Shown here: positions 1 through 35,631 of the stretch, piece by piece
Layout of the letters: every line of letters begins with the position of its first letter
Numbering within the stretch: the stretch's first letter is position 1
NCBI GenBank assembly: GCA_021810705.1
Contig: JAJZID010000005.1
Location: 1-35,631 of the forward strand
Origin: Actinomycetes bacterium
GTDB taxonomy: Bacteria; Actinomycetota; Thermoleophilia; Solirubrobacterales; Solirubrobacteraceae
Reading direction: 5' to 3'
DNA length: 35,631 nt
The notes under the pieces: model-generated
What the model was told of the DNA's origin: nothing
The model's input: only the letters and a program-made list of their open reading frames with translations
The model's database searches: none
Translations under genes and position numbers: made by a program

Positions 1-1
1 G

Positions 2-82
2 TTGGGCCGCACGCTGGATGCGCTCGATCAGGTCAACTCCAACTACTATCCGCAGACCCGTGAGCACCGACGATCGCACTGA
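2..82 (+). CDS. C-terminal end of an upstream protein, truncated by the window edge (…LGRTLDALDQVNSNYYPQTREHRRSH*)
   Basis: Open frame from base 2 to TGA at 80-82, ending 4 bp before the ATG of the MoxR gene; plausible protein-like composition. Confidence 0.35.
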   Translation: MGRTLDALDQVNSNYYPQTREHRRSH

Positions 83-86
83 CGCC

Positions 87-1061
87 ATGCCGGTCGAGGA
101 GATCGCGACGCTGGCGGCGCGGGTGCTCGAGCGCGTCGGCACGGTCGTGGTCGGTATGGAGGAGGCGCTCACGCTGGCGCTCGCCGCGATCCTGGCCGGT
201 GGTCACGTGCTCTTTGAGGATGTGCCTGGGTTGGGCAAGACGCTCGCCGCCCGCAGTCTCGCGAGCGCGCTCGGACTCGACTTCCGTCGCCTGCAGTGCA
301 CCCCCGACCTGCTGCCCGCCGATATCACCGGCTCGTTCGTCTATTCGCCCGCGACCACCGAGTTCAGCTTCCGCCCAGGGCCGGTGTTCACCGGGCTGTT
401 TCTCGCCGATGAGATCAACCGCACATCGCCAAAGACACAGTCGGCGCTGCTCGAGGCGATGGCTGAGGGGCAGGTGACGGTGGAGGGTACGAGCTTCAAG
501 CTGCCCTCTCCGTTCCATGTGATCGCCACCTCCAACCCGATCGAGTACGAGGGCACCTACGCGCTGCCGGAGGCGCAGCTCGACCGCTTCATGCTGCGCC
601 TCGCGGTCGGCTACCCGTCGCGTGAGGGTGAGACCAGGGTGCTGCTGAACCGCGTGGAGCGCCGCCACGAGGTGGCGACCGTCGAGCCGGTCATCGCGCC
701 GGGCGTGCTGGCGGCGATGCAGGCAGGCATCGAGAGCGTCTACGTCGAGCCCGACATCGCCCGCTACTGCGTCGACATCGCCGCCGCCACCAGGCGCGAG
801 AGCGTCGTCGAGGTCGGCGCCTCGCCGCGTGGCTCCCAGGGTCTGATGCTCGTTGGGCGCTCCCTGGCGGTGCTCGACGGCCGGGACTTCGTCACCCCGG
901 AGGATGTCAAGCGCGTGGCGGTTCCGGTGCTTGCCCACCGCCTCTCGCTGACAACGCAGGCCTGGGCGGATGGCACCAACACGGCCGATGTCCTCGCGCG
1001 CGTGCTCACGCAGGTTCCCGGGCCGCCAACGGTGGCCCAGCGCACCGCCGCCGGGCGGTGA
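87..1061 (+). CDS. MoxR-family AAA+ ATPase
   Basis: Walker A-like EDVPGLGKT, Walker B-like LFLADEINRTSPKTQSALLEAM, and ATSNPIEYEGTYALPEAQLDRF typical of MoxR; start set at the internal ATG (87). Confidence 0.93.
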   Translation: MPVEEIATLAARVLERVGTVVVGMEEALTLALAAILAGGHVLFEDVPGLGKTLAARSLASALGLDFRRLQCTPDLLPADITGSFVYSPATTEFSFRPGPVFTGLFLADEINRTSPKTQSALLEAMAEGQVTVEGTSFKLPSPFHVIATSNPIEYEGTYALPEAQLDRFMLRLAVGYPSREGETRVLLNRVERRHEVATVEPVIAPGVLAAMQAGIESVYVEPDIARYCVDIAAATRRESVVEVGASPRGSQGLMLVGRSLAVLDGRDFVTPEDVKRVAVPVLAHRLSLTTQAWADGTNTADVLARVLTQVPGPPTVAQRTAAGR

Positions 1062-2407
1062 GCACGCCGCCCGCCAGCTCTCAGCCGCCAGCGGGCGCGA
1101 TAACGACGCCGCGCTGGACGATGGCACCGACCCTGGTGGCGTCGGCGGCCATCGCGGTGCTCCTGGCGGCGATCGCCGTGATCGCCGGCAATCTTGTGAT
1201 CGCGCTGATGGCGCTGCCACTGATCGTGGCGGTGTCGATCGGCTGGGACCGCCTGCCGGCCGCCGACGACCAGCTCTCCACCCGGCTTACGCTCACCGAC
1301 GCTGGCGGCGGTCATGTCGCCTACCGCCTCGAGACGACGCTGCCCGAGCGCGTGGCCGCCGTTGTTGTGCGCCAGAGCCTGCTGGGCGCAGAGCCCCGGG
1401 AGCTCGTGCTCGCCGGCCCGCAGGCCGGCGAGCTGGCCGGCGAGGTGGCGCTGCTGCACTCCGGGCCACAGGAGGTGGTGCGCTTCGAGCTGCGCCTGCT
1501 CGGCGACGAACAGGCCGCGATCAGCCTGCCCGAGGACCCGATCGTCGGTGAGCTTGTCGTGGCTCCGGCCAGCACCCGGGTCCGCTCGCTGCCGCTGCCG
1601 GTGCGCCTGCAGGGGATGACCGGCACGCACGAGTCCGCGCGGCTGGGCGACGGTGGCGAGTTCCGTGACATCCACCCGTTCAGCCCGGGTGACCGCCTGC
1701 GCCGGATCGACTGGCGCGCGACCGCGCGTCTGGGGATGAATGCCGGTGAGCTCTACGTCAGGCGCACCAACGCGCTGGCCGACGCGACCGTGCTGATCGT
1801 GATGGACAGCCGCGACGATGTGGGGGAGGAGGTCGCCGAGTGGAGCCGCAACGCCGCCGGTAAGAAGGGACTGAGCTCGCTGGACGTGGCGCGCGAGGCG
1901 GCAAGCTCGCTCGCCGGCGCCTACATCGCGGCCGGTGACCGGGTCGGCTTCCAGGATCTATCGAGCCGCGCCCGCATGATCGCCCACGCAGGCGGCACCC
2001 GCCACCTCTGGAAGCTGGCACGCGCGATCGAGGTGACCGCCCCCTCACAGGTTCCCTTCAGGCACAGGCGAGCGCCGATCGTTCCGCCTGGGGCGCTTGT
2101 CTACCTGCTCTCCAGTCTGCTGGACGACCAGCCCGTGGATTTGGCGCTGCGCTGGCTCTCGGGCGGGCACCGGGTGATTGCCGTGGACGTGCTGCCACCG
2201 CCTCGCTTTGTTCGCGCCGACCGCCGCCAGCGGATCGCGCACCGGATGATCATGATGGCCCGAGACGACCGTATCCGCACGCTGCGCAGCCATGGGGTGG
2301 AGCTCCTACGCTGGGCCACAGATGAAGGCGCGCTGCCGCTCGCGGCACGGCTCGAGCTGCTCAGCCGACCGGTGCGACGCCGTGGCTCACGGGCGGTGAG
2401 ACGGTGA
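1058..2407 (+). CDS. DUF58 domain-containing protein
   Basis: 4-bp overlap with the MoxR gene; two N-terminal TM segments; GDGGEFRDIHPFSPGDRLRRIDWRATARLG is the DUF58 signature. Confidence 0.9.
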   Translation: MSTPPASSQPPAGAITTPRWTMAPTLVASAAIAVLLAAIAVIAGNLVIALMALPLIVAVSIGWDRLPAADDQLSTRLTLTDAGGGHVAYRLETTLPERVAAVVVRQSLLGAEPRELVLAGPQAGELAGEVALLHSGPQEVVRFELRLLGDEQAAISLPEDPIVGELVVAPASTRVRSLPLPVRLQGMTGTHESARLGDGGEFRDIHPFSPGDRLRRIDWRATARLGMNAGELYVRRTNALADATVLIVMDSRDDVGEEVAEWSRNAAGKKGLSSLDVAREAASSLAGAYIAAGDRVGFQDLSSRARMIAHAGGTRHLWKLARAIEVTAPSQVPFRHRRAPIVPPGALVYLLSSLLDDQPVDLALRWLSGGHRVIAVDVLPPPRFVRADRRQRIAHRMIMMARDDRIRTLRSHGVELLRWATDEGALPLAARLELLSRPVRRRGSRAVRR

Positions 2408-2952
2408 ACGTTGGCGAGCTCCCGACGCTGCGGCGCCTGCGAGCGCCGGCCGACCTACCGGCCCGGGCTCCGATCCCGGGCGCCGCGGTGCGCCTGGCAC
2501 TGGTGGCCGTGGCGGTCGCGTTGGCGCTTTTGGTCTACGGGCCACATGGCTGGTTCTACGTCGGTGTGCTGCTGGCGCTGCTCGCCGCCTCGGTGCCCGA
2601 CTACATGTTCGGCTGGCTTTTGATCCTGTTTCTGGCACTTGGCGAGCTCGGCCACCGCGCGGTGCTCGACTGGCGCATCCTGGTGCTGATCGCCGGCGTC
2701 CATCTGCTGCACATCCTCGCCGGCCTGAGCTATGTGGTGCCGTGGCGCAGCTGGCTCTCACCAGTCGCACTGCTCGCGCCGCTGCGGCGCTTTGTGGTCA
2801 TCCAGGTGCCGTGTCAGCTGATCGCCGTCGGGGCGCTTGAGCTGTTGGCGCCCGCCGCAAACGGGCACCGGCCGCTCACCTTTGCGGCTTTCACACTGGC
2901 CGGCGCGGCGGCGCTGGCGCTGCTGGCACGCCTGCTCCTGCGCGGGCGTTGA
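2404..2952 (+). CDS. Small multi-pass membrane protein of unknown function in the MoxR-DUF58 operon
   Basis: 4-bp overlap with the DUF58 gene; several hydrophobic segments. Confidence 0.7.
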   Translation: MNVGELPTLRRLRAPADLPARAPIPGAAVRLALVAVAVALALLVYGPHGWFYVGVLLALLAASVPDYMFGWLLILFLALGELGHRAVLDWRILVLIAGVHLLHILAGLSYVVPWRSWLSPVALLAPLRRFVVIQVPCQLIAVGALELLAPAANGHRPLTFAAFTLAGAAALALLARLLLRGR

Positions 2953-3123
2953 GCGCCGGCGGGAAATTACACGGCAGCCGCCGCGCTTAAACACCGACTC
3001 GCTCTAGGTGTAGGCCCGCAGCCGCCGTAGGAGCCTCCCACGATGGCTCAGGCTCCCTGTGCGGTGATCATCTGTGTTGCAACCGGAGGACTGAAACTCC
3101 CAGACAACAAGGAGGAACCCGGA

Positions 3124-3795
3124 ATGCAACGCAGAGTTTTCGATAGGCTCGTATCAGGCACGGGTGCGCTGTTGGTGGTGGTGCTCTTGGTCGCTGGCGG
3201 GTTGCTCACGTGGGGCTCAAGCTTCGCTTCGAACAACGTCCACAACCAGCTGGCCCAGCAGCAGATCTTCTTCCCCACCCAGAGCGAGATCAACGCCGTC
3301 AAGGCGCAGTACGCGAAGGGCGGGCAGAAGGCCGTAACCGACCCAGAGTTTCCCAACGCCAAGCTGATGATCCCGGCGCTTTCGCCCTACGCCGGCAAGC
3401 AGCTCCTGACGGGCACCGAGGCACAGGTCTACGCCAACGACTTCATCGGCCAGCACCTGTACGCGATGCCGCTGCACGGCATCTACAGCAAGGTCAGCAC
3501 GGCAGCCCGTGCGGCCAAGCCGGGTAGCAAGGCTGCGGCTGAGTTCAGCGGGCTTGAGACGACCGTCTTCCAGGGCACCACGCTACGCGGCCTGCTGCTT
3601 GAGGCCTACGGGTTCGGGGTTGTCGGAACGGTGATGATGTGGGGTGCGGTCGCGGCCTACGCCGGCGCGGTCCTGCTCCTGATCCTCACGCTCCTCGGCC
3701 TCCGTCACGCAGCCCAGACCCCGCCGGATGCGCGGGTTCTGGAAGGCACCGACGCCTACAGGGCCGAGCGCAAGGAGACCGTCAGCGTCAACTGA
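3124..3795 (+). CDS. Membrane protein of unknown function with N- and C-terminal TM segments
   Basis: Strong SD (AAGGAGG) 8-10 bp before ATG 3124; hydrophobic segments LLVVVLLVAGGLL and AVAAYAGAVLLLILTLLGL. Confidence 0.75.
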   Translation: MQRRVFDRLVSGTGALLVVVLLVAGGLLTWGSSFASNNVHNQLAQQQIFFPTQSEINAVKAQYAKGGQKAVTDPEFPNAKLMIPALSPYAGKQLLTGTEAQVYANDFIGQHLYAMPLHGIYSKVSTAARAAKPGSKAAAEFSGLETTVFQGTTLRGLLLEAYGFGVVGTVMMWGAVAAYAGAVLLLILTLLGLRHAAQTPPDARVLEGTDAYRAERKETVSVN

Positions 3796-3888
3796 ACTTC
3801 AAAACTTCGGCTCGCAGCCCGGAACCTGACCGGGGAGACCGGGACCGCGAGCCGAGCGCTGGGGTCCTCCGCCACACGCCCCCAACAA

Positions 3889-3920
3889 GACGCCCGCGCT
3901 GGTTTACCAGCGCGGGCGTC
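3889..3920. terminator. Bidirectional hairpin terminator candidate between convergent genes
   Basis: Perfect 14-bp inverted repeat GACGCCCGCGCTGG-TTTA-CCAGCGCGGGCGTC, 8 bp beyond the KAS gene stop and 94 bp after the membrane-protein gene. Confidence 0.75.
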
Positions 3921-3927
3921 GCGCGTT

Positions 3928-5196
3928 TCAGACCGCTGTCAGCACCAGCACGCAGTTCTGCCCACCGAAGCCGAAGGCGTTGACGATGGCGGTCCCGACC
4001 ACTGCCTCGCGCGCCACGAGCGGCACATAGTCAAGGTCGCAGGCCGGGTCGGGGGTCTCGAGGTTGATCGTCGGCGGCACCCGGCCGTCGCGCATCGCCA
4101 GCACGCTGACCATCGCGCCGAGCGCCCCGGCCGCACCGATCATGTGCCCGACCATCGACTTGGGCGAGCTGACCAGCAGGCTGTCGGCGGCGCTGCCAAA
4201 GACATCACGGATCGCGCTTGTCTCGACCGCGTCGTTGATCCGGGTGGCGGTTCCGTGCGCGCAGATGTAGTCGACCTCGGCCGGGTCGGTGCCGGTGCGC
4301 TCGAGCGCGAGTGCCATCGCCCGGCGCGGCTGGCGTCCGGTGGGGTCCGGGTGGCTGATGTGAAAGGCATCGGCGGTGAGCGCGCCGCCCGCCAGGGTGG
4401 CGTAGGTGCGGGCGCCGCGCGCGGCGGCGTGTGCGGCTGACTCGATCACGAACAGCACCGCGCCCTCGCCGTAGACGAAACCGTCGCGATCGGCCGAGAA
4501 GGGCCGGCTGGCGCGCTGCGGCTCGTCGTTGCGGGCTGACAGCGCGCCCATGTTGCACAGCCCGGCGAACATCACCGGCGCGATCCCGGCGTCGGTGCCG
4601 CCGGCCACCACCACGTCGGCCTCGCCCGCCAGGATCAGTCGGCGCGCCTCGAGCAGCGCCGCGTTGCCGCTCGCGCAGGCCAGCGAGCTGGCGGTGACGG
4701 GGCCGTGCAGGCCGAGGTCGATCGCGACCTCGCAGGCCGGCATGTTCGGGATCATCGACGGCACGTAGTAGGGGCTCACGGCCCTCAGACCCTCGGCGAT
4801 CAGGCCACGAACGTTGGTCTCGCTCTCGGGAATCCCCGGCACGGCGGTGTTCACCACCACACCCACGCGCTCATAATCGGCCAGCTGCTCGATTCCAGCG
4901 CCGGGCTCAAAACCCGCATCGGCGAAGGCCTCGCGCGCGGCCGCGACCGCCAGCTGCGAGAAGCGGGCCGAGCGCCGTGCGCGCTTGGTGCCGAGCAGCG
5001 CCTCGGCGTCAAAGCCCTTGACCTCGGCGGCGATCCGAGTGGGCAGCGACGAAGCGTCGAAGTGGGTGATCTCGGCGACACCCGACTCGCCGGCGAGCAG
5101 CCCCCGCCAGGTGCTCGGCACGTCGAGCCCAAGTGGTGTGACGGCGCCGATGCCGGTGATCACCGGATCGCCGCCGTGCGATGCCGGGGCGCTCAA
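3928..5196 (-). CDS. Beta-ketoacyl synthase (KAS II/FabF-like)
   Basis: Thiolase fold motifs TASSLACASGNAA (Cys), CAHGTATRINDAVE (His), SPKSMVGHMIGAAGA (Lys/His), NAFGFGGQNCVLVL. Confidence 0.92.
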   Translation of the reverse strand: MSAPASHGGDPVITGIGAVTPLGLDVPSTWRGLLAGESGVAEITHFDASSLPTRIAAEVKGFDAEALLGTKRARRSARFSQLAVAAAREAFADAGFEPGAGIEQLADYERVGVVVNTAVPGIPESETNVRGLIAEGLRAVSPYYVPSMIPNMPACEVAIDLGLHGPVTASSLACASGNAALLEARRLILAGEADVVVAGGTDAGIAPVMFAGLCNMGALSARNDEPQRASRPFSADRDGFVYGEGAVLFVIESAAHAAARGARTYATLAGGALTADAFHISHPDPTGRQPRRAMALALERTGTDPAEVDYICAHGTATRINDAVETSAIRDVFGSAADSLLVSSPKSMVGHMIGAAGALGAMVSVLAMRDGRVPPTINLETPDPACDLDYVPLVAREAVVGTAIVNAFGFGGQNCVLVLTAV

Positions 5197-6863
5197 GGGC
5201 GCTCCAGCAGGCCTGCCTGCACGTCGGCAAGCGCCTGCTCGCGCAAACGGTAGTGGAGCTTCTTGCCGGTCGCAGTCAGCGGGATCTCGTCGATGAAGCG
5301 GTAGGCGCGCGGGCGCTTGTAGTCGGCCAGCATCGGGTGCTCGCGGGCGTGGCGGTCGAGCTCGGCGGCGTCCAGCGGGACGCCGCCGCGGGCAACCACG
5401 TAGGCGAGCACCAGCTCACCCCAGCGCTCGTCGGGCAGGCCAACCACCACCGAGTCGGCCACCGCCGGGTGCTCGTTGAGGATCGCCTCGACCTGTGTGG
5501 GGTGCACATTCTCGCCGCCGGAGATGATCATGTCGTCCTTGCGCCCCACGATCGTCACGTAGCGCTCCTCGTCCCAGGTGGCAAGGTCGCCGATGTAGAG
5601 CCAGCCGTCGCGGAAGCGGGCGGCCTGCTCCTCGTTGTTGTTCACGTAGGCGTAGCCGGACTTGACCGAGCGCACGATCACCTCGCCGACCTCCTGCCCG
5701 TCCTGCGCGGCAAGGTCGTCGGGGTCAGCGACACGGTCCTCATAGACCTTCACCACGGCGACGTCGTCGTCGGTGCAGGCGCGGCCGGCCGAGCCGGCGT
5801 GGGCGGGCAGGTCGCTGGGGCGCAGAAACGTGTTCCAGAACGCCTCGGTGGTGCCGTAGCCGTTGAAGATACGGGGTGTCAGCAGCTCCTGGTAGCGCAG
5901 GCAGGACTCGCGGTCAAGCGGTGAGCCCATGGTCACGATCCCGCGCAGGCTGGAGAGCTCGCGTGGCCGGGCCTGCTGTTCTGCGGCGAGCATCGCCAGG
6001 TTGGTGGGGGCGCCGATCAGGAAGGTGAGCTGGTGCTCGGCCACCCAGTCGAGCACGGTGGCGGCGTCGAAGCTGCGCAGCGCCACCGCGCAGGCGCCGA
6101 CATAGAAGACGGGGTTGGGGCCGCCCGAGTACAGGCCGCCGCGGTGAAACCACGGGGTCATGTTGAGCGTGCGGTCCTCGGGCGAGAGCGGGAAGTGCAT
6201 GATCACGTCGTGGGCTGAGAAGACCTCCACGACATCGGGCAGCGAAACACCCTTGGGCAGGCCGGTGGTGCCTGAGGTGTAAAGGCGCGTGGTCTCTGCG
6301 TAGATCGAGCGCTCCGCTGCCGGCGGCGGCTCGCTGCCGGCAGGAGCGAGGATCTCGGCAAACGGGATCGCGGCACCGACGGGGCTTGTCCAGTCCTGGT
6401 GGTTGACGCCGACCACCAGCGACGGGTGGTGGTCAGCCAGCCACAGCGCCTCGGCGCCGACCGCCGTCAGGCTCGAGTCGAGGATGAACACCTTGGGTCG
6501 GCTGTCGTCCAGCACGTGTGCGACCTCGCCAGCGGCCAGACGGAAGTTGATCGGCGCAGCGATCGCGCCGAGCCGCTGGCAGGCGATCCAGACCAGGGCG
6601 AACTCAGGCCCGTTCAACAGGTCGAAGACAACCACGTCCTCGGTGCGTACGCCGCGCTCGTGGAGCCCGGCCGCCAGTCGGCCCGTGTCCTCCCAGAGCT
6701 GCGCGTAGGTCCATTGCCGTCCGCCCGCGGGATCGTGAAGCGCCGGCCGCGAGGCGTAGCGCAGGCTGTTGCGCCGCACCCCGGCCAGGTAGCCGAAGTG
6801 CTGCTCAAAGACCTCCCGGAAGCCCTCCGGGTCGTAGCGGTAGTGATGGTTTCCTGAGCTCAC
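5193..6863 (-). CDS. Class I adenylate-forming acyl-CoA synthetase
   Basis: LYTSGTTGLPKGV, YGTTEAFW, GWLYIGDLATWDEERYVTIVGRKDDMIISGGENVHPTQVE, TATGKKLHYRLR. Confidence 0.93.
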   Translation of the reverse strand: MSSGNHHYRYDPEGFREVFEQHFGYLAGVRRNSLRYASRPALHDPAGGRQWTYAQLWEDTGRLAAGLHERGVRTEDVVVFDLLNGPEFALVWIACQRLGAIAAPINFRLAAGEVAHVLDDSRPKVFILDSSLTAVGAEALWLADHHPSLVVGVNHQDWTSPVGAAIPFAEILAPAGSEPPPAAERSIYAETTRLYTSGTTGLPKGVSLPDVVEVFSAHDVIMHFPLSPEDRTLNMTPWFHRGGLYSGGPNPVFYVGACAVALRSFDAATVLDWVAEHQLTFLIGAPTNLAMLAAEQQARPRELSSLRGIVTMGSPLDRESCLRYQELLTPRIFNGYGTTEAFWNTFLRPSDLPAHAGSAGRACTDDDVAVVKVYEDRVADPDDLAAQDGQEVGEVIVRSVKSGYAYVNNNEEQAARFRDGWLYIGDLATWDEERYVTIVGRKDDMIISGGENVHPTQVEAILNEHPAVADSVVVGLPDERWGELVLAYVVARGGVPLDAAELDRHAREHPMLADYKRPRAYRFIDEIPLTATGKKLHYRLREQALADVQAGLLERP

Positions 6864-7786
6864 GCGGTGCCTCCTGACCTTACGGTGGCGGCCTCTGCGG
6901 CCACCTGGCCGGTCGATCTTAATGCCTGCGTGACCGCCGCCAGGCGACCGATCTGCTCAAGCGGCGCGGCGCCCATCGGCAGCAGCAGGATCTCGCTGAC
7001 CCCGACCTGCGCGTAGGGCGCAAGGAAGTCGCTCACCGCTGCGTCCGTGCCGATCGCGCTCCAGCGCTCAACCTGCTCGAGCGCCATCCCATACTGGCCG
7101 TGCACATGTGCCGCGGCCTGCTCGCGGGCGCTGGCGGCGTCATCACCGACGTGCGCCAGCACCAGCAGCGCGAGCCTTGGTGCCGGGCGACCCTGCGCGG
7201 CCGCGAGCTCGCCCAGACGCTCGCCGCGCTGGGCGAGCGTCTGGGGCGAGATCCACATCGGCAGCCAGGCGTCGGCGAAGCGGGCGGCCCGCTCAAGCGC
7301 GCGGTCGCTGCGCCCGCCGACCAGCAGCGGCGGCATCGGCGCGGGCGGCTCGAGCATGGGCTCGCCGGCGCCAGCCAGCAGGGCCGGCAGGCGCGCAAGC
7401 GCCTCATCAAGGCGTGCGCCACGGCCCGCCAGCGGCAACCCGGCGGCGGCATACTCCTGCGGAAACTCGCCACCGACGCCGACCCCCAGCGCAAGCCTGC
7501 CGCCCGAGAGGTGCTGCAGCGTCGCGATCTGCTTGGCAGCCCAGGCGCTCTGGCGCAGCCCCAGGAGCATCACGCTGAAGCCGAGCGTGACTCGCTCTGT
7601 GACCGCTGCGGCGGCACCCAGGCAGATCGTCGCGTCCAGCACCGGTGCCGGGCAACTGAGGTGGTCGCCGACCCACACGGAGTCAAACCCGGCCGCCTCT
7701 GCCAGGCGTGCGCTCTCGGCCACAGGGAAGCCTGCGCCTGTGCGCAATGGATCGAATGTCGGCAGCAGAACGCCCCAGGCGGTCAT
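6860..7786 (-). CDS. LLM-class (luciferase-like) flavin/F420-dependent oxidoreductase
   Basis: LAEAAGFDSVWVGDHL, VTLGFSVMLLGLR, LSGGRLALGVGVGG; start chosen at MTAWGVLLPTF. Confidence 0.87.
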   Translation of the reverse strand: MTAWGVLLPTFDPLRTGAGFPVAESARLAEAAGFDSVWVGDHLSCPAPVLDATICLGAAAAVTERVTLGFSVMLLGLRQSAWAAKQIATLQHLSGGRLALGVGVGGEFPQEYAAAGLPLAGRGARLDEALARLPALLAGAGEPMLEPPAPMPPLLVGGRSDRALERAARFADAWLPMWISPQTLAQRGERLGELAAAQGRPAPRLALLVLAHVGDDAASAREQAAAHVHGQYGMALEQVERWSAIGTDAAVSDFLAPYAQVGVSEILLLPMGAAPLEQIGRLAAVTQALRSTGQVAAEAATVRSGGTA

Positions 7787-7792
7787 CTCGAT

Positions 7793-7809
7793 GTTCGAAG
7801 CTAACGAAC
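7793..7809. promoter_or_regulatory. Possible operator: GTTCG-N7-CGAAC dyad just upstream of the LLM gene start
   Basis: GTTCGAAGCTAACGAAC read directly; 6 bp upstream of the chosen ATG. Confidence 0.3.
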
Positions 7810-7889
7810 TTCGCGGCGCTTGGCCCGTCCGGCCCCGACGCATGGGGGGTCAGGAAGCGCGATCCTTGCGGGTTTTCAGCGCCGCCAGA

Positions 7890-8564
7890 TCAGCGGGGCG
7901 GTTGGGCCAGCCCGGTGCGGTAGGCGTAGTTGACAGCCTGGGCGCGGTCGCGCAACCCGGCCTTGGCAAAGGCGTGGTTGATGTGGGACTTGACGGTCGC
8001 GGGGCTGACGTACAGCCGCTGCGCGATCTCCAGGTTGCTCAGCCCCGCGGCGATCAGCCCGAGCACCTCTGCCTCGCGCGGCGTGAGCTCGTCGGGCAGC
8101 GCACCGAAGGCTGTGCCATCAGGCCTGTCTGGCGGCGCTGGCCCGCTGGCCAGCGCCGCCACCACATGGTGCTGGATCGACGGGTCGAGGCTCGCGGACC
8201 CCGCGGCGACGCTGAGGATCGCCGCGCGGATGTCCTCGCTTGAGGCGTCCTTGGTCAGGTAGCCCCTGGCGCCGGCGCGCAGCACGCCGAGCACGCTCTC
8301 GTCGTCGGCGTAGGTGGTGAGCGCGATCACGCCGATCTGAGGAGCGCGCTCGCGCAGGCGTCTGGTCGCCTCGATGCCGTCGATCCCCGGCATCCGCAGG
8401 TCCATCAGCACCACCTGCGGTGCGAGCTCGGCTGCCAGCGCGAGCGCCTGCTCGCCGTCCGCGGCGGCGCCGACCAGCTCCACGCCCTCGAGCAGCCCGA
8501 TCAGTGTGGCGAGGCTCTCGCGGACCAGGCGCTGGTCGTCTGCCAGCAGTACGCGGACGCTCAT
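7890..8564 (-). CDS. NarL/LuxR-family response regulator
   Basis: Receiver motifs LLADDQRLV, VVLMDLRMPGIDGIEA, YLTKDAS; HTH LTPREAEVLGLIAAGLSNLEIAQRLYVSPATVKSHINHAFAK. Confidence 0.95.
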   Translation of the reverse strand: MSVRVLLADDQRLVRESLATLIGLLEGVELVGAAADGEQALALAAELAPQVVLMDLRMPGIDGIEATRRLRERAPQIGVIALTTYADDESVLGVLRAGARGYLTKDASSEDIRAAILSVAAGSASLDPSIQHHVVAALASGPAPPDRPDGTAFGALPDELTPREAEVLGLIAAGLSNLEIAQRLYVSPATVKSHINHAFAKAGLRDRAQAVNYAYRTGLAQPPR

Positions 8565-9718
8565 GCCGGCAGCCGCAGCTCGACGCGGAAGCCGCGTTCG
8601 GTGGGGGATGCAAGCAGCTCTCCGCCGAGCAGCCGTGCGCGCTCGCGCATCCCGGCCAGTCCGTGGCCGGCGTTCTGTAGTGGCGCGGGCGGAGGCGGGA
8701 CGCCGGCGGCGCCATGGTCCTCAACGACCAGCACGGTGAGCGCCGGCAGGTAGTCGAGGCTGACGCTGACACCCTGCGCCGCGGCGTGGCGGCGCACGTT
8801 GGTGAGCGCCTCCTGGGCTGTGCGATAGACCGCCAGGCGAGCTTGCGCGCTGAGCTCGCGCGGTTCGCCGTTGACCGCCACCGCCACCGGCAGTCCCGCC
8901 TGCTCGCCGAACGCGTCCGCCAGCGCCGCCAGGCGCTCAGGGCCGGGCAGCTCCTGGCCGTGCGCCACGGCGACCGCGTGGCGGGCGTCGTCCAGGCCGC
9001 CGGCGGCGAGTGCGTGGGCCTGCTGGATCGCGTCGACCAGCTGCGGGTCGGCGCCGTGGTCGCGCGCGAGCAGGCGTGTTGACTCGAGCTGCAGCGCAAG
9101 TGCTGAGAGCGAGTGTGCGAGCACGTCGTGCAGCTCGCGCGCGATCCGGGCGCGCTCGGCTTGCGCGGCCGCCTCCACGGCGGCTGTGCGCGACGCCTCC
9201 AGCTCGCGGTTGCGCTCGCCGAGCATCCGCATCAGCCGCAGGATGAGATACCAGGGAATGATGGCCACCGACGCCGAGAGCGCCGTGTCGAACCGCCCCT
9301 GGACCAGCGCGCCGAGCGTGAACGGCGCCGTGCCGGCAGCCAGCATCATCGCCCCCCAGCGGCGGTCGAGCGTGCTTGCCGCGACGATCGCCACGTAGTA
9401 GGGCCCCGCCAGCCAGATGCCGTTCGGTTGATAGACGGCGAGCAGCACCGCGCCTGCGACCACGCCGAGCAGCAGCGCCATCTGCGGGCCCGGCCGGCGG
9501 TTGAGCGTCAGGGCGCCGGGCGGGCCGCCGCCGCGCGGTCGTGCCAGGATGCCGCAGACGGCCATCAGCGCGACGCCCGCGAGCACCGGCAGCCCGCGCC
9601 CGCTGAGGCCCGGCAGCGGACGCGTCGTAGCGGTGAAGGCCACCAACACTGCCAGCCAGCCCACGCCGATGCTGCGCAGTATCCGGGCCTCCGCGGGCCT
9701 GGTTGCCTGGCTGTTCAT
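8561..9718 (-). CDS. NarL-type (HisKA_3) membrane sensor histidine kinase
   Basis: ARIARELHDVLAHSLSALALQLES H-box, QEALTNVRRHA N-box, GHGLAGMRERARLLGG; 4-bp overlap with the response regulator. Confidence 0.93.
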   Translation of the reverse strand: MNSQATRPAEARILRSIGVGWLAVLVAFTATTRPLPGLSGRGLPVLAGVALMAVCGILARPRGGGPPGALTLNRRPGPQMALLLGVVAGAVLLAVYQPNGIWLAGPYYVAIVAASTLDRRWGAMMLAAGTAPFTLGALVQGRFDTALSASVAIIPWYLILRLMRMLGERNRELEASRTAAVEAAAQAERARIARELHDVLAHSLSALALQLESTRLLARDHGADPQLVDAIQQAHALAAGGLDDARHAVAVAHGQELPGPERLAALADAFGEQAGLPVAVAVNGEPRELSAQARLAVYRTAQEALTNVRRHAAAQGVSVSLDYLPALTVLVVEDHGAAGVPPPPAPLQNAGHGLAGMRERARLLGGELLASPTERGFRVELRLPA

Positions 9719-9784
9719 GCCCGCACACAATAAGCCGCGGGCGCGTGGGCGTCATCGGCGTCCGGGTGGAGTGTCGGGAGCCGT

Positions 9785-9806
9785 GGCTCCACCCGCGGGT
9801 GGAGCC
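9785..9806. promoter_or_regulatory. 22-bp perfect palindrome GGCTCCACCCGCGGGTGGAGCC, candidate operator in the divergent region
   Basis: Exact dyad read from sequence; an additional CGGGTGGAG half-site at 9763-9771, 33 bp from its copy in the palindrome. Confidence 0.55.
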
Positions 9807-9863
9807 TGCGAATCGACCCGTGCGCCGATGACGGCGGCCGCACCGGCGCGTACCTTGATGGGT

Positions 9864-10823
9864 ATGTTCACCAACTCACTTGACGCTGCGGTGGCCGCCG
9901 CAGATGCTGGCCGGCCCGAGCCTGTGGTCCGTGTGCAGGGTCTGGTCAAGCGCTACGGCGAGCACGAGGCCGTGCGCGGCATCGACCTCGAGGTCCACCG
10001 CGGCGAGATCTTCGCCTTCCTGGGACCCAACGGCGCCGGCAAAACCACGACGGTTGAGATCCTCGAGGGCTTCCGGCAGGCCAGCGACGGCTCGGTCTGG
10101 GTGCTCGGCCAGGATCCCTGGCAGGCGCCCGGCAGCTGGCGGGCGCGGCTGGGGATCGTGCTGCAGGAGTCAGGTGCCGAGCCGGGGCTCACCACGCGCG
10201 AGTGTGTCGCGCTCTACGCGGGCTACTACCCATCGCCGCGCAACATCGACGAGACGCTCGCGCTGGTCGGCTTGAGCGAACAGGCCGATGAGCGCGCCGC
10301 AAAGCTCTCCGGAGGCCAGCGCCGACGCCTCGATGTGGCGCTTGCACTGATCGGCGATCCGGAGCTGATCTTCCTGGACGAGCCCACCACCGGCTTTGAC
10401 CCCTCCGCGCGCCGCGCCGCCTGGGAGGTGGTGGACGGGCTGCGCCGGCTCGGCAAGACGATCTTTCTGACCACGCACTACATGGACGAGGCCGAGCGCC
10501 TCGCCGACCGGATCGCTGTGATCGCCGCGGGGCGGATCGTCGCCGAGGGCACGCCGCAGACGCTCGGTGGCCGGCAGCTGGAGGCCACCCGGATCACCTT
10601 CATGCTCGGCGCGGCGGCCGACCTGCAGACGCTGCCGCCGGCGCTCGCGCAGCGGCTTGCGCGTGACGATGACGGCCTCCTAAGGCTGCCGAGCACCTCG
10701 GTCACGGCCGACCTGCACGCGCTCTCAGGCTGGGCGCTCGAACGCGGCCTCGAGCTCGAGTCGCTCGAGGTCAGCCGTCCCACGCTCGAGGACGTGTACC
10801 TGCAACTGACGAGTGGGGAGTAG
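9864..10823 (+). CDS. ABC transporter ATP-binding protein (ABC-2 exporter type)
   Basis: Walker A GPNGAGKTTT, signature KLSGGQRRRLDVALALIGDPELIFLDEPTTGFDP; N-terminal extension of the supplied ORF rejected. Confidence 0.93.
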   Translation: MFTNSLDAAVAAADAGRPEPVVRVQGLVKRYGEHEAVRGIDLEVHRGEIFAFLGPNGAGKTTTVEILEGFRQASDGSVWVLGQDPWQAPGSWRARLGIVLQESGAEPGLTTRECVALYAGYYPSPRNIDETLALVGLSEQADERAAKLSGGQRRRLDVALALIGDPELIFLDEPTTGFDPSARRAAWEVVDGLRRLGKTIFLTTHYMDEAERLADRIAVIAAGRIVAEGTPQTLGGRQLEATRITFMLGAAADLQTLPPALAQRLARDDDGLLRLPSTSVTADLHALSGWALERGLELESLEVSRPTLEDVYLQLTSGE

Positions 10824-10827
10824 AGCG

Positions 10828-11718
10828 ATGTTCTTTCTGATCAAGCGGCTCATGCGCCTGCGCAGGGAGCGGCAGGTGCGGGTGGCCGAGGATGGCTCCG
10901 CGAGCGTCAGCCAGGACGGCCCCTCGGCCGCCGCCCGCGGTCCGCTGGCGATGGTCCTGCACGAGGCCGCCTACGACCTGCGCATCAGCCTGCGCAGCCC
11001 CCGCGCCCGCCTCATGGGAATCATCTTCCCGATCGTGCTGCTGGTCATCTTCATTGGCGTTTTCGGCAATGAGCACACGCTGGTCGACGGCAGCCGTGTA
11101 TCGCTCAAGGTCTTCTACGTACCGGGGATCCTGGCGATGTCGATCGTGGTCAACGCGTACGCGAGCCTCGTGATCTCGATCTCCGGCCTGCGCGAGACCG
11201 GGGTGCTCAAGCGCCGGCGCGCCACGCCGGTGCCGGCCGCGGTGCTGATCGCCGGGCAGGCACTGGCAACCGTGGTCAACACCGCGATCACGGCAGCGAT
11301 CCTGCTGGTGGTCGCCAGGATCTTCTACGGGGTCACGTTCGCAGGGCCGGCGCTTGCGGGGGTGGCATGCACGACCCTCGTGGGGACGCTTGCGTTTGCC
11401 AGCATCGGCTACGCGGTCTCCGGCATGATCGGCTCGCAGGAGGCGGCGCAGCCGACCGTGCAGATGACGATGCTGCCGTTGTGGTTCATCTCGGGCGTGT
11501 TCATACCGATCAGCAACCTGAGCCCGGCGTTGCGTGACCTGGCTGACGTGTTCCCGGTGCAGCACCTCTCAAACAGCCTGCACCTCGCCTCGGTGCATGC
11601 GAGCTTCAGCGCCTCCATCTCCGCCACCGACATGCTCGTGCTGGCTGTATGGGCGCTCGGTGCCGGCGCCTTCTGCGCCTGGCGCTTCAGCTGGCTGCCG
11701 GCGGGGGCATCGCGCTGA
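10828..11718 (+). CDS. ABC-2 type permease
   Basis: Follows the ATPase gene by 4 bp; multiple TM helices; GLRETGVLKRRRATPVPAAVLIAGQ typical of ABC-2 permeases. Confidence 0.88.
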   Translation: MFFLIKRLMRLRRERQVRVAEDGSASVSQDGPSAAARGPLAMVLHEAAYDLRISLRSPRARLMGIIFPIVLLVIFIGVFGNEHTLVDGSRVSLKVFYVPGILAMSIVVNAYASLVISISGLRETGVLKRRRATPVPAAVLIAGQALATVVNTAITAAILLVVARIFYGVTFAGPALAGVACTTLVGTLAFASIGYAVSGMIGSQEAAQPTVQMTMLPLWFISGVFIPISNLSPALRDLADVFPVQHLSNSLHLASVHASFSASISATDMLVLAVWALGAGAFCAWRFSWLPAGASR

Positions 11719-11735
11719 GCGTCGGCGCTGCCCGG

Positions 11736-13163
11736 TCAGCGGGCGCGCGCGGCACGGCGGCCAAGCCCCAGGCCGAGGCTCGCGTAGCGGCGCAGCAGCC
11801 GCGACTCGACGCCTGAGAGGACCGCTTCCAGGGCTTGCGCGAAGCGGCGCAGCTCGTGCTCGGGGATGTTCAGCGGCGGCAGCGCCTTGATCACGTTCAT
11901 GTGGTGGCCGGCGACCTGGGTGAGGATGTGGTGGTCGCGGAACAGCGGCACGGTCACCAGCTGGGCGAAGAGTCCAGGCTGGCGGCGCTCGATCTGCTCC
12001 CAAACGCGTCGGGCCGCGGGGCCCGACGGCGGGCCCAGCTCAAGGCCCCACATGAGACCAAGCCCGCGCACCTCGCGCACAACCTCGAAGCGGTCAACCA
12101 GCGGACGGGTGAGATCCATCAGCAGGTCACCGAGCTCACGCGCGCGGTCGACGAGGCCCTCCTGCTCGATCGCCATGAGGCTGGCGAGCCCAGCCCCCGC
12201 GGCAAAGTCGCCGCCGCCGAAGGTCGAGCCGTGAACGACGCTGCGCTCCATCGAGCTGAAGGTCGCGTCGAACACGGCGCGGCTTGTGAGCAGTGCGCCG
12301 ACGGGTACATAGCCACCTGAGAGCGCCTTTGAGAGCGTCACCATGTCGGGCTCGACCCCCCAGTGCTCGAGCGCGAGGAAGCGACCGCTGCGACCCAGAC
12401 CGGTCTGGACTTCGTCGACGATCAGCAGTGTCCCGGCCTGGCGGCAGAGGCGCTGCGCGCCCGCCAGGTATCCGTCGGGGGCGACGTAGACGCCCTTGCC
12501 CTGGATCGGCTCGACGATGAAACCGGCGACGTCTCCCTGCTCAAGCGCTGTGGCCAGTGCGTCCAGATCGCCGAACGGGATTGCCTCACAGCCCGGCAGC
12601 AGCGGCCCGAAGTGTTCACGGAACTCGTCGTTGCCGTTGACCGATAGCGAGCCGTAGGTGAGACCGTGAAAGCCGCGCTCGCAGTAGAGGATGCGGCTAC
12701 GACCGGTCGCAGCGCGCGCCAGTTTGAGCGCGCCCTCGACAGACTCGGTGCCGGAACTGGTCAGCACGGCTGCGTCGAGCGAGGCGGGCGCGAGCTGCAC
12801 CAGACGCTGGGCGAGCAGGCCCGCCAGGGTCGAGACGCCGAGCTGCGGTAGGCTCGGCGGGTCACTATCGAGGAGCTGGTGCAGCTGAGCTTTGACGAAG
12901 GGGTGGTTGCGGCCGAGGCCGAAGACGCCGTAGCCTGCGTAGAGGTCCAGGTAGCTCTGCCCGGCGCTGTCGATCAGGTAGGGTCCCTCGCCGCGCACCC
13001 ACTCGCGGTCAAAACCCAGTGTTTGCAGCACACGCCCGAGCTGGCGGTTGAGGTAGCGCTGGTTCAGGCGCAGCGCCTGGCCGGCGTGTGCTGACCGTAA
13101 AGTCGCGAGGTCGTTAATCTCCGGGTTACGGGGCGTGTCGGTGTGGGGGACTGAAGTGGCCAA
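11736..13163 (-). CDS. Class III (PLP-dependent) aminotransferase; possible HpnO-like hopanoid side-chain aminotransferase
   Basis: LLIVDEVQTGLGRSGRFLALEHWGVEPDMVTLSKALSGGYVPVGA (PLP Lys), GSTFGGGDFAAGAG. HpnO role inferred from hopanoid-cluster context. TTG start is uncertain. Confidence 0.85.
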   Translation of the reverse strand: MATSVPHTDTPRNPEINDLATLRSAHAGQALRLNQRYLNRQLGRVLQTLGFDREWVRGEGPYLIDSAGQSYLDLYAGYGVFGLGRNHPFVKAQLHQLLDSDPPSLPQLGVSTLAGLLAQRLVQLAPASLDAAVLTSSGTESVEGALKLARAATGRSRILYCERGFHGLTYGSLSVNGNDEFREHFGPLLPGCEAIPFGDLDALATALEQGDVAGFIVEPIQGKGVYVAPDGYLAGAQRLCRQAGTLLIVDEVQTGLGRSGRFLALEHWGVEPDMVTLSKALSGGYVPVGALLTSRAVFDATFSSMERSVVHGSTFGGGDFAAGAGLASLMAIEQEGLVDRARELGDLLMDLTRPLVDRFEVVREVRGLGLMWGLELGPPSGPAARRVWEQIERRQPGLFAQLVTVPLFRDHHILTQVAGHHMNVIKALPPLNIPEHELRRFAQALEAVLSGVESRLLRRYASLGLGLGRRAARAR

Positions 13164-13196
13164 ATTTTCGAGCTAGACGGGTTGGTAGCCAACAGT

Positions 13197-15110
13197 ATGG
13201 ATGCACTCAGCCGGCCGCGTGAACAACCGAGACTCGCCGACGAGCCCTCTGAGGCGCAGGCGGTGCGCGACAGCGCTAGCGAGGCGCTCGCCCGCGCGGT
13301 TGAGCGCCTGCTGGCGTTGCAGGAGCCTGAGGGCTGGTGGAAGGGTGAGCTCGAGACGAACGTCACGATGGACGCCGAGGACATGCTGCTGCGCGAGTTC
13401 CTCGGTATCCGCGAGCCTGGGCCTACGATGCGGTGCGCCGCCTGGATCCGAGCGCAGCAGCGCGACGACGGCACCTGGGGCAACTTCTACGGGGCTCCAG
13501 CCGACCTCTCCACGACGATTGAGGCCTACGTTGCGCTGCGGCTGGCTGGCGACCAGCCCGAAGAGGCGCACATGCTGGCGGCAGCGGAGCAGATCCGCGC
13601 CCTCGGTGGCCTGCAGCGGGCGCGCGTGTTCACGCACATCTGGCTGGCGCTGTTCGGTGCCTGGTCGTGGTCTCAGGTGCCGGCGCTTCCGGTGGAGATG
13701 ATCTTTCTGCCGCGATGGTGTCCGCTGGGCGTCTATGACTTCGCCTGTTGGGCCAGGCAGACGGTGGTGGCGCTCTCGGTCGTGCTCGCGTTGCGCCCCG
13801 TGAAGGCGCTGCCTTTCACACTCGAGGAGCTGAACGGCCCGGAGCCATGGCGCCAGCCGACGCCCCACTCGCTGCTTGGCCGCTTGATGATCGCCGGCGA
13901 CCAGGTCCTGCAGGTCTACCAGCGGCTGCCGCTCGGTCCGCTGCGGCGCCTTGCTCTGGCGCGCGCGGAGCGCTGGATCCTCGACCGGCAGGAGCGCGAT
14001 GGTGGCTGGGGTGGCATCCAGCCGCCGTGGGTGTATTCGCTGATCGCGCTCCGGCTGCTTGGGTATGAGATAGATCATCCGGTGATTGCGCGAGGTCTTG
14101 AGGGTATGCAGAGCTTCACCATCGACGAGCAGCTGCGGCGGGTCGAAGCCTGCCAGTCGCCGGTCTGGGACACCTGCCTGTCGTTGATCGCACTGCATGA
14201 CGCCGGCGTTCCCGGCAACAGCGATGCGGTGCTGCGCGGGGCGGACTGGCTGCTCGAGCAGCAGATATTGGAGCGCGGCGACTGGGCTGTGAGAAGACCG
14301 GCGCTCGAGCCAGGCGGCTGGGCGTTTGAGTTTGCCAACGCCAACTACCCGGACATTGACGACACCGCCGAGGTTGTGATCGCACTGCGTACCGTCAACC
14401 ACCCGGAACCTGAGCGGGTTCGGGCCGCGATCGATCGTGGCGTTCGCTGGCTGGAGGGGATGCGCAGCTCTGATGGTGGCTGGGGCGCGTTTGACGTGGA
14501 CAACTGCCGCACGGTGATCCGCGAGATTCCGTTTCTCGACTTCGGCGAGGTGATCGACCCGCCGAGCGCCGATGTGACCGCCCACATCGTCGAGATGCTT
14601 GGGCTGCTCGGCCGCGGCGCCGACGAGCTCACACGCGGCGGCGTGCGTTGGCTGCTCGAAAATCAGGAAGCCGACGGTTCCTGGTTCGGGCGCTGGGGTG
14701 TCAACCATGTATATGGCACGGGCGCGGTTCTGCCGGCGCTGGTCAGTGCCGGCGTTCCGACAACACACATGGCGATCAGGCGCGCGGTCGGCTGGCTCGA
14801 GGATCACCAGAACGCTGACGGCGGCTGGGGCGAGGACTGCCGCTCCTACGACGACCCGGCTTGGGTGGGTCGGGGCGAGAGCACCCCTTCACAGACCGCC
14901 TGGGCGCTGCTGGCGCTGGAGGCCGCGGGCGAACGCGACGGCCAAGCGGCGCTGAGGGGGATCAGGTGGCTGGCGGCCAACCAGCTCGATGACGGCGGCT
15001 GGGACGAGCCATACCACACCGGCACGGGCTTCCCGTCGGACTTCTACATCAAATATCATCTGTATCGGCTGATCTTCCCGGTGATGGCGATGGGCCGGTT
15101 CTTGCGATGA
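13197..15110 (+). CDS. shc: Squalene-hopene cyclase
   Basis: Class II cyclase DxDD motif in YPDIDDTAEVV; repeated QW motifs (e.g. QNADGGWGEDC, QEADGSWFGRWGVNHVYGT). Confidence 0.97.
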   Translation: MDALSRPREQPRLADEPSEAQAVRDSASEALARAVERLLALQEPEGWWKGELETNVTMDAEDMLLREFLGIREPGPTMRCAAWIRAQQRDDGTWGNFYGAPADLSTTIEAYVALRLAGDQPEEAHMLAAAEQIRALGGLQRARVFTHIWLALFGAWSWSQVPALPVEMIFLPRWCPLGVYDFACWARQTVVALSVVLALRPVKALPFTLEELNGPEPWRQPTPHSLLGRLMIAGDQVLQVYQRLPLGPLRRLALARAERWILDRQERDGGWGGIQPPWVYSLIALRLLGYEIDHPVIARGLEGMQSFTIDEQLRRVEACQSPVWDTCLSLIALHDAGVPGNSDAVLRGADWLLEQQILERGDWAVRRPALEPGGWAFEFANANYPDIDDTAEVVIALRTVNHPEPERVRAAIDRGVRWLEGMRSSDGGWGAFDVDNCRTVIREIPFLDFGEVIDPPSADVTAHIVEMLGLLGRGADELTRGGVRWLLENQEADGSWFGRWGVNHVYGTGAVLPALVSAGVPTTHMAIRRAVGWLEDHQNADGGWGEDCRSYDDPAWVGRGESTPSQTAWALLALEAAGERDGQAALRGIRWLAANQLDDGGWDEPYHTGTGFPSDFYIKYHLYRLIFPVMAMGRFLR

Positions 15111-15964
15111 GCACGGGCACGCCGGCGAGCGCGGCACTGCCGCCCGTGTCGGCGCTGCCAACACGCGCCCAGGTTCTCCCACAGGCTGGGAGCGAGAACT
15201 TCACGGTCGCAAGCCGTGTGCTCGGCGCGCAGCGTGCCCGCGACCTGATGGCCATATACGGGTTCGCGCGACTTGTCGACGATGTCGGCGACGAGGCTGC
15301 CGGTGACCGTTTGGCGCTGCTGGAGCTGATGAGCGTGGAGGTGCGCCGCGTGTTCGCCGAACCTGGGCTGGGGGCGCCCGAGCACCCGCTGATGCAGGAA
15401 CTGGCTCGCACGGTGTCGCGCTGCGACCTGGCTTCAGGCCCCTTCGAGCGCCTGATCGAAGCCAACCGAACCGATCAGCGTGTCGCCCGTTACGAAACCT
15501 TCGCACAGCTGCTTGACTACTGCCAGCTTTCAGCTGCTCCCGTGGGCGAGCTGGTGCTGGGAGTCTTTGGGCTTGCCACACCGGCGCGGGTTGCGCTATC
15601 GGACCGGGTGTGTGCCGGCCTGCAGGTTGTCGAACATCTGCAGGACATCGCCGAGGATTACGCGCGTGGTCGTGTCTACATGCCCCGCGAGGACCTCGAG
15701 CGCTGCGGCTGCGGCGAACGGGACCTGGCGGGGCCGGAGCGCAGCGCCGCGCTGGGTGCGCTGATCGACCTGGAGGCGGCCCGGGCGCGAGCGCTGCTTG
15801 CGAGCGGCGCGCCGCTCGCGCGGACGTTGCCGCCACGCCTGCGTCTGGCGGTGGCGGGCTTCACGGCGGGAGGGTTGAGGGCGCTTGCGCAGCGGCAGCG
15901 AGGCCACGCGAGCCGAGCCGCTTACATATGGTCCGTGGCGAGAACGGCGGCGGGATGGCGGTGA
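15107..15964 (+). CDS. hpnC: Squalene synthase-like HpnC (presqualene/hydroxysqualene pathway)
   Basis: ARDLMAIYGFARLVDDVGDE, LVLGVFG, VEHLQDIAEDYARGRVYMPREDLERCG; ATGA overlap with shc. Confidence 0.92.
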   Translation: MSTGTPASAALPPVSALPTRAQVLPQAGSENFTVASRVLGAQRARDLMAIYGFARLVDDVGDEAAGDRLALLELMSVEVRRVFAEPGLGAPEHPLMQELARTVSRCDLASGPFERLIEANRTDQRVARYETFAQLLDYCQLSAAPVGELVLGVFGLATPARVALSDRVCAGLQVVEHLQDIAEDYARGRVYMPREDLERCGCGERDLAGPERSAALGALIDLEAARARALLASGAPLARTLPPRLRLAVAGFTAGGLRALAQRQRGHASRAAYIWSVARTAAGWR

Positions 15965-16845
15965 CGATGACGGCGGCGGTCGAGGTGGAGTTCGCCTATC
16001 GGGAGTGTGAGCGGGTCACGCGCAGCCAGGCCGCCAACTTTTACTACGGGATCAGGTTGCTGCCGCGCTTCAAGCGCCAGGCGATGTGTGCGGCCTACGC
16101 CTTTGCGCGGCGGGTGGACGACATCGGTGATGACGGCGGGCACGATCGTGGCGTCCAGCTCGAGCTGCTTGCGCGTGAGCGCGAGGCGGTCGCGGCGCTC
16201 GCGGCCGGTCGCCCCCACACCGACGACCCGGTGGCGGTCGCGTTGGCTCACGCCAACCGTTACTACAACCTGCCGCTCGATGCGTTGGCGTTGCTGATCG
16301 ATGGCGTCGAGCGGGACGTGATCGGCTCCGACTACGAGAGCTTCGACGAGCTTGTCAACTACTGCCGCTGCGTCGCCGGGTCGGTCGGGCGGCTGTGTGT
16401 GGCGATCTTCAGCGACGGGGCCGCCGACGCGCATGCGCACCGTCTGGCGGACGACCTCGGGGTGGCGATGCAGCTGACCAACATCCTGCGTGACATCGTC
16501 GAGGACCACGAGCGTGGGCGGGTGTACCTGCCGGCGCAGGATCGCGAGCGCTTTGGCTGCAAGGAACTCTTCGCCGCCGAACCGCATGCGGTCAGCGCGC
16601 TCGTGCACTTCGAGGCGCAGCGGGCTGCCGAGTGGTTTGCCAGGGGACTGCCACTGGTCGAGCAGCTCGACCTGCGCAGCGCCTCCTGTCTGCAGGCGAT
16701 GGCTGGAATCTACGGGCGGATCCTCGAGCGCATCCTCGCCGATCCAGGCCAGGTGATGGCTGGGCGGATCTCGCTCTCGCCGCTCGAGAAGACCTGGGTG
16801 GCAGCTCGCAGCCTGGCGATCGCCGGCCGGGAGCAACTGCGATGA
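15955..16845 (+). CDS. hpnD: Presqualene diphosphate synthase HpnD
   Basis: SQAANFYYGIRLLPRFKRQAMCAAYAFARRVDDIGDD, LANILRDI-like MQLTNILRDIVEDHERGRVYLP. Confidence 0.93.
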   Translation: MAVTMTAAVEVEFAYRECERVTRSQAANFYYGIRLLPRFKRQAMCAAYAFARRVDDIGDDGGHDRGVQLELLAREREAVAALAAGRPHTDDPVAVALAHANRYYNLPLDALALLIDGVERDVIGSDYESFDELVNYCRCVAGSVGRLCVAIFSDGAADAHAHRLADDLGVAMQLTNILRDIVEDHERGRVYLPAQDRERFGCKELFAAEPHAVSALVHFEAQRAAEWFARGLPLVEQLDLRSASCLQAMAGIYGRILERILADPGQVMAGRISLSPLEKTWVAARSLAIAGREQLR

Positions 16846-18209
16846 GCGGCCGGCGGGTCATCGTGATCGGTGGCGGTCTGGCCGGGATCACGGCGGCCCT
16901 GGACTGTGCCGCCGGCGGCGCGGAGGTGATCCTGCTAGAAGCCCGTGGCCGGCTCGGTGGTGCCGCCTACTCGTTTCAGCGTGGAGGCCTGGAGGTCGAC
17001 AATGGCCAGCACGTATTCCTGCGCTGCTGCACCGCATACCGGGAGCTGATTGGCCGTCTCGACGCCCAGGAGCTGGTCACGATGCAGCCGCGGCTCTCCG
17101 TCGCGGTACTGGCTCCCGGCGGGCGCCGTGGCTACCTGAGCCGGACGGGTCTGCCGGCGCCACTTCACCTGGCTGCGTCGCTGGCCCGCTACCCCTACGT
17201 CAGCTGGCGTGAGCGGCTGGCGCTCGCCTGGGCGATGCAGCGCCTGCGAGCGGTTGACATCAACGACCCGGAGGCCGACAGGATGCCGTTCGGTCGCTGG
17301 CTGGCCGCGCAGCGCCAGACCCCGAACGCCGTGGCGGCAATCTGGGAGCTGATCACGAGACCAACGCTGAATCTTGGGGTTGACGAGGCCTCGCTGGCCC
17401 AGGCGGCACAGGTCTTTCAGGTCGGGCTCCTGAGCGATGCTGCGGCCGGCGACATCGGCTGGGCGCTTGCACCGCTCTCTGAGATCCACGACCGGGCGGC
17501 GGCGCGTGCGCTGCAGCGAGCTGGCGTGCAGGTCCAGCTGCGTTCCGGTGCTCAGGCGATCAGTCCCGAGCCCGACGGTGGCTTTCTGGTGCGCGGGCGG
17601 GCGTTCGGAGAGCGCCACGCCGACGCCGTGGTTGTTGCGCTCGCACCGGACCGTGCGGCGCAGATCGTGCCGGCCGCGGCAGGTCTGCGAGATGGGTTTG
17701 CGGCAGCGCTCGGTAGCTCCGCCATCATCAACCTGCACGTTGTCTACGACCGCAAGGTGCTCGAGCAGCCGTTCGCCGCCACGGTTGGAACACCGCTTCA
17801 GTGGATATTCGACCGCACAGGCAGCTCCGGGCTACGCCAAGGCCAGTACCTGGCGGTGTCGCTGTCAGCCGCCGACGGCGAGCGTCACGACAGCGCCGCG
17901 GCGCTGCGCGCGCGCTACCTGCCGGAGCTCGCGGGCGTGCTGCCGGCGGCGCGCAGCGCGCAGGTGCGCGAGTTCTTCGTCACGCGGGAGCATGCGGCCA
18001 CCTTCCGTGCGGCGCCCGGGGTGCGCGCATGGCGGCCGGGTCCGCGCACGCGGCTGGAGGGGCTTCTGCTCGCGGGAGCGTGGACCGACACCGGCTGGCC
18101 TGCGACGATGGAAGGGGCTGTGCGCAGCGGCCAGGCGGCCGCCAGCATGGCGCTGGCAGGCTTGAGCGGTGCGCGGAGTGCGGTTGACCGAGCGAGCGTG
18201 CCGGCATGA
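16842..18209 (+). CDS. hpnE: Squalene-associated FAD-dependent desaturase HpnE
   Basis: VIVIGGGLAGITAALDCAAGGAEVILLEARGRLGGAAYSF Rossmann motif; C-terminal LLLAGAWTDTGWPATMEGAVRSGQAAA; ATGA overlap with hpnD. Confidence 0.95.
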   Translation: MSGRRVIVIGGGLAGITAALDCAAGGAEVILLEARGRLGGAAYSFQRGGLEVDNGQHVFLRCCTAYRELIGRLDAQELVTMQPRLSVAVLAPGGRRGYLSRTGLPAPLHLAASLARYPYVSWRERLALAWAMQRLRAVDINDPEADRMPFGRWLAAQRQTPNAVAAIWELITRPTLNLGVDEASLAQAAQVFQVGLLSDAAAGDIGWALAPLSEIHDRAAARALQRAGVQVQLRSGAQAISPEPDGGFLVRGRAFGERHADAVVVALAPDRAAQIVPAAAGLRDGFAAALGSSAIINLHVVYDRKVLEQPFAATVGTPLQWIFDRTGSSGLRQGQYLAVSLSAADGERHDSAAALRARYLPELAGVLPAARSAQVREFFVTREHAATFRAAPGVRAWRPGPRTRLEGLLLAGAWTDTGWPATMEGAVRSGQAAASMALAGLSGARSAVDRASVPA

Positions 18210-19852
18210 GTGGTGCCACCGACAACATGCTCGGCGGCGCGATGAGTGCGACGGTCGCAAACGGCCCTGAGCTTGGCCTGGCTGAGTCGGAACAGCCGTC
18301 ATATGACGGGCTCGTGGTGCTCGCGCCACTGGCCATCGAGGCTCGGGCGGTGCGCAGCGGCGCCCCGTGGGCGGATGTGCGCCGGATCGGGATGGGTCCG
18401 CGGCGCGCCGCCCGTTCGGCACGCCGCTGGGCTGCCGGTGGAGACCGGCCGATGCTGATCGCCGGCTTCTGCGGGGCGCTTGACCCGGGCCTCGAGCCGG
18501 GTGACATCGTGCTGGCCAGTGAGCTGCGCGGACCGACCGGCACCACCAGCTGCGAAGACCCTGCGATCCTCGCCGGCGTGCTGCGCCGCGGCGGTCTGCG
18601 GGTGCACATCGGCCCGGTCGCCTCCAGCCAGCGCCTGGTCGTCGGCGAGCGGCGCCAGACGCTCTATCAAAGCGGCTCGCTGGCGGTTGACATGGAGTCT
18701 GCGTGGCTTGCTCCCACGCACCGGCGCCGGCCGCTAGTCACGCTGCGGGTGGTGCTCGACACCGCCAGCCACGAGCTGCGCCGGCCGCTGCAGACGGTTG
18801 TGGGTGCAGCGGTCGCATATCGGGCGCTCCGTCGTGCGTGCTCGCTCATTGAGGAATGGGCACAGGCGCTCGGTGCGCGCGAGCTGCTGCTCGCCTCACC
18901 GCGCGCATCATGTGCCGGCGTTGAGCGCGCCGTGGAGATCGTGGAGCGGGTGCTGGCCGACCGCGGCGCGCCCGTCTACGTGCGCAAGCAGATCGTCCAC
19001 AACGCGCACGTCGTGCGCTCACTGCAGGAGCGTGGCGTGATCTTTGTCGACGAGCTCGACCAGGTGCCCGCCGGCCAGACGGTGATCTTCTCCGCCCACG
19101 GCGTTTCGCCCGCGGTCCGCTCGCAGGCCCGTGAGCGCGGGCTGGAGGTCATCGACGCGACCTGCCCGCTGGTTGCCAAGGTTCACGCCGAGGCACGACG
19201 CTTCGCCGCGGCCGGGTTCGACATCGTGCTCGTGGGCCACGAGGGTCATGAGGAGGTCGAGGGCACCTTCGGTGAGGCGCCCGGGCACATCACGGTCGTG
19301 GCCAGTGAGGCCGAGGCGGCGTCGGTCACGGTCAGGGATCCGGCGCGCGTGGCGTACCTGAGCCAGACGACGCTGGCGGTCGATGAGACCGAGCAGGTTG
19401 TCGGAGTGCTGCGCGAGCGCTTTCCGGGTGTGGTCGGCCCCGTGTCAAGCGACATTTGCTACGCGACCCAGAACCGCCAGGATGCCGTCCGGGCACTCGC
19501 CCGCGACTGCGACGTGATTCTCGTCGTCGGCTCTCAGAACTCGTCGAACTCGCGCCGGCTGGTGGAGGTTGCTCAGCGTGCCGGCTGTCGGGCGCTGCTG
19601 ATCGATGAGCCGACCCAGATCCCGCCCGAGTTGCTGCGAGGAGCCCGCCGCATCGGCCTGACCGCCGGGGCGTCAGCGCCCGAGGATCTCGTCGCGCAGG
19701 TGATCAGCGCGATCAGCGGTTTGGGCGAGGTCGAGCTCGGCGAGCGCAGCGTCGCGACCGAAAGCGTGCAATTCAAGCTGCCGGCCGAGCTGCGGGGCCG
19801 GTCTCGGGCGCCCCTATCATCGGAGCGGTCGAGCACTCAAGGAGGACTCTGA
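18206..19852 (+). CDS. hpnG-ispH: Fusion protein: N-terminal HpnG-like nucleoside phosphorylase + C-terminal 4-hydroxy-3-methylbut-2-enyl diphosphate reductase (IspH)
   Basis: Residues ~30-215: LAPLAIEARAVRSG, GFCGALDPGLEPGDIVLASEL, VDMESAWLA (HpnG-like). Residues ~228-545: SPRASCAGVERA, IVHNAHVV, FSAHGVS, DATCPLVAKVH, GHEGHEEVEGT, LSQTTL, DICYATQNRQ, SQNSSNS (IspH, three Cys present). Single uninterrupted ORF. Confidence 0.93.
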   Translation: MSGATDNMLGGAMSATVANGPELGLAESEQPSYDGLVVLAPLAIEARAVRSGAPWADVRRIGMGPRRAARSARRWAAGGDRPMLIAGFCGALDPGLEPGDIVLASELRGPTGTTSCEDPAILAGVLRRGGLRVHIGPVASSQRLVVGERRQTLYQSGSLAVDMESAWLAPTHRRRPLVTLRVVLDTASHELRRPLQTVVGAAVAYRALRRACSLIEEWAQALGARELLLASPRASCAGVERAVEIVERVLADRGAPVYVRKQIVHNAHVVRSLQERGVIFVDELDQVPAGQTVIFSAHGVSPAVRSQARERGLEVIDATCPLVAKVHAEARRFAAAGFDIVLVGHEGHEEVEGTFGEAPGHITVVASEAEAASVTVRDPARVAYLSQTTLAVDETEQVVGVLRERFPGVVGPVSSDICYATQNRQDAVRALARDCDVILVVGSQNSSNSRRLVEVAQRAGCRALLIDEPTQIPPELLRGARRIGLTAGASAPEDLVAQVISAISGLGEVELGERSVATESVQFKLPAELRGRSRAPLSSERSSTQGGL

Positions 19853-19853
19853 A

Positions 19854-20858
19854 ATGGCGGTACCGATGAGGCAGGCGGCGCGGATGGGCGCCTACCTGTT
19901 GAAGCAACGCTTGGCGGGCAACGAGCGCTACCCGCTGATCGTCGAGCTGGAGCCGCTCTTTCAGTGCAACCTGGCGTGTGAGGGGTGCGGCAAGATCCAG
20001 CATCCAGAGCATGAGCTGCGGCGCAGGATGCCCGTGGCCCAGGCGGTCGGGGCGATTGAGGAGTGCGGCGCGCCGATGGTCTCAATCGCGGGTGGCGAGC
20101 CGCTCATCCACCCCGAGATCGACGAGATCGTTCGTCAGCTGGTCAAACGCAAGAAGTTCGTGTACCTGTGCACCAACGGCCTGCTGCTCGAGAAGAAGCT
20201 CGACCGGTTCACCCCGTCGCCATATTTCGCCTGGGCGGTTCACATCGACGGCCTGCGTGAACGTCACGACGAGTCGGTCGCGCGTGAGGGTGTGTTCGAC
20301 AAGGCTGTGGCGGCGATCAAGGTGGCCAAGGCCAAGGGCTTCCGGGTGACCACCAACACCACCTTCTTCACCCACGATTCGCCCGAGACGGTGCGCTCGG
20401 TGCTCGACTTCCTCAACGACGAGCTCGAGGTCGATCAGATGATGATCTCGCCTGCCTACGCCTACGAGAAGGCTCCCGATCAGGAGCACTTCCTCGGCGT
20501 GCGCCAGACGCGTGAGCTGTTTCGGGCGGCCTTTGCCGACGGTCGGCGCAAGCGCTGGCGCCTGAACCACTCGCCGCTGTTCCTGGACTTCCTGGAGGGC
20601 AAGGCCGACTACGAGTGCACCCCGTGGGGGATCCCGAGCTACTCGCTGTTCGGCTGGCAGCGACCGTGCTACCTGATGGGTGACGGCTACACCGCCACCT
20701 ACAAGGAGCTGCTTGAGACGACCGACTGGGACAGCTACGGGCGCGGCAACGACCCGCGCTGCGAAAACTGCATGGCGCACTGCGGCTACGAGCCGACCGC
20801 TGTCCTGGCCTCGACGCGGTCTGTCAGACAGTCGCTCAGAGCGTTGCTCCAGTCCTAG
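19854..20858 (+). CDS. hpnH: Radical SAM adenosyl-hopene transferase HpnH
   Basis: CX3CX2C cluster motif in LEPLFQCNLACEGCGKIQ; SIAGGEPLIHPEI; C-terminal PRCENCMAHCGYEPTA; AGGAGG SD upstream. Confidence 0.96.
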   Translation: MAVPMRQAARMGAYLLKQRLAGNERYPLIVELEPLFQCNLACEGCGKIQHPEHELRRRMPVAQAVGAIEECGAPMVSIAGGEPLIHPEIDEIVRQLVKRKKFVYLCTNGLLLEKKLDRFTPSPYFAWAVHIDGLRERHDESVAREGVFDKAVAAIKVAKAKGFRVTTNTTFFTHDSPETVRSVLDFLNDELEVDQMMISPAYAYEKAPDQEHFLGVRQTRELFRAAFADGRRKRWRLNHSPLFLDFLEGKADYECTPWGIPSYSLFGWQRPCYLMGDGYTATYKELLETTDWDSYGRGNDPRCENCMAHCGYEPTAVLASTRSVRQSLRALLQS

Positions 20859-20862
20859 CCAA

Positions 20863-21192
20863 TCAGCGTCCGAGGCGGCGCACCTCGGCGCGCAGCTGCA
20901 GGATGCGCGCGCTGCCCGCCAGGAGCGCCACGGCGGCGCCCACAAGCGCCGCGATCAGCAGCGCGAGCGCCAGCGAGATGCGTGCGTGTGCACCGAGGAA
21001 CGAGACCTTCACACTGCCCGAGTTCTCGGCCACGAACACGACCAGCAGCGCCAGGAACACGACCGCGAGAAGCATGGCCACCCACACGCGACCGACATTG
21101 GTCGGCCGGGCAGACCGAGCCCGCGGGGGCCGCTCCTCTCCCGCTGGCGGCGGCTGGGCGTCGGCTGGGTCCTGAGATGCTGGTGCAGCCAT
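20863..21192 (-). CDS. LapA-domain (DUF1049-like) membrane protein
   Basis: Two TM segments with AENSGSVKVSFLGAHARISLALALLIAALVGA and C-terminal coiled basic region. Confidence 0.7.
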   Translation of the reverse strand: MAAPASQDPADAQPPPAGEERPPRARSARPTNVGRVWVAMLLAVVFLALLVVFVAENSGSVKVSFLGAHARISLALALLIAALVGAAVALLAGSARILQLRAEVRRLGR

Positions 21193-21251
21193 GGCGCGAT
21201 CTTACCCGCGGGATCCGCCGGTGCAAACGGGCGCGGACCGCGGCGGCTCGG

Positions 21252-21614
21252 TCAGTAGTTCCCGGAGATCAGGTTCCAGGCGCGGTGAAGGCGCCCTTGG
21301 CGCAGCTCAGCCTGGGTCGCGGCCGGGTCGGCGTGCATCACCGCCGGGTTCTTGGTTGGCTTCGGCAAGCTGGCACAAGCCGCAGCGTCGAGGTTCAGCT
21401 CCACTCCACGCTCATAGATCCGCTCCACCTGCTCGGCGTCGACAAAGCGGTGATCCTCGCCGAAGGCGTGCTCGCCAATCACGATGCCCTCGAAGAGATC
21501 TTCGTCCTCAGCTGCAAGGACGTGGGTCACCTTGCCGATCTGCTCGCCGTCGGAGCTGAACACCGGCGTGCCGGCTGCCAGCACCTCGTAGGACACAGCT
21601 GCGCCTAGATCCAT
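21252..21614 (-). CDS. PRC-barrel-like / DUF2171-like protein
   Basis: VLAAGTPVFSSDGEQIGKVTHVLAAEDEDLFEGIVI; start set at internal ATG. Confidence 0.6.
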   Translation of the reverse strand: MDLGAAVSYEVLAAGTPVFSSDGEQIGKVTHVLAAEDEDLFEGIVIGEHAFGEDHRFVDAEQVERIYERGVELNLDAAACASLPKPTKNPAVMHADPAATQAELRQGRLHRAWNLISGNY

Positions 21615-21670
21615 AGGGCATGAGCATAGAAGAACGCCGGCGGCTAGGCGCCGCGTCATATGCTGACGGC

Positions 21671-22597
21671 GTGTCTGTGCGTCTGTGCGGATCTCTGCTC
21701 GGCGCGGCGGTTGCGCTGGCGCTTCTCCCGGCGGTTGCGCTGGCACGCTGGCGACCACCGCAACACCTCACCTGGTACATGCAGTTCACCGGGCGGATCA
21801 ACTACGGCGAGCCGGTCGACGCCTACGATCTGGACGGCTTCGACACCACGGCCGCGCGGGTGCGCGCTCTGCACGCGGCCGGCAAGCGGGTGATCTGCTA
21901 CATCGACGTGGGCACCTGGGAGAACTGGCGCCCTGATGCGCACGACTTCCCGCGCTCGGTACTGGGGCGCGGTGACGGCTGGCCTGGCGAGCGCTGGCTT
22001 GACATCCGAGCGCTGCGCGTGCTCGAGCCGATCATGACCAGGCGCTTTGAAATGTGCCGGCGCAAGGGCTTTGACGCCGTTGACCCCGACAACATCAACG
22101 GCTTTCGCAACAACACGGGCTTTCCGCTGACGGCCCGTGAGCAGCTGCGCTACGACGAGTGGGTCGCGCGCGAGGTCCACGCGCTCGGCATGGCTGTGTT
22201 TGAGAAAAACGATCTGACCCAGGCAAGGCAGCTGGAGCCCTACTTTGATGGCGTCGTCGACGAGCAGTGCAACCAGTACCACGAGTGCGGCATGTTGCGG
22301 CCCTACCGGCACGCCGGCAAGCCGGTCATGGACATCGAGTACAGCCTGTCAACCAGCCGCTTCTGCGCCGCCGATGACGCGGCCGGGATCATGGGCGCGC
22401 GGCTCAACCTGGCGCTCAACGGCGCGCGTTTTGAGCCGTGCTGGGCGCAGGCACGGGTGGCCCAGGCGAGTGCGGGCGGGCGGCGCCTGCGTGGCGCCGC
22501 CCGCCCCCAGCTCACGGCAGCAGCGCCGGGTTGGCGTTCTGCGCCAGCGCAAGCGCCTGAGCTGGGAACCACTGGCCGGCCGGCGGGTCGGCCATAA
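21671..22597 (+). CDS. Secreted GH114-like (endo alpha-1,4-polygalactosaminidase-type) glycoside hydrolase
   Basis: Signal-like VRLCGSLLGAAVALALLPAVALA; KRVICYIDVGTWENWRPD, WLDIRALRVLEPIM, GFDAVDPDNINGF. GTG start and C-terminal tail uncertain. Confidence 0.78.
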   Translation: MSVRLCGSLLGAAVALALLPAVALARWRPPQHLTWYMQFTGRINYGEPVDAYDLDGFDTTAARVRALHAAGKRVICYIDVGTWENWRPDAHDFPRSVLGRGDGWPGERWLDIRALRVLEPIMTRRFEMCRRKGFDAVDPDNINGFRNNTGFPLTAREQLRYDEWVAREVHALGMAVFEKNDLTQARQLEPYFDGVVDEQCNQYHECGMLRPYRHAGKPVMDIEYSLSTSRFCAADDAAGIMGARLNLALNGARFEPCWAQARVAQASAGGRRLRGAARPQLTAAAPGWRSAPAQAPELGTTGRPAGRP

Positions 22598-24152
22598 CCG
22601 CACCGGTCTGAAGGCTCCAGAGCGGATCAAACGTCGTCCAGTCCGAGCTCGTGCTCGTCGGCCAACCGGCGATCGGCGGGGTGTCGCCACCGCCGGCGCC
22701 GGCAGCCGTGTAGTCCTGCCAGGCGCGCACGCCGCCGGCCGCGTCGCACTGGCCGTCAGACTGGCCCGGCGTCTTGACCCACAGGTAGGCGTCGAGCAGC
22801 GCCGGCGTGCCGGCTGGTAGGTAGCCGTCCAGCGAGCTGAGCACCGTCGAGGTGTCCGTGGTCGGCTGGGTGCCCAGCCCCGTGCCGGGAGGGTTGCACC
22901 AGTTGCCCGACTGCAGCGTGGAGATCACGCTCGCGGGCTGGTTGTAGGGCGCGGCCGCGTAGGTCTGCATGCTGTTTGGCCCCAGGCCGTCACGGCTGGT
23001 GTCGACCACGAAGTGGGTGGTCGGAACCGTGGTGCCAAGCATCGAGGCGTAGCGAGAGTCGATGCCCGCGGTGTTGAGAGAGGCTTCGGTCTGCGACTCG
23101 CTCCACACGCCGAAGGGGCTCATCGCGACTCCGCTCCAGTCGTTGGCCGGTCCGCCGTTCCAGTACTGGTTCGGGCAGCTATTGAACGCACCCTGCGGGT
23201 TGTTGTCGGCCGAGGTCAGGCTTGCCGTGTATCCGAGCGCCGAGCTCTGGGTCTCACCCTGCAGTTGGGTCGCGTACGCGATGCACTCAGAGACCCAGGT
23301 GCCGTAGTAGTCGCTGTTGGTCGCGTACTGGTAGTTGGAGACGTTCAGGAAGAATCCCTGCGCCTGCTGGACGTCGGCGGCGACCAGCACCTCGGCGATG
23401 TTGCCCACCGTCTGCCAGGCGCTGTTGCCGGCGTCGATGTAGAGGCTGATGTTGGGGTCGGATTCGAGCGTCTTGACGCCGTAGGCAACGTCGTCGATGC
23501 GGGTCTGGTTGGTGATGTCAGGGAATGCGCTGTTGTAGGCGCTGCCGCAGTATCCGGGCAGGTTGGCCAGCGCGTCCGGTTCGAGCAGAACCACCGCCTT
23601 GGCGTTGCCGAGCGCCGCCTTGATCGAGTCGATCCAGGACTCATAGGCCGCATCGGACGGTGCACCGCCGGCCGAGTACTGGGAGCAATCGCGGCCGGGG
23701 ATGTTGTAGGCCACAAAGACCGGGACCGCGTGCTGTTGGCTGGCGCGGACCAGTGCCGTGTGAACCTGGCGCATCACGTCCTGGCCGGCCTGCATAGTGC
23801 CGACCGCTCCGCGGGCAGACTGGGCGGCGGTTTCGCCGTCAAGCCAGACGGCTGACGGAACCATCTCCATCTCCGCGAGCAGGCGCGCGTTCTGGGGCTG
23901 GCCGGCGGCAATCAGATGACCGATCTGCTGCAGCGAGCCGGCCGCCGGGGGTGGCACGTAGAAGCGGGTGTTAGGGGCCAGCGTGTGGCCGCCTGTGTCG
24001 GCGTTGTAGGGGCCGCCCAGGTGCGGCGTCCGAGCCGCTGCGGTCCCGGTGGCGACGCCGAGTGCCAGCATCGTTACCGCGGTTGCGCCGAGCGCCGTCC
24101 AGGCGCCGCGCGAGCGTAGCCGGAGCTTCGCTCCGTGCCTGCTTGGGTGCAT
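22512..24152 (-). CDS. Secreted glycoside hydrolase family 6 (endoglucanase/cellobiohydrolase type)
   Basis: Signal peptide; VAYNIPGRDCSQYSAGG, VVLLEPDALAN, LYIDAGNSAW, VDTSRDGLGP, DAYLWVKTPGQSDGQCD. Confidence 0.93.
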   Translation of the reverse strand: MHPSRHGAKLRLRSRGAWTALGATAVTMLALGVATGTAAARTPHLGGPYNADTGGHTLAPNTRFYVPPPAAGSLQQIGHLIAAGQPQNARLLAEMEMVPSAVWLDGETAAQSARGAVGTMQAGQDVMRQVHTALVRASQQHAVPVFVAYNIPGRDCSQYSAGGAPSDAAYESWIDSIKAALGNAKAVVLLEPDALANLPGYCGSAYNSAFPDITNQTRIDDVAYGVKTLESDPNISLYIDAGNSAWQTVGNIAEVLVAADVQQAQGFFLNVSNYQYATNSDYYGTWVSECIAYATQLQGETQSSALGYTASLTSADNNPQGAFNSCPNQYWNGGPANDWSGVAMSPFGVWSESQTEASLNTAGIDSRYASMLGTTVPTTHFVVDTSRDGLGPNSMQTYAAAPYNQPASVISTLQSGNWCNPPGTGLGTQPTTDTSTVLSSLDGYLPAGTPALLDAYLWVKTPGQSDGQCDAAGGVRAWQDYTAAGAGGGDTPPIAGWPTSTSSDWTTFDPLWSLQTGAVMADPPAGQWFPAQALALAQNANPALLP

Positions 24153-24171
24153 GTTCTCTCCTCGAGACTGG

Positions 24172-24200
24172 TTCCGGAACATTCCGGAAGGGTTCCGGAC
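24172..24200. promoter_or_regulatory. Triple TTCCGGAA box array upstream of the GH6 gene, candidate repressor operator
   Basis: TTCCGGAA-CA-TTCCGGAA-GGG-TTCCGGAC at 24172, 24182 and 24193; periodicity 10 and 11 bp. Confidence 0.65.
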
Positions 24201-24203
24201 GCA

Positions 24204-24233
24204 ATCCTACGCACAACGTCTGGCCCCTGTCAA
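24204..24233 (-). promoter_or_regulatory. Predicted GH6 promoter: -35 TTGACA, 18-bp spacer, -10 TAGGAT
   Basis: Minus-strand TTGACA (24233-24228) and TAGGAT (24209-24204), followed by GAGGAG-type SD and ATG at 24152. Confidence 0.7.
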
Positions 24234-24251
24234 CGGAGCCTCGAGTCGATC

Positions 24252-25310
24252 TCAGTGGCGGGCGTGCGCGGTTGAGCCGCGCTGGACCAGCCTGGTGGCG
24301 AGCTCGACCTGCAGCGGCTCGGACTGCTGGCCCGCCATCAGCCGGAAGAGGAGATCCACCGCCATGCGCCCCAGCTCTCTCAACGGCTGGCGCACGGTGG
24401 TCAGTGGTGGATGTGCAATCTCGGCCTCGACCGTGTCGTCGAAGCCGACGACCGAGAGCTCATCGGGAACGCTGAGACCGAGCTCGCGTGCAACGCGGAT
24501 CGCACCGACCGCCATGCTGTCGTTGAAGGCCAGGATCGCCGTGGGCGGATCGGGCAGCGCGAGCAGCCGCCGGGCAGCAGCGATGCCGCCGGCCAGCAGA
24601 TAGTCACCCTCCTGCTCCAACGCTGGGTCGGGGATCACCCCGGCGCTGACCTGGGCGGAGTGGTAGCCCATCAGGCGCCGCCTGGTCGCGAGGCCGACGG
24701 TCGGTCCTGTGATCGCGCCGATCCGGCGATGGCCGAGGCTCAGCAGGTGCTCGGTCGCCTGATGCGCGCCCGCCGCGTTGGCTGCCGACACGACGGGGAT
24801 GTCCTCGTCGAGCTCGTACAGCGGGTCGACGACGACGAAACGAAAGCCCTGCCGCTTGAGCTCGCGCAACTCGGCAGGCGACTCCTCGGGCAGCACCAGG
24901 ACAGCGCCGTCGGTTTCGGCGCGCACGAGCTCCTCGATCAGCGAGCGTTCGTAGTTGTGCTGATGTCCGGTCGGGCACACCAGGGCGTGCATGTCCTGCT
25001 CGGAGAGCGCCTCGACCGCTCCGGAGAGGATCGTGGCGAAGTACGCCGGCGCCGAGTAGGGCATCGTCACGCCCACGATCCCGGTCCAGTGTGCGTTGTC
25101 GGCCGCCAGCCCGACCTGCCGCGTACGCTGGCGGTTGCCGTAGCCGCTCGAGCGCGCAACCTGCGCCACCAGACGTCTGGTCTCGGGTGAGACGTCGCCG
25201 CGGCCGTTCAGCGCGCGAGATGCCGTTGCCACCGAGACGCCGGCCAGCTCTGCCACCTGGCGGATCGTCACGCGACCGCGACCGCTCGGCTGATAGGAGG
25301 CGTCCACCAC
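24252..25310 (-). CDS. LacI-family transcriptional regulator
   Basis: HTH VTIRQVAELAGVSVATASRALNGRGDVSPETRRLV; periplasmic-binding-like domain LGHRRIGAITGP, AILAFNDSMAVGAIR, LSVVGFDDTVEAE. GTG start at 25310. Confidence 0.94.
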   Translation of the reverse strand: MVDASYQPSGRGRVTIRQVAELAGVSVATASRALNGRGDVSPETRRLVAQVARSSGYGNRQRTRQVGLAADNAHWTGIVGVTMPYSAPAYFATILSGAVEALSEQDMHALVCPTGHQHNYERSLIEELVRAETDGAVLVLPEESPAELRELKRQGFRFVVVDPLYELDEDIPVVSAANAAGAHQATEHLLSLGHRRIGAITGPTVGLATRRRLMGYHSAQVSAGVIPDPALEQEGDYLLAGGIAAARRLLALPDPPTAILAFNDSMAVGAIRVARELGLSVPDELSVVGFDDTVEAEIAHPPLTTVRQPLRELGRMAVDLLFRLMAGQQSEPLQVELATRLVQRGSTAHARH

Positions 25311-25377
25311 GCAACCATTCAACCAGCTGCCCTGATCGGCGACCACTCGCCCCTGGCGACCACCCGCCCCTGGTAGC

Positions 25378-25403
25378 GGGGGCGCGCATGCGCGCGCGCC
25401 CCC
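25378..25403 (-). terminator. GC-rich hairpin after the MFS gene
   Basis: GGGGGCGCGC-ATGCGC-GCGCGCCCCC, 10-bp stem, 6-nt loop; no clear U tract. Confidence 0.5.
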
Positions 25404-25417
25404 GATCTGATCGGCGA

Positions 25418-26938
25418 TCAGCTGATCCGTCCGGGAACCAGCTTGGCCCGGCCGGCGCGACTCGCCTGACCCATCACGTGACGCACCATCGAAAGGGGCG
25501 CCGCGATTTCCTCGAGTGGACGCCGCTCGGCGTCCACCCCCAGCACGGCGGCGACAAGACCGCCAAGGATCATCGCGCCGGCGCCGATCAGATATCCAAC
25601 GAACAGCTCGTTTGGATCCTTGCCCGTGCCGATGAGGCTGCCGTACAGGTGCGTACCGATAAAGCCGAAGCACTGGGCGATCGCGAAGAACACGGCGATC
25701 GCCTGGGCGCGGACCTCGAGTGGGAAGACCTCGCTTGCGGTCAGATAGCCCGCGCTTGCGCCGGCGGAAGCGAAGAAGAAGATCACGCACCAGGCGATCG
25801 TCTGGGTGACAGCCGTCAGGTCGCCCTGCTTGAAGAGGAACGCGGTGAGGACCAGCAGCAGCCCCGCGACGACGTAGGTGCCCGAGATCATGCGCCTGCG
25901 TCCGAGGGAGTCGAACAATCGCCCGATCGTGAGCGGGCCGAGCAGGTTGCCGGCTGCGAAGGCGAAGAAGTAGTAGCCAACTTCGTTTGCGCCGACGTGG
26001 AAGAAGAACTTGAGCACCAGCCCGTAGGTGAAGAAGATCGCGTTGTAGAGGAACGACTGCGTGATCATCAACGCGGCCGTCAGGGTCGAACGGCCGGGGT
26101 ACTGGCGAAACAGCGTGCGAAGCAGCGCCAGGTAGCCGATGCGCTCGCTCGGACGGATCTCGATCGCCTGACCCTCACCGACCGGCTCGAGCCGGCTGCC
26201 GGTGCTGTTCTGCACCTCGTCCTCGATCGCGGCGATCGTGCGCTCTGCCTCCTGCTCGCGACCGTGCATGATCAGCCAGCGTGGGCTCTCCGGCAGGCTG
26301 CGCCGTACGTAGATGATCACCAGACCGAGCAGCGGACCGATCAGAAAGGCAATACGCCAGCCGAGGTTGGCCGAGAGCCTGTTCAGCAGGAAGAGCGTGG
26401 CTGCGGTCCCGATGAGTGCGCCCGCCCAGTAGGTGCCGTTGACCGCGATGTCGATCCGCCCGCGGTAGCGGGCCGGGATCATCTCATCGATGGCCGAGTT
26501 GATCGCCGCGTACTCGCCGCCGATGCCGGTGCCGGCCAGCACGCGCGTGGCGTACAGGAAGACGATCCAGGCGCCACCGGCCTGCGTGACCGCCGTCAGG
26601 CCGCTGCCGATCAGGTAGACGCCGAGCGTGACCATGAACAGGTTCTTGCGTCCCAGTCGGTCGGAGAGCCGTCCGAAGAACAGCGCGCCGATCACCTCGC
26701 CGACCAGATACCAAGTGGCGATGTCAGCCGCCTGGCCTGTGGTCAGGGCGAGTGTGCTCTTCTGCGTGAAGGCGGCGCTCAGGTTGGCGGCGACCGTGAT
26801 CTCGAGGCCGTCGAGGATCCAGGCGACACCGAGCGCGACGACCATGCGGGTGTGGAAGCGCGACCACGGCAGGCGGTCGAGTCGGGCCGGGATCGCGCTC
26901 TGAATCGCCTGGCTCGAGCTGCTGGATGACGAAGTCAT
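25418..26938 (-). CDS. MFS sugar/metabolite porter
   Basis: FGRLSDRLGRKNLF, RVLAGTGIGGEYAAINSAIDEMIPARYRGR, RRSLPESPRWL; 12-TM pattern; start at MTSSSSSSSQ. Confidence 0.92.
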   Translation of the reverse strand: MTSSSSSSSQAIQSAIPARLDRLPWSRFHTRMVVALGVAWILDGLEITVAANLSAAFTQKSTLALTTGQAADIATWYLVGEVIGALFFGRLSDRLGRKNLFMVTLGVYLIGSGLTAVTQAGGAWIVFLYATRVLAGTGIGGEYAAINSAIDEMIPARYRGRIDIAVNGTYWAGALIGTAATLFLLNRLSANLGWRIAFLIGPLLGLVIIYVRRSLPESPRWLIMHGREQEAERTIAAIEDEVQNSTGSRLEPVGEGQAIEIRPSERIGYLALLRTLFRQYPGRSTLTAALMITQSFLYNAIFFTYGLVLKFFFHVGANEVGYYFFAFAAGNLLGPLTIGRLFDSLGRRRMISGTYVVAGLLLVLTAFLFKQGDLTAVTQTIAWCVIFFFASAGASAGYLTASEVFPLEVRAQAIAVFFAIAQCFGFIGTHLYGSLIGTGKDPNELFVGYLIGAGAMILGGLVAAVLGVDAERRPLEEIAAPLSMVRHVMGQASRAGRAKLVPGRIS

Positions 26939-27070
26939 GAGTCCTCCCGGTCGTGGTTTGCTCACGGCGCGCGCCGCGCCGGACAAAGGGGATCTGCTCG
27001 AGCTACCCCGGGGGCCCGCAAAACTTGCACGGCGCTCAGGGCGGGCGCGTGCAGTCGTTAGGATGCTCAT

Positions 27071-27460
27071 GTGAGCAGTTCGGCTCGAGCGCAGCCGCCT
27101 GAGGACCCGGAGCACGCGCTGGCGAGCATCCGCAGCGAACTCGCCCGCATCCGGACGGCCGCCGGCCGGATCGAGCGCGGGTTGGCTGAGCTCGAGGCGG
27201 GCGCGGCGGCATCGGTGAGGGCCCGACCCAGGCCGGCGCGCTATCTCCAGGTGCTGGTCGATGTTTACGACCTCGGTGGCCGGCACGGCGTGAGCCTCGA
27301 GGAGTGGGCGCGGATCGGGGCTGCGCGTGGCTACGAGCGCCGCGGGCTTGGTGGTTTCTTCACCGGCGTGAGGGCGCCTCTGCGCCACTTCGAGGGACGT
27401 GTCGTGCTGACGGTGTTTGGCGAGCGCCTGGTGGACGAGTACCTGGCGGAGCTCCCGTGA
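27071..27460 (+). CDS. Hypothetical 129-aa protein, helical N-terminus and small globular C-terminus
   Basis: GTG start; 4-bp overlap (GTGA) with the downstream sulfurtransferase gene. Confidence 0.6.
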   Translation: MSSSARAQPPEDPEHALASIRSELARIRTAAGRIERGLAELEAGAAASVRARPRPARYLQVLVDVYDLGGRHGVSLEEWARIGAARGYERRGLGGFFTGVRAPLRHFEGRVVLTVFGERLVDEYLAELP

Positions 27461-28305
27461 GCCGACGCGAACTGTCGCTCGTTGACGGTGACTGGCTGCA
27501 GGAGCGCCTCGAAGATCCCGAGCTGGTGATCTGCGAGGTCGACGAGCGGCCCCTGATCTACCGCGTCGGCCACATTCCCGGTGCGCACTGCCTGGACTGG
27601 CGGGTCGACCTGCAGGACCCGGTGGCCCGCGACCTGCCAGACGGCGACTCGATCGCACGACTGTGGCAGCGGATCGGGCTCGGCGAGCACAGCACGGTGG
27701 TGCTCTACGGTGACCAGAGCAACTGGCACGCGTGCTTCGCCTACTGGCTGTTCAAGCTCTACGGGGTCGAGGATCTGCGAATCCTCGACGGCGGCCGCCA
27801 GGCATGGGTGCGCCAAGGGCGGCCGCTGAACCGCGAGGCGGTGCCTGAGAGCGGCCGTGCGGCGCGCGTGCCGGCTGCGATCGGCGAGCGCTACCGCGCC
27901 CGTTGGCGTGACGTGCTGGCGGCGGTGGAACACGGCACCCAGCTGCTCGATGTGCGCACCACCGCGGAGTATCGCGGCGAGGTGCTGGCCGAGGCAGGCT
28001 ACGCGGATGAGGGAGCGCAGCGGTCCGGGCACATCCCGGGGGCGCTGAACGTCCCGTGGGATATCGCCCTGGATGAGGACGGCCTGTTGCTCGACGAGGA
28101 CCAGCTGCGCGTCCGTCTGGCTGCACGCGGGGTTGACCTGGAGGCACCGGCGATCACCTACTGCCGCATCGGCGAGCGCAGCGCCCACACCTGGTTTGTG
28201 CTGCACGAGCTCTTGGGCGTCGAAGCCCGTAACTACGACGGCTCGTGGGTCGAGTGGGGGAGCATGATCGGCATGCCGATCGCCACCGGCGAGCAGCCGG
28301 GCTGA
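27457..28305 (+). CDS. Tandem-rhodanese thiosulfate sulfurtransferase
   Basis: Two rhodanese domains; active-site loop ITYCRIGERSAHTWFVL; VGHIPGAHCLDWRVDLQ, LLDVRTTAEYRGE. Confidence 0.93.
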   Translation: MSRRELSLVDGDWLQERLEDPELVICEVDERPLIYRVGHIPGAHCLDWRVDLQDPVARDLPDGDSIARLWQRIGLGEHSTVVLYGDQSNWHACFAYWLFKLYGVEDLRILDGGRQAWVRQGRPLNREAVPESGRAARVPAAIGERYRARWRDVLAAVEHGTQLLDVRTTAEYRGEVLAEAGYADEGAQRSGHIPGALNVPWDIALDEDGLLLDEDQLRVRLAARGVDLEAPAITYCRIGERSAHTWFVLHELLGVEARNYDGSWVEWGSMIGMPIATGEQPG

Positions 28306-28340
28306 TCAAGGCGCGCCACACGCGCGGGAGCACGTGTGGC

Positions 28341-28369
28341 ATTTGCTACATGCAAGGCGACAAGCTATG
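28341..28369 (+). promoter_or_regulatory. Predicted promoter of the SQR-like gene (TTGCTA-N17-TATGTT)
   Basis: -35-like 28341-28346, -10-like 28364-28369, spacing 17; TTGC-TACAT-GCAA dyad overlaps the -35. Confidence 0.4.
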
Positions 28370-28428
28370 TTAATAGCGTCGATGCGTGGCGCGTCGACGA
28401 TGCGAGGCGGAGAGCAAGGAGACCCAGC

Positions 28429-29691
28429 ATGACCACTCAGTCGGTGTCGACAGACATCCCTGACGCGCTTGCGAGCGCACACGTCAGACCCAGGCCCACC
28501 AGGCACCATCAGATCGTGATCGTCGGCGGCGGAGCCGGCGGCGCGACGACGGCCGCGTACCTGTGTCGCAAGCTGCGCGACCCAGACCTGGCGGTGATCG
28601 AGCCGTCGGAGACCCACGACTACCAGCCGCTCTGGACGCTCGTCGGCGGTGGGGTGGTCAACAAGGAGAAAACCCGCTGCCACGAGATCGACGTGCTGCC
28701 GAAGAAGGCCAGCTGGATCCGCCAGGCGGTGGCGAGCTTCGAACCCGACGAAAACGCGGTGACGCTGGCTGACGGCAGCCGCGTCGGCTACGACTACCTG
28801 ATCGTGGCGGTCGGCATCAAGCTCAACTGGGAGCAGGTCAAGGGCCTGACCGTGGAGCAGCTCGGCCACGACGGCGTCTGCTCGAACTATGGCTATGACA
28901 CCTGCGAGGGCACCTGGCGCACGCTGCGGGAGTTTCAGGGCGGGACGGCCGTCTTCACGATGCCGCCACCGCCGATCAAGTGCGCCGGCGCACCGCAGAA
29001 GATCATGTACCTGGCCGACGACCACTTCCGTCGGCGCGGCGTACGCGACCGCTCGCGCGTGATCTACGCGGCCGGCACGCCCGGGATCTTCTCCGTCAAG
29101 GAGTTCGCGGCGACGCTCAACAAGGTGATCGAGCGCAAGGGCATCGAGACGATGTTCAAGCAGAAGCTTGTGGAGATCGTCCCGAGCGAGCGGCGCGCGA
29201 TCTTCCAGAGCACCGAGGGCGAGGAACTCACCGAGATCGAGTACCAGATGATCCACATCACGCCGCCGCAGGGGCCGCCCGATGTCGTCAAGAACAGCCC
29301 GTTGGCCAACGAGGCCGGTTGGGTCAAGGTCGACAAGGCCACGCTGCAGAGCCCCGACTACCCGAACGTCTTCTCGCTCGGCGACGCCTCCAGCCTGCCG
29401 ACGTCAAAGACCGGCGCGGCGGTACGCAAGGAGGCGCCGGTACTCGTGCACAACCTGATGGCCACGATGAACGGCAGGCCGGCCTCCGAGTTCAAGACCT
29501 ATGACGGCTACGCCTCCTGCCCGCTTGTCACGGGCTACGGCAAGCTCGTGCTGGCCGAGTTCGATTACGACCTGAAGCCCAAACCCTCGTTCCCATTCGA
29601 CACGACCAAGGAGCGCTGGTCGATGTATCAGCTCAAGCGCTACGGGCTGCCGATGCTCTACTGGAAGGGGATGTGCAAGGGCAGGCTCTAG
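28429..29691 (+). CDS. Sulfide:quinone oxidoreductase-like FAD protein (type II / eukaryotic SQOR-like)
   Basis: IVIVGGGAGGATTAAYL, PPPIKCAGAPQKIMYLADDHFRRRG, PNVFSLGDASSLPTSKTGAAV, YASCPLVTGYGKLVLAEFDY. Confidence 0.92.
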   Translation: MTTQSVSTDIPDALASAHVRPRPTRHHQIVIVGGGAGGATTAAYLCRKLRDPDLAVIEPSETHDYQPLWTLVGGGVVNKEKTRCHEIDVLPKKASWIRQAVASFEPDENAVTLADGSRVGYDYLIVAVGIKLNWEQVKGLTVEQLGHDGVCSNYGYDTCEGTWRTLREFQGGTAVFTMPPPPIKCAGAPQKIMYLADDHFRRRGVRDRSRVIYAAGTPGIFSVKEFAATLNKVIERKGIETMFKQKLVEIVPSERRAIFQSTEGEELTEIEYQMIHITPPQGPPDVVKNSPLANEAGWVKVDKATLQSPDYPNVFSLGDASSLPTSKTGAAVRKEAPVLVHNLMATMNGRPASEFKTYDGYASCPLVTGYGKLVLAEFDYDLKPKPSFPFDTTKERWSMYQLKRYGLPMLYWKGMCKGRL

Positions 29692-29881
29692 CGCATGCGA
29701 TCCGGTGCGCCCACGCGGGCTCGGGACCTGACGGAGGCGCACCGGAAGCTGGCAAGCCGCGGCGGCCGAATCTCCACGCAAGTGGAGTGGTGGGCCATCA
29801 TCGCGGTTGGTCAACTAAGCAGTTGTATAGTGGTGCACTCGTGATGACTCGCAAACGTCGGCAGACACGCCGGGAGGCAGA

Positions 29882-31291
29882 ATGATTTTTCGTCAGATAA
29901 CCCACGACGATCTTGGCTGCGCGTCGTACCTGATCGGTGACGAGAAGGCCGGGGTTGCAGCCGTCGTCGATCCGCGCTTGGAGATCGACGAGTACCTCAA
30001 CCTCGCTCGCTACATGGGCGTGAGCATCGAGCACATCTTCGAGACTCACAACCACGCCGACCACGTGTCTGGGCACGGCAGGCTCGCGGCTGCGACTGGA
30101 GCAACGATCCACATACACCGTGACGCCCAGCCGAGCTATGACCACGAGCCCTTCGACGACGGCGACGAGTTCCAGATCGGAACGCTGATCGTGCGGGCGC
30201 TGCATACGCCAGGGCACAGGCCCGAGCACACGGCGTTCGCGCTGATCGACACCCGGCGTGGTGTCGAGCCTTGGGCCGTGCTCTCCGGTGACACGCTGTT
30301 CGTCGGCGATGTCGCTCGACCGGACCTCGCAATCGAGAAGTCGGAGGGCGCGCGCGGGATCTTCCACTCGCTGCACGACAAGCTCCTGTCGCTGCCGGCG
30401 GATGTCGAGGTCTGGCCCGGGCACCTCGGCGGCTCGATGTGCGGTGGCCCCGGCATGGACATGAAGGTTGCTTCGACCATCGGCTTCGAGCTCGCTCACA
30501 ATCCGACGCTCGCGATCACTGATGAGGATGAGTTCGTCGCACAGGCGCTCGCCAAGCTGGGGGCGCAGCCGCCGAACTTCAGGTCGATCGTGGAGCTCAA
30601 CAAGGGCCCGCTGTTGACCGACGGTGTCGAGCTCCTGCCGCTGTCACCGCGGCAGGTGGAGAGCAAGCGCCAGGCCGGTGCGCTGCTCGTGGATGTCCGT
30701 ACCGACCAGCAGTTCGCAGACGCTCACATCCCCGGCGCCGTCTGCAACCCGATGATGCGGGCCGGCTTTGGCACCAAGCTCGCCTGGGTCGCCGACCGCG
30801 AGCGGGAGATCGTCTTCATCGGCCGCGACGATGATGATGGCCGGCGTGCAGGGCAGCTGGCATCGGCGGTCGGGCTGCGCAAGTTCGGCGGTTATCTGCA
30901 CGGCGGCATGACCAGCTGGCGCCACGAGAAGCGCGAGGTGGAACAGACCAGGCGGATGCACGTTGAGGAACTGGCCGAGTATGTGTTGAGCGACGCCGAT
31001 CACATGCACATCGTCGATGTACGGGATCGCCATGAGTGGGAGGCCGGACATCTGCCCGGCTCAGTGCTGGCGGTCTGGTACGAAATCGACGGGATCCCGG
31101 ACGGTGTCGACCCCGAGCGGACGATCGCCGTCGTCTGTGCTTCAGGACAGCGGGCCGCGACGGCAGCCAGCCTGCTGCAGCGCTTCGGTGCTCGCGACGT
31201 GGTGCACGTCGTTGGCGGTGGCGTACCGACGCTCGCCCACCATGGGGTCGAGCTGCACACGAGCGACCGGGCAGTGGCCGCCGGCGCGTGA
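29882..31291 (+). CDS. CstB-like protein: MBL persulfide dioxygenase + pseudo-rhodanese + rhodanese
   Basis: MBL motif ETHNHADHVSGHG, ALHTPGHRPEHTAF, VLSGDTLFVGDVARPDL; first rhodanese-like domain has IVFIGRDDDDGRRAG (no Cys), second has IAVVCASGQRAATAA (Cys). Confidence 0.92.
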   Translation: MIFRQITHDDLGCASYLIGDEKAGVAAVVDPRLEIDEYLNLARYMGVSIEHIFETHNHADHVSGHGRLAAATGATIHIHRDAQPSYDHEPFDDGDEFQIGTLIVRALHTPGHRPEHTAFALIDTRRGVEPWAVLSGDTLFVGDVARPDLAIEKSEGARGIFHSLHDKLLSLPADVEVWPGHLGGSMCGGPGMDMKVASTIGFELAHNPTLAITDEDEFVAQALAKLGAQPPNFRSIVELNKGPLLTDGVELLPLSPRQVESKRQAGALLVDVRTDQQFADAHIPGAVCNPMMRAGFGTKLAWVADREREIVFIGRDDDDGRRAGQLASAVGLRKFGGYLHGGMTSWRHEKREVEQTRRMHVEELAEYVLSDADHMHIVDVRDRHEWEAGHLPGSVLAVWYEIDGIPDGVDPERTIAVVCASGQRAATAASLLQRFGARDVVHVVGGGVPTLAHHGVELHTSDRAVAAGA

Positions 31292-31304
31292 CCGCACTCG
31301 TCGT

Positions 31305-31347
31305 GTGCGCCGGGGCCGGCCGGTGGCCGTGGCCGGCTCCGGCGCAC
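31305..31347 (+). terminator. Strong hairpin after the CstB-like gene
   Basis: GTGCGCCGGGGCCGGCC-N9-GGCCGGCTCCGGCGCAC: 17-bp stem with one G·U wobble. Confidence 0.6.
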
Positions 31348-31388
31348 CATGACAGGTGTCCACACGCGTGCTGTCGGGTGGTGTCGCG

Positions 31389-32012
31389 ATGAGTGCCGCA
31401 CAGTCGCACCCGGTGTTTGCCAGGCTCTGGACGCTCGCCTCCGACGGCGACGCCCTCCAGCGCGCCAGGGAGGATCTCTTACGGGGTGTGCAGGGCCGCG
31501 GCCTCGAGGTGGGTGCCGGGGATGGGCGTGGCTTCAAGCACTACCCGCCGACCGTCACCGAGCTGGTTGCAGTCGAGCCCGAGCCGTACCTGCGCCGCCG
31601 TGCCGAGCTGGCATCCGGGCACGCGCCGGTGCCGGTCAAGGTCCTGGCTGGTACGGCGGAGCGTCTGCCGCCAGTCGAAGGGGATTTTGACTTCGCGGTC
31701 GCATCGCTCGTGCTCTGCTCGGTTAGCGACCAGGCGCGGGCGCTCACCGAGCTTCGACGCGTTTTGCGGCCAGGCGGTGAGTTGCGCTTCTTCGAGCATG
31801 TGCTGGCCACCGGGCCGCCGGTCGCTGCGGCACAGAGGTGGCTCGACCGCAGCGGGTTGTGGCCGCGGCTGGGCGCCGGATGCCACCTCTCGCGTGACAC
31901 GCTCGCTGCGATCACCGCCGCCGGCTTTCAGATCCAGAGCGTGCGCACCGCACAGCTCGGCGTCCTGGCCAGGCCGGTGCCGTTTCTGGTTGGTCGGGCG
32001 CTCGCGCCGTGA
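31389..32012 (+). CDS. SAM-dependent class I methyltransferase, METTL7-like
   Basis: LEVGAGDGRGFKHYPP, VASLVLCSVSDQARALTELRRVLRPGGELRFFEHV, GCHLSRDTL; pattern resembles METTL7 proteins from memory. Confidence 0.85.
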   Translation: MSAAQSHPVFARLWTLASDGDALQRAREDLLRGVQGRGLEVGAGDGRGFKHYPPTVTELVAVEPEPYLRRRAELASGHAPVPVKVLAGTAERLPPVEGDFDFAVASLVLCSVSDQARALTELRRVLRPGGELRFFEHVLATGPPVAAAQRWLDRSGLWPRLGAGCHLSRDTLAAITAAGFQIQSVRTAQLGVLARPVPFLVGRALAP

Positions 32013-32881
32013 GCGAACAGACGATCCGGCTGTCTGATGGACGAGCGCTTGAGCTGTATGTGAGTGGTGCTGTTGGCGCGATGCCATTGATCGTGCATCA
32101 CGGCACGCCGGGCGCGCGTAGACCGCTGCGACTGCTCGAGCGGGCCGCGCATGAGCGCGGGCTGCGCTTCGTGTCGGCTTCGCGCCCCGGCTATGGCGGC
32201 TCGACCCGGCTACCCGGGCGAAGCGTCCTGGACGTGGTGGCGGATACCACCGCGGTGCTCGCCGCGATCGGGGCTTCCGAATGCCTGGTGGCCGGTCACT
32301 CCGGCGGCGGTCCGCACGCGCTCGCCTGCGCTGCGGGCCTGAAGGCAGTGCGCGGGACGCTCGTGATCGCGGGCGCAGCACCGGATGGGCTGGCGGAGCT
32401 TGACTTCACAGCCGGCATGGCGCAGGACAACGTGCTCGAGTTCGAGCTCGCCCGCGCCGGCGAGGCATCGTTGCGGCCACACCTTGAGGCGCAGCGCACT
32501 GAGCTGCTCGCTGCCGGGGTGGACGAGCTCACGGCGGCGCTCTCCGGCCTGCTGCCCTCCCCCGACCTTGAGGCGATGCGCGGCGAGCTTGGCGAGGACG
32601 TCGTCAGCGGCTTTCACGAGGCGCTGCGCGTTGGCGTGGATGGCTGGGTCGACGACGACCTGGCGTTCACCTCGCCCTGGGGCTTTTCGGTAGGTCATAT
32701 CCAGACGCCGGTGACGGTATGGCAGGGCCAGCAGGACCTCATGGTGCCGGTCGCCCACGGGCGCTGGCTCGCGCAGGTGGTCCCGGGCGCCGATGGCCAC
32801 GTGCTCCCCGGTGAGGGTCACCTTTCGCTTGTGGCGAACCGCGCCGGGCGGATGCTCGATGCGCTTATCGGGCTCGGCTGA
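32009..32881 (+). CDS. Alpha/beta hydrolase
   Basis: HHGTPGARR, nucleophile elbow VAGHSGGGPHAL, VWQGQQDLMVPVAHGRW, PGEGHLSL; 4-bp overlap with methyltransferase. Confidence 0.9.
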   Translation: MSEQTIRLSDGRALELYVSGAVGAMPLIVHHGTPGARRPLRLLERAAHERGLRFVSASRPGYGGSTRLPGRSVLDVVADTTAVLAAIGASECLVAGHSGGGPHALACAAGLKAVRGTLVIAGAAPDGLAELDFTAGMAQDNVLEFELARAGEASLRPHLEAQRTELLAAGVDELTAALSGLLPSPDLEAMRGELGEDVVSGFHEALRVGVDGWVDDDLAFTSPWGFSVGHIQTPVTVWQGQQDLMVPVAHGRWLAQVVPGADGHVLPGEGHLSLVANRAGRMLDALIGLG

Positions 32882-33186
32882 GCGCGCGGCGGGTGGCTGG
32901 CCGGTCGTCCGGGAGGTGGGAGGAGGATCGTCAAGCCCGATCTCAGGCGTGTCTGCTCTCCAGGGTTGCAAACTCAGAGCTGAGGAACCTGTGGTCTCAG
33001 GTCGTGGGGCGGCTGAGGTCGCCGAGCTGCTCAAGCGCCGCCAAGAGCTTCACCGGCTCACCTTCGTTGTCCTGCGCGGCGAGCTCGTCGTGTGGCCCTC
33101 GTTCGCCAAACCGGAGTGTGGCGTCGATTCAGCCATTCGTGGGCGCCGCGCAGCAGCCGCGCTTGGAGCACGGTGACTTTAAGTAG

Positions 33187-33233
33187 TCGGGGAGACAGGA
33201 TTTGAACCTGCGACCGCCCGGCCCCCAGCCGGG
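33187..33233 (-). pseudogene. 3' half of tRNA-Pro(GGG): anticodon arm, variable loop, T arm and 3' acceptor strand only
   Basis: Minus strand CCCGG-CTGGGGG-CCGGG (anticodon GGG), CGGTC, GCAGG-TTCAAAT-CCTGT, CTCCCCG-A. No D arm or matching 5' acceptor (CGGGGAG) on the 5' side. Confidence 0.8.
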
Positions 33234-33311
33234 CTCCGGGGGTGAGCCTGGGAGGGAAACTCTTATGAAATAAGGGTTTTGTGGGCTCGAGTTATGTGCA
33301 GTTGTGCTCAG

Positions 33312-33333
33312 AATGGAGCCCTCAATGGAGCCC
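33312..33333 (+). repeat. Two direct repeats AATGGAGCCC, 12-bp period
   Basis: AATGGAGCCC at 33312-33321 and 33324-33333. Confidence 0.55.
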
Positions 33334-33359
33334 CGCGGCTCGATGACGGGTGGGCGTCA

Positions 33360-33721
33360 TTATGGAAGTAGCGGGAGGGCTCTGATCCGGATACGGTCCG
33401 GCTGGATCACGATGATGCTTCCGTTATCGAGCGCGCTGGCGAGCTGTGGCAGGTTGGCTCTGAGGAGCTGCGCTTGATCGGCGGGTTGGTGTTGGCTTCC
33501 GTGTCGAAACAGGATCACCGATGGCGAAGTCTGCCTCCGGGTCGCGAGGAGCGTTCCGAAATCGGTGTCCGCCGAGACGACGACTCGGCTCTCAGCGTGG
33601 GCATGGTTGAAGATCTCCTCGTCTGAGGCCGCGTGCATGCCCGGCTCGCGGACGTGGACGTCATCGTGACCAGCCTAGTTGAGCTCGATCGCGACCGTCG
33701 GCGAGAGCGCGTCATCGAGGC
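33360..33721 (-). pseudogene. DUF5615-like (PIN-fold toxin-type) gene remnant with in-frame amber codon
   Basis: LDDALSPTVAIELN-TAG-AGHDDVHVREPGMHAASDEEIFNHAHAESRVVVSADTDFGTLLA…; TAG at 33677-33675 in frame; normal N-terminal Met/β-strand missing at IS630 side. Confidence 0.7.
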
Positions 33722-34470
33722 GGCTTGAGCCGCGGGTAGCTCGAGCGGGTTGGTGAGGTGATCGAGGTCGGCGCGCGCGAGCGTCCGTTCGAACGGGGTG
33801 GTGATCTGCTCGTAGCGGCGACCGAACGCGAGCAGTCGCTGCCCGAGCGCGTCGAGGTCGTGAAAGTCGTTGGGTGTCAGCACCTTGCGCTGGACAATCG
33901 AGAAGTAGATCTCGGCTTGGTTGAGCCAGCTGGCGTGCACCGGGGTGTGGACGAGGATCAGGTTCTTGTATCGACCTTGCAGGCGCTTGATCGACGCTTG
34001 GCCGCGGTGCGCTGAGCCGTTGACAGACGATCACGAACACGCGTCGGGCCTTGTTGTACGGCTCGACGCTCATGAACTGCTCGACCAGCTTGTCGAACGG
34101 GACGATCCCGTCCTTCTCGTCGCAACGATCGAACAGCTTCGCGCGGCGCACGTCCCACGCCGCGAGGTAGCACAGAGCCCCGCACCGCTTGTACTCGTGC
34201 TCGTGCTCGATGCGCTGCCCGCGCTTGGCACCGGGCCTGGTGGGCAGCGTCGCATGCTTGCGCGCCCGGGCTTGGATCGAGGGCTTCTCATCGCAGCAGA
34301 CCACGTAGTCGCCGGGATGTAACAGCTCGCCGTTCCAGCGGCCGGCGTAGAGGTCGAGGATCCGGCCGGCCTTCTCAGTGAACCTGGGGTCGCGCGGGAA
34401 GATCCAGGAGCGGTACTGCCACGGTTTGATCGCGTCCTCTGAAAGCCAGCGCCAGACCGTGATCCCGGAG
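33722..34470 (-). pseudogene. IS630-family transposase fragment, frameshifted and 5'-truncated
   Basis: SGITVWRWLSEDAIKPWQYRSW…YVVCCDEKPSIQARARKHATLP…RRVFVIV (frame A), then NGSAHRGQASIKRLQGRYKNLILVHTPVHASWLNQAEIYFSIVQRKVLTPNDF (frame B). Frameshift at ~34019-34027; N-terminus abuts the IS1595-type element. Downstream boundary approximate. Confidence 0.85.
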
Positions 34471-34493
34471 AAGGGCTCTCCATCTCGATGCCG
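34471..34493 (+). repeat. Left terminal inverted repeat of the IS1595-type element
   Basis: AAGGGCTCTCCATCTCGATGCCG, reverse complement at 35568-35590. Confidence 0.92.
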
Positions 34494-34502
34494 TGGCCCT
34501 GG

Positions 34503-35555
34503 TCACGCCGTGGTCCGCCCCGGCGATAGCACGAGTCTCCGCCACGGTAAGCCCACGTCGCCGAGGTCGAGGCTGGCGGGTCGCGAGCGAGTGCGGGTCG
34601 GCGGGAGCGGGGCCGGACGAGTGCGGCCAGCCAGGCGCATCTCTCGGTAGGTGATCGGGCCGGCGCCGACGGCCTGGCTGAGCAGCGTGTGGAACAGCAA
34701 GCCACGGCTGCGAGAGTGGCGGCGGTTGAAACGGAAAACCCACTCGTCGAAGTACCCCTGGAGATGCGCGGAGCTGACCGAACCCTGCAAGGTGCCCATG
34801 ACCCAGCGCTTCACGAGCGAGAACACCCTGTGCGTCGCTGGGAGCACCACGTGGCCGGGCAAGCCGGACGCGGCGATCGAGGTCCCCGAGTGCTCGTAGT
34901 GGTCCCGGGTCGCTGGTGGGTACGAGGACCAGCCGTCGGTGATCACCCTGCTGCCAGGCTCGACTGCGCCGTCGAGGAACGCCGCCAGGCTCTCGGTGCT
35001 GGCGTCGGGGATGATCCCAAGCCGGACACGGCCGAAGCTGTGCTCGTCGAGCTCAACCGCCGCGGCGAACAGGACCTTACCGAGAGCACCACGACCCGGA
35101 ATGCCTGGCTCCGGGCCGCCGAGGTAGCTCTCGTCGACCTCGACGTCACCACGGAGGCGATCACGACCCGGGCGCACCATCACCGAGCGGTACCGGTGAA
35201 GCATCGCCCACGCCGTCTGGTAGGAACCGAGCTCCATCTCGCGCTGTAGCTGAGTAGCGGAGATGCCGACCTTGCTGTTCACGAGATGCCACGCGGCAGC
35301 GAACCACACGGTGAGCGGGGTGCGAGTGCCGTGGAGGATCGTGCCTGCGGTCGCCGAGACCCGACGGTCGCAGTCAGCGCAACGCCAGCGGCGGTCGGGC
35401 GCACGCCATCCTCTCTCGCAACTGCAGTGCGGGCAGACGAAGCCGTTCGGCCAGCGAAGCCAGTCGAGGTAGTCCAGGCACTTCCAGTCCTCGTTGAACC
35501 AGGACCGGAGCTGGGCGTAGGAGCGTGGGTAGTCCTGACCGGCGGTCGAAGCCAC
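34503..35555 (-). CDS. IS1595-family (ISXO2-like) transposase with N-terminal zinc ribbon
   Basis: CPHCSCERGWRAPDRRWRCADCDRRVSATAGTILHGTRTPL; DVEVDESYLGG; VITDGWSSY; HRVFSLVKRWVMGTLQGSVSSAHLQGYFDEWVFRFNRR. Confidence 0.92.
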   Translation of the reverse strand: MASTAGQDYPRSYAQLRSWFNEDWKCLDYLDWLRWPNGFVCPHCSCERGWRAPDRRWRCADCDRRVSATAGTILHGTRTPLTVWFAAAWHLVNSKVGISATQLQREMELGSYQTAWAMLHRYRSVMVRPGRDRLRGDVEVDESYLGGPEPGIPGRGALGKVLFAAAVELDEHSFGRVRLGIIPDASTESLAAFLDGAVEPGSRVITDGWSSYPPATRDHYEHSGTSIAASGLPGHVVLPATHRVFSLVKRWVMGTLQGSVSSAHLQGYFDEWVFRFNRRHSRSRGLLFHTLLSQAVGAGPITYREMRLAGRTRPAPLPPTRTRSRPASLDLGDVGLPWRRLVLSPGRTTA

Positions 35556-35567
35556 CCGCTCAGCTTA

Positions 35568-35590
35568 CGGCATCGAGATGGAGAGCCCTT
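35568..35590 (-). repeat. Right terminal inverted repeat of the IS1595-type element
   Basis: CGGCATCGAGATGGAGAGCCCTT, perfect reverse complement of 34471-34493. Confidence 0.92.
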
Positions 35591-35631
35591 TCACGAGAAG
35601 ATCCCCGAGCTGCTGCCATACCGGCCCGAGC

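What the first reader, a model, noticed from the sequence alone, without database searches (positions are those of the whole stretch)
24172..24233. Triple phased TTCCGGAA boxes immediately downstream of a consensus GH6 promoter
On the minus strand, TTGACA-N18-TAGGAT is followed directly by three 8-bp boxes (two perfect TTCCGGAA, one TTCCGGAC) at 10- and 11-bp spacing, i.e. on one helical face. The predicted TSS falls in the first box met by polymerase, with the SD and ATG just after. A LacI-family gene lies directly upstream of GH6. CebR-type LacI repressors use a single longer palindrome, so a three-box array with central CG suggests an unusual operator, cooperative binding, or another regulator.
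Basis: partly seen in the sequence, partly recalled or inferred. Interest (0 to 1): 0.62.

Follow-up and report, generated by a model that had tools for sequence, protein, structure and literature searches.

The report
LacI operator array at cellulase promoter
Three tightly packed copies of an 8-base DNA word sit on the start point of a secreted-cellulase gene and are very probably the docking site of the sugar-sensing LacI-type repressor encoded next door, because related bacteria carry the same boxes in front of the genes of related repressors; it is a new variant of an ordinary kind of switch.

Summary
On the minus strand TTGACA-N18-TAGGAT (24233-24204) is followed by GTCCGGAA, TTCCGGAA, TTCCGGAA (24200-24172) at 11- and 10-bp steps, ending 20 bases before the GH6 ATG. 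No shuffle of the window gives such a cluster. Promoter, boxes and ribosome site recur before the only other close GH6 orthologue found (G107), where synonymous sites are only 53-58% identical.
The decisive evidence lies outside the window. Homologues of the neighbouring LacI in another family of the class (52-60% identical) carry the same boxes before their own lacI genes: 23 exact TTCCGGAA in 19 upstream regions against 0.2 in shuffles, and 10 pairs at 10/11 bp against 0.01. Homologues with other recognition helices (SPAT, STAT) have none and carry GAAA..TTTC or GTAA..TTAC instead. So the array is the operator of this LacI clade, not of an unrelated regulator.
The unit is probably not the TTCCGGAA box but GNAA-N2-4-TTNC; boxes are junctions of two overlapping operators (24184-24198, 24174-24187). 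Clade neighbours (Opp- or MalE-type transporters, GH1 beta-glucosidases) suggest a beta-glucoside effector. Central CG and multiple sites are ordinary for LacI regulators. Binding itself is untested.

The parts
24228..24233 (-). -35 hexamer TTGACA of the GH6 promoter
   Evidence: same hexamer and 18-bp spacer in G107 and G069
24204..24209 (-). -10 hexamer TAGGAT; predicted start about 24196-24198
   Evidence: TAGCAT in G107, TAGGCT in G069; start site inferred, not measured
24193..24200 (-). box 1, GTCCGGAA (imperfect); CCGGAA part conserved in G107
24182..24189 (-). box 2, TTCCGGAA (perfect, conserved in G107)
24172..24179 (-). box 3, TTCCGGAA (perfect, conserved in G107)
24184..24198 (-). 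proposed operator A: CCGGAA-CCC-TTCCGG (half-sites 3 bp apart; CG spacer in G107)
   Evidence: register from LacI homologues
24174..24187 (-). proposed operator B: CCGGAA-TG-TTCCGG (half-sites 2 bp apart; TA spacer in G107), overlapping operator A by 4 bp
   Evidence: register from LacI homologues
24158..24163 (-). Shine-Dalgarno GAGGAG, 5 bases before ATG; CTCGAGGAGAGAACATG identical in G107
22512..24152 (-). GH6 gene (secreted cellulase/cellobiohydrolase family), the regulated gene
   Evidence: Pfam Glyco_hydro_6 E 4e-58; PDB hits to GH6 cellulases
24252..25310 (-). LacI-family regulator, recognition helix SVATASRALNG, proposed to bind the array; start codon about 25308-25310 (GTG)
   Evidence: Pfam LacI and Peripla_BP_3; orthologues 84% in G107, 73% in G069

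Best explanation
The boxes are the operator of the LacI-family repressor encoded immediately upstream of GH6. Without inducer, repressor dimers bind the two overlapping palindromes (GGAA-N3-TTCC and GGAA-N2-TTCC, five alternating half-sites in 28 bp) that cover about +1 to +26 of the GH6 transcript start and block initiation or promoter escape. A sugar released from beta-glucans, most likely cellobiose or a related cello-oligosaccharide, releases the repressor and the secreted cellulase is made. Shown: the sequence, its conservation with the lacI-GH6 pair, and the co-occurrence of the same boxes with the same LacI clade elsewhere in the class. Inferred: binding, repression, the register, and the effector.
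For: (1) Position on a good promoter directly after the lacI gene. (2) In G107 LacI is 84% and GH6 79% identical, promoter and boxes are kept (22 of 24 box positions) while fourfold sites are 53% and 58% identical; P about 5e-5 to 3e-4 at those rates, 3e-3 at the GH6 third-position rate. G069 (LacI 73%) has TTGACA-N18-TAGGCT-N5-CCGG at the end of its contig, the point where box 1 begins. (3) LacI homologues of family f7 carry 23 exact TTCCGGAA in 19 upstream regions (shuffles mean 0.23, max 2) and 10 pairs at 10/11 bp (mean 0.01, max 1); two have TTCCGGAA-CG-TTCCGGAA just before the lacI -10. (4) By recognition helix: 14 of 17 f7 rows with I/V at the second helix position have an exact box, 0 of 13 rows with P or T, 0 of 2 with M. 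(5) In 399 class genomes, two perfect boxes 2-4 bp apart occur in 8; of the five non-coding cases two are these GH6 promoters and two precede clade lacI genes. (6) Register: 22 of 23 exact f7 boxes have a further half-site GNAA or TTNC 2-4 bp away (26 sides, 2.8 expected), mostly without a completing outer box; f1 homologues carry 24 GNAA-N2/3-TTNC palindromes against 0.54 in shuffles, at spacers of 2 and 3 bp almost only. (7) Effector: clade members lie by SBP_bac_5/Opp-type or MalE-type transporters and GH1 genes.
Against: No binding or expression data. Only two GH6 promoters with the array exist in the set, so the GH6 target rests on one comparison. The clade counts are not phylogenetically independent; L009 has the I-type helix and no box. 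The window LacI differs from the f7 proteins in helix (SVATASR against SIATVSR) and lacks the usual hinge motif NxxARxL, so its exact register may differ. No box lies before its own gene. The central pair is CG in neither of the two palindromes here, whereas it is CG in the TTCCGGAA reading.
Confidence: 0.8

Rival explanations
1. Same LacI repressor, but the true unit is each TTCCGGAA box (centre C|G), so three dimers or alternating dimers use three boxes.
For: Boxes 2 and 3 are perfect and fully conserved while the linkers change (CCC to CG, TG to TA); a central CG is the rule for LacI regulators; boxes 1 and 3 are 21 bp apart, near the 22-bp peak of cooperative pairs; several f7 sites have a box with only one further half-site.
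Against: Isolated sites in the clade are GNAA-N2-4-TTNC palindromes without an adjoining TTNC-GNAA junction; of 26 flanking half-sites next to f7 boxes only 8 are completed to a full outer box; the first half of box 1 is not conserved.
Confidence: 0.25
2. The boxes bind a different regulator (for example a CebR/CelR orthologue or a global regulator) and the LacI neighbour is incidental.
For: No binding data; no box before the window lacI itself.
Against: The same boxes track this LacI clade across the class. The CebR box TGGGAGCGCTCCCA is absent from the window genome, G107 and G069. Apart from the array, single CGGAA-N2-3-TTCCG matches in the genome lie mostly in coding sequence, so there is no sign of a global regulon.
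Confidence: 0.1
3. The inverted repeats act as RNA hairpins in the 5' leader (attenuation or mRNA stability).
For: CCGGAACCCUUCCGG folds into a 6-bp hairpin at the 5' end; both repeats are kept in G107.
Against: Folding energy is only 1.4 sd below shuffles; no compensatory changes; in the f7 homologues the same boxes lie upstream of the lacI -10 element and so are not in that transcript.
Confidence: 0.05
4. A chance cluster of short palindromes without function.
For: Short palindromes are common; similar arrays occur in coding repeats in other phyla.
Against: 0 of 200 shuffles; conserved in G107; strong enrichment before clade lacI genes.
Confidence: 0.02

Closest known systems
CebR/CelR cello-oligosaccharide repressors of Actinobacteria (box TGGGAGCGCTCCCA; Acidothermus variant TGGGA(A/T)CG(A/T)TCCCA)
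   Same: LacI-family repressor of GH6 and other cellulase genes, linked to transporter and beta-glucosidase genes; the Acidothermus variant contains GGAACGTTCC, the core of operator A in G107 (PMC3377646)
   Different: Box TGGGAGCGCTCCCA absent here; half-site CCGGAA instead of TGGGAGC; overlapping sites 10-11 bp apart instead of separate boxes; the clade has Opp-type transporters in several members; only one target gene seen
Overlapping LacI-family sites (GntR sites before gntKU and 110 operons with sites about 13 bp apart, PMC4052901)
   Same: Two LacI-type palindromes whose contact zones overlap at one promoter
   Different: Distance here about 10-10.5 bp between centres, with a shared TTCCGGAA core, and spacers of 2 and 3 bp in one array
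Cra/FruR operator TGAAACGTTTCA (PMC11157272)
   Same: Half-sites GNAA and TTNC with a 2-bp CG spacer, as in the paralogous SPAT-type sites GAAACGTTTC
   Different: GGAA half-sites, tandem array, secreted cellulase target

Membership tests
LacI-family transcription factor and operator | N-terminal LacI HTH plus periplasmic-binding-like sensor domain | tested here: met
   PF00356 E 5e-14, PF13377 E 4e-39
LacI-family transcription factor and operator | Palindromic site made of conserved inverted repeats near the promoter | tested here: met
   GGAA-N2/3-TTCC palindromes on the start site
LacI-family transcription factor and operator | Central CG pair (usual, not universal) | tested here: inconclusive
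   CG in G107 operator A and in each TTCCGGAA box; not in the two GGAA-N-TTCC palindromes of the window
LacI-family transcription factor and operator | Hinge helix NxxARxL (usual, not universal) | tested here: not met
   Kept in most f7 and STAT homologues, absent in the window LacI, G107, G069 and the SPAT group
LacI-family transcription factor and operator | Direct binding released by a sugar | not testable with these tools
   needs EMSA with ligands
CebR/CelR | Box TGGGAGCGCTCCCA at regulated genes | tested here: not met
   no exact match in window genome, G107 or G069
CebR/CelR | Orthology to Streptomyces CebR or Thermobifida CelR | not tested
   no CebR/CelR sequence was compared; NCBIfam models hit only below cut-off, best CytR 206 of 436 bits
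CebR/CelR | Control of GH6 cellulase genes | tested here: inconclusive
   array on a GH6 promoter in two genomes; regulation not measured

The most novel reading that the evidence does not exclude
A LacI-family clade uses a compound operator of alternating abutting half-sites (GNAA-N2-4-TTCC|GGAA-N2-4-TTNC, centres 10-12 bp apart), closer than known overlapping LacI sites, and tolerates several spacer lengths; in the window lineage this goes with loss of the usual hinge motif. Such packing would need a binding mode other than two independent canonical dimers.
Probability: 0.3. Interest if true: 0.5.

Novelty: new variant of a known kind. Interest (0 to 1): 0.37.

Why it matters
It gives a testable regulator-operator pair for cellulase control in Solirubrobacterales soil bacteria, a group for which the paper searches found no such work, and links the recognition helix of one LacI clade to its half-site (P or T helices with GAAA or GTAA, I or V helices with GGAA). 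The overlapping geometry bears on an open question noted in PMC4052901: how LacI-family dimers use sites whose contact zones overlap.

Tried and rejected
Other sites in the own genome (CGGAA-N2-3-TTCCG): five more, mostly in coding sequence; one (own C136, also in G107 C106) looks like an ECF-type -35 GGAAC before a STAS-domain gene, not a LacI site. Array pattern in 257 Gb: besides G107 the hits are scattered and mostly in unrelated contexts. Operator before the window lacI or the MFS gene: none with GGAA half-sites. NCBIfam naming of LacI: all models below cut-off. RNA hairpin idea: weak. Literature for TTCCGGAA with LacI: only unrelated papers among those listed.

Full report
What is there. 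Read on the minus strand, the gap between the lacI stop and the GH6 start contains TTGACA, 18 bases, TAGGAT, then GTCCGGAA-CCC-TTCCGGAA-TG-TTCCGGAA, then CTCGAGGAGAGAAC and ATG. The promoter scan returns this pair as its only promoter in 1.7 kb. Three boxes within 25 bp did not arise in 200 dinucleotide shuffles of the window. The triple pattern occurs at 25 stretches in 257 Gb.

Genes. The upstream gene is a LacI-family regulator, the downstream gene a GH6 enzyme with an N-terminal signal-like segment. Related records name the group as Solirubrobacterales.

Conservation at the locus. In G107, of the same genus, the pair lacI-GH6 is kept (84% and 79% identity) with TTGACA-N18-TAGCAT and CCGGAA-CG-TTCCGGAA-TA-TTCCGGAAC, and an identical CTCGAGGAGAGAACATG. 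Box positions are 22 of 24 identical; fourfold sites are 53% and 58% identical. The MFS gene upstream of lacI in the window is not there in G107, so it is not part of the conserved unit. In G069 the lacI orthologue (73%) is followed by TTGACA-N18-TAGGCT-N5-CCGG and then the contig ends. In 146 genomes of the family no other close GH6 orthologue was found; one 38% match lies in G166.

Who binds. The window LacI was searched against the family and the class. Homologues in its own family with helix SPATVSR carry GAAA-CG-TTTC and CTGAAA-N3-TTTCAG sites; STATVSR ones carry GTAA-CG-TTAC type sites. Counted together, GNAA-N2/3-TTNC palindromes number 24 in 14 upstream regions against 0.54 in shuffles; over spacers of 0 to 8 bp, 2 and 3 account for all but one. 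In family f7, tested as a second set, there were 13 against 0.86 in 16 regions, though there spacers of 4, 1 and 0 bp also occur, and exact TTCCGGAA boxes numbered 23 against 0.23 with 10 box pairs at 10/11 bp against 0.01 in 19 regions. L088 and L082 have TTCCGGAA-CG-TTCCGGAA next to the -10 of lacI, L074 and L085 a one-mismatch version. By helix: exact boxes in 14 of 17 f7 rows with I/V, none of 13 with P/T, none of 2 with M, and none in L009 (I helix, family f1). The tree shows SPAT, SVATA and SMAT each as one group; relatedness means these counts are not independent trials. A reverse test agrees: of 399 class genomes, 8 have two perfect boxes 2-4 bp apart; three are coding repeats, two are the GH6 promoters, two precede clade lacI genes, one is unexplained.

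Register. In the f7 regions, 22 of 23 boxes have another GNAA or TTNC 2-4 bp away, 26 sides against 2.8 expected, and only 8 of those are completed into a second full box. The simplest reading is a chain of LacI-type palindromes GNAA-N2-4-TTNC that abut or overlap, so that TTCCGGAA is the junction TTCC|GGAA. For the window this gives operator A 24184-24198 and operator B 24174-24187. The box reading is not excluded.

Mechanism. Repressor bound at about +1 to +26 would block the GH6 promoter. Clade members elsewhere stand next to SBP_bac_5/Opp-type (L092, L093) or MalE-type (L095) transporters, with GH1 genes close by in L093, L094 and L095, so a beta-glucoside such as cellobiose is the likely inducer; this is inference. 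In the window lineage the regulator is separate from the transporter genes; the own genome has a second member (SPAT type, C35) beside an Opp transporter. The different half-sites (GAAA against GGAA) would keep the two apart.

Comparison. PMC4052901 shows that central CG, tandem, triple and overlapping sites are all known for LacI regulators. CebR/CelR is the nearest functional parallel but its box is absent. New here are the half-site, the tight packing at 10-12 bp and mixed spacers.

Limits. No binding, start-site or expression data. Assemblies are metagenomic and incomplete (own 70%).

Noticed in passing
G202 contig C63 7924-7952 (L026, L033): Another genome of the genus has GTTCCGGAAC three times at 10 and 11 bp steps, next to TTGCCAGGCAA repeats and a tyrosine recombinase; no close LacI homologue was found in that genome.
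   Followed up: partly
L005/L028 end (G069 contig C188, 12149): The contig ends at ...TAGGCTCTTCACCGG, exactly where box 1 would start in the orthologous promoter; what follows is unknown.
   Followed up: partly
L012-L018 upstream of lacI, e.g. L017: SPAT-type paralogues have even (GAAA-CG-TTTC) and odd (CTGAAA-N3-TTTCAG) palindromes in one intergenic region, with a third abutting site; mixed spacing for one regulator is unusual.
   Followed up: partly
window 25317-25322 and L004, L005, L012-L018: TTGAAT or TTCAAT about 10 bases before the GTG/ATG of lacI genes looks like a -10 of nearly leaderless transcripts.
   Followed up: no
window 21620-22597 (+); L027 9414-10382: A GH114 gene lies convergent to GH6; G107 keeps only a piece matching its C-terminal part at this place.
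   Followed up: no
L066 and L064, position 1501: CGGAACTTTCCG with GCGCGTT downstream before a STAS-domain gene in own and G107 genomes, resembling an ECF sigma promoter.
   Followed up: no
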